This document shows positions 1 through 64,000 of a stretch of DNA of 64,000 nt, piece by piece; within the stretch, counting starts at the first letter, position 1; the number at the start of each line of letters is the position of its first letter. The DNA lies in contig NZ_VAVZ01000003.1 of NCBI RefSeq assembly GCF_005771525.1, forward strand, positions 577-64,576, given 5' to 3'. The translations under genes were made by a program, and so were the position numbers. This DNA comes from Nesterenkonia salmonea (GTDB lineage: Bacteria; Actinomycetota; Actinomycetes; Actinomycetales; Micrococcaceae). Below the pieces are notes generated by a model. That model saw only the letters and a list, made by a program, of their open reading frames with translations. It searched no databases and had not been told where the DNA came from.

Positions 1-885
1 CTCAAAGCCCTCGGACTGACCCTCCCCCTGGTGCTGCTCACCGCAGCGTGTTCTGGCACTGAGCCTGACACCGCACCCACACCGACCGCTTCCCCCGAAG
101 AGTCAACCGTTTCGGAGAGCTTCAAGGAACTGGAGTCGCGCTATGACGCCAGACTTGGCGTCTATGCGGTAGACACCGGTAGCGGGGAAGAGGTGACCTG
201 GCGTGATGATGAGCGGTTCGCGTACACCTCGACAATTAAGGCCATCGCGGCAGGGGCACTGCTTGATCAGGTGGGCCTCGATGGCCTCGAGACGGAAGTC
301 CCGATCCAGACAGGCGATATGGTGCCTCACGCCCCCGTCACTGAGAACCATATCGGTCAAACGCTCACACTCGCGGAGCTCACAGAGGCCGCGGTGACCG
401 TGAGTGACAACCCCGCCGCGAACTATCTCTTTGATGAACTCGGCGGCCCCGCCGAGTTCGATGCTGTCTTGGAAGATTTGGGTGACGACGTCACTGAGGT
501 GGTGCGCCGTGAACCAGAGCTCAACGAAGCGACCCCCGGTGATGACCGAGACACCACCACTCCCCGTGCAATCTCAGAGAATCTGCGGGAATACCTTTTC
601 GGCACGACATTGTCTGATGAGGAGAAGTCCCAACTCAGACAGTGGATGATCGATAGTGAAACCGGCGATGCGCTTATCCGCGCCAATCTTCCCTCAGAGT
701 GGACCATCGGAGACAAATCTGGAAACGGGGGCTACGCGAGCCGTGGCAATATCGCGGCGATCTGGCCTCCAGAAGGTGATCCCATCGTGATCGCTGTCCT
801 GTCCTCACGTGATGAACCGGATGCTGAACACGATGACCGGCTCATCGCAGAAGCAGCCGAAGTGGCCGTCTCCGAGCTTCGCTGA
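1..885 (+). CDS. Class A beta-lactamase-like lipoprotein, 5' end outside window
   Basis: The frame is open from base 1, so the GTG at 31 is internal and the true start lies upstream. The first residues (LKALGLTLPLVLLTAACSG) form a lipoprotein signal with a lipobox-like TAAC, predicting an exported membrane-anchored enzyme. Counting from the first codon, all class A serine beta-lactamase motifs are present: S-T-I-K at 77-80 (catalytic Ser, Lys), S-D-N at 135-137, E-P-E-L-N starting at Glu171 (deacylation Glu) and K-S-G at 239-241 in place of KTG. Expected activity is hydrolysis of beta-lactams outside the membrane. A penicillin-binding or peptidoglycan-sensing role cannot be excluded. Confidence 0.85.
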   Translation, partial: LKALGLTLPLVLLTAACSGTEPDTAPTPTASPEESTVSESFKELESRYDARLGVYAVDTGSGEEVTWRDDERFAYTSTIKAIAAGALLDQVGLDGLETEVPIQTGDMVPHAPVTENHIGQTLTLAELTEAAVTVSDNPAANYLFDELGGPAEFDAVLEDLGDDVTEVVRREPELNEATPGDDRDTTTPRAISENLREYLFGTTLSDEEKSQLRQWMIDSETGDALIRANLPSEWTIGDKSGNGGYASRGNIAAIWPPEGDPIVIAVLSSRDEPDAEHDDRLIAEAAEVAVSELR

Positions 886-1033
886 CGCACCGCATCCAGC
901 CCAAGATGAGACAAGCTGGCACCAAGGACCAGCTCACGCGGAGATACATGCGCATGACATCACGGAACTCAGAGAAATAGACCAGGCGATAGGCCGGACT
1001 GGTCCCAGTAGCATGCGCCGTCAGAGGGGACGA

Positions 1034-1220
1034 TTTTCACTGCCAGTGGGCGTTGGGATCCGATTGATAGAGATACAGTCCCAGCAGTGCCAAAATATGG
1101 ACTGCGGCGCTGAGCGCGCCAATGACACCCCAACACGATGAAGTTCATGAGCGCAGAGGAGCACAGGTGGCCCAGAGTCCCAGGCAGGACCCGGTGAAAC
1201 ACACTCAGGAGGGCAACCAC
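1034..1220 (-). pseudogene. Possible frameshifted small membrane protein
   Basis: On the minus strand a frame starting VVALLSVFHRV runs from about 1220 to a G4 run near 1123. Skipping one G brings in a hydrophobic stretch (GVIGALSAAVHILALLGLYL) that ends in QSDPNAHWQ and a stop near 1034. Together they would give a roughly 60-residue protein with one or two membrane segments. The two halves lie in different frames, so this is either a decayed gene, an indel error or coincidence. It overlaps the chosen start of the downstream plus-strand gene. No family recognised. Confidence 0.2.
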
Positions 1221-2366
1221 GGTAGATCCCGGCGTATGCCCTCCTTCCGCGGCGTCGTCGACTGGATCCGCAATGTGGTGCAGAAGCCGGAGTTCCTCAC
1301 TGATGTGCTGCAGATCCTCAAGACTGTTATCGCTGGAACGGCAGCATGGTGGTTCTCCACCTCCGTGTTGGAATCTGAGCTGGCATTCCTAGCGCCGTGG
1401 ACAGCGCTGCTGACTGTCCACGCAACTGTGCACCGTTCACTGTCGCACGGCATCCAAACCACGGTGGCTTCCACTATCGGTGTCGGGCTGTCCTTTGTCA
1501 TCGGCTTCTTTCTCGGTGTCAGCCTGTGGACGTTCGCCCTGGCGCTGCTGGTGGGTGTGGCCGCGGCGCGTATCTCTTGGATCAGAGATGAGGGGGTCGC
1601 CATTGCGACCACCGCGATATTCGTCTTCGGCAGTGGTTTCGACGAGCAGGCTCCGCTGCTAGATGACCGCATATTGGAAGTAGCAGTGGGTGTCGCCGCC
1701 GGGGTCCTGGTCAACATGCTCATTGTTCCGCCTCTGGGAGACAAACAGGCTGGGCGCTACGTAGACAGCCTCAACGAGCGCATGGGCGGGGTTCTAGTCA
1801 GCATCTCCGAGGAGTTCTCCGACAACTGGGATACCGACCGGGCTGAGGCATGGTTCAAAGAGACAGAGTCAATGAGCCAAGAACTCGATTCGGCCTGGAC
1901 TGTGGTGCGTTTCGCGAGGGAATCCCACCGCGCGAACCCACGAGGACTTCGCGGCAAAAGCAAACTTCACCGAAGCACCTGGGAAGCGCACGAGGCAAGC
2001 TACGAGGAAATCTTGGAACGCACTGACGAGGGCATCTCCCATTTGCGCCACCTCACCCGTTCGCTGCGGGAAGCCTCATACTCCGACGGCGAATGGGATG
2101 AGCGGTTCCGTGAGCGCTGGGCGCGGATTGTGGGAGACGCCGGGCGCTCGATCGCAGATCCAGATAGAGAGGTCGCCCCTCTTCACGAGGACCTCACCTC
2201 ACTGTCGACCGATATGGCCAAGGACAGGGGTCTGCCCACTGATTCATGGCCTACCTACGGTTCGCTGCTCGCAAGCGTGCGGCACATCGTGGTGGTCGTG
2301 GACGACGTCGCCTCCGCCCGTAAAGCCCGCGAAGGCGGTACTGAGAACCCCACAGTCTCCCATTGA
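1167..2366 (+). CDS. FUSC-family (aromatic acid exporter-like) membrane protein
   Basis: About 399 residues. Several hydrophobic segments lie in the N-terminal half (LKTVIAGTAAWWF, LAPWTALLTVHATVHRSLS, GVGLSFVIGFFLGVSLW, VAVGVAAGVLVNMLIVPPLG), followed by a long hydrophilic, partly helical cytoplasmic half. The order and the L-A-P-W-T-A-L-L-T-V-H-A-T motif match FUSC/ArAE (DUF939-type) proteins, proposed exporters of aromatic compounds. GTG 1167 was chosen because AGGAG sits 5 bases upstream. ATG 1122 lacks a ribosome site, and ATG 1236 would drop 23 residues. The substrate is unknown. Confidence 0.72.
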   Translation: MAQSPRQDPVKHTQEGNHGRSRRMPSFRGVVDWIRNVVQKPEFLTDVLQILKTVIAGTAAWWFSTSVLESELAFLAPWTALLTVHATVHRSLSHGIQTTVASTIGVGLSFVIGFFLGVSLWTFALALLVGVAAARISWIRDEGVAIATTAIFVFGSGFDEQAPLLDDRILEVAVGVAAGVLVNMLIVPPLGDKQAGRYVDSLNERMGGVLVSISEEFSDNWDTDRAEAWFKETESMSQELDSAWTVVRFARESHRANPRGLRGKSKLHRSTWEAHEASYEEILERTDEGISHLRHLTRSLREASYSDGEWDERFRERWARIVGDAGRSIADPDREVAPLHEDLTSLSTDMAKDRGLPTDSWPTYGSLLASVRHIVVVVDDVASARKAREGGTENPTVSH

Positions 2367-2389
2367 ACGCTGCGCACAGGGTGAGAATC

Positions 2390-3154
2390 TCAACTGCGCG
2401 GAGACCGCAAGCTGCCAAGCGAGCAGTCCGGTAGAGCGATCCATCCTTCTCGTTCAGCCCTCGCCTTGTGCTGGGGTGGCGGAGAGGAGTACTGGCCCAC
2501 TGCTGCGGCCCGAGCCGAAAGAGCTGCGATCACCGCATCAAAAGCGTCAGGAGAGTCCACCATGAGTTCTTGATGCGGACGGATTTCCAACCACGGTGCC
2601 TCACTTTCAATCCGCTGAACGAGTAGGCGACGCACCTCAGGGTCGGTCCGATACCCGCGGATATCCCAGTCCCACTGCCTCAGCGTTGCCCCAGGGTAGA
2701 CCTCAACTACGATGCCCTCTCGCCCGGACCTGTCCACCTGAAGTCCATGTGCGGCAAGTCGCCCAAGGAGGCCGGCACAACGCATTGCCGTCAGGCCCAG
2801 GCGATCGGTCGATACGCTCAGCGGCCAGCGTCCTACCTTCTCGCGGACAAACCGGTCGGTCTCTCGGAAAGCTAGGGTCCGCCTCCACTCCATGCCCCCG
2901 TCTGCTGTCTGCGGCTGAGCGAGATTCGAGTGACTGGCCACAAAGGCGACAAACTCGTCAGGCCAGCCCAGCGCACAATCAACTCCGATCTTGGTGACTC
3001 CCGCTGCCGCCCGGACAATCTCGGTGTCGTCAACGTTAAGACGCAACTGCTCCAGGCGCGCACCGGCTGGGGTCCAAGCCATGATGGCGAGGGCCGTCCG
3101 CTTGCTCTCGGCCGCAAGATCGACTCCCGCGATCCACATGACATCATCGCTCAT
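2390..3154 (-). CDS. DUF429 protein (predicted RNase H-like nuclease)
   Basis: 254 residues. It carries the DUF429 pattern: GVDLA near the N-terminus, GVDCALGWPDEF around residue 58, RETDRFVREK near 96 and VEVYPGATLRQWD near 150. The family is predicted to adopt an RNase H-like fold with acidic catalytic residues, but its substrate is not established. It converges on the FUSC gene (23-base gap). A TACCGT hexamer 7 bases before the ATG suggests a leaderless transcript. Confidence 0.8.
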   Translation of the reverse strand: MSDDVMWIAGVDLAAESKRTALAIMAWTPAGARLEQLRLNVDDTEIVRAAAGVTKIGVDCALGWPDEFVAFVASHSNLAQPQTADGGMEWRRTLAFRETDRFVREKVGRWPLSVSTDRLGLTAMRCAGLLGRLAAHGLQVDRSGREGIVVEVYPGATLRQWDWDIRGYRTDPEVRRLLVQRIESEAPWLEIRPHQELMVDSPDAFDAVIAALSARAAAVGQYSSPPPQHKARAEREGWIALPDCSLGSLRSPRS

Positions 3155-3161
3155 GCCAACG

Positions 3162-3167
3162 ACGGTA
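3162..3167 (-). promoter_or_regulatory. -10 element, leaderless DUF429 gene
   Basis: TACCGT on the minus strand (TANNNT type) lies 7 bases before the ATG of the DUF429 gene, with no Shine-Dalgarno. This spacing places the transcript start at or next to the A of the start codon. Confidence 0.4.
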
Positions 3168-3243
3168 CGTGATCAGGATCGACGGGACTGCTATGAGCAC
3201 GAGTGTCGCTGAACCACCAGGACACCTCATCATCGGCCCATTC

Positions 3244-3320
3244 TGGTAGGGGGTGCGGGACTTGAACCCGCGACAAAAGGATTATGAGTCCTCTGCTCTA
3301 ACCAACTGAGCTAACCCCCC
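3244..3320 (-). tRNA. tRNA with CAU anticodon (tRNA-Ile2 or elongator tRNA-Met)
   Basis: The minus strand folds as a full cloverleaf: acceptor GGGGGGT with ACCCCCT, D arm GCTC/GAGC, anticodon stem GAGGA/TCCTT with loop CTCATAA (anticodon CAT), T arm GCGGG/CCCGC, discriminator A and an encoded CCA. The loop fits both elongator tRNA-Met and the lysidine-modified tRNA-Ile2. The D-arm and anticodon-arm sequence resembles tRNA-Ile2 of other bacteria, but I cannot decide the isotype from sequence alone. Confidence 0.93.
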
Positions 3321-3418
3321 TCGCAGCCGCCCAGATACGCAACGGCAGCCGCTCTATCCTAACTGAGGACCGCCCGACCTTGCGCAGCTGCGCAGGCCCC
3401 ACGGAGGTGGCGATACTC

Positions 3419-3823
3419 TCAGGGGCCGAGTTCAAGCCTGACGGAAGCTCGCGCCCGCGGGTGCTCATCAGCTGCAATCTCCAGAGCACGCAACCCGTGG
3501 TGACCGGGCAGCCCCTGCACCACCTGCTCGGCGACGTACTGGCAGACGACTTCCGTCGTCGTGATCTTCCCTGAAAGGTCCGGGTGCTCATCCAGATTCC
3601 GGTACCTCAGGCCGTCCAACACCCCACCCAGAAGGGACATGGCCACCCCAATATCCATCACAACCCCATGCTCATCGAGCCCTTCACGTTCGAACGTCGC
3701 AGTGATGGCCAGGGTTGCCCCGTGCAGCTGCTGAGCTGGACCAAAGAACTCATCCGGGAGCGAGTGAGCGATCATCACGTGGTCGTCCACCGATACGCGG
3801 AATATGGGCTTCTGTGCGGGCAT
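3419..3823 (-). CDS. 6-pyruvoyl-tetrahydropterin synthase-like protein, variant active site
   Basis: 134 residues of PTPS/QueD type: FRVSVDDHVMIAHSLPDE, FGPAQQLHGATLAITATFE, MDIG, LDGLRYRNLDEHP and TTTEVV in family order. Canonical enzymes read C-x-x-x-H-G-H. Here the Cys and second zinc His are replaced (A-Q-Q-L-H-G-A), a variant I recall from actinobacterial clusters where this gene sits with a dehydrogenase and a glycosyltransferase. The start overlaps the dehydrogenase stop (TAATG), so translation is coupled. It probably acts on a dihydroneopterin-like or other pterin intermediate. The exact reaction is not inferable. Confidence 0.8.
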   Translation of the reverse strand: MPAQKPIFRVSVDDHVMIAHSLPDEFFGPAQQLHGATLAITATFEREGLDEHGVVMDIGVAMSLLGGVLDGLRYRNLDEHPDLSGKITTTEVVCQYVAEQVVQGLPGHHGLRALEIAADEHPRARASVRLELGP

Positions 3824-4827
3824 TAGTCGGCTCCTTGAGTCTCGGATGGGGCATATGTCACCGCGTGCAGCAGCTGGTTTCGAGTCCAGTCTGCCTTACG
3901 CGAAAAGTCATCGAGCACCGTGGGCAGATCGTCCAAGGATGAGCTACCGGTGACGAGGGCGTCGAACCGCGGATCCAGCAACTCCAATGCGGCCGCCAAC
4001 CGCTGCCTCCGGGTGCGCCGCAAGCGCTTGGGTGCCGCTACCTCGCCCACCTGGGCACCGATGATCCTCAGGCGCCTAGCGTGAAAACCGCCACCCAAAG
4101 GAACATTGGGCTCGCTCGTGCCGTACCAGGACATCTCCACCACAGCACCGTCGTCCCCCGTGATGTCCAGAGCGCGGCCAAGGCCCGATTGGGCAGCTGA
4201 GGTGTGAAAGACTGCGTCGTTATCACCGGAGGCCTCCTCTGGGGAGACGGCATGAAGTCCCAACTCTGCGACAAGGGCCCGCCGCGCTGAGTCGACCTCC
4301 ACCACTTGGAGCCGCGCCGGGGTGACCTGTGACAGCAGCAACGCCGTCACCAACCCCACCAGCCCAGCGCCTACGACGGCGATTCTGTCGCCAAGTGTGG
4401 ACTGGGCCTCCCACACGGCATTGAGCCCAACCTCAGCAATACCGGCCACCAAGGCACGTGAGCTGGGCATGTCATCGGGCACCACATGGCAGGCCTCCAC
4501 CGGCACCACCGCATGACTGCGGTGACCAGTCAGGCTGAAGACCCGTTTACCTATCAGGTCCTCAGGTCCCTGGCGCACCACTGCCACATTGAGATACCCG
4601 TGCGAGACCGGAAACGGCAGATTGCCAAGCTGGTGCGGGGCAGCCATCAGACTGGCCACCGCGTCCGGAACCTCCCCCCGGTAGACCACCGATTCGGTGC
4701 CAGGAGAGATCCCGGAGAGCTCAGTCTCCAGAAGCACCTGCCCGGGGCCAGGCTCAGGCGCAGCAACGTTGCGCACCCGGGCAGAACGGGGCGACTCGAT
4801 CCATAGTTCGCGTGCAGTCAATGTCAT
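3823..4827 (-). CDS. Zinc-less MDR-family dehydrogenase
   Basis: 334 residues of medium-chain dehydrogenase type. The N-terminal GroES-like part has SGISPGTESVVYRG where zinc enzymes carry Cys-x-x-His. The Rossmann half has VVGAGLVGLVTALL. The SGIS-x-GTE signature is shared with BchC-type dehydrogenases that lack catalytic zinc. It is first in a two-gene unit with the PTPS-like gene and is divergent from a glycosyltransferase only 57 bases away. Likely oxidation or reduction of a sugar or pterin side-chain hydroxyl, by inference from context. Confidence 0.78.
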   Translation of the reverse strand: MTLTARELWIESPRSARVRNVAAPEPGPGQVLLETELSGISPGTESVVYRGEVPDAVASLMAAPHQLGNLPFPVSHGYLNVAVVRQGPEDLIGKRVFSLTGHRSHAVVPVEACHVVPDDMPSSRALVAGIAEVGLNAVWEAQSTLGDRIAVVGAGLVGLVTALLLSQVTPARLQVVEVDSARRALVAELGLHAVSPEEASGDNDAVFHTSAAQSGLGRALDITGDDGAVVEMSWYGTSEPNVPLGGGFHARRLRIIGAQVGEVAAPKRLRRTRRQRLAAALELLDPRFDALVTGSSSLDDLPTVLDDFSRKADWTRNQLLHAVTYAPSETQGAD

Positions 4828-4884
4828 CGGCCCTATAGTCCCATGTCAGCCGGAACAGGACCTGGAGGTGACACACTAAAGGCT

Positions 4885-5970
4885 ATGAGGCTCTTCATTG
4901 ATTGCCGGTATGTCCGCCCGCGGGTGCATGACGGAATCTCCCGGTACACAGCCTCCCTGGTGCAGGCCGCCGCTGAGCAGGCTGATATCACCATGCTGAT
5001 CCACGACCCAGAACAGCTGAACCAGCTCCCTGAGCTTCCGCATCTGCGTATCAGTTCACCGACAGGGCCGAACGAACCTTTCGTTGCCCGGCAGATTAAC
5101 CCCCACTCCCCGGATGTGGTCTTCTCCCCCATGCAGACCATGGGCAGCCTGGGCAGACGGTACAGCCTGATCCTCACTCTTCATGACCTCATCTACTATC
5201 AGCACCGCACCCCACCGAAGAACCTTCCCGCCCCAGTCCGACTGGGGTGGTGGCTCTATCACCTCAGCTATGCGCCTCAGCGGCTGGCACTGAACCGGGC
5301 CGACGCCGTCGCCACCGTTTCGCAGACAACAGCAGACTTGATTGCCGAACACCGGCTGACCTCACGGCCGGTTCATCTGATCTCCAATGCACCGCAAGAC
5401 GTGCCCGAACCGCGGAACCCTTACCAACCCCCCGAAAAAGACCTGGTCTACATGGGTTCGTTCATGGACTACAAGAATGTTCCGGCGCTCATCGCCGCGA
5501 TCAATGAACTACCCGGCTACAGGCTGCACCTATGTTCACCGGTTGAGCCCGCAGGCCGGGCGCAGCTGACGGCACGTGCCACGCGACCGGGTCAGCTGAT
5601 CTTCCACAACGGGATCAATGAGGGGGCCTACCACCAGCTGCTACAGCGGGCCACCGCCTTGGTGACGCTTTCCCAGGCAGAAGGCTTCTGCCTTCCCGTG
5701 GTTGAAGCGCTCAGTCATGGAACGCCCGTCATCACCTCAGATCTGCCCATCTTCCGGGAGGTCACAGGCTCTGCAGTCCGCAGCTACGGAGCACAGGTGA
5801 TCGATAGTAAAGATCCGCTGAGCTTCGCTGCCGCGGTGCACGCTTTGGAGAATCAGGAGGACTTCGCCGCGGCGAGCGAGGCGGCACGAACCAGGAGCCA
5901 GGACTACTCATGGTCGGAATCCGCCGCTGAACTGATCAGGCTGGCTGAATCACTGACGGGTTCCCGCTAG
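4885..5970 (+). CDS. GT4 glycosyltransferase of the pterin-type locus
   Basis: 361 residues from ATG 4885. The N-terminus MRLFIDCRYVRP followed by GISRYTASLV is typical of GT4 enzymes. The C-terminal donor-binding motif is EGFCLPVVEALSHGTPVI (E-x7-E). An upstream in-frame ATG at 4843 has no ribosome site and lies only 3 bases after a TATAGT hexamer, so 4885 with GGAGG 16 bases upstream is preferred, though the spacing is long. It is divergently paired with the dehydrogenase/PTPS unit. Expected retaining transfer from a nucleotide sugar to a small acceptor, plausibly a pterin. Confidence 0.8.
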   Translation: MRLFIDCRYVRPRVHDGISRYTASLVQAAAEQADITMLIHDPEQLNQLPELPHLRISSPTGPNEPFVARQINPHSPDVVFSPMQTMGSLGRRYSLILTLHDLIYYQHRTPPKNLPAPVRLGWWLYHLSYAPQRLALNRADAVATVSQTTADLIAEHRLTSRPVHLISNAPQDVPEPRNPYQPPEKDLVYMGSFMDYKNVPALIAAINELPGYRLHLCSPVEPAGRAQLTARATRPGQLIFHNGINEGAYHQLLQRATALVTLSQAEGFCLPVVEALSHGTPVITSDLPIFREVTGSAVRSYGAQVIDSKDPLSFAAAVHALENQEDFAAASEAARTRSQDYSWSESAAELIRLAESLTGSR

Positions 5971-5998
5971 CGCAAAGGTCGCACGTGCTTTCCGCGCC

Positions 5999-7195
5999 CT
6001 ACCACTCGAACTGGTATGTCTCCGTCCAGTCCGCGCCGTAGTAGAGAGCCTCATAAGCGGCCATGGTCTTGCCAATCGCGTGCTGATTGGCCTTCTCCCG
6101 GCTCCTCAGCCCCATAGTCGCCCGCTCCTGAGGTGTCTTCCTGAAGACGCGGTTGAGCTGTTCGGCCAAATCATCACTGTTGAACGGCTCAAAAAGGTAG
6201 CCGTTCTCTCCCACTGCCACCAAGTGCGGCAAGGCCAACGCGTTCGCCAAAATCACAGGCTTGGCCGCACTCATGGCTTCCAGCGACACCAATGACTGAA
6301 GTTCTGAGGTGCCTGGCTGGCAGAAGGCATCAGCCGAAATATAAGCCTCTCTGAGCTCCGCATCATTCAGGTGACCCCTGAAATTGATTCGGTCCTCAAT
6401 GCCCAGCTCAGCTGTCTGCTCGCGGAGCTTATCGCGCTGTTCGCCGTCGCCGATGATCTCGGCGGTGATCTGGAGTGCAGGATCAGTCTTAGCCACGGCG
6501 TCTATGAGCACGTCAACGTTCTTCTCCACCGCCAAACGCCCCACGAAGAGCACTGTCGGTTTGTCCCGCCGGGCGATGGATTCATCAGGCCGAGGGCTGT
6601 AATAGTCAACATCGATCCCGTTGGACAGTGGGAGCACATGTTCGAACCCACCCTTAGCCCGCATGGTGTCGGCGGCTAATGGTGTGGGGGTCGTGACCAC
6701 GGAGGCCTTACCCATGAGGCGCCCCATATCCCTCCAAGAGTTCCGTGCCACAATCCGCTTGAACCACTTGGGGAAGGGCAGGAAGGGGTCCAGGTTCTCC
6801 GGCATGAAGTGATTGGTGGCCACCGTGCGCACCCGCGCCTCTTCTGCGGCCAAAATTGCAGCCTTACCAATCATGTAGTGGCACTGGACGTGGACCACGT
6901 CTGGTTGGATCTCGGCGACCAAGCGGCGCATGGCAGGTTCCACCAGCCAGGGCAGGCAGAGGCGGTGGTACTCGTGTGTTGGCGCCTTGAATGACCGGAA
7001 ACGGTGGATGGTGGCCTCATCTTGATGCTCCACCACATCAGGGCCTGGGCCCGGCCGCGCCGCCGCTATGTGGACTTGGTGCCCGCGGGCTGTCATGTGT
7101 TTGGCCAGTCGATAGCCGAAAATGGATGCCCCGTTGACATCGGGTGGGTAGGTGTCGGCTGCGATCAGAACTGTTAGTGGCTTGCCGTTGTTCAC
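5999..7195 (-). CDS. GT4 glycosyltransferase (glycolipid mannosyltransferase-like)
   Basis: 398 residues with GT-B layout: AADTYPPDVNGASIFGYRLA at the N-terminus, VLFVGRLAVEKNVDVLI in the linker and GTSELQSLVSLEAMSAAKPV in the donor site. This resembles MgtA/PimB-like enzymes that glycosylate lipid acceptors. The start overlaps the upstream CDP-alcohol transferase by 4 bases (ATGA), suggesting one operon that makes a phospholipid and then glycosylates it. Acceptor and sugar are inferred only. Confidence 0.82.
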   Translation of the reverse strand: MNNGKPLTVLIAADTYPPDVNGASIFGYRLAKHMTARGHQVHIAAARPGPGPDVVEHQDEATIHRFRSFKAPTHEYHRLCLPWLVEPAMRRLVAEIQPDVVHVQCHYMIGKAAILAAEEARVRTVATNHFMPENLDPFLPFPKWFKRIVARNSWRDMGRLMGKASVVTTPTPLAADTMRAKGGFEHVLPLSNGIDVDYYSPRPDESIARRDKPTVLFVGRLAVEKNVDVLIDAVAKTDPALQITAEIIGDGEQRDKLREQTAELGIEDRINFRGHLNDAELREAYISADAFCQPGTSELQSLVSLEAMSAAKPVILANALALPHLVAVGENGYLFEPFNSDDLAEQLNRVFRKTPQERATMGLRSREKANQHAIGKTMAAYEALYYGADWTETYQFEW

Positions 7196-7956
7196 TCTTC
7201 GTTGACCCTCCGCGGAGGTCCTCCCTGTTCGGGGTGCAGATTGGCGGTTTGTGTGGTGGTTGTGGGTTTACCGACCAGCGGTTCGTCTGATGTGGCTGCC
7301 ACACCGATCCGGGCCCACGTACTTCGCCTCCACGGGTTGATGTCCGCTGCGCGCAGCCTCCGGAACTTGCCGAGGGCTTGGATGAAGTAGTCCAGGGAGG
7401 CGATGATGTGCATCACGGCTCCGGCGACGAGGAGCGACTCTGCCACCAAGGGGAATAGCCCGTCGATTCGCTCGGAGAACTCCGGCAGTTCGGCGAGCAT
7501 GAGCATCGGCAGACTGACCATGAGGCAGGCGGTGCGTACTTTGCCCATCCCGGAAACGGGCAGTTGGGGTGAACCGGCGAAGAACACGGTGGATGTCAGC
7601 AGGAGCACCAGGTCGGGAAGCAGTATTGCCCAGAGCAGCCATTCGGGTGCTATGTCGAAGTAGACCAGGGTGAGCGTCACGATGATCATCGCGAGTCGAT
7701 CGGCAAGTGGGTCAAGCCAGCGTCCGACTGTGGACATCTGGTTGAAGAACCTGGCGATGAAGCCGTCGATCCAGTCAGTTGCGCCGAGCACCACCAGGAT
7801 CCAGAACGCGGTCATGAACTCGCCCTCGCGCACGAAGTACACGAAAAACGGAAGAAGCAGGAACCGAAGTACGGTCACAATGTTCGGAACGGTCCAGAAC
7901 GTCTGCTTGACGGTGTACTCGAAACCCTCCCGGGTTCCAATACCCATGATCCTCAT
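7192..7956 (-). CDS. CDP-alcohol phosphatidyltransferase
   Basis: 254 residues, integral membrane. The CDP-alcohol transferase motif is intact: D-W-I-D-G-F-I-A-R followed by G-R-W-L-D-P-L-A-D with the four metal-binding Asp residues (near residues 61-86). It transfers a phosphatidyl group from CDP-diacylglycerol to an alcohol; phosphatidylglycerophosphate synthase-like by architecture. It is the middle gene between a holin-like gene (9-base gap) and the GT4 gene (4-base overlap). About 60 C-terminal residues are hydrophilic. Confidence 0.85.
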   Translation of the reverse strand: MRIMGIGTREGFEYTVKQTFWTVPNIVTVLRFLLLPFFVYFVREGEFMTAFWILVVLGATDWIDGFIARFFNQMSTVGRWLDPLADRLAMIIVTLTLVYFDIAPEWLLWAILLPDLVLLLTSTVFFAGSPQLPVSGMGKVRTACLMVSLPMLMLAELPEFSERIDGLFPLVAESLLVAGAVMHIIASLDYFIQALGKFRRLRAADINPWRRSTWARIGVAATSDEPLVGKPTTTTQTANLHPEQGGPPRRVNEE

Positions 7957-7965
7957 GGGCTCAGT

Positions 7966-8787
7966 CTATTTCTTGGTCAGCTCGCGGAGGAACGCACCTG
8001 CGGCGGCGGCGGAACCGGCAGCGACTGCCAGTGGTTTCCAACGTTCTGCGAAGAATTCTTTGGCACCACGGGCATCAGCAGGATCCTGCCCATCGACCGG
8101 CGGAGCAGGGGCCGGAGCCTCGGGTGGCAGCGAATCCTGGGGCTGCGGAGGCTGATCCAGGACGGTGTTGGATCGGGTGAATCGGGTCCGCAGCTGGTCC
8201 TGCAAACCGGCAATGTGATCACGGCGCAGTGCCGTCCGGCGCAGAAGTTCGGTGTAGCTGGGCTTCTGGGGCGCGCCTTCACCCGGGGTCTTCTTCTGCT
8301 CAGCGGACCGGCGCTTAGCCTCCGCCTTCGCCCGGCGGCGTTCCTCATCAGCTCGGTCCAAGGACTTGGGATCAAAGTCTGTGCCCTCGCGTGCCACCCC
8401 GAGGTCGAGACGGAGCCCGCGGATGGCATCCTCTGGTGTCAGAGGCTGGGTGCGTTTGAACTTCGCTAAGCCTATGAGAGCGAAGACCAGCGCGATCAGC
8501 AGGAACCCTCCAGCCACAATCAACGCTGCGGCCCAGAGTTGGAAGCCCGCGGCGTGAAGTCCCGCAATGGCAGCTACGATGAGCGCCACGGTGAGGAAGG
8601 TGAGGAAGACCAGACCCACGACCACAAGGGCTGCGGCGATGGCGGCGGCCATCCCTTTGGCCTTCATCTGAGCGGTGGCCAGGGCTATCTCGTCGTTGAT
8701 CTGCTTGGGTCCAAGCCTGACGAGAACTTTGACAACATCGATCACGGAAGGTTTCGATGCCGCGCTCTTGGTGTTCTGCTGCGCCAC
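7966..8787 (-). CDS. Phage-holin-family (actinobacterial Holin_3_6-like) membrane protein
   Basis: 273 residues from GTG 8787, chosen because GGAGG stands 7 bases upstream. Earlier TTG and ATG codons in frame are rejected. Two strong membrane helices (IAAALVVVGLVFLTFLTVAL and AALIVAGGFLLIALVFALIG) follow an amphipathic N-terminus, the usual layout of chromosomal actinobacterial 'phage holin family' proteins. The C-terminal half is charged and Pro-rich, ending with a small hydrophobic Ala-rich segment. No prophage genes are near, so it is probably a housekeeping envelope protein heading the lipid/GT4 operon. Confidence 0.7.
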   Translation of the reverse strand: MAQQNTKSAASKPSVIDVVKVLVRLGPKQINDEIALATAQMKAKGMAAAIAAALVVVGLVFLTFLTVALIVAAIAGLHAAGFQLWAAALIVAGGFLLIALVFALIGLAKFKRTQPLTPEDAIRGLRLDLGVAREGTDFDPKSLDRADEERRRAKAEAKRRSAEQKKTPGEGAPQKPSYTELLRRTALRRDHIAGLQDQLRTRFTRSNTVLDQPPQPQDSLPPEAPAPAPPVDGQDPADARGAKEFFAERWKPLAVAAGSAAAAGAFLRELTKK

Positions 8788-8886
8788 GACAGCGCCTCCA
8801 TCCATAGTTGAGAAGCGTATATTCAGATCCAAACTACCACCTGCACCCCTTGTGAGGCGCCTGGGCCTGGGCTTTCGCTCCAGAGC

Positions 8887-8892
8887 TAGAAT
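8887..8892 (+). promoter_or_regulatory. -10 element, leaderless TM2 gene
   Basis: TAGAAT lies 7 bases before ATG 8900. No ribosome site intervenes, so a leaderless mRNA is predicted. Confidence 0.45.
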
Positions 8893-8899
8893 TGTGGGT

Positions 8900-9346
8900 A
8901 TGGCCGGTGACTATGACCTTGACGAGCTTTACGCCAATACCTACACCGATGAGGACCGGCTTGCCTTCGAAAATCAGCCGGAGTCATCCAAGAGGTTTGT
9001 GATCGCCTGGGCTCTGGCACTCTTTCTCGGGCCCATAGGGGCTCAACGCTACTACCTGGGCTATTTCACCACAGCTGTGGTGAAAACCAGCCTGTTCTGC
9101 GCCGGGGTGGCGCTGTTGGTCCTCGATGTGCCCAATGCTGGGCTCGCACTGATTGGTGTTGTGGGGGCGTGGACCATCATCGACCTGTTTCTTCTGCTTT
9201 CCGGAACCATGCAGGATAAGGCGGACCATCGACTCAAGGGCTTTACCCGGTTTGCTGGAATCTGCGCCGCAGCAACTGTGGCGGTGCTCGTCGGTTGGCT
9301 GGTCATCGCCCTGGTGATCGGCACAAGCTCCGGAGTTGCCGGTTAG
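8900..9346 (+). CDS. TM2-domain membrane protein
   Basis: 148 residues. After an acidic N-terminus the TM2 signature ALALFLGPIGAQRYYLGYF appears near residue 42, then a second hairpin (ALIGVVGAWTIIDLFLLLSG) and a last helix (AATVAVLVGWLVIALVIG). TM2 proteins have no agreed function in bacteria. The start is set by the -10 hexamer 7 bases upstream. The gene ends 4 bases inside the convergent siderophore-interacting protein gene. Confidence 0.8.
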   Translation: MAGDYDLDELYANTYTDEDRLAFENQPESSKRFVIAWALALFLGPIGAQRYYLGYFTTAVVKTSLFCAGVALLVLDVPNAGLALIGVVGAWTIIDLFLLLSGTMQDKADHRLKGFTRFAGICAAATVAVLVGWLVIALVIGTSSGVAG

Positions 9347-10215
9347 TTGTCGGGGTCAATCTTTCCCGCCGGGGTCTGTTTCTCCGCCTGGAACTGGTCC
9401 TCTATCCTGCCGTACGCCCAGTATGCCGATAGCGACATCCCCTTGCGTTCCAGGCCCCGCTCTTTGACCAGGTGTTTACGGATTCGCTTCATCTGCTCCC
9501 GCTCCCCGTGGATGAACACCTGGACGTCACCATCAGGAATCTCAATTTCCCGCAGGTGATCCGTGATGCGGGTGGTTTCCGGCGTGAAGTCACCTCCACG
9601 GTGGATCCACATCAGCTCAATACCCTCTGGCACAGTGAGCGGCACTTCCTCAGTGGCGTCCCGAACTTCCAGCACGACGACGCCGCGCGCGTCAGCTTCC
9701 ATTCCCTCCAGGGCAGCTGCGATGGCTGGGATGGAAGACTCATCGCCAGCGATGAGGTGGAAGTCGGCTTCAGGGCGGGGAGCGTAGCCTGAGCCGGGTC
9801 CGAAGAAGCTGATGCTGTCCCCCGGCTGGGCATTGGCCGCCCAGGGACCCGCGATGCCCTCATCACCATGGACAACGAAATCAACCCAAATCTGCTTATT
9901 AAGCCAATCGATATGCCTCACGGTGTAGGTGCGACGAACGGGCATCTGCTTTTTGGGCAGCTGCTCACGCAGCGCCTCCATGTCATAGGGCCGCTGAAGT
10001 CCCAGTGCGGGGTCAGCGAACAGCAGCTTGATGTACTGATCCGTATCGTTCTTGAACTCGATGGAGTCGAACTGTTCTCCGCCCAGCACCACGCGCACCA
10101 TGTGTGGGGCGATCTGCTCAGTGCGCACCACTTCGAGAAGCGTTTGGACCTTCGGTTTGCGGGGCTTCTTGGTCTCTGCGGTGGGCTGCTGGTCGGGGGA
10201 GGCCTGAGTTGACAT
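9343..10215 (-). CDS. Siderophore-interacting protein (FAD-dependent ferric-siderophore reductase)
   Basis: 290 residues from ATG 10215. It has an FAD-binding RRTYTVR near 95, the GDESSIPAIAAALEG nucleotide-site motif and the C-terminal SLSAYWAYGRIED typical of the SIP/ViuB family. Such enzymes reduce imported ferric siderophores to release iron in the cytoplasm. A DtxR/IdeR-type iron box lies 18 bases upstream of the start, consistent with repression by iron. The N-terminal 25 residues are basic and Pro-rich and probably disordered. Confidence 0.9.
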   Translation of the reverse strand: MSTQASPDQQPTAETKKPRKPKVQTLLEVVRTEQIAPHMVRVVLGGEQFDSIEFKNDTDQYIKLLFADPALGLQRPYDMEALREQLPKKQMPVRRTYTVRHIDWLNKQIWVDFVVHGDEGIAGPWAANAQPGDSISFFGPGSGYAPRPEADFHLIAGDESSIPAIAAALEGMEADARGVVVLEVRDATEEVPLTVPEGIELMWIHRGGDFTPETTRITDHLREIEIPDGDVQVFIHGEREQMKRIRKHLVKERGLERKGMSLSAYWAYGRIEDQFQAEKQTPAGKIDPDN

Positions 10216-10232
10216 GCCCCTCACTCTACAAG

Positions 10233-10247
10233 ATAGGTGATCCTAAG
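10233..10247. promoter_or_regulatory. DtxR/IdeR-type iron box
   Basis: TAGGT-GAT-CCTAA matches the core of the DtxR/IdeR operator (TAGGT-n3-CCTAA). It lies 18 bases upstream of the siderophore-interacting protein start, where a bound Fe2+-repressor would block transcription. Position and match are seen; binding is inferred. Confidence 0.65.
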
Positions 10248-10303
10248 TAGGAGACATGTCCACTACGCAAGATGGTTATGACGCAATTTACCAATTCGAG
10301 AAT

Positions 10304-10324
10304 CTTGAGCGTTACTGACTCAAC
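10304..10324. promoter_or_regulatory. HAIR operator (HspR binding site) upstream of hsp20
   Basis: CTTGAGC, seven bases, ACTCAAC: 12 of 14 arm positions agree with the HAIR consensus CTTGAGT-n7-ACTCAAG bound by the HspR repressor. It lies 110 bases before the Hsp20 start in the divergent promoter region. hspR itself is not in the window and normally accompanies dnaK. Confidence 0.75.
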
Positions 10325-10433
10325 TTGAGGAATAGGTGCGTAGGCGGCGTCGTTATATGAGGCGACAGTGCCATAGTGGCGCGGTCCACCGTTGTAGGTG
10401 ATGAGTTGCTTCCATGAAAGGAGCTGATTGCTG

Positions 10434-10919
10434 ATGATCAACTCGACCTTTACCCGTCTTGACCCTTTCGCTCTGGTGGATGATTTCCTCCGCCAGTCGC
10501 GAATCCCCCAGTTCAACGATGAGCAGCGAGCTTCCGGGTTCGTGCCTGCTGTTGACGCGCGCAGGGAGGAAGAGGACCTCGTGGCCTCTGTTGACCTACC
10601 CGGCGTTGACCCGGAGAACGATATCTCCGTGGAACTCTCCAACGGTGGGCGCACGCTTACCGTCTCCGGCGAGCGCAAGATCCGCCATCAGGCCGAAGGG
10701 TTCCGCGAAGTCCGCTACGGCAGCTTCTCCAGGACTTTGCACCTGCCTGAGGCTGTGCAGGACAGTGACATCTCCGCTGACTACGAATCCGGCGTCCTGA
10801 CTGTGCGAGTCGCCGGAGTCTACGCGGAGGAGCAGCCGCAGAAAATCCGAATCACGTCCAGCTCCGGGTCCCAGCAGGTGAGCGCTTCAGGATCTGAGGC
10901 CAAAGAGATTCACCAGTAG
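10434..10919 (+). CDS. Hsp20/alpha-crystallin small heat-shock protein
   Basis: 161 residues from ATG 10434 with AGGAG 10 bases upstream. The alpha-crystallin domain spans roughly residues 40-140: EEDLVASVDLPGVDPENDIS, LTVSGERK, FSRTLHLPEAVQ and the terminal strand motif SGVLTVRV. An ATP-independent holdase that keeps unfolding proteins soluble. The HAIR element upstream predicts heat induction through HspR. The C-terminus (GSQQVSASGSEAKEIHQ) is short and polar. Confidence 0.93.
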   Translation: MINSTFTRLDPFALVDDFLRQSRIPQFNDEQRASGFVPAVDARREEEDLVASVDLPGVDPENDISVELSNGGRTLTVSGERKIRHQAEGFREVRYGSFSRTLHLPEAVQDSDISADYESGVLTVRVAGVYAEEQPQKIRITSSSGSQQVSASGSEAKEIHQ

Positions 10920-10950
10920 AAACCGTTGTCCGCACCGTATGAACTCAACT

Positions 10951-10980
10951 GTTGGGGTCGCCACGTCCGGCGGCCCCAAC
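10951..10980. terminator. Bidirectional hairpin terminator
   Basis: GTTGGGGTCGCC pairs with GGCGGCCCCAAC around a six-base loop, 12 pairs with one G-T. It sits between the convergent ends of hsp20 and purU. There is no U-tract on either side. Confidence 0.65.
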
Positions 10981-10991
10981 ACCGTTGGACC

Positions 10992-11861
10992 CTAGAATAC
11001 GATGGTGGTGCCGCCGTGCCGGATAACCCGGTCCTCACAGTGCCACTTCACGGCACGGGACAGCACGGCACGTTCTACGTCCGCTCCAAATCGCGTGAGC
11101 TGGGCGACGTCGTCAGCATGAGAGACCCGGATGACATCCTGTTCGATGATCGGGCCCTCATCCAAGTCCTCGGTGACGTAGTGCGCCGTGGCGCCGATCA
11201 GCTTTACACCCCGGTCTTTGGCCTTTTGGTAGGGCCCTGCGCCGATGAAGGCAGGGAGGAAGCTGTGGTGAATATTGATGATCGGCACTCCGATCTGCTC
11301 TAGGAAGCTTGGGGAGAGGATCTGCATGTACCGAGCCAGTACCACCAGGTCAACGTGCCCCTTGAGCAGCTTGAGGTGCTCAGCCTCAGCAGCCGCCTTA
11401 TTGTCCCGATCCACAGGAACGTGGTGGAAGTCGATGCCGAAGCGGCGCACGTCAGCCTCCAGATCTGCATGATTTGAGACCACCATGGCGATGTCCATGG
11501 GAAGGTCACCGCGACGATGCCGCCAGAGCAGGTCAAGCAGACAGTGGTCCGTCTTGGAGGCGAAGATCGCTACCCGCTTGGGTTCCGCGGCGTCGGTGAG
11601 CTGAAACTCCATAGAGAACCGCTCACCGAGACGATCCTGGACCGTTTGCTGGATTTCCTGCCGACGCTGGGCGAATCCCGGAAGGTGAAAGACGGTGCGC
11701 TGAAAGAACTGGCCGTCCTCGACACCGGTGGAGTACTGGTCCAAGGTGATGATGTTTCCACCGAGTTCAGCGATCAGTTCCGATACCGCGGCGACGATTC
11801 CATGTTGGTCGGGGCATGAGATGACCAGGCGGGCGATATCAGGACGCTGCTCAGTGTTCAT
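10992..11861 (-). CDS. purU: Formyltetrahydrofolate deformylase
   Basis: 289 residues. The N-terminal ACT domain (LVISCPDQHGIVAAVSELI, about residues 12-85) distinguishes PurU from PurN. The C-terminal formyltransferase-type domain has NIHHSFLPAFIGAGPYQKA and VTEDLDEGPII with the Asn-His-Asp catalytic set. It hydrolyses 10-formyl-THF to formate and THF, balancing one-carbon pools. Full length for the family. A terminator hairpin and tRNA-Asn lie upstream on the same strand. Confidence 0.94.
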   Translation of the reverse strand: MNTEQRPDIARLVISCPDQHGIVAAVSELIAELGGNIITLDQYSTGVEDGQFFQRTVFHLPGFAQRRQEIQQTVQDRLGERFSMEFQLTDAAEPKRVAIFASKTDHCLLDLLWRHRRGDLPMDIAMVVSNHADLEADVRRFGIDFHHVPVDRDNKAAAEAEHLKLLKGHVDLVVLARYMQILSPSFLEQIGVPIINIHHSFLPAFIGAGPYQKAKDRGVKLIGATAHYVTEDLDEGPIIEQDVIRVSHADDVAQLTRFGADVERAVLSRAVKWHCEDRVIRHGGTTIVF

Positions 11862-11902
11862 CGTGGGCCTCCGGGATCGTTACTACCACTGGAACCAAAA
11901 AC

Positions 11903-11927
11903 GCCCTCCACCCGACGGGCAGAGGGC
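11903..11927. terminator. Rho-independent terminator after tRNA-Asn
   Basis: GCCCTC-n2-CCC-gac-GGG-n2-GAGGGC hairpin with T-rich flanks on both strands (TTTTT after it on plus; GTTTTT after it on minus). It ends the minus-strand tRNA-Asn transcript before purU. Confidence 0.8.
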
Positions 11928-11941
11928 CTTTTTGCGTTTCG

Positions 11942-12013
11942 CTCCCCCGGCTGGACTCGAACCAGCAACCACTCGATTAACAGTCGAGTGCTCTGCCATT
12001 GAGCTACGGAGGA
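11942..12013 (-). tRNA. tRNA-Asn (GUU)
   Basis: Minus-strand cloverleaf: acceptor TCCTCCG/CGGGGGA, D arm GCTC/GAGC, anticodon arm ACTCGA-CTGTTAA-TCGAGT (anticodon GTT), T arm GCTGG/CCAGC, discriminator G. CCA is not encoded, unlike the CAU tRNA at 3.2 kb. Confidence 0.95.
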
Positions 12014-12081
12014 ATGGACCTCGAAATTCTAGCAGGCGGGGAGCATCGATGAAAAATCGGGCCCACGCCCAACCCCGCTTA

Positions 12082-12087
12082 TAGGAT
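12082..12087 (+). promoter_or_regulatory. -10 element, leaderless LOG gene
   Basis: TAGGAT followed by 7 bases and GTG 12095. The same hexamer and spacing precede dapD. Confidence 0.4.
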
Positions 12088-12094
12088 GGTGAGC

Positions 12095-12664
12095 GTGACT
12101 CACCTTCAACGCATCACCGTCTTTACCGGCGGCGCCTCCGGCCATGATCTGACCTACCAACAGCACGTACGCGCCCTCGGAACCGAGTTCGCACGGGCCG
12201 GCATCGGTGTGGTCTACGGCGGCGGAAAGGTGGGCCTCATGGGCCAGATCGCTGACTCCGCATTGGAAGCCAACGGCGAGGTCATCGGAGTCATCCCCGA
12301 GGTGCTCATGGAACGCGAGGTCGCGCACCGCAACGTCACCTACCTCGAAATCGTGCCCGATATGCACTTCCGCAAAGCGCGGCTCGGCGAGCTCGGGGAC
12401 GCATTCGTGGCTCTCCCCGGCGGTATGGGCACCCTCGAAGAACTCTTCGAGGTCTGGACCTGGCAATACCTCGGCATCCACGCCAAACCAGTGGCGCTCT
12501 ACAACATCAAGGGATTCTGGAACCCTCTGCTGGAGATGATCGACCACCAAGTAGCCGAAGGGTTCATTGCAGGATGGCGGCGGGACGCACTAGTCATCGC
12601 AGACACCCCCGGGGACCTGATCTCCCAGCTGCAGGCCTGGAGGCCACCAGCTCAGGACCGGTGA
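12095..12664 (+). CDS. LOG-family protein (cytokinin-riboside 5'-monophosphate phosphoribohydrolase type)
   Basis: 189 residues with a Rossmann-like lysine-decarboxylase fold: TVFTGGASG, GVVYGGGKVGLMG, RKARLGELGDAFVALPG and the signature PGGMGTLEELFEVWTW. Members hydrolyse nucleoside monophosphates to base and ribose-phosphate; many bacterial ones are also called TIGR00730. GTG 12095 is chosen because a TAGGAT hexamer ends 7 bases earlier. ATG 12086 is the alternative and overlaps that hexamer. Confidence 0.88.
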   Translation: MTHLQRITVFTGGASGHDLTYQQHVRALGTEFARAGIGVVYGGGKVGLMGQIADSALEANGEVIGVIPEVLMEREVAHRNVTYLEIVPDMHFRKARLGELGDAFVALPGGMGTLEELFEVWTWQYLGIHAKPVALYNIKGFWNPLLEMIDHQVAEGFIAGWRRDALVIADTPGDLISQLQAWRPPAQDR

Positions 12665-12689
12665 AGCCCTCCCTAGGGATTGACCGGTC
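12656..12689. terminator. Bidirectional hairpin between convergent genes
   Basis: GACCGGT and ACCGGTC form a 7-bp outer stem with an inner CCCT/AGGG pair. It overlaps the stop codons of the LOG and SDR genes. Confidence 0.5.
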
Positions 12690-13365
12690 GAATGGTGAGC
12701 TCATCAATACTTGAAGCAGCTTCATTCTCTAAAGCCAAGCGGGCAGTCTTGGCCACTGCCTCCGGAGAAATATAGCGGGCGCCGTCGTACTCGGTGTTCC
12801 CAGCGGCAGTCTGCAGAGCCACCTGCATATCCGTATCCACCTGACCAGGGTGCAGCGAGGTCACTCGCACCGCGCCCCGCTCCTCCTCCCGCAAAGCATC
12901 AGTGAATGCACGCAGCGCGAACTTTGACCCGGAGTAGAGCGAGCTGCCGGCTCGGGACCTGAAGCCCGCACCCGAGTTGATGGTGATCACCTGCCCTGAT
13001 GCTGCCCGTAAGGCAGGAAGGGTCAAGCGGGTGAGTTCCGCCACAGCGAAGACATTGATCTCAAACATCTGCCGCCACTGATCCAATGTCGCCTCAGCCA
13101 CTGGGTTGGTCCAGGCCAGCCCAGCAGAGTGGACCAGCACGTCCATCTGCTGCAGGCCGGCCTCCTCCCATGCCCGCTGCACTGCGTCCGCATCGCCAAG
13201 GTCAGCGAGGAACGGCGCCGCGTCCGGCAGTGAGGAAACCACCTCCTGCACGCGCTCTGCGTCGGTGCCGCCGACCAAAATTCGGTAGTCAGGACCCAGT
13301 TCCTCGGCGATCGCGCGGCCGATCCCCCGCGAACCACCAGTGATGAGTGCAACTTTTTCAGCCAT
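12673..13365 (-). CDS. Short-chain dehydrogenase/reductase
   Basis: 230 residues from ATG 13365. Classical SDR motifs: GGSRGIGR near 10-17 (cofactor), the NAG-like SAG segment near 78, a catalytic Ser in NSGAG and YSGSKFAL (Y-x3-K). It ends with a short C-terminal region, so a small alcohol or carbonyl substrate is likely but unknown. A TAAACT hexamer 7 bases before the ATG indicates a leaderless mRNA and rejects the longer upstream reading. Confidence 0.88.
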   Translation of the reverse strand: MAEKVALITGGSRGIGRAIAEELGPDYRILVGGTDAERVQEVVSSLPDAAPFLADLGDADAVQRAWEEAGLQQMDVLVHSAGLAWTNPVAEATLDQWRQMFEINVFAVAELTRLTLPALRAASGQVITINSGAGFRSRAGSSLYSGSKFALRAFTDALREEERGAVRVTSLHPGQVDTDMQVALQTAAGNTEYDGARYISPEAVAKTARLALENEAASSIDELTIRPVNP

Positions 13366-13372
13366 AGTCGGT

Positions 13373-13378
13373 AGTTTA
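13373..13378 (-). promoter_or_regulatory. -10 element, leaderless SDR gene
   Basis: TAAACT on the minus strand lies 7 bases before the SDR ATG, without a Shine-Dalgarno. It lies close to the divergent GNAT promoter. Confidence 0.45.
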
Positions 13379-13415
13379 TCGCCCCGGTCAGACTCGCCGG
13401 CGGGAAGCAGAGCGA

Positions 13416-13421
13416 TACAGT
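13416..13421 (+). promoter_or_regulatory. -10 element, leaderless GNAT gene
   Basis: TACAGT lies 6 bases before ATG 13428. No ribosome site is present. Confidence 0.45.
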
Positions 13422-13427
13422 GGCTCC

Positions 13428-14204
13428 ATGATCCCCGGAGACAATTCACCCGCCGCGCGACTGACGCTCAGCTCAGGGCTCATCGTCCGCGAACTCAGCA
13501 ACTACGGGGAACTCAAGCAAGCCTGCCAGCTCTACCGCGGCGTGTTCGGTTACACCGGTGATGACGAGTCACTGAACCCGAGGATGCTCAGCTCACTGCT
13601 CAAGCATTCAGGCTCGGTGGTCGGCGCCGTGGACCCCTCCGGCACGGTACTGGCTTTCGCCTACGGGTGGGCTGCGGTTGAAACCGGCGACGACGCCCAC
13701 ATTTACCACTTCTCCCAAGCGGCCGTGGTGTCCTCCGTCCTGCAAGGGCAGGGGGTGGGCCGCTCACTGAAACGAGTCCAGGCAGCCATGGCTGAACGCT
13801 CAGGTGCGGAGCGTATGCGCTGGACTTACGATCCGCTGTTAGCCCGCAACGCACACTTCAACCTTGATGTGCTCGGCGCTCGAGGCCGCTGGTACTCCCC
13901 TGATGCGCAGGGCCTACCGGGCACTGACCGCATCACCGTGGAATGGCGCTTCACCGAGGACGGCGCATCCACCGCTGGTGCGGACAACGCCAATGGTGGC
14001 CACACACCCCACGTGGCCGTGGGCGAACTTCACCACGACGACGCCGGAACCCACCTGGGACTGCCAGCCGCCAAACCTGTGGACCCTGACCTCGCTGCCA
14101 GTCTGCGCCACCAGATCCGAGGCATATTCGACCAGGGCTTTTCCGCCGTCTCCTGCTTCCGCACCGACCCACATACCGCCGTATACACCTTTGTGAAGGA
14201 CTGA
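13428..14204 (+). CDS. GNAT acyltransferase (COG3375-like, probable N-succinyltransferase)
   Basis: 258 residues. The acyl-CoA loop is QGQGVGRSLKRVQ near residue 107, followed by RMRWTYDPLLARNAHFNLD, characteristic of the COG3375-like GNAT group. The stop is 3 bases before the start of an N-succinylamino-acid racemase-like enolase. In Geobacillus such a pair, with a desuccinylase, converts D-amino acids to L-amino acids through N-succinyl intermediates. A role as amino-acid N-succinyltransferase is inferred from that precedent. No desuccinylase is seen nearby. Confidence 0.75.
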   Translation: MIPGDNSPAARLTLSSGLIVRELSNYGELKQACQLYRGVFGYTGDDESLNPRMLSSLLKHSGSVVGAVDPSGTVLAFAYGWAAVETGDDAHIYHFSQAAVVSSVLQGQGVGRSLKRVQAAMAERSGAERMRWTYDPLLARNAHFNLDVLGARGRWYSPDAQGLPGTDRITVEWRFTEDGASTAGADNANGGHTPHVAVGELHHDDAGTHLGLPAAKPVDPDLAASLRHQIRGIFDQGFSAVSCFRTDPHTAVYTFVKD

Positions 14205-14207
14205 TCC

Positions 14208-15326
14208 ATGCGCATCGTTAACGCCACGCTCCACGACGTTGAGCTTCCGCTGGTCCACTCATTTGAGACGTCCAGCCACCGCAAGTCCTCACTGCGGCAT
14301 CTCATTGTGGAGCTCACTGATGAGTCTGGAGCCAAAGGATGGGGAGAGATCGCCTCACCGGCAGGGCCGTACTACGCCTCCGAGACAACCACGATCGCCT
14401 GGCACACCGCCACCGAGTACCTCATCCCCGCAGTTCTTGGGGCCGAATGGGAACATCCCGATGAGGTCTCTGCGCTCTACGGCAAAGTGCGCGGGCACTG
14501 GTTCGCTAAGGCAGGAGTCGAAATGGCGGCATGGACTCTCTACGCCGCTCACACCCAGCAGCCCCTGGCGACGGCCCTAGGTGGGACCCGCAGCACCGTC
14601 ATAGCTGGCGTTTCCCTAGGTATTGAGCCGAGCATCGATGAGCTGCTGACCCAAGTGGCCAAGCATGTCGACTCCGGCTACCCGCGCGTGAAGCTGAAGA
14701 TCGCACCCGGATGGGACGTGGAACCGGTCAAGGCTGTGCGAGGCACCTACCCTGACCTTGATGTTCACGTTGATGCAAATGGGGCCTATCCCGGGGACGA
14801 CGCCGCCTTCGAGACTTTTCGCGCATTGGACCCACACGGACTGACAATGATTGAGCAGCCCTTCGCGCCGCGGAACTTCATGGATTCAGCGCGGCTCCAA
14901 GCAGAGCTGAACACACCGGTATGCCTCGATGAGTCCGTGGAGACACTGGACGATCTGCGCACCGCCCTTGAGCTGAAAGCAGGAGGGGTGCTCAACATCA
15001 AGGTTTCCCGCATGGGAGGGCTCAGTGCCGCGCGCGCTGCACACGACTTGACCCAAGAGGCCGGTTGGCCAGTCTGGTGCGGGGGGATGCACGAGTTCGG
15101 AATCGGGCGGCTCGCCAATGTTGCCATCTCATCACTGCCGGGCTTCACACTTCCTTCTGATGTGTCCGCCAGCGGCAAGTACTACGCAGAAGACATCATT
15201 GACCCGGCCGTCACGGCCGAGGGCGGCGTCGTCACGGTCCCGTCCACCGCAGGTCTGGGCGCGCAGGTGCGTACCGAGCTGATTGCTGAGCACGCGCAGC
15301 AGACACAGACCTTCAGCGCCGACTAA
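14208..15326 (+). CDS. N-succinylamino-acid racemase / o-succinylbenzoate synthase (enolase superfamily)
   Basis: 372 residues. All MLE-subgroup catalytic residues are seen: KLK with Lys162 and Lys164, metal ligands Asp189 (VHVDANGAY), Glu216 (MIEQPF) and Asp241 (CLDES), and Lys265 in NIKVSRMGG. These enzymes share an active site for OSBS (menaquinone) and NSAR chemistry. The 3-base spacing to a GNAT acyltransferase and the absence of other men genes favour the racemase role. OSBS activity remains possible. Confidence 0.85.
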   Translation: MRIVNATLHDVELPLVHSFETSSHRKSSLRHLIVELTDESGAKGWGEIASPAGPYYASETTTIAWHTATEYLIPAVLGAEWEHPDEVSALYGKVRGHWFAKAGVEMAAWTLYAAHTQQPLATALGGTRSTVIAGVSLGIEPSIDELLTQVAKHVDSGYPRVKLKIAPGWDVEPVKAVRGTYPDLDVHVDANGAYPGDDAAFETFRALDPHGLTMIEQPFAPRNFMDSARLQAELNTPVCLDESVETLDDLRTALELKAGGVLNIKVSRMGGLSAARAAHDLTQEAGWPVWCGGMHEFGIGRLANVAISSLPGFTLPSDVSASGKYYAEDIIDPAVTAEGGVVTVPSTAGLGAQVRTELIAEHAQQTQTFSAD

Positions 15327-15368
15327 CGCGCGTCAGCCGCAGGGGACCCCGGCTCGGCCATGGGCCGA

Positions 15369-17555
15369 TCAGTTGGTCGCGGTGGAGTCCTGGTGGAGGT
15401 CTACGTGAACATCGTCGCCGGAATCCATGTTTGCCTTGTATCCGCGGGAGCGGAGCACGGCCTGGATGGCGACGCCGGCGGCGACGACGCCCAGGCCAAT
15501 ACCTGAGACGACCACGTCCGGGTAGATGAGCATGATTCCGCCGAGTACCAGCAGTGTCCGGTCCATGATCGTGCCCCGGGCGATGAGGTAACCCGCCAGA
15601 CCCGAGGACACTCCGATCATGCCGAGCACCACGGTGCCGAGCGCCAGTATCAGCTCGGTGAACGTTCCCTCCAGAAGCAGCGCCGGTTCCAAGATGAACG
15701 CGTAGGGAATGAGGAAGCCGGCTATCGCCATACGCATCGCGCTCACCCCTGCTCGCATGGGATTCGCTCCAGCGATTCCTGCGCCAGCGAACGCCGCAAG
15801 ACACACTGGTGGCGTGACATCGGCAAGGATTCCGAAGAAGAACACGAACATATGCGCCGCAATCAGCGGCACGTCGAAGTTCTGATACAGGATCGGCGCG
15901 GCAACCGTCGCGGTGACAACATAGTTCGCGGTGGTCGGAAGGCCCATACCGAGGATGATGCAGGCGATCATCACCATGACCAGCACCAGCATGAAGTTGC
16001 CGCCGGCGAGGGCGACCAGACCGGCGCCCAGCTGGCCACCCAGTCCCGTGGAGGTCACGGTTCCGGCGACCATACCGGCGGTGGCACATGCTGCGATGAC
16101 CGGAAGCGCCGTACGGGCTCCGGAGGTCAGCATTTGGATGACCACGTAGAGCAGAGCGAGCAGCATCTTGCCGGTCTCCTCAAGAGGGCTCTTCCCCTCC
16201 TTGACGGCATCTGTGATGACCGGGATCAGATGTTCGATCATGGCTCGCAGCAGGCTCAGACCCAGGGCGGTGCCGATACCGAAGAGCGCTGCGCGCATGG
16301 GGCTGGCGCCGCCCAAGAGCGTGCCGATGATGACCACCAGCGGCAGCAGCATATCGATGCGCGTGATGATGGACTTCCAGCTCGGCAGCTCCTCCGGGGG
16401 AATGCCTTTGAGCTCATTGCGTTTGGCCTCGAAGTGCACTGAGAGGAACACTCCGGTGAAGTACAGGGCTGCCGGAATGATCGCGATGACGATCAGCTCG
16501 TTGTACTCCAGGCCGGAAATGTTCTGCGCCATGATGAACGCGGCCGCACCCATGATGGGTGGGACCATCTGACCACCAGTTGAGGCTGTTGCCTCAGTAG
16601 CTGCCGCAACGTGAGGCTTGAAGCCCGCCCGTTTCATGATGGGGATGGTGAAAGAGCCAGAGGCAACTGTGTTTGCCACCGAAGAGCCTGACACCATGCC
16701 CTGCAGACCTGAGGCAGCCACCGCAGCCTTTGCTGGGCCGCCGGTAAAGCGTCCAGCGGCGCGGAAGGCGAGATCGTTGAAGAACTGGCCAATATTGGTG
16801 CGCAGTAGGACGACTGCGAAGAACAGGAAGAGGAAGATGAACTCGGACGAGACCCGAATGGGGGTTCCGAAGATGCCCTGCCCTGCGGAGAGGAACATGT
16901 TGGTGGCGAATTCGTTCCACTCCTGTCCGCGGTGCCCCCAGTTGCCCGGCATCCGATCCCCTGTGGCGAAGAGGGCGTACGCGATCGCCACGCCTGCCAC
17001 CACAACGATCGGGGTTCCCACGCAACGTCGGGTGGCCTCCAGAACTAAGAGGACTCCCAGAGTGGCGACCAGAATGTCGGTGTCGCTATAGCCCAGGATG
17101 GCCACCTGGTTGGAGACCAGGTACTCGTAGTTGAAGAAGATGTAAAAGCTGCACGCGGAGGCAACAACGGCCAGCAGCACGTCATACCAAGGGATGCCCC
17201 GGTGCCGGCCGGTCAGCACATCAAGCCAACGGTTACCACTCGGGTTCACCGCAAGCAGGCGCTTGGACGCCGGGTACAGCAGGAAGATTAGTGCAAGGGC
17301 ACCGGCCACGTGAAGGGACCCATGCATCCATGCGTTGTACGGCCGTTCGAAAGCGGCGTACAAGTGATAGGCAGTGAAGACGACAGAGATGCCGCCTACA
17401 ACCCAACCCCACCAACCGAGGTCGGTGCGGAATCGGCTGGAGATGTCATGAGCACGGAGGACATCCTCAGCCTTCCCCTCAGCCGCAGCCCCGGGTGCGG
17501 CATCCTCTGAAGATGCCGACGCCCGGGGCTTGTCGGCTGCGGCGGCTTGGGTCAC
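15369..17555 (-). CDS. TRAP transporter permease, fused 4TM/12TM
   Basis: 728 residues, almost entirely hydrophobic helices, with the small (DctQ-like) and large (DctM-like) membrane subunits in one chain, as in TAXI-type TRAP systems. Typical segments include GSSVANTVASGSFTIPIMKR, EATASTGGQMVPPIMGAAAF and GMGLPTTANYV. It catalyses ion-driven uptake of an organic acid delivered by the neighbouring binding protein. Its start overlaps that gene by 4 bases. Terminal tails are hydrophilic. Confidence 0.93.
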   Translation of the reverse strand: MTQAAAADKPRASASSEDAAPGAAAEGKAEDVLRAHDISSRFRTDLGWWGWVVGGISVVFTAYHLYAAFERPYNAWMHGSLHVAGALALIFLLYPASKRLLAVNPSGNRWLDVLTGRHRGIPWYDVLLAVVASACSFYIFFNYEYLVSNQVAILGYSDTDILVATLGVLLVLEATRRCVGTPIVVVAGVAIAYALFATGDRMPGNWGHRGQEWNEFATNMFLSAGQGIFGTPIRVSSEFIFLFLFFAVVLLRTNIGQFFNDLAFRAAGRFTGGPAKAAVAASGLQGMVSGSSVANTVASGSFTIPIMKRAGFKPHVAAATEATASTGGQMVPPIMGAAAFIMAQNISGLEYNELIVIAIIPAALYFTGVFLSVHFEAKRNELKGIPPEELPSWKSIITRIDMLLPLVVIIGTLLGGASPMRAALFGIGTALGLSLLRAMIEHLIPVITDAVKEGKSPLEETGKMLLALLYVVIQMLTSGARTALPVIAACATAGMVAGTVTSTGLGGQLGAGLVALAGGNFMLVLVMVMIACIILGMGLPTTANYVVTATVAAPILYQNFDVPLIAAHMFVFFFGILADVTPPVCLAAFAGAGIAGANPMRAGVSAMRMAIAGFLIPYAFILEPALLLEGTFTELILALGTVVLGMIGVSSGLAGYLIARGTIMDRTLLVLGGIMLIYPDVVVSGIGLGVVAAGVAIQAVLRSRGYKANMDSGDDVHVDLHQDSTATN

Positions 17556-18562
17556 GGCAGGTCGATGTCCTGCTCTTCGAAGTAACGCTCAGCGCCGGGG
17601 TGCAGCGGAATGTCGCCGACACCCAGGAGTGCCTCATCGGTGCCGATGTTCTCACCGACATCCAGTGTGATGCTGTCAGCGTTGTCGAACAGTGCGGCGG
17701 TGATGTCGTAAGCAAGGTCATCGCTCACCTGAGTGGTGGAAGCAACCAGGGCCGCGAATACCGACAGAGTAGTGACATCTTCGTCAAGGAAGTCGTAGAT
17801 GTCAGCCTCAATGTTGTACGGATCGAACAGTCCGCCCTCAGCAACTTCCTCAGCGTCGCTTTCGTCCAATGACAGTAGCGTCACATCAGTGGTGGCCGCC
17901 AGTGACGTCAGTGCCGCCACCGGGGGGCCAGCCACGAACATTGACGCGTCAATCTGTCCATCGCCCAGCATCTCAGTTGAAGCGCCAAAGTCGGTGACCT
18001 CAGGGGTGTAGTCGATCTCGTAGTACTCGAGGATGGCATCGGAAATGGCACGAGTTCCTGAGCCGGCGTCGCCGACAGCGATCGTCGTGCCATCCAGGTC
18101 ATCAATGGACTCAATGCCGGAATCTTCACGCACCACGATGTGCATGGCCTCTGGATAGAGGTTGGCGATCCAGCCAACATTGTTGATCTCAATACCATCG
18201 AGATCCTCAAGGTCCCCATTGATGGCCTCAGCTGCCGTGTCATTCTGGGTCAGCGCCAGCTGCGACTGTTCGTTATAGATACGGCCCAGGTTCTCACCTG
18301 AACCACCGGACTCCACATAGTTCACGGAAGCATCGGTTTCTGCGGAGAAGATCTCAGAAAGTTCACCACCCAGCGGGTAGTACGTGCCACCAGTACCACC
18401 GGTAGTGAACTCGAGGTCTGTGATGAAGTCGTCTTCGCTGCCGACCTCGACGTCACCCTCATCCCCGTTGCCATTGTCATCGCCATTGTCATCCCCACAT
18501 GCGGCGAGTGCGGTCATCGCGGCCACAGCAGTCATTGCTGCGGCAGTTCGGCGGATAGTCAT
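17552..18562 (-). CDS. TAXI-family TRAP substrate-binding lipoprotein
   Basis: 336 residues from ATG 18562 with GGAGG 5 bases before it. The signal peptide ends in the lipobox LAAC, then an acidic Asp/Gly/Asn linker. TAXI motifs follow: FTTGGTGGTYYPLGGELSEI, VNYVESGGSGENL, VVREDSGIESIDDL and GDAGSGTRAI. It captures a carboxylate-like ligand outside the membrane and passes it to the fused permease. Substrate unknown. Confidence 0.92.
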   Translation of the reverse strand: MTIRRTAAAMTAVAAMTALAACGDDNGDDNGNGDEGDVEVGSEDDFITDLEFTTGGTGGTYYPLGGELSEIFSAETDASVNYVESGGSGENLGRIYNEQSQLALTQNDTAAEAINGDLEDLDGIEINNVGWIANLYPEAMHIVVREDSGIESIDDLDGTTIAVGDAGSGTRAISDAILEYYEIDYTPEVTDFGASTEMLGDGQIDASMFVAGPPVAALTSLAATTDVTLLSLDESDAEEVAEGGLFDPYNIEADIYDFLDEDVTTLSVFAALVASTTQVSDDLAYDITAALFDNADSITLDVGENIGTDEALLGVGDIPLHPGAERYFEEQDIDLP

Positions 18563-18771
18563 TGGTCCTCCTGGTAAAAATGATTCATGGGTGCGACCGA
18601 CCCGGTTCACCTCACCACAAGCTTGCGGTGAGGGTATTCCCAGCCGACCCCGTGAGGATCACACTAGAGCAGGTCAGAGGCATTCGGCCAGTCGAGGAGT
18701 GGCCTGAAACACAAACGTAACCTTAATGCCGCATGCCTATGGACTAGTCACGGTGAAGCTTCGGTCATACG

Positions 18772-18777
18772 TAGGAT
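18772..18777 (+). promoter_or_regulatory. -10 element, leaderless dapD
   Basis: TAGGAT lies 7 bases before ATG 18785. This also argues against the in-frame ATG at 18776, which overlaps the hexamer. Confidence 0.45.
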
Positions 18778-18784
18778 GGAGACT

Positions 18785-19738
18785 ATGACTTCTACTGCTC
18801 GCACCGCTTCCGGACATGGACTCGCCACGATCGCCGCAGACGGCACTGTTCTGGACACATGGTTCCCCTCCCCCACGCTGGTTCCGCTGGTGGAGAACGA
18901 CGACGCCACACTGACCAGCCATCTCAAGGCCGCAGAGAGCGAAGACCCAGACCGCGGCGTGAAAGTTCAGGCAGTAGCGGTGGAGTCAGACCTAGACGCT
19001 GAGGCGGCGGGAACGTCGGACGTGTGGCTACGCCTGCACCTGCTCTCCCACCGACTAGTCGCTCCGAATAGCATCAACCTCGACGGCATTTTCGGTCACC
19101 TGTCGAATGTGGTGTGGACAAACTTCGGCCCGTGCACTGTCGAGGGGTTCGAACTCACCCGCCTCAAGCTGCGCAGCCGCGGCCAAGTCACGGTGTACTC
19201 CATAGACAAATTCCCCCGCCTGGTCGACTACGTGACCCCATCAGGTGTCCGAATTGCCGATGCCGACCGTGTTCGCCTAGGAGCCCATCTGGCTGAAGGC
19301 ACCACAGTCATGCATGAAGGGTTCGTCAACTTCAACGCCGGCACGCTGGGAGTTTCTATGGTGGAGGGCAGAATCTCTGCCGGCGTCGTCGTCGGTGATG
19401 GAACCGACGTAGGTGGAGGCGCGTCCATCATGGGCACCCTCTCTGGTGGGGGCAAAGAGAAGATTTCCCTGGGCGAGCGGGTGCTGCTGGGCGCGAACTC
19501 CGGGGTCGGAATCTCCCTGGGTGATGACTGTGTGGTTGAGGCCGGGCTCTATGTCACCTCCGGCACAAAAGTCACCGTGCTGAACAGTGACGGCAGCGCC
19601 CGCGGGACAGCCAAAGGCTCAGAGCTCTCCGGGTCAGCCGGTCTGCTCTTCCTGCGCGACTCGGTCACCGGCCAAGTCCAGGCCCGCCCGCGTAAGGGCC
19701 AGAAGGTTGAGCTCAACGCCGCGCTGCACGCCAACTGA
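18785..19738 (+). CDS. dapD: 2,3,4,5-tetrahydropyridine-2,6-dicarboxylate N-succinyltransferase
   Basis: 317 residues of actinobacterial DapD type. The N-terminal alpha/beta domain is followed by a left-handed beta-helix of hexapeptide repeats (about residues 160-265: [59 protein letters not shown]). It transfers succinyl from succinyl-CoA to tetrahydrodipicolinate in lysine and peptidoglycan diaminopimelate synthesis. DapC, the next step, is encoded 4 kb downstream on the other strand. Confidence 0.92.
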
Positions 19739-19747
19739 GGCTGCGCC

Positions 19748-20833
19748 ATGAGTCCTTTCCGAAGACGCCGCAATACTGTGATCACTAGGCCGATGGCTCG
19801 GCGTCGGCGGCGTCGTCGCGCGCTGGTGGCGCTGGGTGTAACCACCGCCATGGTGGCCGGAGCTTCCTACGGCACCTGGCGCTATATCGAGGAGAGCGAA
19901 TTCCTCCTCGATGAACGCTGCGCAGTCACCGTGGGCGACACCGACTACCAGCTCACCCCCACCCAGGCCCATAACGCCGCCCTGCTGGCGGCATCAGCGG
20001 CAGATCACGGGCTACCACCTGAAGCTGCCGTCGACGCGCTGGCGATGTCCATGCAGGAGACAGAGCTGAGCGTCCGCGATTCAGATGACGAGCGCGGCAC
20101 AGAGGTGCTGTTCGCCCGCGGTGCACCAGATTGGACCGCGGACAACGATGTTCAGCCCGTGCAGATCACCGTGGACGGGTTCTTCGACGTGATGGAGACA
20201 TCATGGCGTTCAGGCCTGGAGGCAGCGGAAGAAGCTGACGAAGAGGACGATGAGGACGACGCCGAGCTTTTCTGGATGCCGGACCTTGAGCTGGACGAAG
20301 CAGCTGAAGCCTTGGAGCGCCCCCACAACCCGCAGTTCTACCCTCAGCATGGTGCTGCGGCGCGGGCATTCGCGTGGCCGCTCGCGGGACAGACCCAAGG
20401 GCCAGACATGACCTGCCATCTCTCCCAGCTGGATGTTCCGGGGCCTGATCCTGAGGGCGTCACGGACGAACTGGTCGGTATGATGCCCGCGGTGCTGGAG
20501 ATCCCCTTCACGGAACCGTCAGAGGAGGACGAAGGCGACGAGGAGGATGAGTTCGTGCCGGAGCCGATCCTGGAAGGGATCATCGAGGTCTCAGGCGACG
20601 ATGATGATGCCCTGGTGAGGGTGGAGACGCCCGAGTCCGATGGCGACCTCAACCACCAGTGGTTGATTGCGCACTGGGCGGTGGCGACGGCTGAAGACTA
20701 CGGCGTGCAGTCGGTGACATCGGCGCCCTACCGGTGGGATCGTGACTCTGCTCGGTGGCAGCGCCTCTCAGAGGACGAGGCCGACGCCGCACCCAACGGC
20801 ACAGTGGTCCTGGGCTTCTCCAGGGACCGCTGA
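19748..20833 (+). CDS. Membrane-anchored acidic exported protein, divergent lytic-transglycosylase-like
   Basis: 361 residues. A very basic N-terminus (RRRRRRR) precedes one membrane helix (ALVALGVTTAMVAGASYGTW). The exported part contains TPTQAHNAALLAASAADHGL and AVDALAMSMQETELS. These resemble the helical start of actinobacterial exported proteins that normally continue with ALATALQESKL-type and Gly-Leu-Phe-Gln-Gln motifs, which are missing here. Three runs of Glu/Asp (near 160-175 and 260-270) make it very acidic. It starts 9 bases after dapD and is probably cotranscribed. Function unknown. Confidence 0.65.
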   Translation: MSPFRRRRNTVITRPMARRRRRRRALVALGVTTAMVAGASYGTWRYIEESEFLLDERCAVTVGDTDYQLTPTQAHNAALLAASAADHGLPPEAAVDALAMSMQETELSVRDSDDERGTEVLFARGAPDWTADNDVQPVQITVDGFFDVMETSWRSGLEAAEEADEEDDEDDAELFWMPDLELDEAAEALERPHNPQFYPQHGAAARAFAWPLAGQTQGPDMTCHLSQLDVPGPDPEGVTDELVGMMPAVLEIPFTEPSEEDEGDEEDEFVPEPILEGIIEVSGDDDDALVRVETPESDGDLNHQWLIAHWAVATAEDYGVQSVTSAPYRWDRDSARWQRLSEDEADAAPNGTVVLGFSRDR

Positions 20834-20900
20834 GGCTGCTCCCGACTGTCGGCGCGCTCTGCCTGCCCTGCTCCTGCGCCTCCTGGACCTACCTGCGCCA

Positions 20901-20963
20901 ACTGGCCGATTATGCCGCTAACTCAGCCTTAGATCGCCGCATTTAAGGGCAGAATCGGCCAGT
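20901..20963. repeat. Palindromic element D, upstream of the AbiEi-like gene
   Basis: ACTGGCCGATT and AATCGGCCAGT form a perfect 11-bp outer stem. An inner GCCTTA/TAAGG-C pairing lies inside. The first 17 bases (ACTGGCCGATTATGCCG) recur in inverted orientation in the palindrome at 22.1 kb, on the other side of the same gene. Confidence 0.65.
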
Positions 20964-21090
20964 AGACGATGGGGACGGGAGAGTACAGTGATTTGTTCCC
21001 TCCCGCGCCGTGTGAGAACGACACTCCGGCCACTGCACAGATGCGCACTAACGGGTGGTCTGCGCATGCAGGACGTGGCATCACTGAGGT

Positions 21091-22056
21091 ATGACACCCG
21101 AATCACACCGAACGTTTCACCGACGCCGCGGCCGGGACTATCCGCTGCCGACTCGTGGCATTCGCTACGGGGAGCTCACTGACGTTCTCTCCCGACGGGA
21201 TATCCGCCACGCTACCCATGGAGGCGAACTTCACGCTGTGTCGCACGGCATTTACATTCCCGCGTCCAAGTCTGTTCTTGGAGCCCCTCTTGCCACTCTC
21301 GAAGCGTTGTGCCACGGGACACCACACCTAGTGAGCCACCACACGGCAGCTGCATTGTGGGGGATCATCGATGCCGCACCTACACCCCCGTACCACCTGA
21401 CGGCACCACCAGAAGGCTCACGTGTTAAGCGGCCCGATTTGGTGGAGTCTCACCGCACACATGTGCCGGAGGCGGATAGAACGGAGCTGCATCGGCTGCC
21501 GATCACGTCCCCGGCCAGAACCTGGGTGGATGTGGCACTCAGCTCCTCCGTACTTGAGGCACTCATCCTGGCTGATCGCTGTCGACGCCGGGGGCGTAAA
21601 GAATTCGGCGAGGATCCCCAAGCGTTGGCGTCCGCCGCTGAGCTGGCCGCAGCACTGACCAGACGCGGGAAACCCCGCGGGATCAGGAACGCCCGCGCGG
21701 CCCTGCAGTTGAGCCGGGACCGAGTGGATTCACCCCAGGAGACGCGGCTGCGTTACGCCATGGCTCAAGCAGGCCTTCCCGAACCTGAGGTGAACGCTTG
21801 GATCTACAACGCCCACGGCTGGGCTGTAGTGCAGCCGGATATGAGCATCCGGGAGTATCGCCTCGCCATCCAGTATGAAGGGTGGGAATTCCACACAGAC
21901 GATGATCAGATGGTCAGGGACATCCAGCGTCAAGAACTCACAGAGGCGTTGGGCTGGGTCGAGGTTCGAATTACTCGGGAGCACATGAGGAACCAGTGCG
22001 GACGGGCTGTCGAGAAGATTGTCCGCACCCTGCGACGACAGGGGTGGCCCGGGTGA
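21091..22056 (+). CDS. AbiEi-like / DUF559-type protein
   Basis: 321 residues. The N-terminal part (YGELTDVLSRRDIRHATHGGELHAVSHGIYI) is a degenerate winged-helix like type IV antitoxin AbiEi. The middle SHHTAAALWGI and LPITSPARTWVDVAL are typical of this actinobacterial group. The C-terminal 100 residues (DSPQETRLRYAM, VVQPDMSIREYRLAIQYEGW) look like a DUF559/VSR-type nuclease fold with acidic residues. No toxin partner (AbiEii) is adjacent, and related palindromes lie on both sides. Nuclease function is inferred. Confidence 0.7.
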   Translation: MTPESHRTFHRRRGRDYPLPTRGIRYGELTDVLSRRDIRHATHGGELHAVSHGIYIPASKSVLGAPLATLEALCHGTPHLVSHHTAAALWGIIDAAPTPPYHLTAPPEGSRVKRPDLVESHRTHVPEADRTELHRLPITSPARTWVDVALSSSVLEALILADRCRRRGRKEFGEDPQALASAAELAAALTRRGKPRGIRNARAALQLSRDRVDSPQETRLRYAMAQAGLPEPEVNAWIYNAHGWAVVQPDMSIREYRLAIQYEGWEFHTDDDQMVRDIQRQELTEALGWVEVRITREHMRNQCGRAVEKIVRTLRRQGWPG

Positions 22057-22083
22057 AGCCCAACTTTCATAACCCAGGCGTCT

Positions 22084-22147
22084 AGTGGCCGAAAATGCCG
22101 TTCCAGGAGGGCCCTGAGGACCTCTTGGAACGGCATAATCGGCCAGT
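22084..22147. terminator. Palindromic element E, long bidirectional hairpin
   Basis: Arms 22084-22105 and 22126-22147 pair over 22 positions with three mismatches; an inner GAGG/CCTC extends the stem. It separates the convergent AbiEi-like and gltA genes and can end both. It shares ACTGGCCGATTATGCCG (minus strand) with element D at 20.9 kb. Confidence 0.75.
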
Positions 22148-22174
22148 CAGCGAAAGGGAGAGCCAGGAGGCGGC

Positions 22175-23455
22175 TCAGCCGGGGTAGTCCCGCAGCGCCT
22201 CGCCGGTGTAGATCTGACGTGGGCGGCCGATCTTGGTGTTGCGGTCGCTGAGCATCTCTCGCCACTGGGCAATCCAGCCTGGCAACCGCCCCAGGGCGAA
22301 GAGCACGGTGAACATCTTCTCCGGGAACCCGAGGGCCTTGTAGATGAGCCCGGTGTAGAAGTCCACGTTGGGGTACAGCTTGCGCTCCACGAAGTAGTCG
22401 TCCTCCAGCGCCTTGGACTCAAGCCGCTGAGCGATGTCGAACAGTTCATCGTCGCCACCGAGCTTGGCCAGAAGGTCATCCGCCAGGCCCTTCACAATGC
22501 GGGCCCGGGGGTCGTAGTTCTTGTAGACGCGGTGGCCGAAGCCCATAAGCCGCACGCCGTCTTCTTTGTTCTTGACCTTCTCCATGAAGGTCTCGGGGCT
22601 CACGTCGCCGGCCTGGATCTCGCGGAGCATCTTCAGAACGGCTTCGTTGGCGCCACCGTGGGCTGGGCCGTAGAGAGCGTTGACGCCCGCGGAGACTGAG
22701 GCGAACAGGTTGGCCTGAGCTGAGCCGACCATCCGCACAGTGGACGTGGAGCAGTTCTGCTCATGATCGGCGTGCAGGATCAGCAGTGTGTCGAGCGCCT
22801 TGGAGATATCGGGGTCCACCTCGTATGGTTCGGCCGGCACACCAAAGCAGCCGCGCATGAAGTTCTCCACCAGGTTCAGGCTGTTATCCGGGTACAGCAT
22901 GGGCTGGCCGACAGACTTCTTATAGGCGTAGGCGGCAATAGTGGGGAGCTTCGCCAGCAGCCGGTAGGTGGAGCGTTCGACGTGGTCGGGGTCGAACGGG
23001 TCCAGTGAGTCCGGGTAGTAGGTGGACAGGGCGGATACCGCGGAGGACAGCACCGGCATGGGGTGCGCGTCGCGGGGGAACCCGGAAAAGAAGTTCTTGA
23101 GCTCTTCGTGGAGGAGAGTGTGACGCCGCGTGACGTTGTCGAAGTCTGCCAGCTGCTGCTCGGTGGGCAGTTCTCCGTAGATGAGCAGGTAGCTGACTTC
23201 GAGGAAGTTGGACTTCTCCGCCAGCTGCTCAATCGGGTAGCCGCGGTAGCGCAGGATCCCCTCATCACCGTCAATGTAGGTGATCGCCGATTTGGTGTTG
23301 GCGGTGTTCATGAACCCGGGGTCGTAGGTGACCGCGCCGGTGGTCTTCAACAACGGAGCAATGCTCAGACCGTCATTACCTTCGACGGCGGCCTCCACCG
23401 GAAGTTCAAGCTCATGGCCTTGATATTCCAAGTGCGCTGGGGTCTGCTCGCTCAC
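22175..23455 (-). CDS. gltA: Citrate synthase
   Basis: 426 residues from GTG 23455, selected because AGGAG lies 5 bases upstream. Hexameric type II citrate synthase motifs: ITYIDGDEGILRYRGYPIEQ, LHADHEQNCSTSTVR (catalytic His), YGPAHGGANE (His), LMGFGHRVYKNYDPRA and YPNVDFYTG (catalytic Asp). Condenses acetyl-CoA with oxaloacetate at entry to the TCA cycle. It is followed downstream by the long hairpin E. Confidence 0.96.
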   Translation of the reverse strand: MSEQTPAHLEYQGHELELPVEAAVEGNDGLSIAPLLKTTGAVTYDPGFMNTANTKSAITYIDGDEGILRYRGYPIEQLAEKSNFLEVSYLLIYGELPTEQQLADFDNVTRRHTLLHEELKNFFSGFPRDAHPMPVLSSAVSALSTYYPDSLDPFDPDHVERSTYRLLAKLPTIAAYAYKKSVGQPMLYPDNSLNLVENFMRGCFGVPAEPYEVDPDISKALDTLLILHADHEQNCSTSTVRMVGSAQANLFASVSAGVNALYGPAHGGANEAVLKMLREIQAGDVSPETFMEKVKNKEDGVRLMGFGHRVYKNYDPRARIVKGLADDLLAKLGGDDELFDIAQRLESKALEDDYFVERKLYPNVDFYTGLIYKALGFPEKMFTVLFALGRLPGWIAQWREMLSDRNTKIGRPRQIYTGEALRDYPG

Positions 23456-23549
23456 TGGCTCTCCTTTAGATCTTGAGGACACACGAAGGTGACAACAGTA
23501 TGTAACTTACCGTGTCGCCGCGCGCACACGCGAATGCGTCGAAGCAGTC

Positions 23550-24683
23550 TCAGATGGAGTTGACGTGCTCTGAGCTGGAGCTCAGTCTTTCGGCAGCGGC
23601 GCTGATCCGTTCATCAGTGGCAGTCAGTGCCACCCGGATATAGCCCTCCCCCGCTGCACCGTAGAAGACACCCGGTCCGACGAGAATCCCCTGCTCAGCC
23701 ATGCGCTGGACCAGGTCCCAGGTACTTGCAGGGGCGGCGTTCTTATCCCTGCACCAGAGATACAGTCCGGCCTCTGAATGCTCCACCACCAGGCCTGCCG
23801 ACTCCAATGCCGGTTTCAACACAGCACGACGACGCCGGTAGATTTCTCGCTGTGCGCTCACGTGGGTGTCATCGCTCACCGCGGCAGCTAACGCTGCCTG
23901 CACTGGTGCTGGCATGATCATCCCGGCATGTTTGCGGGTGTTGACCAGGTTGCTGATGAGCTCAGGACATCCTGCGACGAACGCTGCCCGGTAGCCGGCC
24001 AGATTGGACTGTTTGGATACCGAGTAGACCGACAGCAGCCCCTGATGACTCTCACCACAGACACGGGGGTCCAGGATAGAGGGAACTTCTGCAGCCTCCC
24101 AGGGCAGCTCGGCGTAGCATTCATCGGATGCGACGACGGCTCCAATGTCTCTGGCGAGCTTCACCACGGAGGCGAGCCGGGCAGCGTCGTGCACTTCCCC
24201 TGTGGGGTTACCAGGTGAGTTCAGCCAAATGAGTTTGACCCGGCTCAGAGTGTCCTCATCCAATGAGTGAATGTTATTGGTGGCCAGCCCCTGGGCGCCG
24301 GCGATGACCGCACCCATGTCATAGGTGGGATAGGCGATGCGCGGATAGACCACGATGTCGTCGGGACCGAGTCCGAGCAGTGTGGGCAACCATGCGACCA
24401 GCTCCTTGGACCCGATGGTGGGCATCACGGCTGGAGGGTCGAGGTCTGTGACGTTTCGGCGGCGGGCGTACCAGCCGGAGATCGCTTCACGGAGCGCAGG
24501 AGTGCCATGCGTAGTGGGGTAACCGGGTGCATCTGCGGCTTGAGCCAGGGCTGCCTGGATGACCTCAGGCGTGGGATCGACCGGGGTGCCGATCGAGAGG
24601 TTGACTGTGCCGTCCGGGTGCTGCTGAGCGCGCTCTCGGTAAGGCCCCATGGCATCCCAGGGGTAGTCCGGAAGTTTCAGCAT
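23550..24683 (-). CDS. dapC: N-succinyldiaminopimelate aminotransferase
   Basis: 377 residues, class I/II PLP aminotransferase of the actinobacterial DapC type: NLSIGTPVDPTPEVI, YPTTHGTPALREAISGWYAR, WLNSPGNPTGEV and the PLP-lysine motif SVSKQSNLAGYRAAF. It makes N-succinyl-L,L-diaminopimelate from the keto acid using glutamate. Its start is 11 bases from the ferredoxin stop. The fdx-dapC pairing is conserved in actinobacteria, supporting the assignment over other aminotransferases. Confidence 0.9.
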   Translation of the reverse strand: MLKLPDYPWDAMGPYRERAQQHPDGTVNLSIGTPVDPTPEVIQAALAQAADAPGYPTTHGTPALREAISGWYARRRNVTDLDPPAVMPTIGSKELVAWLPTLLGLGPDDIVVYPRIAYPTYDMGAVIAGAQGLATNNIHSLDEDTLSRVKLIWLNSPGNPTGEVHDAARLASVVKLARDIGAVVASDECYAELPWEAAEVPSILDPRVCGESHQGLLSVYSVSKQSNLAGYRAAFVAGCPELISNLVNTRKHAGMIMPAPVQAALAAAVSDDTHVSAQREIYRRRRAVLKPALESAGLVVEHSEAGLYLWCRDKNAAPASTWDLVQRMAEQGILVGPGVFYGAAGEGYIRVALTATDERISAAAERLSSSSEHVNSI

Positions 24684-24694
24684 GGGGAAAGCCG

Positions 24695-25024
24695 TCAGTC
24701 GACGTCGTGCTCTTGCGGCGGCAGCGCCTGAACGACCTCGTGATCCTTCTCGATGAGCCCGAGGCGCGCGGCTCCGCCTGGTGAGCCGAGGTCGTCGAAG
24801 AACTCCACGTTGGCGCGGTAGTACTCACTCCACTTATCTGGCAGGTCATCCTCGTAGTAGATGGCTTCTACTGGGCAGACCGGTTCGCAGGCCCCACAGT
24901 CAACACATTCATCCGGGTGGATGTAGAGGGCACGTTCGCCCTCATAGATGCAGTCGACGGGACATTCGTCGATGCAGGCCTTGTCCTTCAGGTCTACGCA
25001 GGGCAGAGCGATCACATAGGTCAT
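24695..25024 (-). CDS. fdxA: 7Fe ferredoxin
   Basis: 109 residues. The N-terminal cluster region (CVDLKDKACIDECPVDCIYE) has the spacing of a 3Fe-4S site. The second, CVDCGACEPVCPVEAIYY, is a full 4Fe-4S motif. The C-terminal tail (WSEYYRANVEFFDDLGSPGG) is the FdxA-type extension. Small soluble electron carrier. It is the upstream partner of dapC and downstream of a membrane protein gene. Confidence 0.94.
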   Translation of the reverse strand: MTYVIALPCVDLKDKACIDECPVDCIYEGERALYIHPDECVDCGACEPVCPVEAIYYEDDLPDKWSEYYRANVEFFDDLGSPGGAARLGLIEKDHEVVQALPPQEHDVD

Positions 25025-25037
25025 AGTGAGTTCAAGT

Positions 25038-25448
25038 CTACCGGTCTTTGGACAGGATCCATGAGCTGAGGATCATTGAGATCAAGGTCACCGCTCCCGC
25101 GCCGAGCCACCAGACGAGTGAAGCGATCACAGGTCCGGGCAGAGTCTCCATGGCCAGTGGCGAATAGGGCACAACGAGCTGATCCGGTCCTGGCCAGAGG
25201 TAGGCGATGGTGGCCACGGTGAAGGCCGTACCGCCCATGACAAAAGGTTCCACCAGGGACCGGCCCGTGGTGCCCGCCCAGAGCAGCGCCAGTAAGAGGA
25301 TCAGCAATGCAGCGGCAGCGCCCCAGGGCACGACGGCGCCGGAACCCACACCCCCGATTACCCAGATATTGCCTTGGAGCACGGTGCCGAGCACCCCGAG
25401 GATCACTCCTGAGGCGAAGCAGATGCCGAGCAGGACCGGACGGGGCAT
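25038..25448 (-). CDS. Small four-helix membrane protein between typA and fdxA
   Basis: 136 residues from ATG 25448, 8 bases after the typA stop. Longer in-frame readings overlap typA and are rejected. Four hydrophobic segments (ILLGICFASGVILGV-type at the start, WGAAAALLILLLALLWAG, GGTAFTVATIAYLW, LVWWLGAGAVTLISMIL). Position and topology resemble the DUF6113-type proteins found between typA and fdxA in other actinobacteria. Function unknown. Confidence 0.65.
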   Translation of the reverse strand: MPRPVLLGICFASGVILGVLGTVLQGNIWVIGGVGSGAVVPWGAAAALLILLLALLWAGTTGRSLVEPFVMGGTAFTVATIAYLWPGPDQLVVPYSPLAMETLPGPVIASLVWWLGAGAVTLISMILSSWILSKDR

Positions 25449-25456
25449 GAGGGGGC

Positions 25457-27379
25457 TCAGACTCCCGCGGCCTGCTTCTTGCGGCGAGTGACCTTCATGC
25501 GTTCGCTGGGGTCCAGGATGACTTTGCGGATGCGGATGGACTCCGGGGTGACCTCGACGCATTCGTCATCATTGGCGAACTCCAGGGATTCCTCCAAAGT
25601 GAACTTGGTCGGTGGTGTCAAACCTTCGAAGGAGTCAGCGGAAGCTGCACGCATGTTGGTGAGCTTCTTCTCCTTGGTGATGTTGACTTCCATGTCCTCG
25701 TTGCGGGAGTTCTCCCCCACCACCTGACCGCAGTAGACCTCTGAGGTGGCCTCGACGAAGAACGTGCCGCGTTCCTGGAGGTTGATCATCGCGAACGGCG
25801 TGGCCGTACCAGCGCGGTCTGCAACCAGGGAGCCCGAGGTACGGTATTCGATCTCGCCCTTCCAGGGCTCGTAACCGGCGGAGTACGACGACGCGATGCC
25901 GGCGCCCCGTGTTTCGGTGAGGAACCGCGTACGGAAGGCGATGAGCCCGCGGGCTGGAACGCTGAACTCCATACGGATCCAGCCGGAGCCGGAGTTCGCC
26001 ATGGTGGTCATGGTTCCCTTGCGCGCTGCGAGCAGCTGGGTGATGGCGCCCATGTATTCCTCTGGCGCATCAATGATCATGGCTTCCATGGGTTCGTGGA
26101 GCACACCGTCGACCTCTTTGGTCACAACCTGAGGTTTACCAACGGTGAGTTCGAAACCTTCACGGCGCATCTGCTCGACCAGGATGGCCAGTGCGAGTTC
26201 GCCACGGCCCTGGACCTCCCACATATCGGGACGGTCAGTGGGGAGCACTTTGATGGAGACGTTACCGATGAGCTCCTGCTCCAGCCGGTCTTTGACCTGA
26301 CGGGCCGTGACCTTGGCGCCCTTGACTCGACCGGCCATCGGTGAGGTGTTGATACCAATGGTCATGGAGATTGCTGGGTCATCGACCACGATATTGGGAA
26401 GTGGTTTGGGGTTCTCCAGGTCAGTGAGGGTTTCACCGATCATGATGTCGCCAATACCTGCGACGGCGACGATGTCACCGGGGCCGGCGGATTCGGCAGG
26501 AACACGCTTGAGTCCCTTGGTGGCCAGCAGTTCTGTAATCTTGACGGTCTTGATGCTGCCGTCCTTGCGCGCCCACGCCACTTGCTGGTTCTTGCGCAGG
26601 GTGCCGTTGAAGACACGCAGTAGTGCGAGGCGACCCAGGAAGGGTGAGGCGTCGAGGTTGGTGACGTGGGCCTGGAGAACTTCGGCGTCGTCGTATGTGG
26701 GTGCGGGGACGTGCTGAAGGATGGTCTCGAACAGCGGCTCGAGGTCCTCGTTTTCGGGCAGGCCTCCGTCTTCTGGCTGCGTTTTGGATGCTCGGCCAGC
26801 TTTGCCGGATGCGTAGACGATTGGCAGGTCCAGAACGGCGTCGACGTCGAGTTCGGGGTTTTCTTCGGCAACATCGGAAGCCAGACCCAGCAGCAGGTCC
26901 ATGGTGTCTGAGACCACGCCGTCGATCCGCGCGTCGGGGCGGTCAGTTTTGTTGACTACCAAGATGACGGGCAGGGATGCCTGCAGTGCTTTGCGGAGGA
27001 CGAACCGGGTCTGCGGCAGCGGGCCTTCAGAGGCATCGACCAGTAGCACCACGCCGTCAACCATGGAGAGGCCGCGCTCGACCTCACCGCCGAAGTCGGC
27101 GTGACCTGGGGTGTCGATGATGTTCATGGTGACGTCTTCGGAATCAGCCACTGACTGAGCGGATGGACCGGAGTAGAACACCGTGGTGTTCTTGGCGAGA
27201 ATGGTGATGCCCTTCTCTTTTTCCAGGTCACCGGAGTCCATGACTCGGTCTTCGAGATCGCCGTGGCCGCCGACTGCTTTGGTCTGGCGGAGCATGGCGT
27301 CAACCAGCGTAGTCTTGCCGTGGTCGACGTGGGCGACGATCGCGACGTTGCGCAGATCATTGCGTGACACAGTGCTCAT
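25457..27379 (-). CDS. typA: Ribosome-associated translational GTPase TypA/BipA
   Basis: 640 residues. GTPase motifs: [10 protein letters not shown] (G1), GITI (G2), [15 protein letters not shown] (G3), NKTDRP (G4). Later regions include [18 protein letters not shown] and the TypA-specific C-terminal [18 protein letters not shown]. Binds the ribosome at the A site and assists assembly or stress translation. No good Shine-Dalgarno precedes the ATG. The 120 bases upstream contain a perfect CTCGAC-A-GTCGAG palindrome. Confidence 0.95.
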
Positions 27380-27499
27380 GGAGAAAGAAGGGCCTTCCGA
27401 AAATAGGGATCAGCAACTCGACAGTCGAGTGCTCAACTACACCAGTGTACGCGAGGATAGTGAACCTCAAGACTCGTGCGGCGCTCTTCGATTCTCACG

Positions 27500-29623
27500 T
27501 CACATGACGTCGACGCCGTGTGAGATCAGCAGCTCACGCCTTGCCTCACGCCTTTCGGCCTGCTGAGTCGGGTGAGGGACCGGCGCCGCGGCCAGGAGCC
27601 GTTGAGTGTAATACTCGGCGGGTGCGCGCAGAATCTTGTCTTTTGAGCCTTGCTCGACCACACGGCCATTTTGCATCACGATCAGCTGGTCAGCCAACTG
27701 ATCGACCACGGCAAGGTCATGAGTCACGAAGAGGCACGCGAAGTCGTACTGCTCCTGAAGTTCAGCGAACATCTCCAACACCCTGGCCTGAACCGAGACG
27801 TCGAGAGCAGAGGTCGGCTCATCAGCAATAAGGATTGACGGGCTCAGACTCAGCGCACGCGCAATGGAGATGCGCTGACGTTGGCCACCTGAGAGCTCGT
27901 GAGGGTAGCGGTTAATCACCGACCGTGGAAGCTTGACTGATTCGAGCAGGTCCTCAGCCCTCGCGGTGCGCTCTCTAACTGTACCCACCTTGTGAACGAC
28001 CATAGGTTCCGTGATGATGTCACCGATAGGAAAACGTGGATCGAGCGAGGCTGCAGGGTCCTGGAAGACGACCCCGATGTCTTGGCGAAGTTTCTTGCGC
28101 TCGGCTGACTTGAGCGTCGGCAAGTTCTTCCCCCGTATGAGCAGCTCCCCCTCCTCAACCTCCAAGAGCCCTAGCACAGCCTTCGCGACAGTAGATTTAC
28201 CTGAGCCGGACTCTCCCACCAGGCCCAGGATCTCGCCGCGACGCACCTGGAAGTTCACTCCCTCGACAACACGCGTCGATTTTCCCCGGTGATTGTACGC
28301 AAGAGCCAGATTTTTAGCCTCTAGCGCCACTTCGTTTTGGCCGGCGGGCTCGGTATCCTCTTCCGCAGTGGACTGTGGCGGCACATCCGGCTCTGACACT
28401 TCACTGCGAAGCCGAGGCATAGCTTCCAAGAGGCGCCGAGTGTATTCATGCTCCGGGTGAAGCAGAATTTGCTCGACCGGACCGCTCTCGACGATCTCTC
28501 CTTGGAACATCACCACCACCCGGTCGGCCATATCAGCAACCACACCCATATTGTGGGTAATGAGCATGATCCCAGTGTGGACCTCGGTCTTCAATCGCCG
28601 TAGAAGATCCAGGATGTCTGCCTGAACAGTGACGTCCAATGCAGTGGTCGGCTCATCCGCGACGATCATGGAGGGATGACAGGCAATGGCCATTGCGATG
28701 ACGATGCGTTGGCGCTGCCCCCCTGAAAATTGGTGTGGGTATTCGTTGATTCTCTGCTCCGGTTCAGGAATGCCAACCTGTCTGAGAAGTTCGACACCCC
28801 GCGCCAAGGCGTCTTTACCGAAAGCGACCCCGTGGACTTCCATGGCCTCTTTGAGCTGATCAGAAACTTTCAAGACGGGGTTGAGCGCCGTCATCGGTTC
28901 CTGGAAAACCATGGAAATCTCGTTGCCACGCAAAGCTCGCAGTTCCGAGCCGCTTAGCCGGGTCACGTCTCTGCCGTTGACGTATACCTTCCCCGTAAGT
29001 CGCCCGTTGGGCGGAAGTAGCCCCATGGACGTGGAGCTGGTAACTGACTTTCCTGAGCCGGACTCGCCTACGACGGCAACGACCTCTCCAGGCATGACAT
29101 CGAAGCTCACCCCCTTGACAGCCTGCACCTCTCCAAATTCGGTACTAAACGTCACTTTTACGTCCTGAAAGCTCAGCGCCGCGCGCGTAGGAGCATTCTT
29201 TTCGGCTGTCTCCCTCGCCGTAATCATTTCTTGTGCCGTGGATGCGTCTCGATGGGCGCGGAAAGCTGCCACGATTCCGATGACCAATCCGGCCGCCAGT
29301 CCCGCTAGTGCGGCCAAGTCAGCCACCGTCAGCGCATCGGACCTGACATGTGTGCCACCGAGTCGCATCGGCGTCATCACTAGTGTCGGGCCCATGGCTA
29401 CGACGAGCCACGCGACGAGCAGACGTGTGCCCAGCCTGGGCTGCCCGAGGAGTATTTGACCGAGTCCGGGAATCACAAGGGAGATAACCGCGTGAAGGAC
29501 GGGGTTTTTGCCGGGCCTGGCCTGCTCGCGGCGGTGGTCATAAGCCGACTGTCGCTCGATTGAGTTCTGAGAACTTTCGGACGATGCCGTGGGCTCGGGG
29601 GCAGTGTTTTCGCGGTTGGTCAT
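27500..29623 (-). CDS. Oligopeptide ABC ATPase, DppD-DppF fusion with N-terminal membrane domain
   Basis: 707 residues. Two complete nucleotide-binding domains: first with GESGSGKSVTSS, FSGGQRQRIVIAMA, VADEPTTALDVT; second with GESGSGKSTVAKA, LSGGQRQRISIARA, IADEPTSALDVS. Each has the oligopeptide C-terminal extension. Unusually, residues 40-125 are hydrophobic (HAVISLVIPGLGQILLGQPR, LLVAWLVVAMG, DLAALAGLAAGLVIGIVAAF), giving two or three membrane helices before the first NBD. Energises the peptide importer encoded upstream; its start overlaps the permease gene by 4 bases. Confidence 0.92.
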   Translation of the reverse strand: MTNRENTAPEPTASSESSQNSIERQSAYDHRREQARPGKNPVLHAVISLVIPGLGQILLGQPRLGTRLLVAWLVVAMGPTLVMTPMRLGGTHVRSDALTVADLAALAGLAAGLVIGIVAAFRAHRDASTAQEMITARETAEKNAPTRAALSFQDVKVTFSTEFGEVQAVKGVSFDVMPGEVVAVVGESGSGKSVTSSTSMGLLPPNGRLTGKVYVNGRDVTRLSGSELRALRGNEISMVFQEPMTALNPVLKVSDQLKEAMEVHGVAFGKDALARGVELLRQVGIPEPEQRINEYPHQFSGGQRQRIVIAMAIACHPSMIVADEPTTALDVTVQADILDLLRRLKTEVHTGIMLITHNMGVVADMADRVVVMFQGEIVESGPVEQILLHPEHEYTRRLLEAMPRLRSEVSEPDVPPQSTAEEDTEPAGQNEVALEAKNLALAYNHRGKSTRVVEGVNFQVRRGEILGLVGESGSGKSTVAKAVLGLLEVEEGELLIRGKNLPTLKSAERKKLRQDIGVVFQDPAASLDPRFPIGDIITEPMVVHKVGTVRERTARAEDLLESVKLPRSVINRYPHELSGGQRQRISIARALSLSPSILIADEPTSALDVSVQARVLEMFAELQEQYDFACLFVTHDLAVVDQLADQLIVMQNGRVVEQGSKDKILRAPAEYYTQRLLAAAPVPHPTQQAERREARRELLISHGVDVM

Positions 29624-30768
29624 GGGGTCCTTCCCTGGTCGTCCGTGGCGGCGGAATCATCGGGTTCTCGGCGTGTCGCGTAGTCCCGTTCACGGTTCGC
29701 GCGCTTGCGGCGCTCAATAGCGATGGAGAGGCCCCGCAGACCCAGCACGCTCAAGAGGTCGGGCCGACGGTCCCCAGTGCGCTGCCGGCGTGGGTCGAAA
29801 GCATCTCGCAGCCCGTCACCAATAAAGTTCACCGTCAGCGCGATCAGCACGATGAAGAAGGCAGGGAACCAGAACAGGTGTGGTCGGGTGTTCATCGCCT
29901 GCTCATTGCTCTCGATCAACATCCCCAGCGAGACCTCTGGGGAACGAACCCCTAGTCCCAGATAGGAAAGCGAGGACTCAAGTAGCACTCCGGCTGCCAC
30001 AGCGAATGACAGATTGACGATAATAACGCCGATGCTGTTGGGGATCATGTGCTTGAAGATGATTCGCGAGGCAGAGGCGCCCATGGCCACTGCGGCGGCG
30101 ACGAATTCACGCTCCCGAAGCGCCAGGACCTCGGCTCTTACCAAACGAGCCATACTCGTCCAGGTCACACAACCCAGGATGAGGGCCAGAATCCAAATGT
30201 TGCTTCCGGCGAGGGGGCCCAGAATCGCTGCGAGCATGATTACCGGAACGACGATCACGAAGTCGGTCAGTCGCATGATCACTGACTCGATCCAGCCGCG
30301 GAAGAAACCTGCGATGGCTCCCAAGGCGATCCCTATGACAGAGGACACGATTGCAATGGTGAAGGCAATAATCAACGAGTTTGATGTACCTCGCATGACG
30401 CGCGCGAAGTAATCCCTTGGGAGTCCATCTTGACCGAATGGATGGGGCCCCAGGATGCCTTCGTCGCTAAACCACGTAGGTTCACCTCCGTTGTATGTCG
30501 TGGCTCCTGGCTGGAGCCGGTAGGGCTCATCCCACCAACCGGCAATCGGCCCGATGCCTGCAGCGGAGAACGCCAGGACACTCGTCGCAAAGAGAATGAC
30601 CAAGGAGGTCATCGCCGGGCCGTGTCTGAAGAATCGCCGCATCACGAGCCGGGACTGCGAATAGGACTTACCTTGGGCGGAGTCGGTCAGCTTGAGGTCT
30701 TCGACTTCAGCGACGTCACTGACGCTGCCCCGCTCTGAGTTCTGGGAGTTCATACTGTCCTTACTCAT
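29620..30768 (-). CDS. Oligopeptide ABC transporter permease, DppC type
   Basis: 382 residues. An N-terminal cytoplasmic stretch is followed by a first helix (TSLVILFATSVLAFSAAGIG) and the inner-membrane transporter domain, with the EAA-type loop around ARLVRAEVLALREREFVAAA and GASASRIIFKHMIPNSIG. The C-terminus adds about 60 hydrophilic residues (RRQRTGDRRPDLLSVLGLRG). It is 3 bases after the DppB-type gene and overlaps the ATPase gene, so the set is one operon. Confidence 0.92.
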   Translation of the reverse strand: MSKDSMNSQNSERGSVSDVAEVEDLKLTDSAQGKSYSQSRLVMRRFFRHGPAMTSLVILFATSVLAFSAAGIGPIAGWWDEPYRLQPGATTYNGGEPTWFSDEGILGPHPFGQDGLPRDYFARVMRGTSNSLIIAFTIAIVSSVIGIALGAIAGFFRGWIESVIMRLTDFVIVVPVIMLAAILGPLAGSNIWILALILGCVTWTSMARLVRAEVLALREREFVAAAVAMGASASRIIFKHMIPNSIGVIIVNLSFAVAAGVLLESSLSYLGLGVRSPEVSLGMLIESNEQAMNTRPHLFWFPAFFIVLIALTVNFIGDGLRDAFDPRRQRTGDRRPDLLSVLGLRGLSIAIERRKRANRERDYATRREPDDSAATDDQGRTP

Positions 30769-30771
30769 AGA

Positions 30772-32316
30772 TCAACTCACCCGAATCCTGGGGTCAAGGA
30801 CTCCGTAGATGAGATCAGCGAAGAAGTTGAACAAGACTGAGATGAAGCCCGTGAAGACGACGACCGCCATCACCGGGGCTGGGTCCGCATTCTGGATGCC
30901 GGTGATGAGCATCTGCCCCATCGCATTCCACCCGAAAACTCTTTCGACGATGATGGAACCACCAATGAGGCTGGCGAAGTCGAATGCCACGATTGTTGCC
31001 AGTGGAATGAGCGAGTTTCGGAAGGCATGTTTGAGCACGACGGTTCGTTCTTCAACGCCCTTTGCTCGCGCAGTTCGAATGTAGTCCTGTTTATTGACCT
31101 CCAGCATGGACGCTCTGGTGTAGCGAGTGTAGGTAGCAATCGACATCAACGCCATCGCTAAGGAGGGAATCCACAGTTGCGTGATGTGGTCCAGAGAGTG
31201 GATCCACCAGTCACCTTGAAGGTTGGGTGTCTCGGCTCCGATCGTGCGGACAGGACGAGGTTTTGCTGACAAGAGACCCGGCCAGCTGTACATGTAGTGA
31301 TCCAGCAGAATGAGCGCTGACATCAGCACACCAGTCACGACCGCTACCACTGTGGCTTGACCCTTGGCGTATCCGCCGAAGAGCCTCGCACCGATGACGC
31401 ACAGCGCGATAGTGAGTACGAAGAGACCGATGAGGAGTAAATATCCTCCAGGAATCTGTCGCAGCAACTCCCATGTTGCGTAGTAGGAGATCATCGCTGC
31501 GGCGACGACACCCAAGGCCACATAGAGCACTCGCCGGTTCTTCAACCCTGAGATGAGCGCGGTGAGACCGACAGCCAGCATCAGTCCTAGGACCAGCAGA
31601 CCAATAGGGCCGATGCGCGGGTGCTCCATGAAGTGCATATGGTCCAGCAGTGGCATCACCGTGCAGGTGTAGACGAACATGATAGAACCGGTGATCACGC
31701 GACGTGCGGTACTGCCGCCCATGACAATCGGAACCGCAATCGCCAGAATGATGGCCATCAACAGAATGTTCCCTGCGCTGAAGCGTGGGTCTCCCATCCA
31801 GTTGTTGTACTGGATTGCCAAATATTCTTTACCGATGATGGCCGCCACGAAGGGCGGCAGAGACCAGAAGAGGAAAATGATGAAGCTGGTGAAGTAGTCG
31901 AATGTCGAATACTGGCGGATGGCGGAGATGATGCCGATACCAATGCCCAGAACGATTGATATCAGTGTGGCCACCAAGACAAGCCGGAGTGACATCGCCG
32001 CAGCATTGACGATCATGTCAGTCACGTTGCTGCCGCCGATTGAGGTACCGAAGTCACACTCGCCAAGCACGGTGTTCGTGGGATCTAGGCACCCAAGGAC
32101 TCCAGAGAGCCAATCCCAATAGCGGACGTACCAGGGGTCATCGAGGCCGAGAAAGTCGATGCGCTGCTGCATGAGGAACTCAGCATTGGGATCCGTGTCA
32201 TACCGGAGATCTTCGAGCGGGTCACCGACCCAGCTCAAGAGGGGGAAGCATAGCAGCGTGGCACCGAAGAGGACGATGATGGTGCTGCCAAAGCGTTTGA
32301 GGGAGTATTTCAGCAC
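30772..32316 (-). CDS. Oligopeptide ABC transporter permease, DppB type with large insertion
   Basis: 514 residues against about 310-340 for usual DppB. The first 165 residues and the last 135 (YTRYTRASMLEVNKQDYIRT, AFRNSLIPLATIVAFDFASL) are ordinary. Between about 180 and 345 lies extra sequence with four to five more hydrophobic helices (NILLMAIILAIAVPIVMGG, IGLLVLGLMLAVGLTALISG, YLLLIGLFVLTIALCVIG, TVVAVVTGVLMSALILLD). The frame is intact, so this is an expanded membrane subunit rather than a broken gene. Confidence 0.9.
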   Translation of the reverse strand: MLKYSLKRFGSTIIVLFGATLLCFPLLSWVGDPLEDLRYDTDPNAEFLMQQRIDFLGLDDPWYVRYWDWLSGVLGCLDPTNTVLGECDFGTSIGGSNVTDMIVNAAAMSLRLVLVATLISIVLGIGIGIISAIRQYSTFDYFTSFIIFLFWSLPPFVAAIIGKEYLAIQYNNWMGDPRFSAGNILLMAIILAIAVPIVMGGSTARRVITGSIMFVYTCTVMPLLDHMHFMEHPRIGPIGLLVLGLMLAVGLTALISGLKNRRVLYVALGVVAAAMISYYATWELLRQIPGGYLLLIGLFVLTIALCVIGARLFGGYAKGQATVVAVVTGVLMSALILLDHYMYSWPGLLSAKPRPVRTIGAETPNLQGDWWIHSLDHITQLWIPSLAMALMSIATYTRYTRASMLEVNKQDYIRTARAKGVEERTVVLKHAFRNSLIPLATIVAFDFASLIGGSIIVERVFGWNAMGQMLITGIQNADPAPVMAVVVFTGFISVLFNFFADLIYGVLDPRIRVS

Positions 32317-32361
32317 TGGGCGAGTGGCCTTCCGTAAGGTCGAGCTGCCGGTGACGCCACC

Positions 32362-32396
32362 GCGGGGCCCAGCAGAGATGTTCTGCCGGGCCCCGC
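32362..32396. terminator. Intercistronic hairpin after the binding-protein gene
   Basis: GCGGGGCCC pairs with GGGCCCCGC, extended by GCAGA/TCTGC around a five-base loop. It lies between the binding-protein and permease genes and has no U-tract, so it may act as a partial terminator or 3' mRNA stabiliser that keeps binding protein in excess. Confidence 0.55.
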
Positions 32397-32400
32397 AGGG

Positions 32401-32424
32401 CGGGAACCCTAGGTGAGGGTCCCG
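32401..32424. terminator. Second intercistronic hairpin
   Basis: CGGGAACCCT pairs with AGGGTCCCG with one bulged A, directly beside the preceding hairpin and closer to the binding-protein stop. Confidence 0.45.
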
Positions 32425-32466
32425 ATATCACTCAGCAAACCGAAGGATCGGGAGAGATCAGTCGGA

Positions 32467-34416
32467 TCACTCGTAGCGTTGCCACTGTTCAGCGTTCCAG
32501 TGAATCTGGGTCTGAGCGGCAGTAGAACGGACATTGGCAATTGAGGCATCTGAAGCATCCATACCCGGGTGGGCGAAGATCGGAATGCCGTGAAGGTCGT
32601 CCCAGAGGTGCTGCTCGATTTCGATCAGTGCCTCTGTGCGCTCCTCGTCGCTCACGTCGTCAGCGACGGTGGTCCATAGGCGGTCCACCTCTTCGTTGGA
32701 GTAACCCGTGGTGTTCTGATTACCTTCGGTGCTGTAGATGTTCTGGCCGGAAATGATCTGTCCGGATCCGGCCCAAGCAAAGAGGCCTACACCTTCCCAG
32801 CCCTCGTCACCGGGTGACCAGTTAGCGTCGGCCTGCTCGACAATGTTGAAGCCGGCGCCCTCTTCACCGCAGTAGGTGTCGATGATTTCTACCATTGCGG
32901 AACGACGGGGGACGTCAAAGTGGTGGATCTGGATGTCCGTGCCTTCAGCATCGTGTTCCTCAATGATTTCGGCGGCGGCGTCGATGTCAGCTTCGTCGTA
33001 GCGACCGTCGTAGGATTCCTCGACGAACTCGTCGTATCCATCCTGGTAGTTGAAGATTTCGCGAGCGTTGAGTACCTCAGCCTCAGGGTTGATGGGCTGG
33101 ATGATTTGCTCGACAATTTCCTGACGGGGCAGGCAGAGGGCGAAGGCTTCAGCAAGCTCCGGGGTGTCAGCGAACGGGCCTTGCTCGTACTGGAAATCAA
33201 TGTGCTCCCAGGTGGCGGTATCGCCCTCGTGGACGATGAAGTCACCGCTGTCAGCAAGCCCGCGGAGTGCGTCAGCAACATCTTCATCCGGCTGCGGCGA
33301 CACGACGTGGTAGTCGAGGTTTTCCAGAGCCTGCACGTGTGTTGACTCGTCCGAGAACTGGAAGATAAGCGTCTCTGTGCCGGGAGGCGTACCCCAGTAG
33401 TTTTCATTGGGCTCCAGGACCACTGATCCGCCGGTCTCTTCGCCTTCCCAGTTCCATTCGGCCAACTGGTAGGGCCCCGAGGACAGCGTCTGGTTTTCAT
33501 CCCATTCGCCGTGATGACCCAGTCCGGTGTTCCAGATCGGGGCGACCTCCTCAAGAGCATCGACGTCACCCTCATCGATGGCGTCATTGAGTTCTTCTGG
33601 AGTCATTCCGGCTTCTTCAGCTATGAGGTGTGCGGGCTGACCTGGCCCTGACAACATCAACTGCCAGTCCGCGTTGAACGCTGGCATCTCTGCGGTAAAG
33701 GTCTTGGAGTCGTATGCCTCAGCCTCGAGGCCCTCCGGCAGATACAGCGCGACTGTGGCGCCAGAAGGCTCAAAGCCTGCGTCCTCATCGTAGGCCTGTG
33801 AAGCCCACTGCAGCTTGTAGTCGAGCACTGTGATCGGAGTCTCGTCCGACCAGACGGCTTCGTCGTTGATGTTGTACTCGATGACGTAGGAGGTGGACGC
33901 CTCCTCGTCAACAACCGCCTCACCGGTCTCTTCGTCGATCTCGGGTTCGCCGTCCTCGTCTTCGACGTAGACAGTGTCTCCCTCCTCGGTGATCTCGAAG
34001 CTACCGAAGTCTTCATTTTGGTTGATGCTCAAGTCTGTGCCGTAATACCAGAAACCTGAGTGAATCTGTGCTGCTACAACAGAGTTGTTTACCGAGTTGG
34101 CCAACGTGTGATCGTTGTTGTAGTTCACAAATGGTACGCCGCCCGGCGAGGTGACGATCGTGTCCTCGCGGGTTTCAAAGTCTTCGGGGAGATCTACCCG
34201 GGTTCCATCGGTGGGCTCCCCGCCGATGTAAGCCTGCCCCTCCTGTGTAAAGTCGCCTTCTTCACCGTAAACGACGTCGTTGGCGTCACCGTTGTCAGCG
34301 CCGCCGTTCGCATCGCCGTTGCCGTTCTCACCGTCGTCGCCAGGCGTGCAGCCCGACAGAACGAGTGCGCCGGAGGCCATAATGGCCGCGGCAGCAGAGA
34401 GTTTGCGTAGTTTCAC
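32467..34416 (-). CDS. Oligopeptide-binding lipoprotein (SBP family 5)
   Basis: 649 residues from GTG 34416, which has GAGGAGC 6 bases upstream; the in-frame sequence before it is not coding. Signal peptide with lipobox LSGC, then an Asp/Gly/Asn-rich linker. Family 5 features: YNINDEAVWSDETPITVLDY, SGPYQLAEW, LEPNENYWGTPPG and, near the C-terminus, GIPIFAHPGMDAS. It is strongly acidic with two Asp/Glu-rich insertions near 110-150, common in haloadapted strains. Captures peptides for the adjacent importer; it is the first gene of the operon. Confidence 0.93.
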   Translation of the reverse strand: MKLRKLSAAAAIMASGALVLSGCTPGDDGENGNGDANGGADNGDANDVVYGEEGDFTQEGQAYIGGEPTDGTRVDLPEDFETREDTIVTSPGGVPFVNYNNDHTLANSVNNSVVAAQIHSGFWYYGTDLSINQNEDFGSFEITEEGDTVYVEDEDGEPEIDEETGEAVVDEEASTSYVIEYNINDEAVWSDETPITVLDYKLQWASQAYDEDAGFEPSGATVALYLPEGLEAEAYDSKTFTAEMPAFNADWQLMLSGPGQPAHLIAEEAGMTPEELNDAIDEGDVDALEEVAPIWNTGLGHHGEWDENQTLSSGPYQLAEWNWEGEETGGSVVLEPNENYWGTPPGTETLIFQFSDESTHVQALENLDYHVVSPQPDEDVADALRGLADSGDFIVHEGDTATWEHIDFQYEQGPFADTPELAEAFALCLPRQEIVEQIIQPINPEAEVLNAREIFNYQDGYDEFVEESYDGRYDEADIDAAAEIIEEHDAEGTDIQIHHFDVPRRSAMVEIIDTYCGEEGAGFNIVEQADANWSPGDEGWEGVGLFAWAGSGQIISGQNIYSTEGNQNTTGYSNEEVDRLWTTVADDVSDEERTEALIEIEQHLWDDLHGIPIFAHPGMDASDASIANVRSTAAQTQIHWNAEQWQRYE

Positions 34417-35128
34417 GTATTGCTCCTCATGAAATATAAGTGCGGAGTGACCAGTGATGTGAGCCACACCCCGGTACTCAGGTGCCACCCAGATTACGAC
34501 CCAACGACTCATCTATTGAGACATATCGGCCCCCGTGACCGAATCGTTACGAGGCGGCGCGAGAGACTCAAGTGACGGCTAGCGAGATTCAGAAAGAAGT
34601 CAAGCCCGCTGATTCAATATTCACGAAACCTTCCAGGCGAGAAGCAAAATCAGTCCGGCTACTTCCAAATTGCCCGCCATTCCGGGCGAGTCAGTATTCA
34701 GCTTAAATTCAGGTGGCTGCAAGGTTACCCAAAGTTCACAAGCTTCCCTCAACCACGCGAAACATGGCCGTAACGCTGACTGGATGCTAGATGGGAAATA
34801 GCTGATGTTTCCGCTGATCGAAATGTTACGCAACATTACGTCATGTGACAGTTATCTCATGGATGAGACGCTCGGCATGCTTGCCTCTGATCGCGAATCT
34901 GTTCGACGTCTGCGAAACGTCCCGGTTTCGTCAGTGGCCCCCACCCTTTGCTGAATGCGCCTGGAAGGCACATCAGTCTTTGCCATGAACAACTCCGTAT
35001 TCCCTACGAATTTCCTGACAGCTTTGAGTGACTCTTGAAGGGTTGAGAGTGCCAAGGTTCACATTAGAGTCACTGAGGCAAGCAAATAACAAGATTTGAT
35101 CAGTCTCCGACTGACGCCAGGAGAAACA
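34417..35128. other. 712-base non-coding region upstream of the peptide transporter
   Basis: More A/T-rich than its surroundings. It must hold the Opp promoter (minus strand) and the promoter of the small peptide gene (plus strand; TTGAGA, 16 bases, TAGAGT at about 35043-35070 is a candidate). A perfect ATGTT-ACGC-AACAT inverted repeat lies near 34826-34839. Two short minus-strand ORFs here lack ribosome sites and recognisable composition. I see no convincing gene. Confidence 0.5.
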
Positions 35129-35263
35129 ATGCAATCCATCCGATTGAAGAGTCTCGCCACGATGGCCTTGGCTGCTATCGGCCTTCTTGGCGTTGGGGCG
35201 TTCGCCCTTATGTCCCCCGCTAGCGGGTCGCTAGGCGCCGCAGCCAGTGCTGAATATTGGTGA
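35129..35263 (+). CDS. 44-residue exported or membrane peptide
   Basis: ATG 35129 has AGGAG 6 bases upstream, the best ribosome site in this region. The product begins MQSIRLKSLATMALAAIG, continues with a hydrophobic core (LLGVGAFALMSP) and ends SGSLGAAASAEYW. It has a basic n-region, an h-region and an Ala-x-Ala-like end, i.e. almost nothing but a signal peptide. It could be a peptide signal precursor or a small membrane protein. A perfect 16-bp terminator stem follows 82 bases later. No family recognised. Confidence 0.55.
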   Translation: MQSIRLKSLATMALAAIGLLGVGAFALMSPASGSLGAAASAEYW

Positions 35264-35345
35264 ACCTGCGGAAGCGGCCTCGTGGATTCGTGGTGCGCCC
35301 GTAATGGTTGCGGACCTGGGATCTAACCACAGTCTCGAAATTCTG

Positions 35346-35392
35346 GAGGGACCTTTCACCGCCCATGGGGAGCGCACGGTGAAAGGTCCCTC
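35346..35392. terminator. Strong bidirectional hairpin terminator
   Basis: GAGGGACCTTTCACCG (35346-35361) and CGGTGAAAGGTCCCTC (35377-35392) form a perfect 16-bp stem with a 15-base loop. It separates the small peptide gene from the convergent YihY gene. Confidence 0.85.
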
Positions 35393-35417
35393 TCAGCGAG
35401 AATTTGAGCGCGGGCGG

Positions 35418-36680
35418 CTAGACATCATTGGGGTGTCTGCGCCAGAGCTCATCGGGGTCGTTGGTGGTGCCCTCAGACAGCCGCAGCGCACGCCCTGAGG
35501 CCACCAACTGCTCATGCTTGGCATGCTTCTTCTTGGACCCTTTGGTCTCCCTGGGCCGGAGCATGATGGTGCGCTCGGCAACAATGCCCGCCTGGAGCTG
35601 CCGACCACGTTCCAGCTCAGCATCCAACTCCGCACCCAGCAACAGCACCATGTTCATGATGTACACCCAGAACAGGAAGATAATGACGCTCGCCAGCGCC
35701 CCATAGGTGGCCTCATAGTTGGCAAAGTTCATCACATAGACCGCGATGCCAGCGGTGGTGAGGATCATGACCAGGATCGTGATCAGAGCGCCTGCGGAGG
35801 TCCACTTCAGTCCCGACTGACGGATGTTCGGCGTCGTCGAATACAGCATGGCAATCCCAGCCGCCGCCACAAGGATGAGCACCACAGGGGTCGCCCAGTT
35901 CCACACGGTCACCGCGGTGTCCCCCAGGCCGATAGTGCTGCCCACCGCTTGGGCGATAGGGCCGGAGACCACCAGCATCATGCCGGCTGCCGCCACAAGC
36001 AGAATAAGCACCACTGTGACCACGTACACCAGGGGGCGCAGCTTGAGGATGGAGCGGCCTTCTTCCACTTCCCAGATCCGGTTCATTGCCCGGGAGAAGC
36101 CATTGACGTAGTTCGACGCCGTCCAGATCGCCAGGAGAATTCCGACAACCAGACCCAGCCCAGCTCCCCCAACACCAGTGATGTTGTCCATGACCGTACC
36201 GACGGTCTCCATGACGTCAGGATCTCCGTTGGTCAGGTCATCCACCATGTCCACGAAGAATCCCGTCACACGGTCCTCCTCACCGGCCAGACCGAGAATG
36301 GAGACCAGGGCGATAAGCCCAGGAAAGATCGACAAGACCGCGTAATAGGTCAGCCCGGCAGCTAAGTCGGTACAGCTGTCGCGCCCGAACTCGCTGAACG
36401 TCCGTTTGAGGCTGTACTTCCAGGTCGCCTTGGTGAGCTTCATGGGCGATTCCACTTTGTGGTCATCCTGGGCTGCACGTTCCCCGTCAGCGTGCTCCTC
36501 CCGCTGGCGGGCCTTCACCATATACGGCTGGTCTGCGGCGGCGGAGACGGTGCCGGGCTCCGAGGCGTCCTGGTACGTAGCCGTCTCATCGAAGATGTCT
36601 GTGTTTTCTTCTCCCCGGAGCCGCACCTGGTGAGGCTCAAGACCGGTGGGCACGGCGGGGTGATCCTGGGAAGCGTTCAT
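35418..36680 (-). CDS. YihY/virulence factor BrkB-family membrane protein
   Basis: 420 residues. A hydrophilic N-terminal extension of about 80 residues is followed by six hydrophobic segments. BrkB signatures are DLAAGLTYYAVLSIFPGLIALVS-type (near 105-127), WTASNYVNGFSRAMNRIWEV and YGALASVIIFLFWVYIMNM. The tail is basic. An inner-membrane protein, not a ribonuclease despite old names; function not established. TACTGT stands 6 bases before the ATG, predicting a leaderless mRNA. Confidence 0.88.
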   Translation of the reverse strand: MNASQDHPAVPTGLEPHQVRLRGEENTDIFDETATYQDASEPGTVSAAADQPYMVKARQREEHADGERAAQDDHKVESPMKLTKATWKYSLKRTFSEFGRDSCTDLAAGLTYYAVLSIFPGLIALVSILGLAGEEDRVTGFFVDMVDDLTNGDPDVMETVGTVMDNITGVGGAGLGLVVGILLAIWTASNYVNGFSRAMNRIWEVEEGRSILKLRPLVYVVTVVLILLVAAAGMMLVVSGPIAQAVGSTIGLGDTAVTVWNWATPVVLILVAAAGIAMLYSTTPNIRQSGLKWTSAGALITILVMILTTAGIAVYVMNFANYEATYGALASVIIFLFWVYIMNMVLLLGAELDAELERGRQLQAGIVAERTIMLRPRETKGSKKKHAKHEQLVASGRALRLSEGTTNDPDELWRRHPNDV

Positions 36681-36686
36681 GGTTCC

Positions 36687-36692
36687 ACAGTA
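36687..36692 (-). promoter_or_regulatory. -10 element, leaderless YihY gene
   Basis: TACTGT on the minus strand, 6 bases before the YihY ATG. Confidence 0.4.
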
Positions 36693-36733
36693 TCCGGATG
36701 TTTCCTGGACAGCCCGTATGCAGGGCCGTGACG

Positions 36734-37111
36734 TTACGTTGAGGATTCACCCTCAGGGTCCGTGGCCCGGTCCCGGCGAGTCTTCAACAAGTCATCGGTG
36801 TGGGTGATCTCCGCAGGCAGAGAGTTGTTGAGGTACCCGGAACGGGCGATGGCCATGGAGCCCACCGCGGAGGTCAGCAGTTGGGCTATTACCGCCACAG
36901 CTGCCTTCACCAGATTCAGCCCGCTGAAGTCCATCAGCAGCGCGCCTATCACGATGGACGCCACCCCCAGGCCCGCAGAGGTTCCGACTGCCGATGCACG
37001 GAGGTAGAGGTCTGGCAGCCTGAAGAGGCCGATGCCGGCCACGATGATGGTCAAGATGCCCAGGAAGATGAACACCAGGCCGGCCCCGTGCATGATGTCG
37101 TGGAGTTCCAT
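36734..37111 (-). CDS. mnhG: Mrp Na+/H+ antiporter subunit G
   Basis: 125 residues, three helices, with FIFLGILTIIVAGIGLFRLPD and YLRASAVGTSAGLGVASIVIG characteristic of MnhG/MrpG. The C-terminus is hydrophilic. Last gene of the antiporter operon; its ATG overlaps the last base of mnhF. Structural subunit of the membrane complex that exchanges cytoplasmic Na+ for H+. Confidence 0.9.
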   Translation of the reverse strand: MELHDIMHGAGLVFIFLGILTIIVAGIGLFRLPDLYLRASAVGTSAGLGVASIVIGALLMDFSGLNLVKAAVAVIAQLLTSAVGSMAIARSGYLNNSLPAEITHTDDLLKTRRDRATDPEGESST

Positions 37112-37374
37112 CAGCGCCGTCCTCCTGATCCAAGTCGGGCCATTGAGATCGCAGCCATGAACCCGAGAAGGGTGGCGATAAGAATGATGTCGAACAGGGC
37201 CTCGATATTGGCTCGGAGTCCGATGAGCGCGATGAACCCGATAATCGCGAAGAAAATGAGGTCCGCAGCCACCGCCCGGTCTGTGATCTTTGGGCCGAGG
37301 TAGGCGCGTACGCCAGCCAGGAGCATCCCGAGTCCCAGCAGGATCAGCGCTATTTCCAATGTGATCTCAGACAT
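37111..37374 (-). CDS. mnhF: Mrp Na+/H+ antiporter subunit F
   Basis: 87 residues, three helices: ALILLGLGMLLAGVRAYLGP, RAVAADLIFFAIIGFIALIG, IILIATLLGFMAAISMARL. MnhF/MrpF by length, topology and D-R-A-V-A-x-D motif. It overlaps both neighbours by one base, so translation is coupled. Confidence 0.9.
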   Translation of the reverse strand: MSEITLEIALILLGLGMLLAGVRAYLGPKITDRAVAADLIFFAIIGFIALIGLRANIEALFDIILIATLLGFMAAISMARLGSGGRR

Positions 37375-37805
37375 CAGCGCACCTCACCTTCTGGCGGCTC
37401 ATCGACAGGGACGACGTCGGGGACCCGGATGGGACGTGACAAGTCACCTGGGGAGCGCCGGAGGGCGCGAAGCATCCTGTCTTCCATCTCCTGGATTTCC
37501 TCCACGAGGGACTCCCTGGATTCAACGAACATGCCGTGCACATAGAGGATCTTGTGTTCACGTGAAATCGACAGGGTCAGTGTCCCTGGGGTCAGGGTGA
37601 TGAAGCAGGAGATAAGAGTCCATTCGGTGTCAGACTCACTGGCCGCCGGGACCGCGATGATGGCCGGGGACATCTTCATCCGCCTCTTGGGCCGGAGGAC
37701 ATCCAAGGTGACGTAGACATTGGCCAGCACGAATGCCTTGATGTACCAGAGCAGGAAGCTCACCATGCGCCAGGGCCAAGAGGCCAAGGAGGTAGTGGTA
37801 CTCAT
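37374..37805 (-). CDS. mnhE: Mrp Na+/H+ antiporter subunit E
   Basis: 143 residues. MnhE features: an N-terminal helix (MVSFLLWYIKAFVLANVYVTL), VLRPKRRMKMSPAIIAVP, LISCFITLTPGTLTLSIS and the soluble ending ILYVHGMF. The tail is longer and more charged than usual. It overlaps mnhD by 4 bases. Confidence 0.9.
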   Translation of the reverse strand: MSTTTSLASWPWRMVSFLLWYIKAFVLANVYVTLDVLRPKRRMKMSPAIIAVPAASESDTEWTLISCFITLTPGTLTLSISREHKILYVHGMFVESRESLVEEIQEMEDRMLRALRRSPGDLSRPIRVPDVVPVDEPPEGEVR

Positions 37806-39412
37806 GCGTCCATCACCGCCTCAACGTAACCTTCAGGGTTCAACAGGTTCTCGGCGGCAGTCTCCGACAGCAGCATCAGCAGCTCGGCTCCGAAACCGAA
37901 GAAGACGGTGATCGCAGCAAGGATGGCACCCGGGATGATGAGCTTCACGGGAACTTTGACAGCCCGCTGACCGGAGAGAACCGCAGACATCGCAGCTGTT
38001 GGTGGGCCAATGGTCAGAGTGGGGTTCTCCGCCTGTGCCTGCACACGGAGGTAACGCTTGCCGTGCATCTTCTCCTGATACTCCAGCGCGTTGTCCTCCA
38101 GGTCAGCCGGAGGCTTGCCCATAAACACGCCTACCCAGATCTTGAGCATCGACAACAGGGTGAAGACACTGACGATCACCGCTACTGCTGCCACCCAGTA
38201 ATGAGCCTGTTCGAGGGTCGCCTGGATGATGGTGAACTTTGCCACGAACCCGGAGAACGGCGGCAGACCCGCCAGTGAGAGCGCAGCGATCATGAAGGTG
38301 ATGGCGATCAGCGGCTCACGTTTGAGCATGCCACCGAGCTTGTCGATCTCCCCAGTGCCGTAGGTCTCTTCAATGGCACCAGTGGACATGAACAGGCTGG
38401 CTTTCACAATCATGTGGTGCAGCAGGTAGAAGATGCCTGCCGTCAGGCCTAGGCCGGTGAACAGGCCAACGCCGATGAGAATGTAGCCGATCTGACTGAT
38501 CATGTGGAAGACCAGAATGGACCGCGTGGTCTTCTCTCCTATTGCCCCCAGCACACCGATCAGCATTGTCAGGCTGGTCACCACCAACGCGATCCACAGG
38601 AAGCGCTCATCACCGTCAAACAACACCGAGTAGATGCGGTAGATCGCGTAGATCGAGACTTTCGTGTGGATCCCAGAAAACAGAGCTGTGACCGCAGGTG
38701 AGGTCATCGGATAGGTGCGGGTCAACCAGCCATGCACAGGCACCACGGCGGCCTTGATGCCGATGGCCGTGAGGACGACGGCACCGCCGACTGCCACTGC
38801 CGGATCCTCCGCAGCTGCCCCATGCAGCTCAGCGAGGTTGACGGTGCCAGCTGTGCCGTAGACGATCCCGATACCGAACAGCAGCAGTGTTGAGGCAAGG
38901 AGGTTTACTGAGACGTAGATGCGTGCTCCGTGGGCGCCAAGTTTGGCTCCCATCATCGCCAGCAGACCGTAGCTCGGGAGGAGCATGACCTCGATGAACA
39001 CGAAGAGGTTGAAGATGTCACCAGTCATCAGAGCCCCTGCCACACCGGCCATGAGGATCAGGACGAACGGGTGGTAGAACCGGGACCGCGCCTCGTGAGT
39101 CGCCATGGCGAACATGACGCTGGTGATGCCCAAAATGGTGATGATCATCAGCACCAGGGAGTTCAGGGCGTCGACCACAAACGGGATGGCCACCTGAGGT
39201 GTGAAGTCCCAGAACCCTACTTTGTGAGCCAGCACTGTTCCGTCATGCGTGGCGATCACCAGCAGGAGGGAGAAGACGAACATGGCAGACAGCGTGCCTA
39301 GGCTGATGATGTGCCGGGCACGTTTGCTCTTGCGCAGTGCCGCGCCCAAAGCGCCCATCAGCAGCGGGATGCCGACCAGCAGAGGCAGCAGTGGTGGGAG
39401 GATCTCAGTCAC
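37802..39412 (-). CDS. mnhD: Mrp Na+/H+ antiporter subunit D
   Basis: 536 residues, about 14 helices, NuoN/NuoM-like proton channel fold. Conserved segments: LMAGVAGALMTGDIFNLFVFIEVMLL, KAAVVPVHGWLTRTYPMTSP and LHHMIVKASLFMSTGAIE with the buried Lys and Glu residues used in proton transfer. The C-terminus has a hydrophilic stretch before the last helix. Operon member with 4-base overlaps on both sides. Confidence 0.94.
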   Translation of the reverse strand: MTEILPPLLPLLVGIPLLMGALGAALRKSKRARHIISLGTLSAMFVFSLLLVIATHDGTVLAHKVGFWDFTPQVAIPFVVDALNSLVLMIITILGITSVMFAMATHEARSRFYHPFVLILMAGVAGALMTGDIFNLFVFIEVMLLPSYGLLAMMGAKLGAHGARIYVSVNLLASTLLLFGIGIVYGTAGTVNLAELHGAAAEDPAVAVGGAVVLTAIGIKAAVVPVHGWLTRTYPMTSPAVTALFSGIHTKVSIYAIYRIYSVLFDGDERFLWIALVVTSLTMLIGVLGAIGEKTTRSILVFHMISQIGYILIGVGLFTGLGLTAGIFYLLHHMIVKASLFMSTGAIEETYGTGEIDKLGGMLKREPLIAITFMIAALSLAGLPPFSGFVAKFTIIQATLEQAHYWVAAVAVIVSVFTLLSMLKIWVGVFMGKPPADLEDNALEYQEKMHGKRYLRVQAQAENPTLTIGPPTAAMSAVLSGQRAVKVPVKLIIPGAILAAITVFFGFGAELLMLLSETAAENLLNPEGYVEAVMDA

Positions 39413-39939
39413 TGTGGGTCCTCCTTTCCCTGGTGGTGGCCCGTTCCTTCATCGGCATTGGGAGCCTCCGCAGAGTCGTCGTCCTGGGCTTCGAAATCGT
39501 GCACAGGACTCATGGGGGAAGCGTCCGCACCTCCGGTACCGGCGGCCACGGCGCCGCTGGAGCTAGTGTCCACCGAGGAGCTGACGGCGTCGTCAGTGTC
39601 TGCCGAAGTCAGCACTTTGGCCGGTGATTCCTCATCGTTCTCCGTATCGTCATCATGGGTGGTGGTGATCGCCAGGGTAATCATGAACATAGTGATGGAG
39701 AAAGCGATCACGATGGCCGTCAGCACGAAAGCCTGAGGCAGCGGGTCTCCGCCTTCTCCGTAGTCGGAGGTGCCGATGTAGGGCACCCCGCGGTAGGCGG
39801 TGTTACCGGCTGCAAAGAGCAGCAGGTTGGCGGCGTGGCTTGCCATGACGAATCCGAGCACAATGCGAACCATGCCCCGCTGCATGAACAGGTACACAGC
39901 TGCCGCGGTGAGCAGGCCTACTGCTATAGCAATACTCAT
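39409..39939 (-). CDS. mnhC: Mrp Na+/H+ antiporter subunit C with acidic tail
   Basis: 176 residues. The first 100 form the three-helix NuoK-like subunit (GMVRIVLGFVMASHAANLLL, DPLPQAFVLTAIVIAFSITM). The remaining 75 are an acidic low-complexity tail (HDDDTENDEES, EAQDDDSAEAPNADE) not found in standard MnhC of about 115 residues. The tail may reflect salt adaptation. Confidence 0.92.
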   Translation of the reverse strand: MSIAIAVGLLTAAAVYLFMQRGMVRIVLGFVMASHAANLLLFAAGNTAYRGVPYIGTSDYGEGGDPLPQAFVLTAIVIAFSITMFMITLAITTTHDDDTENDEESPAKVLTSADTDDAVSSSVDTSSSGAVAAGTGGADASPMSPVHDFEAQDDDSAEAPNADEGTGHHQGKEDPQ

Positions 39940-42900
39940 CGGGCCTCATCTCCCCTGCTGGTGCCCTTGTGGCAGGCTCGGGGCTCCGGATGCCAGCCCT
40001 CACCCTCTGCTTCCAGAGGCACATCTCCGGGGTCGTCACCGGCGTGCATCTCGATGCGTTCGATTTGGCTGGTCTTCTGGCCCTGGGACTTCATATGGGC
40101 TTTGAGCAGTTCGGCCGGGTAGCGCTGGGCTTGCCCGAGACGATCCAACGCCACCAGCACCGCACCGATGACCGCCAGGTAGATACCGACGTCGAAGATC
40201 AGTGCCGTGGTGAGCGTGAAGCCTGCTTCAGTTCCCCACGGAAGCGGCAGACCTTCGAAGATGACGATGGGCCTCAGGTAGGAGCCCTCTGCCCCGTCCA
40301 GGAAACCGAAGAGCCCGATCACGGCACCGACGGCGATTCCTCCAACAATGATCAGCGCGTAGTCGAAGCGCAGTTTGACCGCAGAGTCCGAGGGCGCCAC
40401 CAGGTACCGCAGGGCGAAGAACCCGCCGAGCACCAGTGCGGAAATGAAACCACCGCCGGAGTCGTAGTGGCCGCGCAGCAGCAGAACCAGAGACAGCAGC
40501 ACAATGAAGGGCGCCATCCAGTTGAACACGCTACGCATCGCCTGAGTGTTGTCTGCCGCGTGGTCCAACGGAGTGCCGATCCACAGTTTGGACTCAGCAG
40601 GATGCGAATCCGAGGTGGAGAATGCAGAGTTCAGCACCGCCAAGATCGCGAAACCGGCCACTCCCAACACTGTCAGCTCACCGAAGGTGTCGAGGGCACG
40701 GAAGTCGACCAGGATGGAGTTGACAGTGTTCAGCGCCCCGACCGTCTCATAGGTCTCTTCCAGGTACCACTGGGCGGCAGGTGACTGACCGCGCCGGCCA
40801 GTCAGGGCGTAGGCCGCCACGAAGGCCGCCACGCCGAAAACAATAGCGACGACGGCAGATACCGCCGTGCGGGACCGTGAAACCTGGTGGAACTTGCGTG
40901 GGAGTTTCCGCAGCACCAACACCAGCACCACCACGGTCAGGATCTCCACCAGCAGCTGGGTCATGCCCACATCCACAGCGCCGAGGGCGAAGTACCAGGC
41001 GCCGACCACAAATCCTGCGCCACCTGCCAGGACGACTGCCGCAGTCCGCGACTGGGTGATAACCGTTCCCAGGAGGAAGAACGCCAAGAGTCCGATGAGC
41101 ACCCAGTCGGTCATGCGGGTATGCCCGGGGGTGAACTCGCCGACGTCACCGACGTTGAGCACACCCGCGATGAAGATGCCGACCAGGAAGATGCCGGGGG
41201 CTGCAAGGTGCACGCCGTGGATATCGGTCCGCGTGATATCACCGACCCGGCGGCCGAAGGCGATGCTGCCGGTACGCATCTTCTCCACCACTCCGACGCC
41301 CGTCCAGGGAAAGATCTGCCGGGGAATAAAGCTGTCGAGCCGGGTTCGGCTGAGCACAGCAACGAGACCCACACCCATGATAATCACTGAGAGCATCAGG
41401 TCAGTGCTGAGACCGCCGTAGAGGTAGAAGTATGGCTCGTAGCTGGAAGTGGTCGACGCCTGCGTGGAGGCGGTCAACAACCCGTCGAAGAGGAAGGGCA
41501 CGAAACCTAAGATTGCCCCTGCAACAGCTGGCAGCAGTGCAGGAGCGTAGAAGGCTAGTGGGGCTTCATGGGCGGTTTCGGCCGCTATAGGCTCTTTGGC
41601 GTCGTCGTGCTTGCCCGTGCCGGAGTAGCTGGTGAAGACGCCGAGGACGATCCGGCCGCAGTAGGCGAACGTGCCCACCGCTGCGAGCACAGCCAACAGC
41701 GTGATGGTCCAGGTCAGCCCCGGGCCGAACAGTGCAGGGTCCTCGCCCGCAGAAAGGAAGCCCTTAAGCAGGTTCTCCTTGGACACAAACCCGAACAGCG
41801 GCGGGATGCCCGCCATGGACAGGCAGCCCAACACGGTGATGATGAAACTCACCGGCATGGCCTTGCGCAGCCCGTTGAGCTCACGGATATCCCGGGAGTG
41901 CGCCTCATGTTCGATGATGCCGACCATCATGAACAAGCTGGACTTGAACAGGGCGTGGGCGATGACGTGGATAGTGGCCGCAGCGATCGCGGTGGGGGTT
42001 CCGATGCCAATAATGGCCACCAGGAAACCCAACTGGGAGACCGTGGAATAGGCCATGATCTCTTTGATGTCATGGCGCTGCAGCGCAAACAGCGCACCAA
42101 TGAGCGCGGTGATCAGACCGCACACGATCAGCAGCGTCTGCCAGACCAGGACTCCCTCAAAGACCGGGGAGAACCGCAGCAGGAGGTAGATCCCGGCCTT
42201 CACCATCGCCGCAGCGTGCAGGTAGGCACTCACCGGGGCGGGGGCGACCATGGCATCGGGCAACCACAGATGGAACGGGAACTGCGCAGACTTGGTGAAG
42301 GCAGCGAAGGCGATAAGGACCGCCACCACACCGGTGAAGACGGCGTCGTCCCCCCACACCTGATGCTGCAGGGCCTCCGACAGGCTCGTGGTGCCGGTGC
42401 GCACAATAATCCACAGCACCGCAGTCAACAGGCCGAGGCCGCCGGCCATAGTGATCAGTAGAGTGCGCTGCGCCGGGGCTGGCGCCTTGTCTCCAGACCG
42501 ATTAATGAGGAAGAACGAGCAGAGAGTGGTGAACTCCCAGAACACGAACAACAGGATCATGTCATCGGCGAGCACCATGCCCGACATGGCGAAGACGAAC
42601 AGCAGCATCCAGATGTAGTAGTCGCCGGTCTTCTTCTTCACCGAGAAGTAGCGAGCGCTGTAGGCCATCACCAGCGCGCCGATGAAGAGCACCAGCAGCA
42701 GAAACACCATGCCGAGCCCGTCAAGCCGGAGGCTTATGCCCACATCCACTGTGGGAATCCACGGCAAGTACTCGTCGACAGTCTCCCCCGCGATGAGATC
42801 GGGAAGCCACATGAGGCTGAAACTGCCCATCACCAGCAGCGCAACGGCAGCGAACCAGCCGGTGTCGCGGCCCAGAAACTTATGCACCGCGGCTGCTGCA

Positions 42901-42944
42901 GGGACCAGCAGGAGTGTGAGGAACAGCAGGACCAGCAGTGTCAC
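39936..42944 (-). CDS. mnhA: Mrp Na+/H+ antiporter subunit A/B fusion
   Basis: 1002 residues from GTG 42944, giving the usual VTLLVLLFLTLLLVPAA start. The NuoL-like part has LFVFWEFTTLCSFFLINR, FPFHLWLPDAMVAPAPVSAYLHAAAMVKAG and ALFKSSLFMMVGIIEHEAHS-type motifs. After about residue 780 the MnhB part follows (SVFNWMAPFIVLLSLVLLLR, GHYDSGGGFISALVLGGFFAL). The carboxyl tail is hydrophilic. First gene of the operon; essential for Na+ efflux and pH homeostasis in alkaline or saline settings. Confidence 0.93.
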   Translation of the reverse strand: MTLLVLLFLTLLLVPAAAAVHKFLGRDTGWFAAVALLVMGSFSLMWLPDLIAGETVDEYLPWIPTVDVGISLRLDGLGMVFLLLVLFIGALVMAYSARYFSVKKKTGDYYIWMLLFVFAMSGMVLADDMILLFVFWEFTTLCSFFLINRSGDKAPAPAQRTLLITMAGGLGLLTAVLWIIVRTGTTSLSEALQHQVWGDDAVFTGVVAVLIAFAAFTKSAQFPFHLWLPDAMVAPAPVSAYLHAAAMVKAGIYLLLRFSPVFEGVLVWQTLLIVCGLITALIGALFALQRHDIKEIMAYSTVSQLGFLVAIIGIGTPTAIAAATIHVIAHALFKSSLFMMVGIIEHEAHSRDIRELNGLRKAMPVSFIITVLGCLSMAGIPPLFGFVSKENLLKGFLSAGEDPALFGPGLTWTITLLAVLAAVGTFAYCGRIVLGVFTSYSGTGKHDDAKEPIAAETAHEAPLAFYAPALLPAVAGAILGFVPFLFDGLLTASTQASTTSSYEPYFYLYGGLSTDLMLSVIIMGVGLVAVLSRTRLDSFIPRQIFPWTGVGVVEKMRTGSIAFGRRVGDITRTDIHGVHLAAPGIFLVGIFIAGVLNVGDVGEFTPGHTRMTDWVLIGLLAFFLLGTVITQSRTAAVVLAGGAGFVVGAWYFALGAVDVGMTQLLVEILTVVVLVLVLRKLPRKFHQVSRSRTAVSAVVAIVFGVAAFVAAYALTGRRGQSPAAQWYLEETYETVGALNTVNSILVDFRALDTFGELTVLGVAGFAILAVLNSAFSTSDSHPAESKLWIGTPLDHAADNTQAMRSVFNWMAPFIVLLSLVLLLRGHYDSGGGFISALVLGGFFALRYLVAPSDSAVKLRFDYALIIVGGIAVGAVIGLFGFLDGAEGSYLRPIVIFEGLPLPWGTEAGFTLTTALIFDVGIYLAVIGAVLVALDRLGQAQRYPAELLKAHMKSQGQKTSQIERIEMHAGDDPGDVPLEAEGEGWHPEPRACHKGTSRGDEAR

Positions 42945-43211
42945 CGAGTACCCCCCGCCAGCGCCGGGGCAGACGGAAGAGCTACGCGGCACACTGCGGG
43001 CAGAGGCCTTGGCGACATGTCAGCCTCCTGTGTGCTCGTTTTCGGTCAATCGGGTGCGATGAAGCGTCACATGCGCTCAGAGCATCCTACATTTGCTCCA
43101 ATGAACGCAGTGTTGCGACTGCTTCCGCCGACCAGACTTCCCGGCACACCGCCCCTTACCCTAGCGAGTTCATGGGTGGGCGAGCAACGAGCCACCGGTT
43201 GGACAGCGCGA

Positions 43212-45071
43212 TTAACGCCCTGCTACACCCCCACCTCCGCCGAAGGAACCGGCTGAGAATCCCCCGGGCGACATGCTCCCCGATGCCGAACCGGAACCCT
43301 GATGAGAGGCCCCTACGGTACCGGGCATAGTGGCGACCAAAACCACCCAACTGCCGGTGGGCAGCCCGGGTAGCGGCTCAGTCTCAGCGCGGGCATCCAT
43401 CAGTTGCGTCCATTTCTCGTGATCGCCGAATGCCATGGCGTAAGGCAGTTGTTCGGTGATTTCTTCAGGCGATAAGTCAGTTTCTTCAGAAGCGCCCACT
43501 GTGACCGACTGTGACAGCTGGAGTCCGCGGAGTTGCTCATAGTGGACCCGTCCTTCCGCAGTACGGCGATTGGACGCCCGGATGGTGCCCGCCCAGCCCA
43601 GCCCCACTGCAGCAGCTGCGACTGCGACAACGAGGAGAAGGAAGTTCAAGGATGTGGGCATTCCGAATCCGAAGCTCAACAGGGGGGTCGCTAAGACCAG
43701 GAACAGCACCGCGCCGCCAATCCAGGCCCAGAGGCTTCCCACACCGCCAACGTTCCGGGCGAGGAGGCCCCGTGCATTGAACTGGTCCACCGCCTTTTTC
43801 TGCGCGGCATGCGCGGCCTCAGTGAAGCCTTCGTCCAGCTCCGATACTCGCACCGGTTCCTGCTCGGGGAAGAGCGCCTCAAGCACCTCTCGCTCCCATG
43901 TGATGAGTGCCGAGGTGTCTTTGTTGGTGGGTGTGAGCAGCCAGTCTGTTCCGGCGTCGTCGTCCTCTCCATCAGTCTTCTGGGTGGTTTCTTCCATGGT
44001 GAGGTAGCCGCGCGCAGCCAGATCAGTGACCGTCAGGCCCGTGAAGTCTGCCTGCGGGACGTGGGGCGTCTTGTGCCAGAGCAGTGCTGCCTCAAAGGGA
44101 CGGAGACCATCCGGGACGGCGTTACGGGGCACGGCGGGCGGCTCGTGACGCAGCGGTGCGGTCGGCTCGAGCGTTCCCCCGGTGGGCACAGAGCCCTGCG
44201 GCAGGTTGGGGAAGTGCTCATCGGCACCGCGGCGCCGCCGGACCGTGACCACTGCAGCGGCCAACGCCAGGATTGCAGCAGCGACGGCCCACCAGTAAGT
44301 GAGCACTGAGTCCCAGAGCCGGTCCGTGGCGGGGGCGACCCTTTCTGCGAACTGCTCGGCCGCTGTGGGCTCGGCGTAGATCGGCTCGACACCTGCGAAC
44401 GTGTCCGCCGCGACCTGCAGGTCCACCGCCTGCCAACCCCCTGGCGGCAGATTTTCGGCAGTCGCGGTGACGGTGTCACCCTCTGTGGTGATCTCGCAGG
44501 AGACACCGTCGTCCAGATCTGGGTCCTCCCCCTGCCAACAGGCTCCCTCCTGCACATCAACCGGGAAATTCACCTCCGTGGTGACGCGGTCCATGGGGAC
44601 ATCGGCGTGAGGACCGGCAGTGACCCACTCCAGGCCGTTGGGGTCGACCGCTCCGTGCACGGTATAGCTGAGCTGGTAGGTCTGCACCCCGGTGCTCGTC
44701 TGATCCGAACCATCCGGTGCTCCCAGCGTGAGCTCCAGCTCCCTTCGGCTCTCATTCGTCTCAACAACCTCAGCTGGTGCTCCACTGGGGCTGCTGAGTG
44801 AGAACTCCTGGTAGTCGAACTGCCGGCGGCCGTCGTCGGTGGGCTGTTCGGTGCTCAGGGAACGGTAGAAGCCCAATCCGTCACGCTCACCAAAGTCCCA
44901 GTCGTAGGTCTCCTCCACATGGAGCACGCCATCTTCATCGACTTCGATCTCAATAGTGAGGTCGCGGACGACGTCGTCCTCGGGGTCACCGGAAGCGAGG
45001 GCGGGTGCGGCCGTGAGCCACACGATGCCGGAGACTACTGCGGAGGCTGCTGCGAGACGGAGAGTGAACAT
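43212..45071 (-). CDS. DUF2207 exported/membrane protein
   Basis: 619 residues. Sec signal (AASAVVSGIVWLTAAPALAS), N-terminal beta-rich DUF2207 domain (DLTIEIEVDEDGVLHVEETY, GFYRSL, LSYTVHGAV), helix near 260, a cytoplasmic region, two more helices (AWIGGAVLFLVLATPLLSFG and the following segment) and the typical Gly/Ser ending GFSAGSFGGGGGVAGR. Function unknown in this family. TAGGGT 6 bases before the ATG predicts a leaderless mRNA. Confidence 0.87.
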   Translation of the reverse strand: MFTLRLAAASAVVSGIVWLTAAPALASGDPEDDVVRDLTIEIEVDEDGVLHVEETYDWDFGERDGLGFYRSLSTEQPTDDGRRQFDYQEFSLSSPSGAPAEVVETNESRRELELTLGAPDGSDQTSTGVQTYQLSYTVHGAVDPNGLEWVTAGPHADVPMDRVTTEVNFPVDVQEGACWQGEDPDLDDGVSCEITTEGDTVTATAENLPPGGWQAVDLQVAADTFAGVEPIYAEPTAAEQFAERVAPATDRLWDSVLTYWWAVAAAILALAAAVVTVRRRRGADEHFPNLPQGSVPTGGTLEPTAPLRHEPPAVPRNAVPDGLRPFEAALLWHKTPHVPQADFTGLTVTDLAARGYLTMEETTQKTDGEDDDAGTDWLLTPTNKDTSALITWEREVLEALFPEQEPVRVSELDEGFTEAAHAAQKKAVDQFNARGLLARNVGGVGSLWAWIGGAVLFLVLATPLLSFGFGMPTSLNFLLLVVAVAAAAVGLGWAGTIRASNRRTAEGRVHYEQLRGLQLSQSVTVGASEETDLSPEEITEQLPYAMAFGDHEKWTQLMDARAETEPLPGLPTGSWVVLVATMPGTVGASHQGSGSASGSMSPGGFSAGSFGGGGGVAGR

Positions 45072-45077
45072 AATTTC

Positions 45078-45083
45078 ACCCTA
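45078..45083 (-). promoter_or_regulatory. -10 element, leaderless DUF2207 gene
   Basis: TAGGGT on the minus strand, 6 bases before the DUF2207 ATG. Confidence 0.4.
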
Positions 45084-45147
45084 GAGAGTGACAGCCTGCG
45101 GACGCATCCGCCTCGGAGAGTATCTTGGCACGCGAATTCAGGGGGAT

Positions 45148-45197
45148 GTTGGGATGTCAGGCGCCTATAGGATGCTGAATTCCCAACGGGCGCCTGA
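45148..45197. repeat. Pseudoknot-topology intergenic element, copy A
   Basis: Two interleaved stems: GTTGGGA (45148-45154) with TCCCAAC (45181-45187), and TCAGGCGCC (45157-45165) with GGCGCCTGA (45189-45197). Both are perfect. The order 5'-1, 5'-2, 3'-1, 3'-2 is that of an H-type pseudoknot. The central bases CTATAGGATGCTGA are shared with copy B at 48.4 kb (CTATAAGAAGCTGA). Confidence 0.7.
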
Positions 45198-45285
45198 TAA
45201 TGCGTGGGGACACGAGCGGGTCGGGGTCGTGAGCGGAGCTTACCCGGCGCGCAGCCGGGGCTGGTGCGGGGACGGGTGCACCCCG

Positions 45286-46278
45286 CTAGGCGTAGAAGAA
45301 CCGCACGGCGTGAAAGAAGACCGGCGCCGCGAAGCACAGCGAGTCCAGCCGGTCCATGATGCCGCCATGGCCGGGGATGGTGGAACCGAAGTCTTTGATG
45401 CCGCGGTCGCGCTTGATCGCGGACATCACCAGCCCGCCGGCAAAGCCCATCACACAGGAGATTAACGCCAGCAGAGCCGCCATCAGCGGGGTGAACGGCG
45501 TGATCCACCACAGAGCTGCACCCAGCGCAGTCGCCGAGAGCACACCCCCAATGAACCCCTCCCAGGTCTTATTGGGACTCACACTGGGCGCAATCGGGTG
45601 CTTGCCCAAGGTCTTACCCCACACGTACTGCAACACATCGGAGCCCTGGACCACGATCAGCAGGAATAGCAGCAGATGCGCCCCGGTGGCCCCGCCATCC
45701 CCTGGTGAGGAACCCTCAGCGGCTTCGCGGCCAAGCTCCATAGCCACCGGCAGCTGGAGCAGCGCCGGGGCATGGCTGATCGCGTAGACACACACCATCA
45801 ACGCCCACTGGATGGTCGCGGCTCGCTGCAGGAAACCCTTGGTCTGGCCGGCGAGCGCGTTCCGTGCCGGCAGGAAAAGGAAGGCGTACACCGGGATGAA
45901 CACACTGAACATCCCGTACCAGTGCTCCCACAGGAACCAGTAGTGCACCGCAGGGATGATGAACACCAGCCACACCAGGACCTTGTGGTCACCCCGTCCG
46001 GTGGGGGAAATGGTGATGAACTCCCGCAGCGCCAGGAGCGACAGCAGCAGAAACAGCAGAATGGTGACCGTCTCACCGGCAGCCAGTACCGCCCCAATGA
46101 GTGCGACCATCAGCCACCAGGCGTTGATGCGCTGTTTCAGGTTGCCGATGGTGCTGGTCGGGCCTATCCGGCGGCCCAACAACCAGGCAATCGCACTGGC
46201 CAGAACAAGGACGACGACGACGCCGCCGAGCAGTTTCAGTGCCGAGGAATCCAGCAGGCCTAGGCCCCAGTCACTCAT
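45286..46278 (-). CDS. cdsA: Phosphatidate cytidylyltransferase
   Basis: 330 residues, about eight helices. The CDP-diacylglycerol synthase signature is complete near the C-terminus: SAIKRDRGIKDFGSTIPGHG followed by GIMDRLD, preceded by SPNKTWEGFIGG. It makes CDP-diacylglycerol from phosphatidate and CTP. Its start overlaps the plsC-like gene by 4 bases, so it is the last step of a three-gene phospholipid unit. This is probably a second, specialised copy, since actinobacteria usually carry another cdsA near frr/pyrH. Confidence 0.9.
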   Translation of the reverse strand: MSDWGLGLLDSSALKLLGGVVVVLVLASAIAWLLGRRIGPTSTIGNLKQRINAWWLMVALIGAVLAAGETVTILLFLLLSLLALREFITISPTGRGDHKVLVWLVFIIPAVHYWFLWEHWYGMFSVFIPVYAFLFLPARNALAGQTKGFLQRAATIQWALMVCVYAISHAPALLQLPVAMELGREAAEGSSPGDGGATGAHLLLFLLIVVQGSDVLQYVWGKTLGKHPIAPSVSPNKTWEGFIGGVLSATALGAALWWITPFTPLMAALLALISCVMGFAGGLVMSAIKRDRGIKDFGSTIPGHGGIMDRLDSLCFAAPVFFHAVRFFYA

Positions 46279-47009
46279 GGGCGGTCCCCACCCGGTGGGC
46301 TGCCGAGGGCGGGGGCTGCGTCGTCGTCATCCCCATGGTCGATGGTGTCCTGGTGTTCGGCGAGGCAGTCCACCAGGACCCGGCGTGCGCGGGCCAGAAA
46401 ACTGGGCTGTTCCTCGTCCGGGGCCACGTGGAGTGGATCGCAGAAAACAACGGTCGAAAGATGCGGCACCGGAACCACCTCACCCTTGGGCAGGATGCGT
46501 CCAAGGTTGGCCAGGGTCACGGGCACCACCGGCACTTCAGGATGGCGGTTCGCCAATTTGTAGAGTCCGCCGTGGAACTGAGCGATCGATTCCCCGTCGC
46601 CGCGAGTGCCCTCCGGGAAGATGATCAGCGAATCCCCCGCAGCGAGCACCTCCGCCATACCTGCGATCTGGCCTTTCGGGCTCACTCCAGAATCTGATGC
46701 TCGCTGACGAGTGCGGCTCGAGCCGTGCCGGTCCACCAAATAGGCGTTGAAGATCTGCTCGGCGAAGGCTTTGCGCAGCCCCGTTCCCCAGTAGTCCTTG
46801 GCCGCCACGGGCCGGGCCCGCTTTTGCAGGTCAGCGGGCAGGGCGGCCCAGATGGTGAGGAAGTCCAGATGGCTGCTGTGATTCGCATAGTAGATGGCCT
46901 GCTCGGGCAGCTGTGGTGTGGGATCTCCGTGTGCGGTGACCACACGAGCACCGGCGAATGCGCTAATGAGCTTGGCGAGGCTGCGGCGGGACAGACCGGC
47001 CACGTTCAT
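46275..47009 (-). CDS. 1-acylglycerol-3-phosphate acyltransferase (PlsC-like)
   Basis: 244 residues from ATG 47009, whose ATGA overlaps the stop of the upstream gene. The acyltransferase motifs NHSSHLD (H-x4-D, near residue 41) and FPEGTR (near 135) are present, with GGLYKLANRHPEVPVVPV downstream. It would acylate lysophosphatidate, feeding CdsA. The C-terminus carries an Asp run (DHGDDDDA). Confidence 0.88.
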   Translation of the reverse strand: MNVAGLSRRSLAKLISAFAGARVVTAHGDPTPQLPEQAIYYANHSSHLDFLTIWAALPADLQKRARPVAAKDYWGTGLRKAFAEQIFNAYLVDRHGSSRTRQRASDSGVSPKGQIAGMAEVLAAGDSLIIFPEGTRGDGESIAQFHGGLYKLANRHPEVPVVPVTLANLGRILPKGEVVPVPHLSTVVFCDPLHVAPDEEQPSFLARARRVLVDCLAEHQDTIDHGDDDDAAPALGSPPGGDRP

Positions 47010-47701
47010 GAGGGCACGTCCCGAGCTCGCGCGCGCAGCACGGCACTGACCCGGCGCAGTCGCCGCATACAAGTAAACAGCGAGCCCAGCGCGATGAGCG
47101 TCAGTGTGCAGAGCAGGACCCATCCGGGGGTCCACGGCAGCCAGGGTTCAGCGATGGCGCCCAGGATGCCAACCATGAGCACCCACATGCGGTGGGGTTT
47201 GGCCAGGGGCCCGTCGAAGAAGTTCCCGGTGCCCAGGGCCGCGCCGAGACTTCGGATATACGCCGTGAGGACCGCGAGGGTGGCAGCAAGGAACCCCAGT
47301 ACGACTCCGAGGTCGACCCGGCCGGCTGTCACCAGTCCTGCGGTCGCCAGGCCGGCGGCACCTAGAAAGAGCACATCAGAGATTCGGTCGGGCAGTTCGT
47401 TGTAGATATCGCCCACCGGTGAGCTCATCCCCTTCTCGACCGCCAGCATGCCGTCAAGCATGTTCAGCAGCAGACGCAGAGGGATGCAGAGCGCCGCGAC
47501 TGCGAGCAGGACTGCCCGTCCGGGCTCATCTTCGGTGTGAGCTGACCAGATAAGCGCGGCTGCGCCGATAGCGGCAAAGAGCACTGAGCCGACAGAGATT
47601 TGGTTCGGGGTGAGTTTCGCGGCCGCGAGAAGGTCAGCAGCCTTGGCCGCCCACCGACTGCTGCGCTGCGGGATCGCCCGCCGGTCCGTTCCCTGGCTCA
47701 T
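47006..47701 (-). CDS. Variant CDP-alcohol phosphatidyltransferase
   Basis: 231 residues, membrane protein. The motif reads N-M-L-D-G-M-L-A-V followed by G-D-I-Y-N-E-L-P-D-R-I-S-D. The family Arg after A is Val and the third Asp is Asn. I recall the same N-E/D-L-P-D-R variant in proteobacterial clusters where it sits with PlsC and CdsA. The product alcohol is unknown; the altered motif suggests a different acceptor or a changed role. Confidence 0.8.
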   Translation of the reverse strand: MSQGTDRRAIPQRSSRWAAKAADLLAAAKLTPNQISVGSVLFAAIGAAALIWSAHTEDEPGRAVLLAVAALCIPLRLLLNMLDGMLAVEKGMSSPVGDIYNELPDRISDVLFLGAAGLATAGLVTAGRVDLGVVLGFLAATLAVLTAYIRSLGAALGTGNFFDGPLAKPHRMWVLMVGILGAIAEPWLPWTPGWVLLCTLTLIALGSLFTCMRRLRRVSAVLRARARDVPS

Positions 47702-47805
47702 GTGCTGTGTCCATTCCCTCGGGGTACCCCATACGCTAGTACGTCTTGGTCAGAACCGTCAGTATCTGGCCCGCCTTTCCTCTCGATGCTCCGAAGGCTG
47801 CGCGC

Positions 47806-47811
47806 TAGAGT
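47806..47811 (+). promoter_or_regulatory. -10 element, leaderless membrane-protein gene
   Basis: TAGAGT, 7 bases before ATG 47819. Confidence 0.45.
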
Positions 47812-47818
47812 CTTGGGT

Positions 47819-48412
47819 ATGGGAATTCGGCGCGCACAAGGCTCCAACGGCGCATTTCGGGACCACGGTGTTGCCGCCGCCTGGGGATTCGCGGAAGCTA
47901 CGTTCTTCTTTGTTGTTCCCGATGTGTGGACCTCCTGGGTGGGGCTGCGCCGACCCAAACGAGCTTTGGGCACTACCGTCTCCGCACTCGGTGGGGCACT
48001 GGCAGGTGGTGCGGTGACGTCCTGGTGGGGGCGTAAGATCCCGGCGCAGGCCTCGCACTCAGCTCTGGTGAAAGTTCCAGCGATCACCGACTCCATGGTG
48101 CACCAGGTGGAGCAGGAAGTGGCCGAATCCGGCCATGCCTCGCTTATGCGGGGCCCGACCCGTGGTGTTCCCTATAAGCTCTACGCCCGCGCCTCCGGGC
48201 TGCAGCGGAAGTCGCTGCTGAACTTCCTGGCCTGGAGTGTGCCCGGCCGGCTGATTCGGTTTGTTGCGGTGACACTGGCGGCCTCCGGGCTCGCCGCCCT
48301 GACCCGCCGTATGTTCCCCAATGTCTCTGACAAACGCGTCTCCGCTGTGTTCTGGACGTGTTGGGGTGGGTTCTACGCCTGGTTCATCCCCACAATGTCA
48401 CGCCGACGCTGA
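47819..48412 (+). CDS. Membrane protein with YqaA/VTT-like segments
   Basis: 197 residues from ATG 47819. It contains WGFAEATFFFVVPDVWTSW, VSALGGALAGGAVTSWWGRK, then a soluble stretch and two helices near the end (IRFVAVTLAASGLAALTRRM, VFWTCWGGFYAWFIP). The first part recalls YqaA/SNARE-associated proteins but I cannot assign it firmly. Divergent from the phospholipid operon with a 117-base gap and possibly functionally linked to it. Confidence 0.6.
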   Translation: MGIRRAQGSNGAFRDHGVAAAWGFAEATFFFVVPDVWTSWVGLRRPKRALGTTVSALGGALAGGAVTSWWGRKIPAQASHSALVKVPAITDSMVHQVEQEVAESGHASLMRGPTRGVPYKLYARASGLQRKSLLNFLAWSVPGRLIRFVAVTLAASGLAALTRRMFPNVSDKRVSAVFWTCWGGFYAWFIPTMSRRR

Positions 48413-48448
48413 CCACCTCTCCCAGCGATCCCCCGTGAATTCCAGGGC

Positions 48449-48501
48449 GTTGTTGGGTTCTCAGGCCGCTATAAGAAGCTGATTTCTCAACAACGACCTG
48501 A
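48449..48501. repeat. Pseudoknot-topology intergenic element, copy B
   Basis: Stem 1 GTTGTTGGG (48449-48457) with CTCAACAAC (48486-48494), one G-U. Stem 2 TCAGG (48461-48465) with CCTGA (48497-48501), extendable across one mismatch. Same interleaved order as copy A at 45.1 kb, with changed bases on both sides of stem 1 (compensatory). Confidence 0.65.
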
Positions 48502-48609
48502 AGTTTGCCCGGGGCGAGGGAGCAGCCCCTTGAAAAACCCTTCCCGCCAACACAGAAACATAGTTGCAATACGCAACAAGTTCGTGTTCTGCGTGGCAGA
48601 CTGGCACAC

Positions 48610-50697
48610 ATGGCTGAATCCCTCTTCTCTGACCTGGACCGCTACGTCGCCCACCCACGGACCGCAGGACTGTCACTGAGCCCGGACGGCACCCGGCTGA
48701 TCACCACAGTGCAGACGCTGAACAAAAAGAGCAACGGCTACGTCACCTCACTCTGGGAAGTTGATCCCGCCGGTGAACGCCCTGCCCGCCGCCTGACCCG
48801 CAGCGCCAAGGGGGAAACTGGTCCTACTTTCGCCGCCAACGGCGACCTCTACTTCACCTCGGCACGGCCCGATGAGGACGGGGAGGATGAACGCAGCGCA
48901 CTGTGGTGCCTGCCCGCTGCCGGCGGCGAGGCACGTGTCATCAACCGGCGGTCCGGCGGCGTGTCATCGGTTGTGACCGCAGCTGATGCTGATGTGGTAG
49001 CGGTCACGGCACCCCTGCTTCCTGGTGCCGCCGATGAGGATTCCCAGCAGAGCCTGCACAAGACCCGTCAGGACAGCTCAGTGAAAGCCATCCTGCACTC
49101 CGGCTACCCCATACGGTACTGGGACCACGACCTCGGCCCCGCACGGCCCCATGGGTTCATCCTCGACGCGCAGACCCCGGATCACGAGGACGCCCCCGTA
49201 ACTTCTGAGCCGGTACGCCCAAAGCTACGCCAGATCACCGAAGGCCTCGGCAGTCTCTTCGAGGGCACCATGCACCTCAGCCCAGACGGCTCGCAGGCTC
49301 TCATCGGCGTCACGGTGCCTGAGGCGAAGACCGATCGCCACTCGGCCATTGCGCTGGTGGACACCTCCACCGGAGAACGACGCATGCTCGTCGATGAGCC
49401 GGAGATGACCTTCTCCCCTGGCCCTATCAGTCCCGACGGCACGAAGGCTGCGGTGGTCGGCTCACCGAAGCCCACCCCCAGCAGCGCGATTGCGCCCCAG
49501 CTTTATGTGGTGGACCTCGGCAGCGGAGCGGCCACTCCCCTGGCGGAGGGTCTTGACCTGTGGCTGAATCCGGCCTCTTCCCGCCCGTGGATCGATGACC
49601 AGCGGCTACTCGCCGTCGCAGACTACAACGGCCGCGGGGCCATGTTTATCGTGGACGTCACCTCTGGCGAGACCACTGAGGTGCCGGTCGAAGATGCCGT
49701 CTACTCGCAAGCGTTCCCAACCCCGGACGGCACCACGGCCTTCGCGGTGCGCAGCAGCTACGCGTTCCCTGATGAGGTGGTGCGTATTGACCTCAGAAGC
49801 GGCTCTGTCACCCGGTTGCAGAATCCCACAGAGCGTCCGGAACTGCCCGGCACCTTGGAGGATGTTCAGACCGAGACCGGTGACGGCGTCGTCGTGCGCG
49901 GGTGGTTGTGCCTACCGGAGCAGGCCTCACCGGCGGATCCGGCGCCGCTGCTGCTGTGGATCCACGGCGGGCCGGTGAGCTCATGGAATGCGTGGACCTG
50001 GCGGTGGAACCCGTGGCTTGCAGTGGAGAAGGGCTACGCGGTGCTGCTGCCGGACCCGGCGCTGTCCACCGGCTATGGCCAGGAGTTTGTCCAGCGGGGA
50101 TGGAACTCTTGGGGCGAAGAGCCCTACACCGACCTGCTGAGCATCACTGACGCGGTGGAGGCCCGCGAGGACATCGACGCGTCCCGGACCGCAGCGATGG
50201 GCGGCTCGTTCGGCGGGTACATGGCGAATTGGGTCGCCGGGCACACCGACCGGTTCAAGGCCATTGTCACCCATGCCAGCCTGTGGGCGCTGGACCAGTT
50301 CGGCCCCACGACCGATATGTCACCTTTCTGGCGGCGGCAGATTGACCAGACCATGATGGACCGGCATTCACCGCATGACTTCATCAGCGAGATTGTGACC
50401 CCCATGCTGGTCATCCACGGGGATAAGGACTACCGGGTGCCCATCGGGGAAGGGCTGCGGCTGTGGTTCGAACTGCTGGCCGACTCCGGTCTGCCCGCCG
50501 ATGAGAACGGCGAGACGCTGCACCGTTTCCTCTACTTCCCGGATGAGAATCACTGGATCCTGTCTCCGCAGCACACCAAGGTCTGGTACCAGGTGATCTT
50601 CGCCTTCCTCGCCGAACATGTGCTCGGAGTGCAGGAAGAGCTTCCCCAGGAACTCGGCCTGAGCGCGCCGAAGAGCACAGAGAACGACGACGCTTGA
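48610..50697 (+). CDS. S9-family prolyl oligopeptidase-like peptidase
   Basis: 695 residues from ATG 48610. The N-terminal beta-propeller with repeated SPDGT motifs (LSLSPDGTRL, LSPDGSQAL, SPDGTKAA, PTPDGTTAF) is followed by an alpha/beta-hydrolase domain. Catalytic triad: Ser533 in GGSFGGYM, Asp607 in HGDKDYRVP, His648 in DENHWI. No signal peptide, so cytoplasmic; likely removes dipeptides or acylated residues. No clear Shine-Dalgarno; CAGACT 7 bases upstream is a weak leaderless -10. Confidence 0.92.
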   Translation: MAESLFSDLDRYVAHPRTAGLSLSPDGTRLITTVQTLNKKSNGYVTSLWEVDPAGERPARRLTRSAKGETGPTFAANGDLYFTSARPDEDGEDERSALWCLPAAGGEARVINRRSGGVSSVVTAADADVVAVTAPLLPGAADEDSQQSLHKTRQDSSVKAILHSGYPIRYWDHDLGPARPHGFILDAQTPDHEDAPVTSEPVRPKLRQITEGLGSLFEGTMHLSPDGSQALIGVTVPEAKTDRHSAIALVDTSTGERRMLVDEPEMTFSPGPISPDGTKAAVVGSPKPTPSSAIAPQLYVVDLGSGAATPLAEGLDLWLNPASSRPWIDDQRLLAVADYNGRGAMFIVDVTSGETTEVPVEDAVYSQAFPTPDGTTAFAVRSSYAFPDEVVRIDLRSGSVTRLQNPTERPELPGTLEDVQTETGDGVVVRGWLCLPEQASPADPAPLLLWIHGGPVSSWNAWTWRWNPWLAVEKGYAVLLPDPALSTGYGQEFVQRGWNSWGEEPYTDLLSITDAVEAREDIDASRTAAMGGSFGGYMANWVAGHTDRFKAIVTHASLWALDQFGPTTDMSPFWRRQIDQTMMDRHSPHDFISEIVTPMLVIHGDKDYRVPIGEGLRLWFELLADSGLPADENGETLHRFLYFPDENHWILSPQHTKVWYQVIFAFLAEHVLGVQEELPQELGLSAPKSTENDDA

Positions 50698-50728
50698 ACG
50701 AGCCCTGATCACCTGAACTGGGCTGGTG

Positions 50729-51028
50729 TCACCGCCTGACCTCGAAGCCGATGGACGGCAGAGTCTGCAGTTGTTCTTCGGTGGCCTCACGGGTGTCCAC
50801 TGAGCTGACTTCAGCCCGCTTGGGCCCCTTAGCGCACCAGCTGATGAAGGAGTCGACAGCGGGACCGTCACCACCGATCAGCAGTTCCACGGCACCGTCG
50901 GAGGCATTGCGGACCCACCCAATGAGCTCCAGATCATCAGCCTGACGTTTGGCTGAGTTCCGGTAGTTTACGCCCTGGACGGTGCCTGTGACATGAACCG
51001 AGGTGCCTACGCTGAAGTGAGGTTCCAT
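50729..51028 (-). CDS. Acylphosphatase
   Basis: 99 residues from ATG 51028; a TTG at 51040 is the alternative. The family motif VHVTGTVQGVNYRNSAKRQA gives the catalytic Arg and GWVRNASDGAVEL the Asn. It hydrolyses acyl phosphates. The usual phenylalanine before Arg is Tyr. It stands tail-to-tail with the S9 peptidase and 41 bases from the amidohydrolase stop. Confidence 0.9.
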   Translation of the reverse strand: MEPHFSVGTSVHVTGTVQGVNYRNSAKRQADDLELIGWVRNASDGAVELLIGGDGPAVDSFISWCAKGPKRAEVSSVDTREATEEQLQTLPSIGFEVRR

Positions 51029-51069
51029 GACCCCAGTCAAGCAAAGCTAGGCGCTGCTGTGAAGGGCAG

Positions 51070-52257
51070 TTACCAGCGGGAGCGTACAGAACCGGTCCTG
51101 CTGGAGGTGTCATAGGCGTAGACCTCTTTGCCCTCGATCCAGGTGCGCAGCGCGCGGTTGCGGGTATCCAGCGGGTCTCCCTCCCACAGAGTGAGGTCCG
51201 CATCCTTGCCTGGTTCGATCGAGCCGATTCGGTCCGCGACACCGAGGACTTCGGCCGGGTTGATAGTGACGGCTTTGAGGGCCTCATCCGGGTCCATGCC
51301 CTCTTTCACCGCCAGGGCCGCCTGGTTGATGAGGAAGTCGATGGGGACCACGGGGTGATCGGTGATGATCGAGACCTTGACTCCGGCCCGGGAAAGGACG
51401 CCAGGCGCGCGCGGGCTGCGCTCCCGGACTTCCACCTTGGACCGCGACACCATCATCGGGCCGTAGAGGACGGGAATCCCACGAGCGGCGATCCGGTCAG
51501 CAATCAGATGAGCCTCGGTTCCGTGGTCGAGCACCAGGTCGTAGCCGAACTCGTCAGCGATACGCAGGGCGGTCACAATGTCATCAGCACGGTGGCAGTG
51601 CTGCCGCCACGGGATCTCACGCGCTAGCACCATGGCCAGAGCTTCGGAGACCAGATCTGCGGGGCGGTCCTCAGGGTCTTTGGCTGCCCAATGCTGGGCC
51701 TCAGTGAAAGCTTTGCGGGCAGCGAAGGCCGTCCCCAAACGGGTGCTGGGCGTCTTCTTCTGGTCGCCATAGACTCTCTTGGGGTTCTCACCGAGGGCAG
51801 CCTTCAACCCAGAAGGAGAACGCAGGACCATATCGTCGATGACCGCACCATGGGTCTTGATCGCCACCGTCAAGCCACCGATGACGTTGGCTGAGCCCGG
51901 ATTGACGTTGACCGTGGTGATGCCGTGGGCGAGCGCGTCGTCGAACCCGATCTCCACAGGGTTGATGGCGTCGATGGCCCGAACTGCTGCAGTGACCGGG
52001 TCGGTGGCCTCATTGAAGTCCGCCCCGGCCCAGCCCTCGCCCTGCTCGTGAACTCCTAAGTGGACATGGGCATCGATGAGCCCCGGAACTATCCACCCAC
52101 CGGCGGCGTCTATCACCTCATGCTCCGCAGGGGTTTCAACCTCGGGACCAATTTCAGTGATCTTCCCGTCGGTGACCACCACTGCACCGTCAAAGGGGGC
52201 ATCCGTCACCGGGACCACATGGGCATTCGTCACAATATAGTTTCCTGAAGCAACCAT
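51070..52257 (-). CDS. Amidohydrolase family protein (imidazolonepropionase-like)
   Basis: 395 residues. Metal-dependent hydrolase features: PGLIDAHVHLG (His-x-His) near residue 57, WRQHCHRADDIVTAL, LVLDHGTEAHL, and the late metal Asp in SIITDHPVVP. The C-terminal GSIEPGKDADLTLWEGDPLD closes the beta-sandwich. Cytoplasmic; substrate unknown. TAGAGT 6 bases before the ATG suggests leaderless expression. Confidence 0.87.
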   Translation of the reverse strand: MVASGNYIVTNAHVVPVTDAPFDGAVVVTDGKITEIGPEVETPAEHEVIDAAGGWIVPGLIDAHVHLGVHEQGEGWAGADFNEATDPVTAAVRAIDAINPVEIGFDDALAHGITTVNVNPGSANVIGGLTVAIKTHGAVIDDMVLRSPSGLKAALGENPKRVYGDQKKTPSTRLGTAFAARKAFTEAQHWAAKDPEDRPADLVSEALAMVLAREIPWRQHCHRADDIVTALRIADEFGYDLVLDHGTEAHLIADRIAARGIPVLYGPMMVSRSKVEVRERSPRAPGVLSRAGVKVSIITDHPVVPIDFLINQAALAVKEGMDPDEALKAVTINPAEVLGVADRIGSIEPGKDADLTLWEGDPLDTRNRALRTWIEGKEVYAYDTSSRTGSVRSRW

Positions 52258-52263
52258 GCGTCC

Positions 52264-52269
52264 ACTCTA
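52264..52269 (-). promoter_or_regulatory. -10 element, leaderless amidohydrolase gene
   Basis: TAGAGT on the minus strand, 6 bases before the amidohydrolase ATG. Confidence 0.45.
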
Positions 52270-52317
52270 ACGGAGCCGCCTTGCTACGTCTTCTGCGGAT
52301 CAGTAACACCTTCGCCA

Positions 52318-52344
52318 TTCTCAATAACTTGGACTTATTGTGAA
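52318..52344. promoter_or_regulatory. Operator-like inverted repeat before the CDF gene
   Basis: TTCTCAATAA, seven bases, TTATTGTGAA: 9 of 10 arm positions match. It ends 3 bases before the ATG and covers a TATTGT hexamer, so a bound repressor would block transcription. The A/T-rich arms resemble operators of ArsR/SmtB metal sensors; the regulator is not in the window. Confidence 0.6.
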
Positions 52345-52347
52345 TAC

Positions 52348-53307
52348 ATGGGATTCGGCCACAGTCATTCGGGCAGTCGCGCTACCGCCGGCACACATGG
52401 CACCGGGCAGCGACGTCGTCTAGTAATCGCCTGCGTCATTACTCTGAGCATCGTTGCCGTTCAAGGGATTGGGGCGTGGCTCACCGGTTCCCTGGCCTTG
52501 CTGACGGACGCTGTTCACTCGCTTGCGGACAGCATTGGACTAGTGATGGCGGTCATAGCTGCAAGTCTGATGTATCGCGGCGTCAGCGGCACACGCACCT
52601 GGGGATACCGCCGTGTGGAGATCATTGCCGCAGCCGCACAGGCAGGTCTGCTGGCGGGAATCGGCACATACGCTGCTGTCGAAGGGATCTCCCGACTCTA
52701 CGAGCCCCAAGAGGTACTGCACGTGGAGCTGCTACTCTTCGGCGCGGCAGGACTTTTCGGAAACATCATCTCGCTCCTGGTACTAGCACCCCGGCGCACG
52801 GAAAACCTGAACCTGCGAGCCGCCTTCCTTGAGGTCTCCGCCGATGCGCTTGGATCGTTGGGAGTCATGGTGGCCGCAGTGGTTATCTGGCTCACCAGCT
52901 GGCATCAGGCGGATGCTGTGGTGGCCCTTCTCATAGCGGCGATGATCGTGCCACGAGCGATACTGCTCCTGCGGGAAACTGGCCGAGTACTGTTGGAATT
53001 TACCCCACGCGGCCTGGATCTCGTTGAGGTACGTCGGCACATCATGGCGGTTGACCATGTCCAGGACGTCCACGATCTGCATGCCTCTACTGTGGCTACG
53101 GGACTGCCCGTCGTATCAGCGCATGTGGTGGTGGATGAGTCGTGCTTCACCAGCGGTTGCGCCCCGGACAAGCTGGCCGAACTGAGCACCTGCCTCTCTG
53201 ACCACTTCACTGTGTCGATTACACACTCGACTTTCCAGCTGGAGACCGCCGAACGCGCTTCCAATGAGCGCCTCACCCCCGGTGGGCAACCCTGCACACG
53301 ATTCTGA
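52348..53307 (+). CDS. Cation diffusion facilitator metal exporter
   Basis: 319 residues. The His-rich N-terminus (GFGHSHSGSR) precedes six helices. The CDF signature is GSLALLTDAVHSLADSIGLVMAV with metal ligands Asp and His, and a second pair in SADALGSLGVMVAAVVIW and WHQADAV. The C-terminal cytoplasmic domain has VDHVQDVHDLHASTVATG. Exports Zn2+ or a similar ion in exchange for protons. No Shine-Dalgarno; probably leaderless under the adjacent operator. Confidence 0.92.
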   Translation: MGFGHSHSGSRATAGTHGTGQRRRLVIACVITLSIVAVQGIGAWLTGSLALLTDAVHSLADSIGLVMAVIAASLMYRGVSGTRTWGYRRVEIIAAAAQAGLLAGIGTYAAVEGISRLYEPQEVLHVELLLFGAAGLFGNIISLLVLAPRRTENLNLRAAFLEVSADALGSLGVMVAAVVIWLTSWHQADAVVALLIAAMIVPRAILLLRETGRVLLEFTPRGLDLVEVRRHIMAVDHVQDVHDLHASTVATGLPVVSAHVVVDESCFTSGCAPDKLAELSTCLSDHFTVSITHSTFQLETAERASNERLTPGGQPCTRF

Positions 53308-53420
53308 ATGGGGGTTGCAGTCCTATCCGAACCTGATACGGTCCTGGTGGCGGCGCCAGCGTAGGCGCACCTTCTTTGGGGTACGACTGCGGCGGGCGTC
53401 GTTGATCGACCGTGCAACCC
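53286..53420 (+). promoter_or_regulatory. Mutually exclusive hairpins before ectD
   Basis: GGGTTGCA (53312-53319) can pair with GCAACCC upstream (53286-53292, inside the CDF gene end) or with TGCAACCC downstream (53413-53420), just before the ectD ribosome site. The enclosed 93 bases contain further GC-rich hairpins. The first fold could end CDF transcription; the second would structure the ectD leader. Pairings are seen; regulation is inferred. Confidence 0.35.
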
Positions 53421-53441
53421 AGACACAAGGAGGTGTGGCGC

Positions 53442-54341
53442 ATGACCACCGTTGCCCCCGAAGTGACAGACCTGTATCCGACCCGCAAGGGTGAGAATCG
53501 CGTTATCCCACGGCAGGACGAGGTCGTCCAGGGCGCAGCCGATCAGGGCCCCTTGAACGCCCATACGTTGGAGGATTTTGATCAGCTCGGGTACCTGACG
53601 ATCAACCAGCTCATCACAGATGATGAACTGGAACTGTTCCGCAATGAACTCCAGCGCCTCGCAAAAGACCCTGAGGTCAAAGCTGAGCGGCACACGGTGG
53701 TGGAAGCCAGCTCGAACGAAGTGCGTTCAATCTTCGATGTTCACAAAACCAACGAGATCTTTCGGAAGATCGCCCAGGATCCGCGCATTGTGGACAGGGC
53801 ACGGCAGATTCTCGGCTCGGAGGTCTACATCCATCAGAGCCGGATCAACTACAAGCCTGGCTTTGTGGGCAAAGAGTTCACATGGCATTCCGATTTTGAG
53901 ACCTGGCATGCCGAGGACGGAATGCCGAAGCCGCGCGCTGTGAGCATCTCGATCTCCCTGACGGACAACTACTCCTTCAATGGACCGTTGATGATCATGC
54001 CCGGTTCCCATAAGCACTATGTCTGCGCGGCTGGGGAAACCCCTGAGAACAACCACGAACAGTCGCTCATCATGCAGGGCGCAGGTGTGCCGGACCCACA
54101 GACTTTGGCTGAATTCGCAGACAGGTTCGGCATTGACGTGCTGGAGGGTCCCGCCGGTGGTGCGATCATGTTTGATTCCAACTGCATGCACGCCTCCAAT
54201 GGGAACGTCACGCCGTATCCGCGCTCCAACGTGTTTATCGTCTACAACTCAGTGGAGAACACCCTCCAGGAGCCCTTTGCAGCGCCGACGCGGCGGCCTG
54301 AGTTCCTGGGAAGCAGGGACTTTACACCGGTGGGTGATTGA
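53442..54341 (+). CDS. ectD: Ectoine hydroxylase
   Basis: 299 residues from ATG 53442 with AAGGAGG 8 bases upstream. The EctD signature FTWHSDFETWHAEDGMP is present; Fe(II) ligands His149, Asp151 and His250 (CMHASNGN). 2-oxoglutarate-dependent conversion of ectoine to 5-hydroxyectoine, an osmolyte. ectABC are not adjacent, so the gene depends on ectoine made elsewhere or imported. Confidence 0.93.
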   Translation: MTTVAPEVTDLYPTRKGENRVIPRQDEVVQGAADQGPLNAHTLEDFDQLGYLTINQLITDDELELFRNELQRLAKDPEVKAERHTVVEASSNEVRSIFDVHKTNEIFRKIAQDPRIVDRARQILGSEVYIHQSRINYKPGFVGKEFTWHSDFETWHAEDGMPKPRAVSISISLTDNYSFNGPLMIMPGSHKHYVCAAGETPENNHEQSLIMQGAGVPDPQTLAEFADRFGIDVLEGPAGGAIMFDSNCMHASNGNVTPYPRSNVFIVYNSVENTLQEPFAAPTRRPEFLGSRDFTPVGD

Positions 54342-54372
54342 GGAGCCTCGCGAGTGGGCTGGCTGAGGTTGG

Positions 54373-54705
54373 TCAGTGTGGGCGCTGCAGGGCGATGATG
54401 GCGTCCATATCATCATCGGGCGCGGTTTTGTTCCGGTCTGTTGCCCCGCAGGCTGTGCAGCGATGAATGAGGATGTAGCCCTTCTTGCCGGAGTAGTCGA
54501 CACCGACCGGTTTCATCGGCGCGCCACATTGGGCGGCCCGATCCCCTGGCAGCTCATCCACATGACGGGACCACAAGCAGTGCGGGCAATGATTGCGATA
54601 GCTGCCCCCGGTATGCCGCGCGATCTTGCCGCCGCACTGGATGCAGCTAAACCCAGTATTTTCTACGTTGCGCCTGCCTAGGGCGGCATCACTGCCGGAG
54701 CTCAC
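54373..54705 (-). CDS. RNHCP-domain zinc-ribbon protein
   Basis: 110 residues from GTG 54705, selected because GGAGG lies 6 bases upstream inside the trmH 3' end; the gene overlaps trmH by 17 bases. Motifs: FSCIQCGGKI, GGSYRNHCPHCLWSRHVD (which names the family) and LIHRCTACGATDRNKTAPDD. Three Cys-x2-Cys pairs probably bind zinc. Function unknown; translation coupled to the RNA methyltransferase. Confidence 0.85.
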   Translation of the reverse strand: MSSGSDAALGRRNVENTGFSCIQCGGKIARHTGGSYRNHCPHCLWSRHVDELPGDRAAQCGAPMKPVGVDYSGKKGYILIHRCTACGATDRNKTAPDDDMDAIIALQRPH

Positions 54706-55690
54706 CAGGAGCCTCCACGCCTGACACCGGTGCCAGGTCCTGCGCTGTGGCTGTGGCATAGAGACACAGAGTTGCTGCAGTAGAGACGTTCAGCGACTCC
54801 GCCCGGCCATAGATGGGAATCGAGACTGCGGCATCAGCCAGAGCGAGCTCATGCGCGCTGAGTCCTTGAGCCTCATTGCCGAACAGCCACAGTGTCCGAC
54901 CAGCGGCGCTGACTCGCCGCCCTGCGGTCGAAGGCGAACTAAGCTCATGGAGTGTCAGATCCGCCTGACCCGCGGCGGCCAGCACCTGAACTCCGTTTGG
55001 CTGAACAAAACGGGCATATTCAGCGATGTCTATACCGGTGAATATCGGCAGATGGAAATGCGACCCCGCTGCAGCCCGCACAACTTTTGGGGACCATGGG
55101 TCCGCTGAGCCGGCAGCGAGCACTACGAGCTCGGCCCCTGCAGCATCAGCGGCCCGGATGATGGTTCCCACATTGCCCGGATCTTGAACCCGAACAACAC
55201 CTGCTATGAGGGAGACAGGTGAAGCTACCGTAGCCGACTCAAGCGACCGAAAGTCAGCATCTCCGTCGGGGATGCGCGAGACCGCAACTAAACCCTGGGA
55301 GGTCTCAGCGTCCCCCATGGCGGCCAGTACTTCCGGTGTCGCTTCGCGGAGAAACGGTCGGGCATCACGCGGCAGATCGATGGTGGGGTCGAAGAGCACT
55401 CCACGCATACGGTCCAGAAGTGCCTCGACATCCGGGAATCTCTGGACCGCCGCGGCGTCGAAAAACAGTGCATCCAGCTGGGGAAGTCTGGGGGCCTCGG
55501 GGGCCCCGGGAAGTGCCACAGCGTCGTCGGGTTCATATCTGGCCAACCAGACTTTCAGCGCCTCCCGCACCGGCTGAGGGCCCTCAGCCAGAAATAAGCG
55601 CTGCTTCTTCCGTCCGCCTCGTGTGGCTAATGCAGCGACACGCTTGACGCGCTCACTGCGGGGGTTGTCCATGAGATATTCGTCAGTCAC
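54689..55690 (-). CDS. TrmH/SpoU-family RNA 2'-O-methyltransferase
   Basis: 333 residues. The substrate-binding N-terminal part (RVAALATRGGRKKQRLFLAE) is followed by the SPOUT domain: GNVGTIIRAADAAGAELVVL (motif 1), LWLFGNEAQGLSAHE (motif 2) and ESLNVSTAATLCLYAT (motif 3) forming the trefoil-knot AdoMet site. Methylates a ribose in rRNA or tRNA. It follows rplT, as is usual in actinobacteria, but pheST, which normally comes next, is absent here. Confidence 0.9.
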   Translation of the reverse strand: MTDEYLMDNPRSERVKRVAALATRGGRKKQRLFLAEGPQPVREALKVWLARYEPDDAVALPGAPEAPRLPQLDALFFDAAAVQRFPDVEALLDRMRGVLFDPTIDLPRDARPFLREATPEVLAAMGDAETSQGLVAVSRIPDGDADFRSLESATVASPVSLIAGVVRVQDPGNVGTIIRAADAAGAELVVLAAGSADPWSPKVVRAAAGSHFHLPIFTGIDIAEYARFVQPNGVQVLAAAGQADLTLHELSSPSTAGRRVSAAGRTLWLFGNEAQGLSAHELALADAAVSIPIYGRAESLNVSTAATLCLYATATAQDLAPVSGVEAPGELRQ

Positions 55691-55806
55691 TAGGTCATTC
55701 TCTCAGGCCCCAGTGCACAATCGGATAGGACGCTGCAGAAGGCCTCCTTAAGAGTCCTATCGAGTCTCGCACAAACACCGGAAATATCGGCTCAGCTGGC
55801 ACAGGC

Positions 55807-55852
55807 GATGGGATGAAGAGTGGCGCGAGTGCTGGTGTCCCAACGAGCGCGC
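55807..55852. repeat. Pseudoknot-topology intergenic element, copy C
   Basis: Stem 1 GATGGGAT (55807-55814) with GTCCCAAC (55837-55844), one mismatch and one G-U. Stem 2 GCGCG (55823-55827) with CGCGC (55848-55852). It shares CCCAACG-x-GCGC-x2-GATAA with copy A at 45.1 kb. It lies between trmH and rplT, next to the rplT terminator. Weaker than copies A and B. Confidence 0.45.
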
Positions 55853-55872
55853 GATAACCGGGTATTAACGCA

Positions 55873-55908
55873 GCAATGCCCGCTCCACCGAGTGGAAGCG
55901 GGCATTGC
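55873..55908. terminator. rplT terminator hairpin
   Basis: GCAATGCCCGCT and AGCGGGCATTGC pair perfectly over 12 bp, with an inner CCAC/GTGG. It stands 16 bases after the rplT stop (minus strand). No U-tract. Confidence 0.8.
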
Positions 55909-55924
55909 GTGTCTGCTCAGAAGA

Positions 55925-56311
55925 TCAGGCGTTGGCCTTCGGAGCGTTGACGTCGGAAGGCAGAGCCTTGCGGGCGGTCTCAACCAATGACCCGAAGGCG
56001 TTCGAGTCGGAGACGGCCAGCTCGGCCAGCATCCTGCGGTCAACCTCTACACCGGCAGCCTTCAAACCCTGGATGAAGCGGTTGTAGGTCATGCCGTGAG
56101 CGCGGGAAGCAGCATTGATGCGCTGGATCCAGAGACGACGGAAATCGCCTTTGCGCTTCTTGCGGTGCTGGTAGTTGTAGGTGTAGCTGTGCAGCAGCTG
56201 CTCTTTAGCCTTGCGGTACAGGCGGGAGCGCTGTCCGCGGTAGCCGGAAGCCCGGTCAAGGACTTTACGGCGCTTCTTGTGGGCGTTGATAGCCCTTTTT
56301 ACACGTGCCAT
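55925..56311 (-). CDS. rplT: 50S ribosomal protein L20
   Basis: 128 residues. Typical L20: [56 protein letters not shown] and [21 protein letters not shown]. Assembles early on 23S rRNA. Follows rpmI by 50 bases. Confidence 0.97.
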
Positions 56312-56361
56312 TACTATTTCTCCTGTGAGCTAAGTCTGTGGTCTTGCTTGATGCTTGTGGC

Positions 56362-56556
56362 TCAGAGGCCCAGCATCTTTTTGATGCGCTTTTCGTCGGC
56401 CTTGGTTACGATCTGGTCAGATGCCAGGCGACGGGTCAGACGCGAAGACTTGTGCTCCAGGTAGTGGCGGCGGTTAGCCTGCTGGCGCTTGATCTTGCCG
56501 GAGCCGGTTTGCTTGAATCGCTTTTTGGCTCCGGAGTGAGTCTTGTTCTTCGGCAT
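56362..56556 (-). CDS. rpmI: 50S ribosomal protein L35
   Basis: 64 residues from ATG 56556 ([20 protein letters not shown]), preceded by GAAGGAG. Basic throughout; ends RIKKMLGL. A 285-base gap separates it from infC, larger than usual for this operon and containing a structured segment. Confidence 0.97.
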
Positions 56557-56637
56557 TGAGCCGCACTCCTTCTGTTCGTTCGGACCTGCAGTACCTTGGA
56601 ATGATCGACGGAACAATCACGACGACGGCACAGAGGT

Positions 56638-56672
56638 GGACTGCCCAACTCATCAAAGATGAGCAGCAGTCC
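56638..56672. promoter_or_regulatory. Stem-loop in the infC-rpmI spacer
   Basis: GGACTGC/GCAGTCC with an inner CTCATC/GATGAG around a three-base loop. It lies about 80 bases before rpmI in the transcribed strand, where L20-type autoregulatory leaders occur. No U-tract follows, so it is not a plain terminator. I did not match it to a known leader class. Confidence 0.35.
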
Positions 56673-56841
56673 CTTTGTCTTGGACTGGAAGCGCGCTCCG
56701 CAAGCGGGCACAATGCCTCCAGGCCCAGCAGCCAATACTACGGGAACACCACTGCTGACCAAAATTTCCTGGCCAGCGCCGCTGGCGACCACCTGGCTGG
56801 AAGGCCTCTTCTTCGAGACCTGCAGTCAGGTGTGGGCCAAA

Positions 56842-57555
56842 TCAGCGGTTCTTGAGCTCGTCCGGGAGGTAGTCCTCCATGGAATTGGAGAGCGGCTTGA
56901 CGTCCTTCTGATCAGTGGACATCCGCTTCTGGCGCTCCTGAGTCTTCTGGGCGCGACGCTCATTCTTAGCTTTGGTCTTGGCCTTGTTGTCCTCATTGTC
57001 CGAGACTTCACCGTCACCGGTGGCGGCAGCCTTCGCCTGCTGAGCCTTAGTGCGCAGGGGTCCCACGACCATCACCATGTGCCGGCCGTCCTGGCGAGGG
57101 GAAGACTCCACCTGACCCAAGTCGGCGACGTCTTCGCTGAACCGCTGAAGGAGCCGCACGCCCATCTCTGGGCGCTGCTGCTCACGTCCACGGAACTGAA
57201 TCATCGCTTTGACCTTGTCACCGGCGTCGAGGAAACGCCGGGCGTGACCAACCTTGGTGTGGTAGTCGTGGTCGTCAATCTTCAGCCGGAAGCGGACTTC
57301 CTTGAGCGTGGTGGTTGACTGGTTCTTGCGGGATTCACGGGCCTTGACGGCGGCCTCGTACTTCCACTTGCCGAAGTCCATCAGCTTGCAGACGGGCGGC
57401 TTGGCCTGCGGAGCAACCTCGACCAGATCAAGATCAGCTTCGCCCGCCAAACGCAGTGCGTCTTCAATTCTGACGATGCCCACTTGTTCCCCTTGGGGCC
57501 CAACGAGACGGACTTCTGGAACTCGGATACGGCTGTTGATGCGTGGTTCGCTGAT
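56842..57555 (-). CDS. infC: Translation initiation factor IF-3, AUC start
   Basis: 237 residues. The N-terminal domain starts [19 protein letters not shown] and continues [20 protein letters not shown]; the C-terminal domain has [15 protein letters not shown] and [11 protein letters not shown]. The homologous start falls on ATC 57555, with AGGAG 8 bases upstream. No ATG, GTG or TTG exists between it and the in-frame TAA upstream. Rare start codons on infC allow IF-3 to repress its own translation. The Lys/Arg-rich tail is an actinobacterial extension. Confidence 0.93.
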
Positions 57556-57648
57556 CTGTCTTGCTCCTGATTCGATGAGTTACTCTCTGAGGCCGATGTT
57601 TAGGCACGCAGTGGCGCGGTCCAAATCGACTGTGAGAATCTTATCAGT

Positions 57649-58041
57649 ATGACTAGTGACCAGAACACCCCGGATACCGCAATGACGCCGGATGATGACA
57701 TCGCCTCACTCACAGGCACCCATACGCGTGACATTGCAGAGGTACCCGCCGTTGAGCTGATCAACACCGTGGCTGTGCACCTGATGAGTGCCGCAGCAGT
57801 GAAAACCGGCTTGGCAGACGGACCAGATGCAGCCGATCTTCAGGATCTCGATGAGGCACGCAAACTCATTACCGCCCTTGCTGGGTTGGTGACCGCAGCA
57901 GCACCGGAGGTCGGCTCTACCCATGCAGCTCCCCTGCGCGACGGAGTCCGCTCCCTGCAGCTGGCATTCCGCGAAGCATCGATTATCACCGACGCTCCCG
58001 GCAAGGGCCCCGGTGAGAAGTGGACCGGGGCGGTCAGCTAA
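57649..58041 (+). CDS. DUF1844 protein
   Basis: 130 residues. The conserved core VPAVELINTVAVHLMSAAAV and LDEARKLITALAGLV match DUF1844. It is divergent from infC by 93 bases, a conserved actinobacterial neighbourhood. The N-terminal 30 residues are acidic and probably disordered. Small cytoplasmic protein, function unknown. Confidence 0.88.
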   Translation: MTSDQNTPDTAMTPDDDIASLTGTHTRDIAEVPAVELINTVAVHLMSAAAVKTGLADGPDAADLQDLDEARKLITALAGLVTAAAPEVGSTHAAPLRDGVRSLQLAFREASIITDAPGKGPGEKWTGAVS

Positions 58042-58153
58042 CCCCTTCTGACCATGGGTCGAGGGACTGCGACTCGAAAAATGAGAAAACCCGCCTGAAC
58101 TTCTCATAGTCGTCTCATGGCTGTCTCACTTTCGCCGACCAGGCTGGGTGACC

Positions 58154-59401
58154 ATGAGCATTACAGTCGCAATGTACTCCCACGACTCCGTGGGACTTGG
58201 TCACGCCCGTAGAAACCGCGCCTTGGCCTTCGCCCTGGCGGCAGACCTTCCGCGCATCACCGGCGAACGAGTCCGCGGCCTCCTGGTCGCCGGGCATCCG
58301 GGCGCCACAGCCGATGCCCTGCCCGACGGTTGGGACTGGCTTGTGCTGCCCGGGTTCACCGCGACTGCTTCCGGGTACACCTCCCGCAGCCTCGATGTCA
58401 GTTCCGAACGCCTGTGGCATCTGCGCAGTTCCACAGCAGCGGCAGCCCTTGAGGCGATGAACCCAGACCTATTCATCGTGGACCGGCACCCTTTCGGCGT
58501 AGACAACGAGCTACTCCCCGCCCTAGAAGCACTTCGTGGTGCGGGCACCCGGTGCGTTCTCGGTATGCGCGATGTCCTGGACCGCCCCGAGGTCGCCAGT
58601 CAGGAATGGACCGGCCTCGGCGGAGCAGCTGGAGTTGCGCACTATTACTCGGCGCTCTGGATCTACGGCGATCGTGGAGTCCACGACCCGCTGGCCACCG
58701 GGGAGATCCCACCTGAGCTGTCCTCTATGACGACGTTCACCGGCTTTCTTTCCCACGGCAGACCCGATGACCCACTGAACGCAGCAGTGCCCACCACCGA
58801 GCCCTATGTGCTGACCATGGTCGGGGGCGGCTCCGACGGCAAATCTGTGGCGTTGGCCGCAACGCAGGCGCATATCCCTGCCGGTCACCGCCACCTCATC
58901 CTCACCGGTCCTCAGATGCCACCCGCGGACCATCAGCAGATTCTCGACGCTGTACATCACTCCCCTACGGCTCCGGACCGGGTCCACATCACCCGCTACG
59001 CGCCTTATGTGCCGCACCTGGTGCGGGACGCATCCGCCGTGATCTCAATGGGCGGGTACAACTCGCTTGCCGAGATCATGGCCACCGCGACTCCTGCGCT
59101 CATCGTGCCCCGCAGCTCACGGCGCCAGGAGCAACGGATCCGCGCCCGTGCTTTGGCCGCTGTGCAAGCAGTCGACACGATCACCCCTGAACACCTCAGC
59201 TCCGAGGCGCTTTCCGCCTGGTTGACCAGCTCTGTCGGCCAGAGGTGCCAGCGCGACGCCCTGGATCTGGACGGACTGACCAGGCTCGGCGATATCGCCG
59301 CACTCGAGCTCGCCGCGGGGAAAAAACTCAAACGCCCCTCAGAATCTCCCGCAGATTCGACTCTTGAACCCACCGCAACCATTGACGCACTCCCACACTA
59401 A
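58154..59401 (+). CDS. GT-B glycosyltransferase (COG4671-like)
   Basis: 415 residues from ATG 58154 (GTG 58148 possible). N-terminus MYSHDSVGLGHARRNRALAF, then FIVDRHPFGVDNEL and FLSHGRPDD. The C-terminal half has TMVGGGSDGK and VISMGGYNSLAEIMATATPALIVPR, a GT28/MurG-like donor site ending in a Gln-Arg pair (RRQEQRI). First gene of a glycan operon; 14 bases to the next gene. Acts in the cytoplasm on an unknown acceptor. Confidence 0.82.
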   Translation: MSITVAMYSHDSVGLGHARRNRALAFALAADLPRITGERVRGLLVAGHPGATADALPDGWDWLVLPGFTATASGYTSRSLDVSSERLWHLRSSTAAAALEAMNPDLFIVDRHPFGVDNELLPALEALRGAGTRCVLGMRDVLDRPEVASQEWTGLGGAAGVAHYYSALWIYGDRGVHDPLATGEIPPELSSMTTFTGFLSHGRPDDPLNAAVPTTEPYVLTMVGGGSDGKSVALAATQAHIPAGHRHLILTGPQMPPADHQQILDAVHHSPTAPDRVHITRYAPYVPHLVRDASAVISMGGYNSLAEIMATATPALIVPRSSRRQEQRIRARALAAVQAVDTITPEHLSSEALSAWLTSSVGQRCQRDALDLDGLTRLGDIAALELAAGKKLKRPSESPADSTLEPTATIDALPH

Positions 59402-59415
59402 GAGGTCGATTCCAG

Positions 59416-60666
59416 ATGCCCACTACACCCGTTATCGGTTACGTCCTGAAGATGTACCCCAGGTTCTCAGAAACGTTCATTGTCTCTGAGATCCTGGCAC
59501 GCGAAGCAGCTGGAGAGCGCATCGTCATCTTCAGCCTGAGACCACCCGCCGACACGCGCTTTCACGCAGAGTTGGCGCAGGTCAAAGCTCCCGTGATCCA
59601 TCTCCCACGGACCTCGAACGCGGCCAAACTCTGGCAGCGCTTGGCTGAGGTCTGCGATAACCCGCGCCTAGGAGCCGGAATTCAACGCAGGATCTCCGAC
59701 CTGCTGGAGGCAGACCTCGACGACGCTTTTCAAGCCGTAATGCTCGCCCAGGCGGCACAGCAGCATGGTGTGACACACCTGCACGCTCACTTCGCATCAG
59801 TGGCAACAACCGTCGCAAGACTAGCGGGGGCCATAGCGGAACTTCCCTACTCCTTCACCGCTCACGCCAAAGACATCTTCCACGAGGATGTAGACCAGCA
59901 GGAGCTGGAACAGAAACTCTCCGACGCCCACCACTGCGTGACGATCTCGGAGTACAACCTGCGTGATCTGCGCCGCCGCTTCCCAGCTGCCACCGATCGG
60001 CTCCACTTGGTGCGCAACGGCCTATCGCTGGAGAAGTTCCCCTACCAGCCACACCGGCAGCCCCCGACCGTACCTCGTATCCTCGCCGTGGGGAGGCTAG
60101 TGGAGAAAAAGGGTTTCGGCTTCCTCATAGATGCCATTGCCGGGCTTCGAGAACGTGGACTTCACGCTCAGGCCGATATTGTTGGCGACGGCCCGCTGGC
60201 TGGGGAGCTGGAGTCGCAGATCGCACAACGGGGCCTCCAGGACAGCGTCCACCTGCTCGGTGCCCGCACCCAGTCCGAGGTCTCGCATCTGATGGGTTGC
60301 CATGATGTGTTCGCCGCGCCGTTCGTTGTCGGATCCGACGGCAACGCAGACGGGCTCCCGACAGTACTGCTAGAAGCGATGGCCCGCGGTATCCGCTGTG
60401 TGGCCGCTGATGTGACGGCGGTCGGTGAAGTGATCCGCGATTCTGAGACCGGCTGGCTCGTACCCTCCGGTGATGTCGAAGCGCTCATCACCGCGCTTGC
60501 CGATGCAGTGCGCCGTGTGGAGCCAACGGTCGTCACAGATGCTGCCCGGGCCCTGGTGGAACTGGAATTCGACTCCGTACGCCAGGCGGCCCAACTCCGC
60601 GAGTTGGTCAGCTCTGGGGTTCCGGAACCCGTCCCCGCTCTCGGCCGGTTGGAGGTGCTGTCATGA
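59416..60666 (+). CDS. GT4 glycosyltransferase (WcaL/colanic-acid-like)
   Basis: 416 residues. N-terminus GYVLKMYPRFSETFIVSEIL is typical of exopolysaccharide GT4 enzymes, followed by HLHAHFASVATTVARLAG and YSFTAHAKDIF. Donor half: ILAVGRLVEKKGFGFLIDAI, ADIVGDGPLAGELE and DGLPTVLLEAMARGIRCV. The last codons overlap the next gene by 4 bases. Builds a cell-surface or exported glycan by inference. Confidence 0.88.
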   Translation: MPTTPVIGYVLKMYPRFSETFIVSEILAREAAGERIVIFSLRPPADTRFHAELAQVKAPVIHLPRTSNAAKLWQRLAEVCDNPRLGAGIQRRISDLLEADLDDAFQAVMLAQAAQQHGVTHLHAHFASVATTVARLAGAIAELPYSFTAHAKDIFHEDVDQQELEQKLSDAHHCVTISEYNLRDLRRRFPAATDRLHLVRNGLSLEKFPYQPHRQPPTVPRILAVGRLVEKKGFGFLIDAIAGLRERGLHAQADIVGDGPLAGELESQIAQRGLQDSVHLLGARTQSEVSHLMGCHDVFAAPFVVGSDGNADGLPTVLLEAMARGIRCVAADVTAVGEVIRDSETGWLVPSGDVEALITALADAVRRVEPTVVTDAARALVELEFDSVRQAAQLRELVSSGVPEPVPALGRLEVLS

Positions 60667-61922
60667 GAATCGCCTACATGCTCGCCGACCCAGGCATCGG
60701 GGTCTTCGGCACTAAAGGCGCCAGTGTTCATGTCCAAGAGATGATCCGCGCTTTCCGCGCTCTAGGACATGAGGTCACAGTTTTCGCGACCAAGCGGGGT
60801 CGCCGCAACGACGACGCCACAACCGAGCATGTGCCAGCTGACCTGAAAGACCTCCCCGTCTTCGTGGTGCCTGTCTCTGGCGCATCAAGTGCCGCCGACC
60901 GCGAGGAATCCATCTCCCGGACCGCAGCCCGCATGGCCGAATTAGCGGCTGAAGGCAACTTCGACCTCGTCTATGAGCGCTATTCACTCTTCTCCACTGC
61001 CGGGGCTCAGCTGAAGTCCCGGTACAGCTCTGATACCCCGGAGTCCGTTCCTGCGCTGGTGGTCGAAGTCAACGCTCATCTGCTCGCCGAGCAGGCGGAG
61101 CACCGCACGCTGCACAACGCCCAGGCAGCCATGCGGTCCACACTGCAGACCTTCGCTGCGGCTGATGTGATCAGCTGTGTCTCCGAGCCGTTGGCGGAAT
61201 GGGTCGGCGGGCTGCTGAACGATTCGACCAACGGGGAGATTGTGGTCAACCCGAATGGTGTGGATCCTGAGCGTTTCAGTCAGTCTGGCCGTGGAGTCAG
61301 CGAGGATGAACACCACCGGTTCACTGTAGGTTTCCTGGGCACGCTGAAGCCGTGGCACGGCACTGACACGTTGCTAAAAGCCTGTGCTGCGGAACTCGCA
61401 GGAGCTGACATCCCATGGCAGTGCGAAATCCTCGGTGATGGGCCTCAGCGCGGACAGCTCGAAGATCTCGCAGATTCGCTTGGCATCCGCGACCGTGTGA
61501 TCTTCCATGGCGCTGTGGCACCAGAAGACGTTCCTTCAGCACTGGGTAAATGGGATGTCGGCGTCGCTCCCTATCCTGCTGCCATTCGGCACAAGGACCA
61601 CTACTTCTCTCCGTTAAAGGTATATGAGTACATGGCGGCGGGGCTTCCCGTTGTGGCCTCGAACATCGGGGAAATTCCTGAGGTCATCAAAGAGGGGGAA
61701 ACTGGCCTGCTGGTCCCGGGGTCGAATCCTGCGGCATTGGGCGCGGCCCTGGGACGGCTGGAGCGCGAACCGGAAACCCGGGCCAGAATGGGTGCTGCCG
61801 CCCGCACATGTGCTTGCGAGCATCACAGCTGGCTCTCCCGTGCCAAGGTTCTGCTCGAAGTCTTGGGGCGGCATGGCTGCGCAACAGGTTCGTTGACTCA
61901 CAGTGCAGTGGAGACGTGCTGA
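60663..61922 (+). CDS. GT4 glycosyltransferase
   Basis: 419 residues. N-terminus MRIAYMLADPGIGVFGTKGA with SVHVQEMIRAFRALGHEVTV; donor half VGFLGTLKPWHGTDTLLKAC, CEILGDGPQRGQLEDLADSL and YFSPLKVYEYMAAGLPVVAS with the E-x7-E region replaced by the Leu-Lys-Val-Tyr-Glu-Tyr type. TGA and the ABC gene ATG overlap (TGATG), so translation is coupled at both ends. Confidence 0.88.
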   Translation: MRIAYMLADPGIGVFGTKGASVHVQEMIRAFRALGHEVTVFATKRGRRNDDATTEHVPADLKDLPVFVVPVSGASSAADREESISRTAARMAELAAEGNFDLVYERYSLFSTAGAQLKSRYSSDTPESVPALVVEVNAHLLAEQAEHRTLHNAQAAMRSTLQTFAAADVISCVSEPLAEWVGGLLNDSTNGEIVVNPNGVDPERFSQSGRGVSEDEHHRFTVGFLGTLKPWHGTDTLLKACAAELAGADIPWQCEILGDGPQRGQLEDLADSLGIRDRVIFHGAVAPEDVPSALGKWDVGVAPYPAAIRHKDHYFSPLKVYEYMAAGLPVVASNIGEIPEVIKEGETGLLVPGSNPAALGAALGRLEREPETRARMGAAARTCACEHHSWLSRAKVLLEVLGRHGCATGSLTHSAVETC

Positions 61923-63751
61923 TGGCCAAGAAAACTCCTTCTATCAACCGTAAGGCGCTGACGAGTACACTGCGGATGGTCTGGCCGTTCGTCAAACGCC
62001 ACAAGCTTCTCGTGGGTTTGGGTTTCCTGGCCCTGATGGGCGATGTGCTGTTCCGCATTTTGGAACCCTGGCCGATCAAGTACGCCATTGATGCAGTGTC
62101 CGATGCGCTCGGCGCTGAGCTGGAGACCACCGCAGACGGCTCCGGGAACGTGGTCGGCGTCGTCGTGTTCTGGTCGGTGGCGCTGGCCGTCATCGTCGCG
62201 GGACGCGCCATGTGCAACTACGGCTCAACTATCGCTTTCGCCAAGACCGGGGTGAAGGTCGCCGCCAGGCTGCGGTCCAAAGTGTTTGAGCACATTCAGT
62301 CCCTGTCTTTGCGTTACCACTCCACGGCCAGCGTCGGCGACACCTCACAACGCCTGGTCGGCGATATGGGGCGCCTTCAGGAAGTAGCGGTCACTGCGGG
62401 ACTTCCCATGGTGGGCAACCTGCTGACCCTGCTGACACTGTTTATTGTGGTGATAGTCCTCAACCCGGTGTTGGCACTGGTGGTCATCGCCACAGCTGGC
62501 GGATATCTCCTCGCATCGAAGGTCCTATCACCCAAGATCACCTCTGCCGCTCGGGCCACCCGCAAAGGTGAAGGCCAGTTGGTCGGCGATGCCGCCGAAG
62601 CACTGGCTGCGATCCGCGTGGTTCAGGCCTACGGCTTGGAGGACACGGTCGCTTCCGGTTTCGCCGCCGGGAACAATAAGGCGCTCAAAGCGGGTATTAA
62701 GGCTCGCCGACTGGCAGCCCGGCTGGAGCGCTCCACCGACTTCATGGTGGGCATCGCCACCGCCGTAGTCCTTGGGTTCGGCGGCTGGCAGGTTCTGGTC
62801 GGAGTGATGACCCCGGGTGACATGGTGCTTTTCCTGATGTATCTGAAGATCGCGATGAAGCCGCTGCGCGATATGGCCAAGTACACCGGCAGGATTGCAC
62901 GCGCCACCGCCTCCGGGGAGCGTATTGCTGCTCTGTTGGACGAGCCGGTGGAGGTCAAGGACCCTGCCGAGCCGCTCCCTATGAGAGATGTCAACGGAGA
63001 ACTCTGCTTCTGGCACATAGATGCCCTCGATGGGCGGGGCGCATCGCTGTTCGATGACCTCACCCTGAAGATTCCCGCCGGGCAGCGGGTAGCTCTGCTT
63101 GGCCCTTCAGGCGCGGGAAAATCCACTTTGGCCGGCTACCTCATGAGGCTGGCGGACCCGGACTCCGGGACGGTGATGATCGACGGCTACTCCACTCGCA
63201 ACGTGACGATCACAGAGCTGCGGAGCAACATCGCCACACTGCTGCAGGAGTCGGTGCTGTTTTCCACCACGATCGCTGAGAACATCCGCTACGGACGTCA
63301 GGATGCCACGGACGCGGAGGTTCTGGAAGCGGCCTACCGGGCGGGGGCCCATGACTTCATCGTCGCACTCCCGCAGGGATATGACACGGTGCTGGGCAAC
63401 CGGGGCGACACTCTCTCCGGCGGCCAGCGCCAACGGATCGCCATCGCACGCGCCCTGGTGCGTGAAGCGCCCATCGTGCTGCTCGACGAGCCGACATCAG
63501 GTTTGGACCCCGCCTCGCGTGCCACCGTGGAGGACTCGATTCGCGAGCTGACTCGGGGCCGAACCACAGTGGCCATCACGCATGACCTATCCATGATTCA
63601 GGGGTTCGACCGCGTCCTCTGGTTGGAGCACGGGCGCATTGCAGAGGACGGCTCACCGCAGGAGCTCCTGATGGATCCCACATCAAAGCTCGCCCAGTGG
63701 GCAGGAAGTCAGCGTCGCGCCATGGAGTCAGCCTCGGAGGTCCAGTCATGA
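61922..63751 (+). CDS. ABC exporter half-transporter (TMD-NBD fusion)
   Basis: 609 residues. The N-terminal six-helix type I exporter domain (LLVGLGFLALMGDVLFRILE, VVVFWSVALAVIVAGRAMC, LLTLLTLFIVVIVLNPVLAL) is followed by an NBD: LLGPSGAGKSTLAG (Walker A), Q-loop LLQESVLF, LSGGQRQRIAIARAL, IVLLDEPTSGLD, H-loop AITHD. Half-transporter, probably a homodimer. Context suggests export of a glycolipid or glycan precursor made by the preceding enzymes. Confidence 0.93.
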   Translation: MAKKTPSINRKALTSTLRMVWPFVKRHKLLVGLGFLALMGDVLFRILEPWPIKYAIDAVSDALGAELETTADGSGNVVGVVVFWSVALAVIVAGRAMCNYGSTIAFAKTGVKVAARLRSKVFEHIQSLSLRYHSTASVGDTSQRLVGDMGRLQEVAVTAGLPMVGNLLTLLTLFIVVIVLNPVLALVVIATAGGYLLASKVLSPKITSAARATRKGEGQLVGDAAEALAAIRVVQAYGLEDTVASGFAAGNNKALKAGIKARRLAARLERSTDFMVGIATAVVLGFGGWQVLVGVMTPGDMVLFLMYLKIAMKPLRDMAKYTGRIARATASGERIAALLDEPVEVKDPAEPLPMRDVNGELCFWHIDALDGRGASLFDDLTLKIPAGQRVALLGPSGAGKSTLAGYLMRLADPDSGTVMIDGYSTRNVTITELRSNIATLLQESVLFSTTIAENIRYGRQDATDAEVLEAAYRAGAHDFIVALPQGYDTVLGNRGDTLSGGQRQRIAIARALVREAPIVLLDEPTSGLDPASRATVEDSIRELTRGRTTVAITHDLSMIQGFDRVLWLEHGRIAEDGSPQELLMDPTSKLAQWAGSQRRAMESASEVQS

Positions 63752-64000
63752 CACCCTCCACCAAGGGGTCCGCACTCACAGCCGCAGAGGCCGATCGTCT
63801 AGTCGCCGAGGCCTTGGATCTGCCCGGAGCGAATGAGGTACTCAACTCCACTCAGCTCTCAGTTCTGCTCGGACGATCCGTGATCATTGAGCACCTCAGG
63901 GTCAAGCCGAAACACTCTATTGTGGTGGCCCACACGGACCAGCACGGTGAGTACGGGTGGACGATGCTGACCAGCGATCCCGACAAGTTCGGTAAGGCTC
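63748..64000 (+). CDS. Unidentified last gene of the glycan operon, 3' end outside window
   Basis: ATGA overlaps the ABC gene stop by 4 bases, so it belongs to the operon. The 84 visible residues (MTPSTKGSALTAAEADRLVA, STQLSVLLGRSVIIEHLRVK, HSIVVAHTDQHGEYGWTML) show a mixed alpha/beta start. A kinase-like or aminoglycoside-phosphotransferase-like fold is possible in this position, but the visible part is too short to assign. Confidence 0.6.
   Translation, partial: MTPSTKGSALTAAEADRLVAEALDLPGANEVLNSTQLSVLLGRSVIIEHLRVKPKHSIVVAHTDQHGEYGWTMLTSDPDKFGKA

Follow-up and report, generated by a model that had tools for sequence, protein, structure and literature searches.

Why do structured repeats recur between the genes of Nesterenkonia salmonea, and what could have placed them there? 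We addressed this question with a stretch of 64,000 nucleotides from one contig (the window), in which an earlier note had reported three intergenic copies (A, B and C) of an element with two interleaved stems.

Copies A and B belong to a dispersed palindrome family

Copies A and B are homologous (79% identity over 58 bases, E 4.8e-9), and on the plus strand both fold better than shuffled sequences (z -4.5 for A and -3.5 for B). As the earlier note held, both lie outside coding sequence, and the called genes avoid them. A covariance model of the family, run over the 64-kb window with filters off, finds A (E 2.5e-19) and B (E 2.5e-18), both of which were part of its training set, each on both strands. 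It detects no other family places, and the next place in the window has an E value of 1.7. The repeat is a palindrome of ~60 bp with at least 15 copies in this genome, and is a dispersed family rather than a lone terminator.

Site C, which is located between two long reading frames, was ruled out as a family copy by the covariance model (no match up to E 10), by its fold (z +1.1, with 180 of 200 shuffles equally good), by the dyad scan (no centre with at least 15/31 pairs) and by sequence comparison with the 70 palindromes of the 35 matched units described below (no match at E 0.05). It matches copy A over 28 bases, with an E value of 0.045. Of the three proposed copies, A and B stand and C does not (Table 1).

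Table 1. Features of the window, with positions in the 64,000-nucleotide stretch
Feature	Positions	Strand	Description
Likely unit, left palindrome	20896..20968		Word TGGCCGATTATGCCG; centre near 20931; odd dyad, 21/31
Likely unit, gene	21091..22056	+	321 aa; AbiEi-like N-terminal half; MTES_1575/DUF559-like (Vsr-type) C-terminus
Likely unit, right palindrome	22080..22151		Centre near 22115; dyad 24/31
Copy A	45136..45200		Solo palindrome; word TCAGG / TTGTTGGGA / TCAG / CTATAG; dyad 64 bp, centre between 45167 and 45168; 21/31 pairs
Copy B	48440..48504		Solo palindrome; word as in copy A; centre 48471/48472; dyad 20/31
Site C	55807..55852		Non-member of the palindrome family

A DNA palindrome with repeated boxes

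The palindrome follows a box plan of 5-3-8-3-5-3-6-3-5-3-8-3-5 (24-12-24 overall), in which box1 (TCAGG) is repeated as box3 within the same arm. This internal repeat of the outer box allows interleaved stems to be drawn in A and B, yet these are only one of two equal readings: the nested and pseudoknot topologies both pair 9/10 positions in A and 8/10 in B. The TCAGG-type set (R1) comprises 65 sites, four of which have a length other than 65 and were dropped. Among the remaining 61 copies the nested topology is better in 23, the pseudoknot in 4, and 34 are ties, so the pseudoknot is not the conserved topology that it had been taken for. In the 32 copies with differing words the nested form pairs 274/320 positions and the pseudoknot 214/320.

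The covariation across copies reported by the earlier note is borne out. Compensatory change between the arms was detected in the 61 copies by within-genome permutation (z 3.0 to 4.7) at column pairs 6-59, 18-47, 24-41, 25-40, 30-35 and 31-34. Pairing in the spacers (nine columns per arm) does not depart from chance. On the transcribed strand of the 37 co-directional sites, to which the wobble test was restricted, there are 33 G.U and 32 A.C mismatches, and this equality indicates that the palindrome acts as DNA, not RNA. The best covariance-model strand is the direction of transcription in 17 of these 37 sites. At gathering scores, Rfam families were found in the window at two tRNAs only and at none of the palindromes. 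Of the "RNA (or cruciform)" structure suggested previously, the cruciform option comes close, but the spacer columns, the mismatch counts and the Rfam result support neither the RNA option nor a small-RNA-like family.

A predicted nuclease gene lies between matched palindromes

Elsewhere in the same genome, an A/B-type palindrome occurs on both sides of a gene (G000:C53:47577-48674) encoding an AbiEi-like plus Vsr-like predicted nuclease, an association that the earlier note had no means of seeing. In each unit one palindrome precedes the gene and another follows it, their centres 1.2 to 1.6 kb apart in Nesterenkonia; related genes bear other, matched palindrome pairs with different words. Palindromes with at least 20/31 pairs were identified both upstream and downstream, no more than 450 bp away, for 29/89 gene places vs 0/139 control genes (the 90th gene place lacked a right flank, and control genes near known R1 sites were excluded). 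A matched pair, defined as at least 38/64 identical positions with an even dyad of at least 18, occurs at 35/90 Nesterenkonia gene places and at 23/47 best-matching places in other genera, and is absent from the other 55 and 24, respectively. It was found at 0/28 scpB loci (leaving out L274, which holds a unit) and in 0/30 window tiles. Seven of the 90 genes were first found via their palindromes; without them the counts are 25/82 for palindromes on both sides and 31/83 for matched pairs. In the 35 matched units the distance between palindromes leaves room for one gene, and 56 of their 140 arms contain a lag-19 direct repeat (6/7 or better; 0.8 expected from shuffles).

The single protein encoded by a unit probably combines an AbiEi-like winged-helix region at its N-terminus with a Vsr-like predicted nuclease domain at its C-terminus, and in alignment A4 the acidic residues D292, E303 and D305 (first-row numbering) are invariant. 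For five Nesterenkonia proteins the best PADLOC AbiEi E value per protein ranges from 1.4e-8 to 3.2e-6. Pfam AbiEi_4 is below cut-off in three of the five and absent in two, and Pfam DUF559 or MTES_1575 is below cut-offs in three. Foldseek matched the C-terminal domain to the homing endonuclease I-Bth0305I (3r3p; prob 1.00, target TM 0.69, E 0.054) and to Vsr (1vsr; prob 0.90, E 0.35), with no fold match reaching E 0.001; the N-terminal half was poorly modelled in the structure prediction. NCBIfam gave no family for this protein class, the PDB sequences gave no match, PHROGs gave weak matches only, and none of 35 pattern stretches in viral_contigs is a relative. The profile matched the gene class in 135/197 sampled genomes of the bacterial family (Nesterenkonia included), often in the nuclease half only, and most matches outside Nesterenkonia are limited to that half.

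The window itself likely contains a unit of another word, at 20896-22151. Its left and right palindromes share 69% identity over 75 bases (E 5e-5), but the pair fails the matched-pair test, with an even dyad of 13 vs the 18 or more required. The gene between them matches PADLOC AbiEi (E 2.6e-14) and, below cut-off, MTES_1575 (E 1.6e-7) and DUF559 (E 0.013). Its nuclease half aligned to alignment A4 in hhalign with a probability of 94.8 (E 5e-8). Here the palindrome pair led to a further member of the gene class, one missing from the profile search results; this was noticed after the fact. A plasmid scan with this gene returned four records, all with <60% identity.

Words and sites differ between genomes

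The G054 unit word has 34 occurrences in its own genome and is absent from three other genomes with homologues; the G029 unit word occurs at seven places in G029, two in G001 and none in G011. Solo palindromes thus carry the word of the resident unit in the two genomes tested. This is less clear for the TCAGG word, as only 29/61 sites share a genome with their best-matching unit. Some solos in G003 have a word without any G003 unit seen. Protein and palindrome divergence are correlated (Mantel r 0.61, with 0/5000 permutations as high), in part because orthologous units are included.

Genes were called with our own codon-usage script, and orthologous pairs were identified from flanking gene sizes. 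Most sites of the N. salmonea genome (G000) have a counterpart in G007, so these sites are old. In 10 orthologous G000/G007 pairs (2 of 12 apparent pairs, with an indel, were left out) the boxes are better kept than spacers or flanks, which could reflect a host function. The gap between scpB and rluB varies by species: it holds a unit in G003 and solos in G006, G014 and G010, and is at most 63 bp in 17 of the 29 genomes seen.

Proposed origin and alternative explanations

We propose, with a probability of roughly 0.6, that A and B are solo copies of the DNA palindrome of a REPtron-like mobile system in which a predicted nuclease replaces the tyrosine transposase. Direct support comes from the repeat family, the unit layout, the shared design with differing words, the co-divergence of protein and palindrome, the word match between units and solos in the tested genomes, and presence and absence between species. 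Counting against it are the many gene places without a matched pair, the lack of target-site duplications of at least 5 bases, the age of most sites, the G003 solos and TCAGG-type sites that do not match a unit of their own genome, the restriction of most matches outside Nesterenkonia to the nuclease half, the poorly modelled N-terminal half and weak fold E values, and the failure of the window pair in the matched-pair test. Binding, cutting and movement by the AbiEi/Vsr-like protein are inferred. Recognition would fall to the AbiEi-like part, acting on the boxes of the unit's palindrome (many arms carry two box1 copies, 19 bp apart, flanking box2), and the nuclease part may cut the palindrome, DNA close to it, or the target. 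By repair or recombination the palindrome, alone or together with the gene, would then reach new intergenic places, frequently directly downstream of a stop codon. Solos might arise if the protein mobilises palindromes in trans, which has been suggested for RAYTs and REPs, or if recombination between flanking palindromes deletes the gene and leaves one palindrome, as in solo LTRs.

More tentatively, at somewhat less than even odds, these units may represent a new class of mobile element in Micrococcaceae and some related families. The AbiEi-like plus Vsr-like nuclease would be a dedicated mobiliser of long double-box palindromes whose recognition word evolves with the repeat, and REP-like families could thus be built around a non-HUH enzyme. 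Among the full-text literature matches listed, a scope mostly outside subscription journals and preprints, we found no description of a gene of the AbiEi/Vsr-like nuclease class flanked by palindromic repeats. The palindrome family points to a candidate enzyme from another superfamily than the known REP transposases and suggests a candidate role for this widely matched gene class. With dozens of protein/word pairs available in nature, recognition can be tested directly.

It is unlikely that the palindromes are instead operators, with the AbiEi-like protein regulating its own gene via the upstream palindrome and the solos being the scattered operators of a regulon. The AbiEi of Streptococcus agalactiae binds its own promoter at two inverted repeats of 23 bp separated by 3 bp (PMC3985639), an arrangement with some resemblance to the 24-12-24 plan. 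In the 35 units the upstream palindrome is centred 101-269 bp ahead of the match start, and the better preservation of boxes than flanks would also fit. However, a second matched palindrome stands 3' of the gene at 35/88 places (2 of 90 were dropped from the left/right comparison), and sites are closer to gene 3' ends (median 25 bp) than to 5' ends (69 bp), statistics that exclude the four of 65 sites called inside a gene. Some sites do lie inside reading frames, and species differ at the same place between scpB and rluB; both observations speak against operators.

Quite unlikely is a host element functionally unrelated to the nuclease, such as a bidirectional terminator, a 3' end stabiliser or a chromosome-organising site. 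Of 64 neighbouring gene 3' ends, 45 are no more than 31 bp from the site, a long hairpin is possible in A and B, and the boxes are conserved, all as such an element would have it. An intrinsic terminator at A or B was rejected: in a simple scan of 44900-48700 for a hairpin plus T run (short loops only), none of five terminator-like sites overlaps either copy. The lack of a G.U preference on the transcribed strand also argues against a host element, as does the difference in words between units, which would be unexpected from one general host protein.

Very unlikely, too, is an insertion sequence that uses a standard transposase, of which the palindromes would be the ends or MITEs and the nuclease gene a passenger. 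Such an element would explain the dispersed copies and their differing presence between species. Against it, target-site duplications of at least 5 bases show no excess over permuted flanks (35 units and 61 sites, k 3-9); at k 4 they occur in three units vs a permuted maximum of two. The RAYT family PF01797, the sole transposase family searched, was detected in 5/14 control genomes but not in the N. salmonea genome, and in only one of 30 Nesterenkonia genomes (G010), some of which, as drafts, may be incomplete. Moreover, one gene class recurs between matched pairs, and the words vary along with the protein they flank. A structured RNA or small-RNA family with a pseudoknot, the proposal of the earlier note, is scarcely credible: A and B are foldable and their arms show compensatory change, but the topology counts, the equal mismatches, strand agreement and Rfam all speak against it.

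Comparison with known systems

The mobile nuclease-palindrome system proposed here is closest to REPtrons, in which REP sequences go with RAYT/TnpA-REP genes. In both, palindromes are scattered between genes, the same palindromes flank a gene, and some copies lie in frame inside genes (PMC3733652, PMC6006769). Unlike REPtrons, which encode an HUH tyrosine transposase, the units here encode an AbiEi-like plus Vsr-like nuclease, and the palindrome is ~60 bp with repeated boxes. On inspection, none of the 65 sites has a GTAG (or GT[AG]G) hairpin foot, and the edges are TCAGG...CCTGA or near variants; RAYT subclasses without a GTAG foot are described in PMC6006769. The PF01797 distribution given above led us to reject RAYT REPs as the identity of the family.

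CGTC REPs, including Rickettsia palindromic elements, are also palindromes without a tie to a tyrosine transposase. PMC3733652 treats their transposase as not known and an open problem, whereas in our family a candidate flanked gene is present. With the AbiE type IV toxin-antitoxin system, whose AbiEi binds long inverted repeats (PMC3985639), the proteins share AbiEi similarity in the N-terminal half; they differ in the nuclease-like C-terminus and in the room for one gene between the palindromes. Among the interpretable fold matches of the C-terminal domain, the Vsr-like homing endonuclease I-Bth0305I ranks first, but here that domain is joined to an AbiEi-like region and has palindromes on both sides.

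A palindromic repeat family in Nesterenkonia

An earlier note had described three structured intergenic copies, here A, B and C, in the window. A and B are imperfect palindromes: aligned to their reverse complements, A is 67% identical over 78 bases (E 1e-6) and B 65% over 68 bases (E 6e-4). Over 58 shared bases the two are 79% identical (E 4.8e-9). Both folded better than shuffles on the + strand, and they were the only places in the window matched by a covariance model of the family. The description therefore holds for A and B and not for C, which folded no better than shuffles on the + strand and was not matched by the model. Comparison with Rfam at gathering scores matched no family.

The model, built from seven copies in the N. 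salmonea genome, matched at least 15 places there, each on both strands; of 15 places, eight were new and two flank a gene. At E 0.1 it had a match in at least 16 of 30 Nesterenkonia genomes, in keeping with the repeat family proposed earlier. An exact pattern, which fits 40 of its own 61 source sites, found 34 stretches in 84,980 species (one genome per species), all in five Nesterenkonia species.

Among 65 sites of the TCAGG type from five genomes, 61 are exactly 65 positions long. Seven boxes of 5, 8, 5, 6, 5, 8 and 5 bases, with 3-base spacers between them, make up the dyad. Pairing reached 283/305 in box 1, 394/488 in box 2, 251/305 in box 3 and 149/183 in the centre; the spacers (195/549) are unpaired, unlike the boxes. 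The suggested co-variation was recovered at six column pairs, with z of 3.0 to 4.7 beyond a within-genome permutation that controls the kinship of copies in part. Its attribution to selection on RNA found no backing: at 37 co-directional sites, box mismatches on the transcribed strand comprised 33 G.U and 32 A.C, and such equal counts give no sign of selection as RNA. The median distance from a site was 25 bp to a gene 3′ end (64 distances) and 69 bp to a 5′ end (56 distances).

Palindrome pairs flank a gene

Homologous genes flanked by palindrome pairs, hereafter units, occur at three unrelated places. A profile search detected homologues in 28 of the 30 Nesterenkonia genomes; we sorted these homologues into 90 places, some being fragments. 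Strong palindromes lie on both sides of 29 of the 89 gene places with both flanks, versus 0 of 139 control genes, from which genes adjoining known TCAGG-type sites had been excluded, a choice favouring the claim. Matched pairs were detected at 35 of the 90 places (two selection methods concur on 33 of the 35). None was seen at 28 scpB loci (best 35/64) or in 30 window tiles (best 27). Excluding the seven places ascertained by way of their palindromes leaves 25/82 with strong palindromes on both sides and 31/83 with matched pairs. Beyond Nesterenkonia, matched pairs were present at 23 of 47 places (17/29 in the same family, 6/18 in other families of the order), the 47 being the best-scoring loci returned rather than a random sample, with controls drawn from Nesterenkonia; most profile matches there span the nuclease half only.

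The box sequence of a palindrome, its word, varies between distant units, and the design is common to them. A lag-19 direct repeat is present in 56 of 140 arms versus 0.8 expected, arms of related units being non-independent. Protein and palindrome diverge jointly (Mantel r 0.61, 0/5000 permutations), and orthologous units contribute to this signal. Mean palindrome identity was 53/64 among the 12 protein pairs closest to each other and 42 among the 15 that follow; below these it was about 26.

Features in the window, including a likely unit
Feature	Position	Size or distance	Remarks
A	45136-45200		solo palindrome, TCAGG word
B	48440-48504		solo palindrome, TCAGG word
C	55807-55852		third copy of the earlier note
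Likely unit, other word	20896-22151	about 23 kb from A	palindrome-gene-palindrome layout
Dyads of likely unit	20931 (odd), 22115	1.18 kb apart	common word TGGCCGATTATGCCG, 69% over 75 bases, E 5e-5
Gene of likely unit	21091-22056	321 aa	distant AbiEi/Vsr-like; missed by profile search

Profile matches of the protein from the likely window unit are to AbiEi (E 2.6e-14) and, below cut-off, to MTES_1575 (E 1.6e-7); its nuclease half can be aligned with that of the unit proteins. Because this unit was spotted post hoc among 17 window dyads scoring 19 or more, and fails the even-dyad matched-pair test (best 22/64), it supports the rule and is no clean blind test. A separate dyad at 55742 (20/31 pairs), in the gap between C and a reading frame starting at 55690 (− strand), had no match among 70 unit palindromes.

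Presence, absence and solo copies

The scpB-rluB gap was compared in 29 genomes; rluB was not found in one. In genome G003 the gap (1363 bp) contains a full unit. G006 carries a solo palindrome with a TCATG word (L106, one of the 65 sites above), G014 and G010 carry solos with different words, and G020 probably carries a decayed solo (by eye). At this position, which palindromes occupy in other species, G013 has a long hairpin that differs in design (by eye). In 17 genomes, including N. salmonea and G007, the gap is 63 bp or less, with no room for an element. These differences support insertion or loss at one place. N. salmonea and G007 have most sites in common; across 10 pairs, identical positions amount to 356/420 in boxes, 114/180 in spacers and 221/400 in ungapped flanks, so the boxes are constrained or homogenised.

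The unit word of G054, from another genus of the family, occurs at 34 distinct places by our count, including the two that flank the gene; it was found nowhere in G097, G110 or G145, all with homologues. Two G054 copies (C1, 3274362 and 3275535) are separated by 1.17 kb, as the two palindromes of a unit would be. The G029 unit word occurs at seven places in G029, two flanking the gene, at two weaker places in G001 and at none in G011. For a second N. salmonea unit, whose word is TTACCC, the rest of the genome contains two partial matches. For TCAGG-type sites the best-matching unit is in the same genome for only 29 of 61, because related species share the word. Some G003 sites (e.g., L112, L113 and L127-L130) are solos with a TCAGG/TCGGC word, and no unit of that word was seen in G003; repeats may outlive their gene.

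Four palindromes lie within open reading frames, without stop codons (L103:3429-3493, L119:3561-3625, L099:3333-3397 and L067:1501-1565). By eye, they sit in linkers of a xanthine-dehydrogenase-like fusion and an ABC transporter ATPase fusion. The L099 and L067 frames are related and have different words in the same linker.

The encoded protein

The N. salmonea unit protein (366 aa; gene at C53:47577-48674) matches Pfam AbiEi_4 and DUF559/MTES_1575 below cut-offs, and two of five homologues tested matched no Pfam family. All five matched PADLOC AbiEi profiles (best E 1.4e-8 to 3.2e-6). MTES_1575 is named a Vsr-type REase in PMC3710099. In a structure model of one homologue, the C-terminal domain (residues 200-370) had block pLDDT of 63-89 outside a loop around 315; values for the N-terminal half of this model were below 50. 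With this predicted domain, no Foldseek match reached E 0.001; the best interpretable was the homing endonuclease I-Bth0305I (rank 3, E 0.054, probability 1.00), and Vsr was also matched (E 0.35, probability 0.90). The two highest-ranked rows were chains of the mitochondrial ribosome (TM about 0.2) and were taken as noise.

Comparison with known systems

Our observations establish the repeat family, unit layout, common design, co-divergence, word match (in the two genomes tested) and presence/absence differences. The AbiEi-like part may bind the boxes and the nuclease-like part may cut, and together these activities would move the elements. No target-site duplications of 5 bases or more were found, which argues against a transposase of the classical type; the options left are copying through repair, or recombination between the two palindromes of a unit.

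The arrangement matches that of REPtrons, in which REP palindromes accompany a RAYT gene; of the features of the REP/RAYT class, neither a Y1 transposase (PF01797, searched for in the N. salmonea genome) nor a GTAG foot was seen here. A bolder reading, that of a new class, has in our view slightly less than an even chance, because tests of the AbiEi half, known from Nesterenkonia proteins, cover that genus alone. We file the system as a new variant of the REPtron arrangement.
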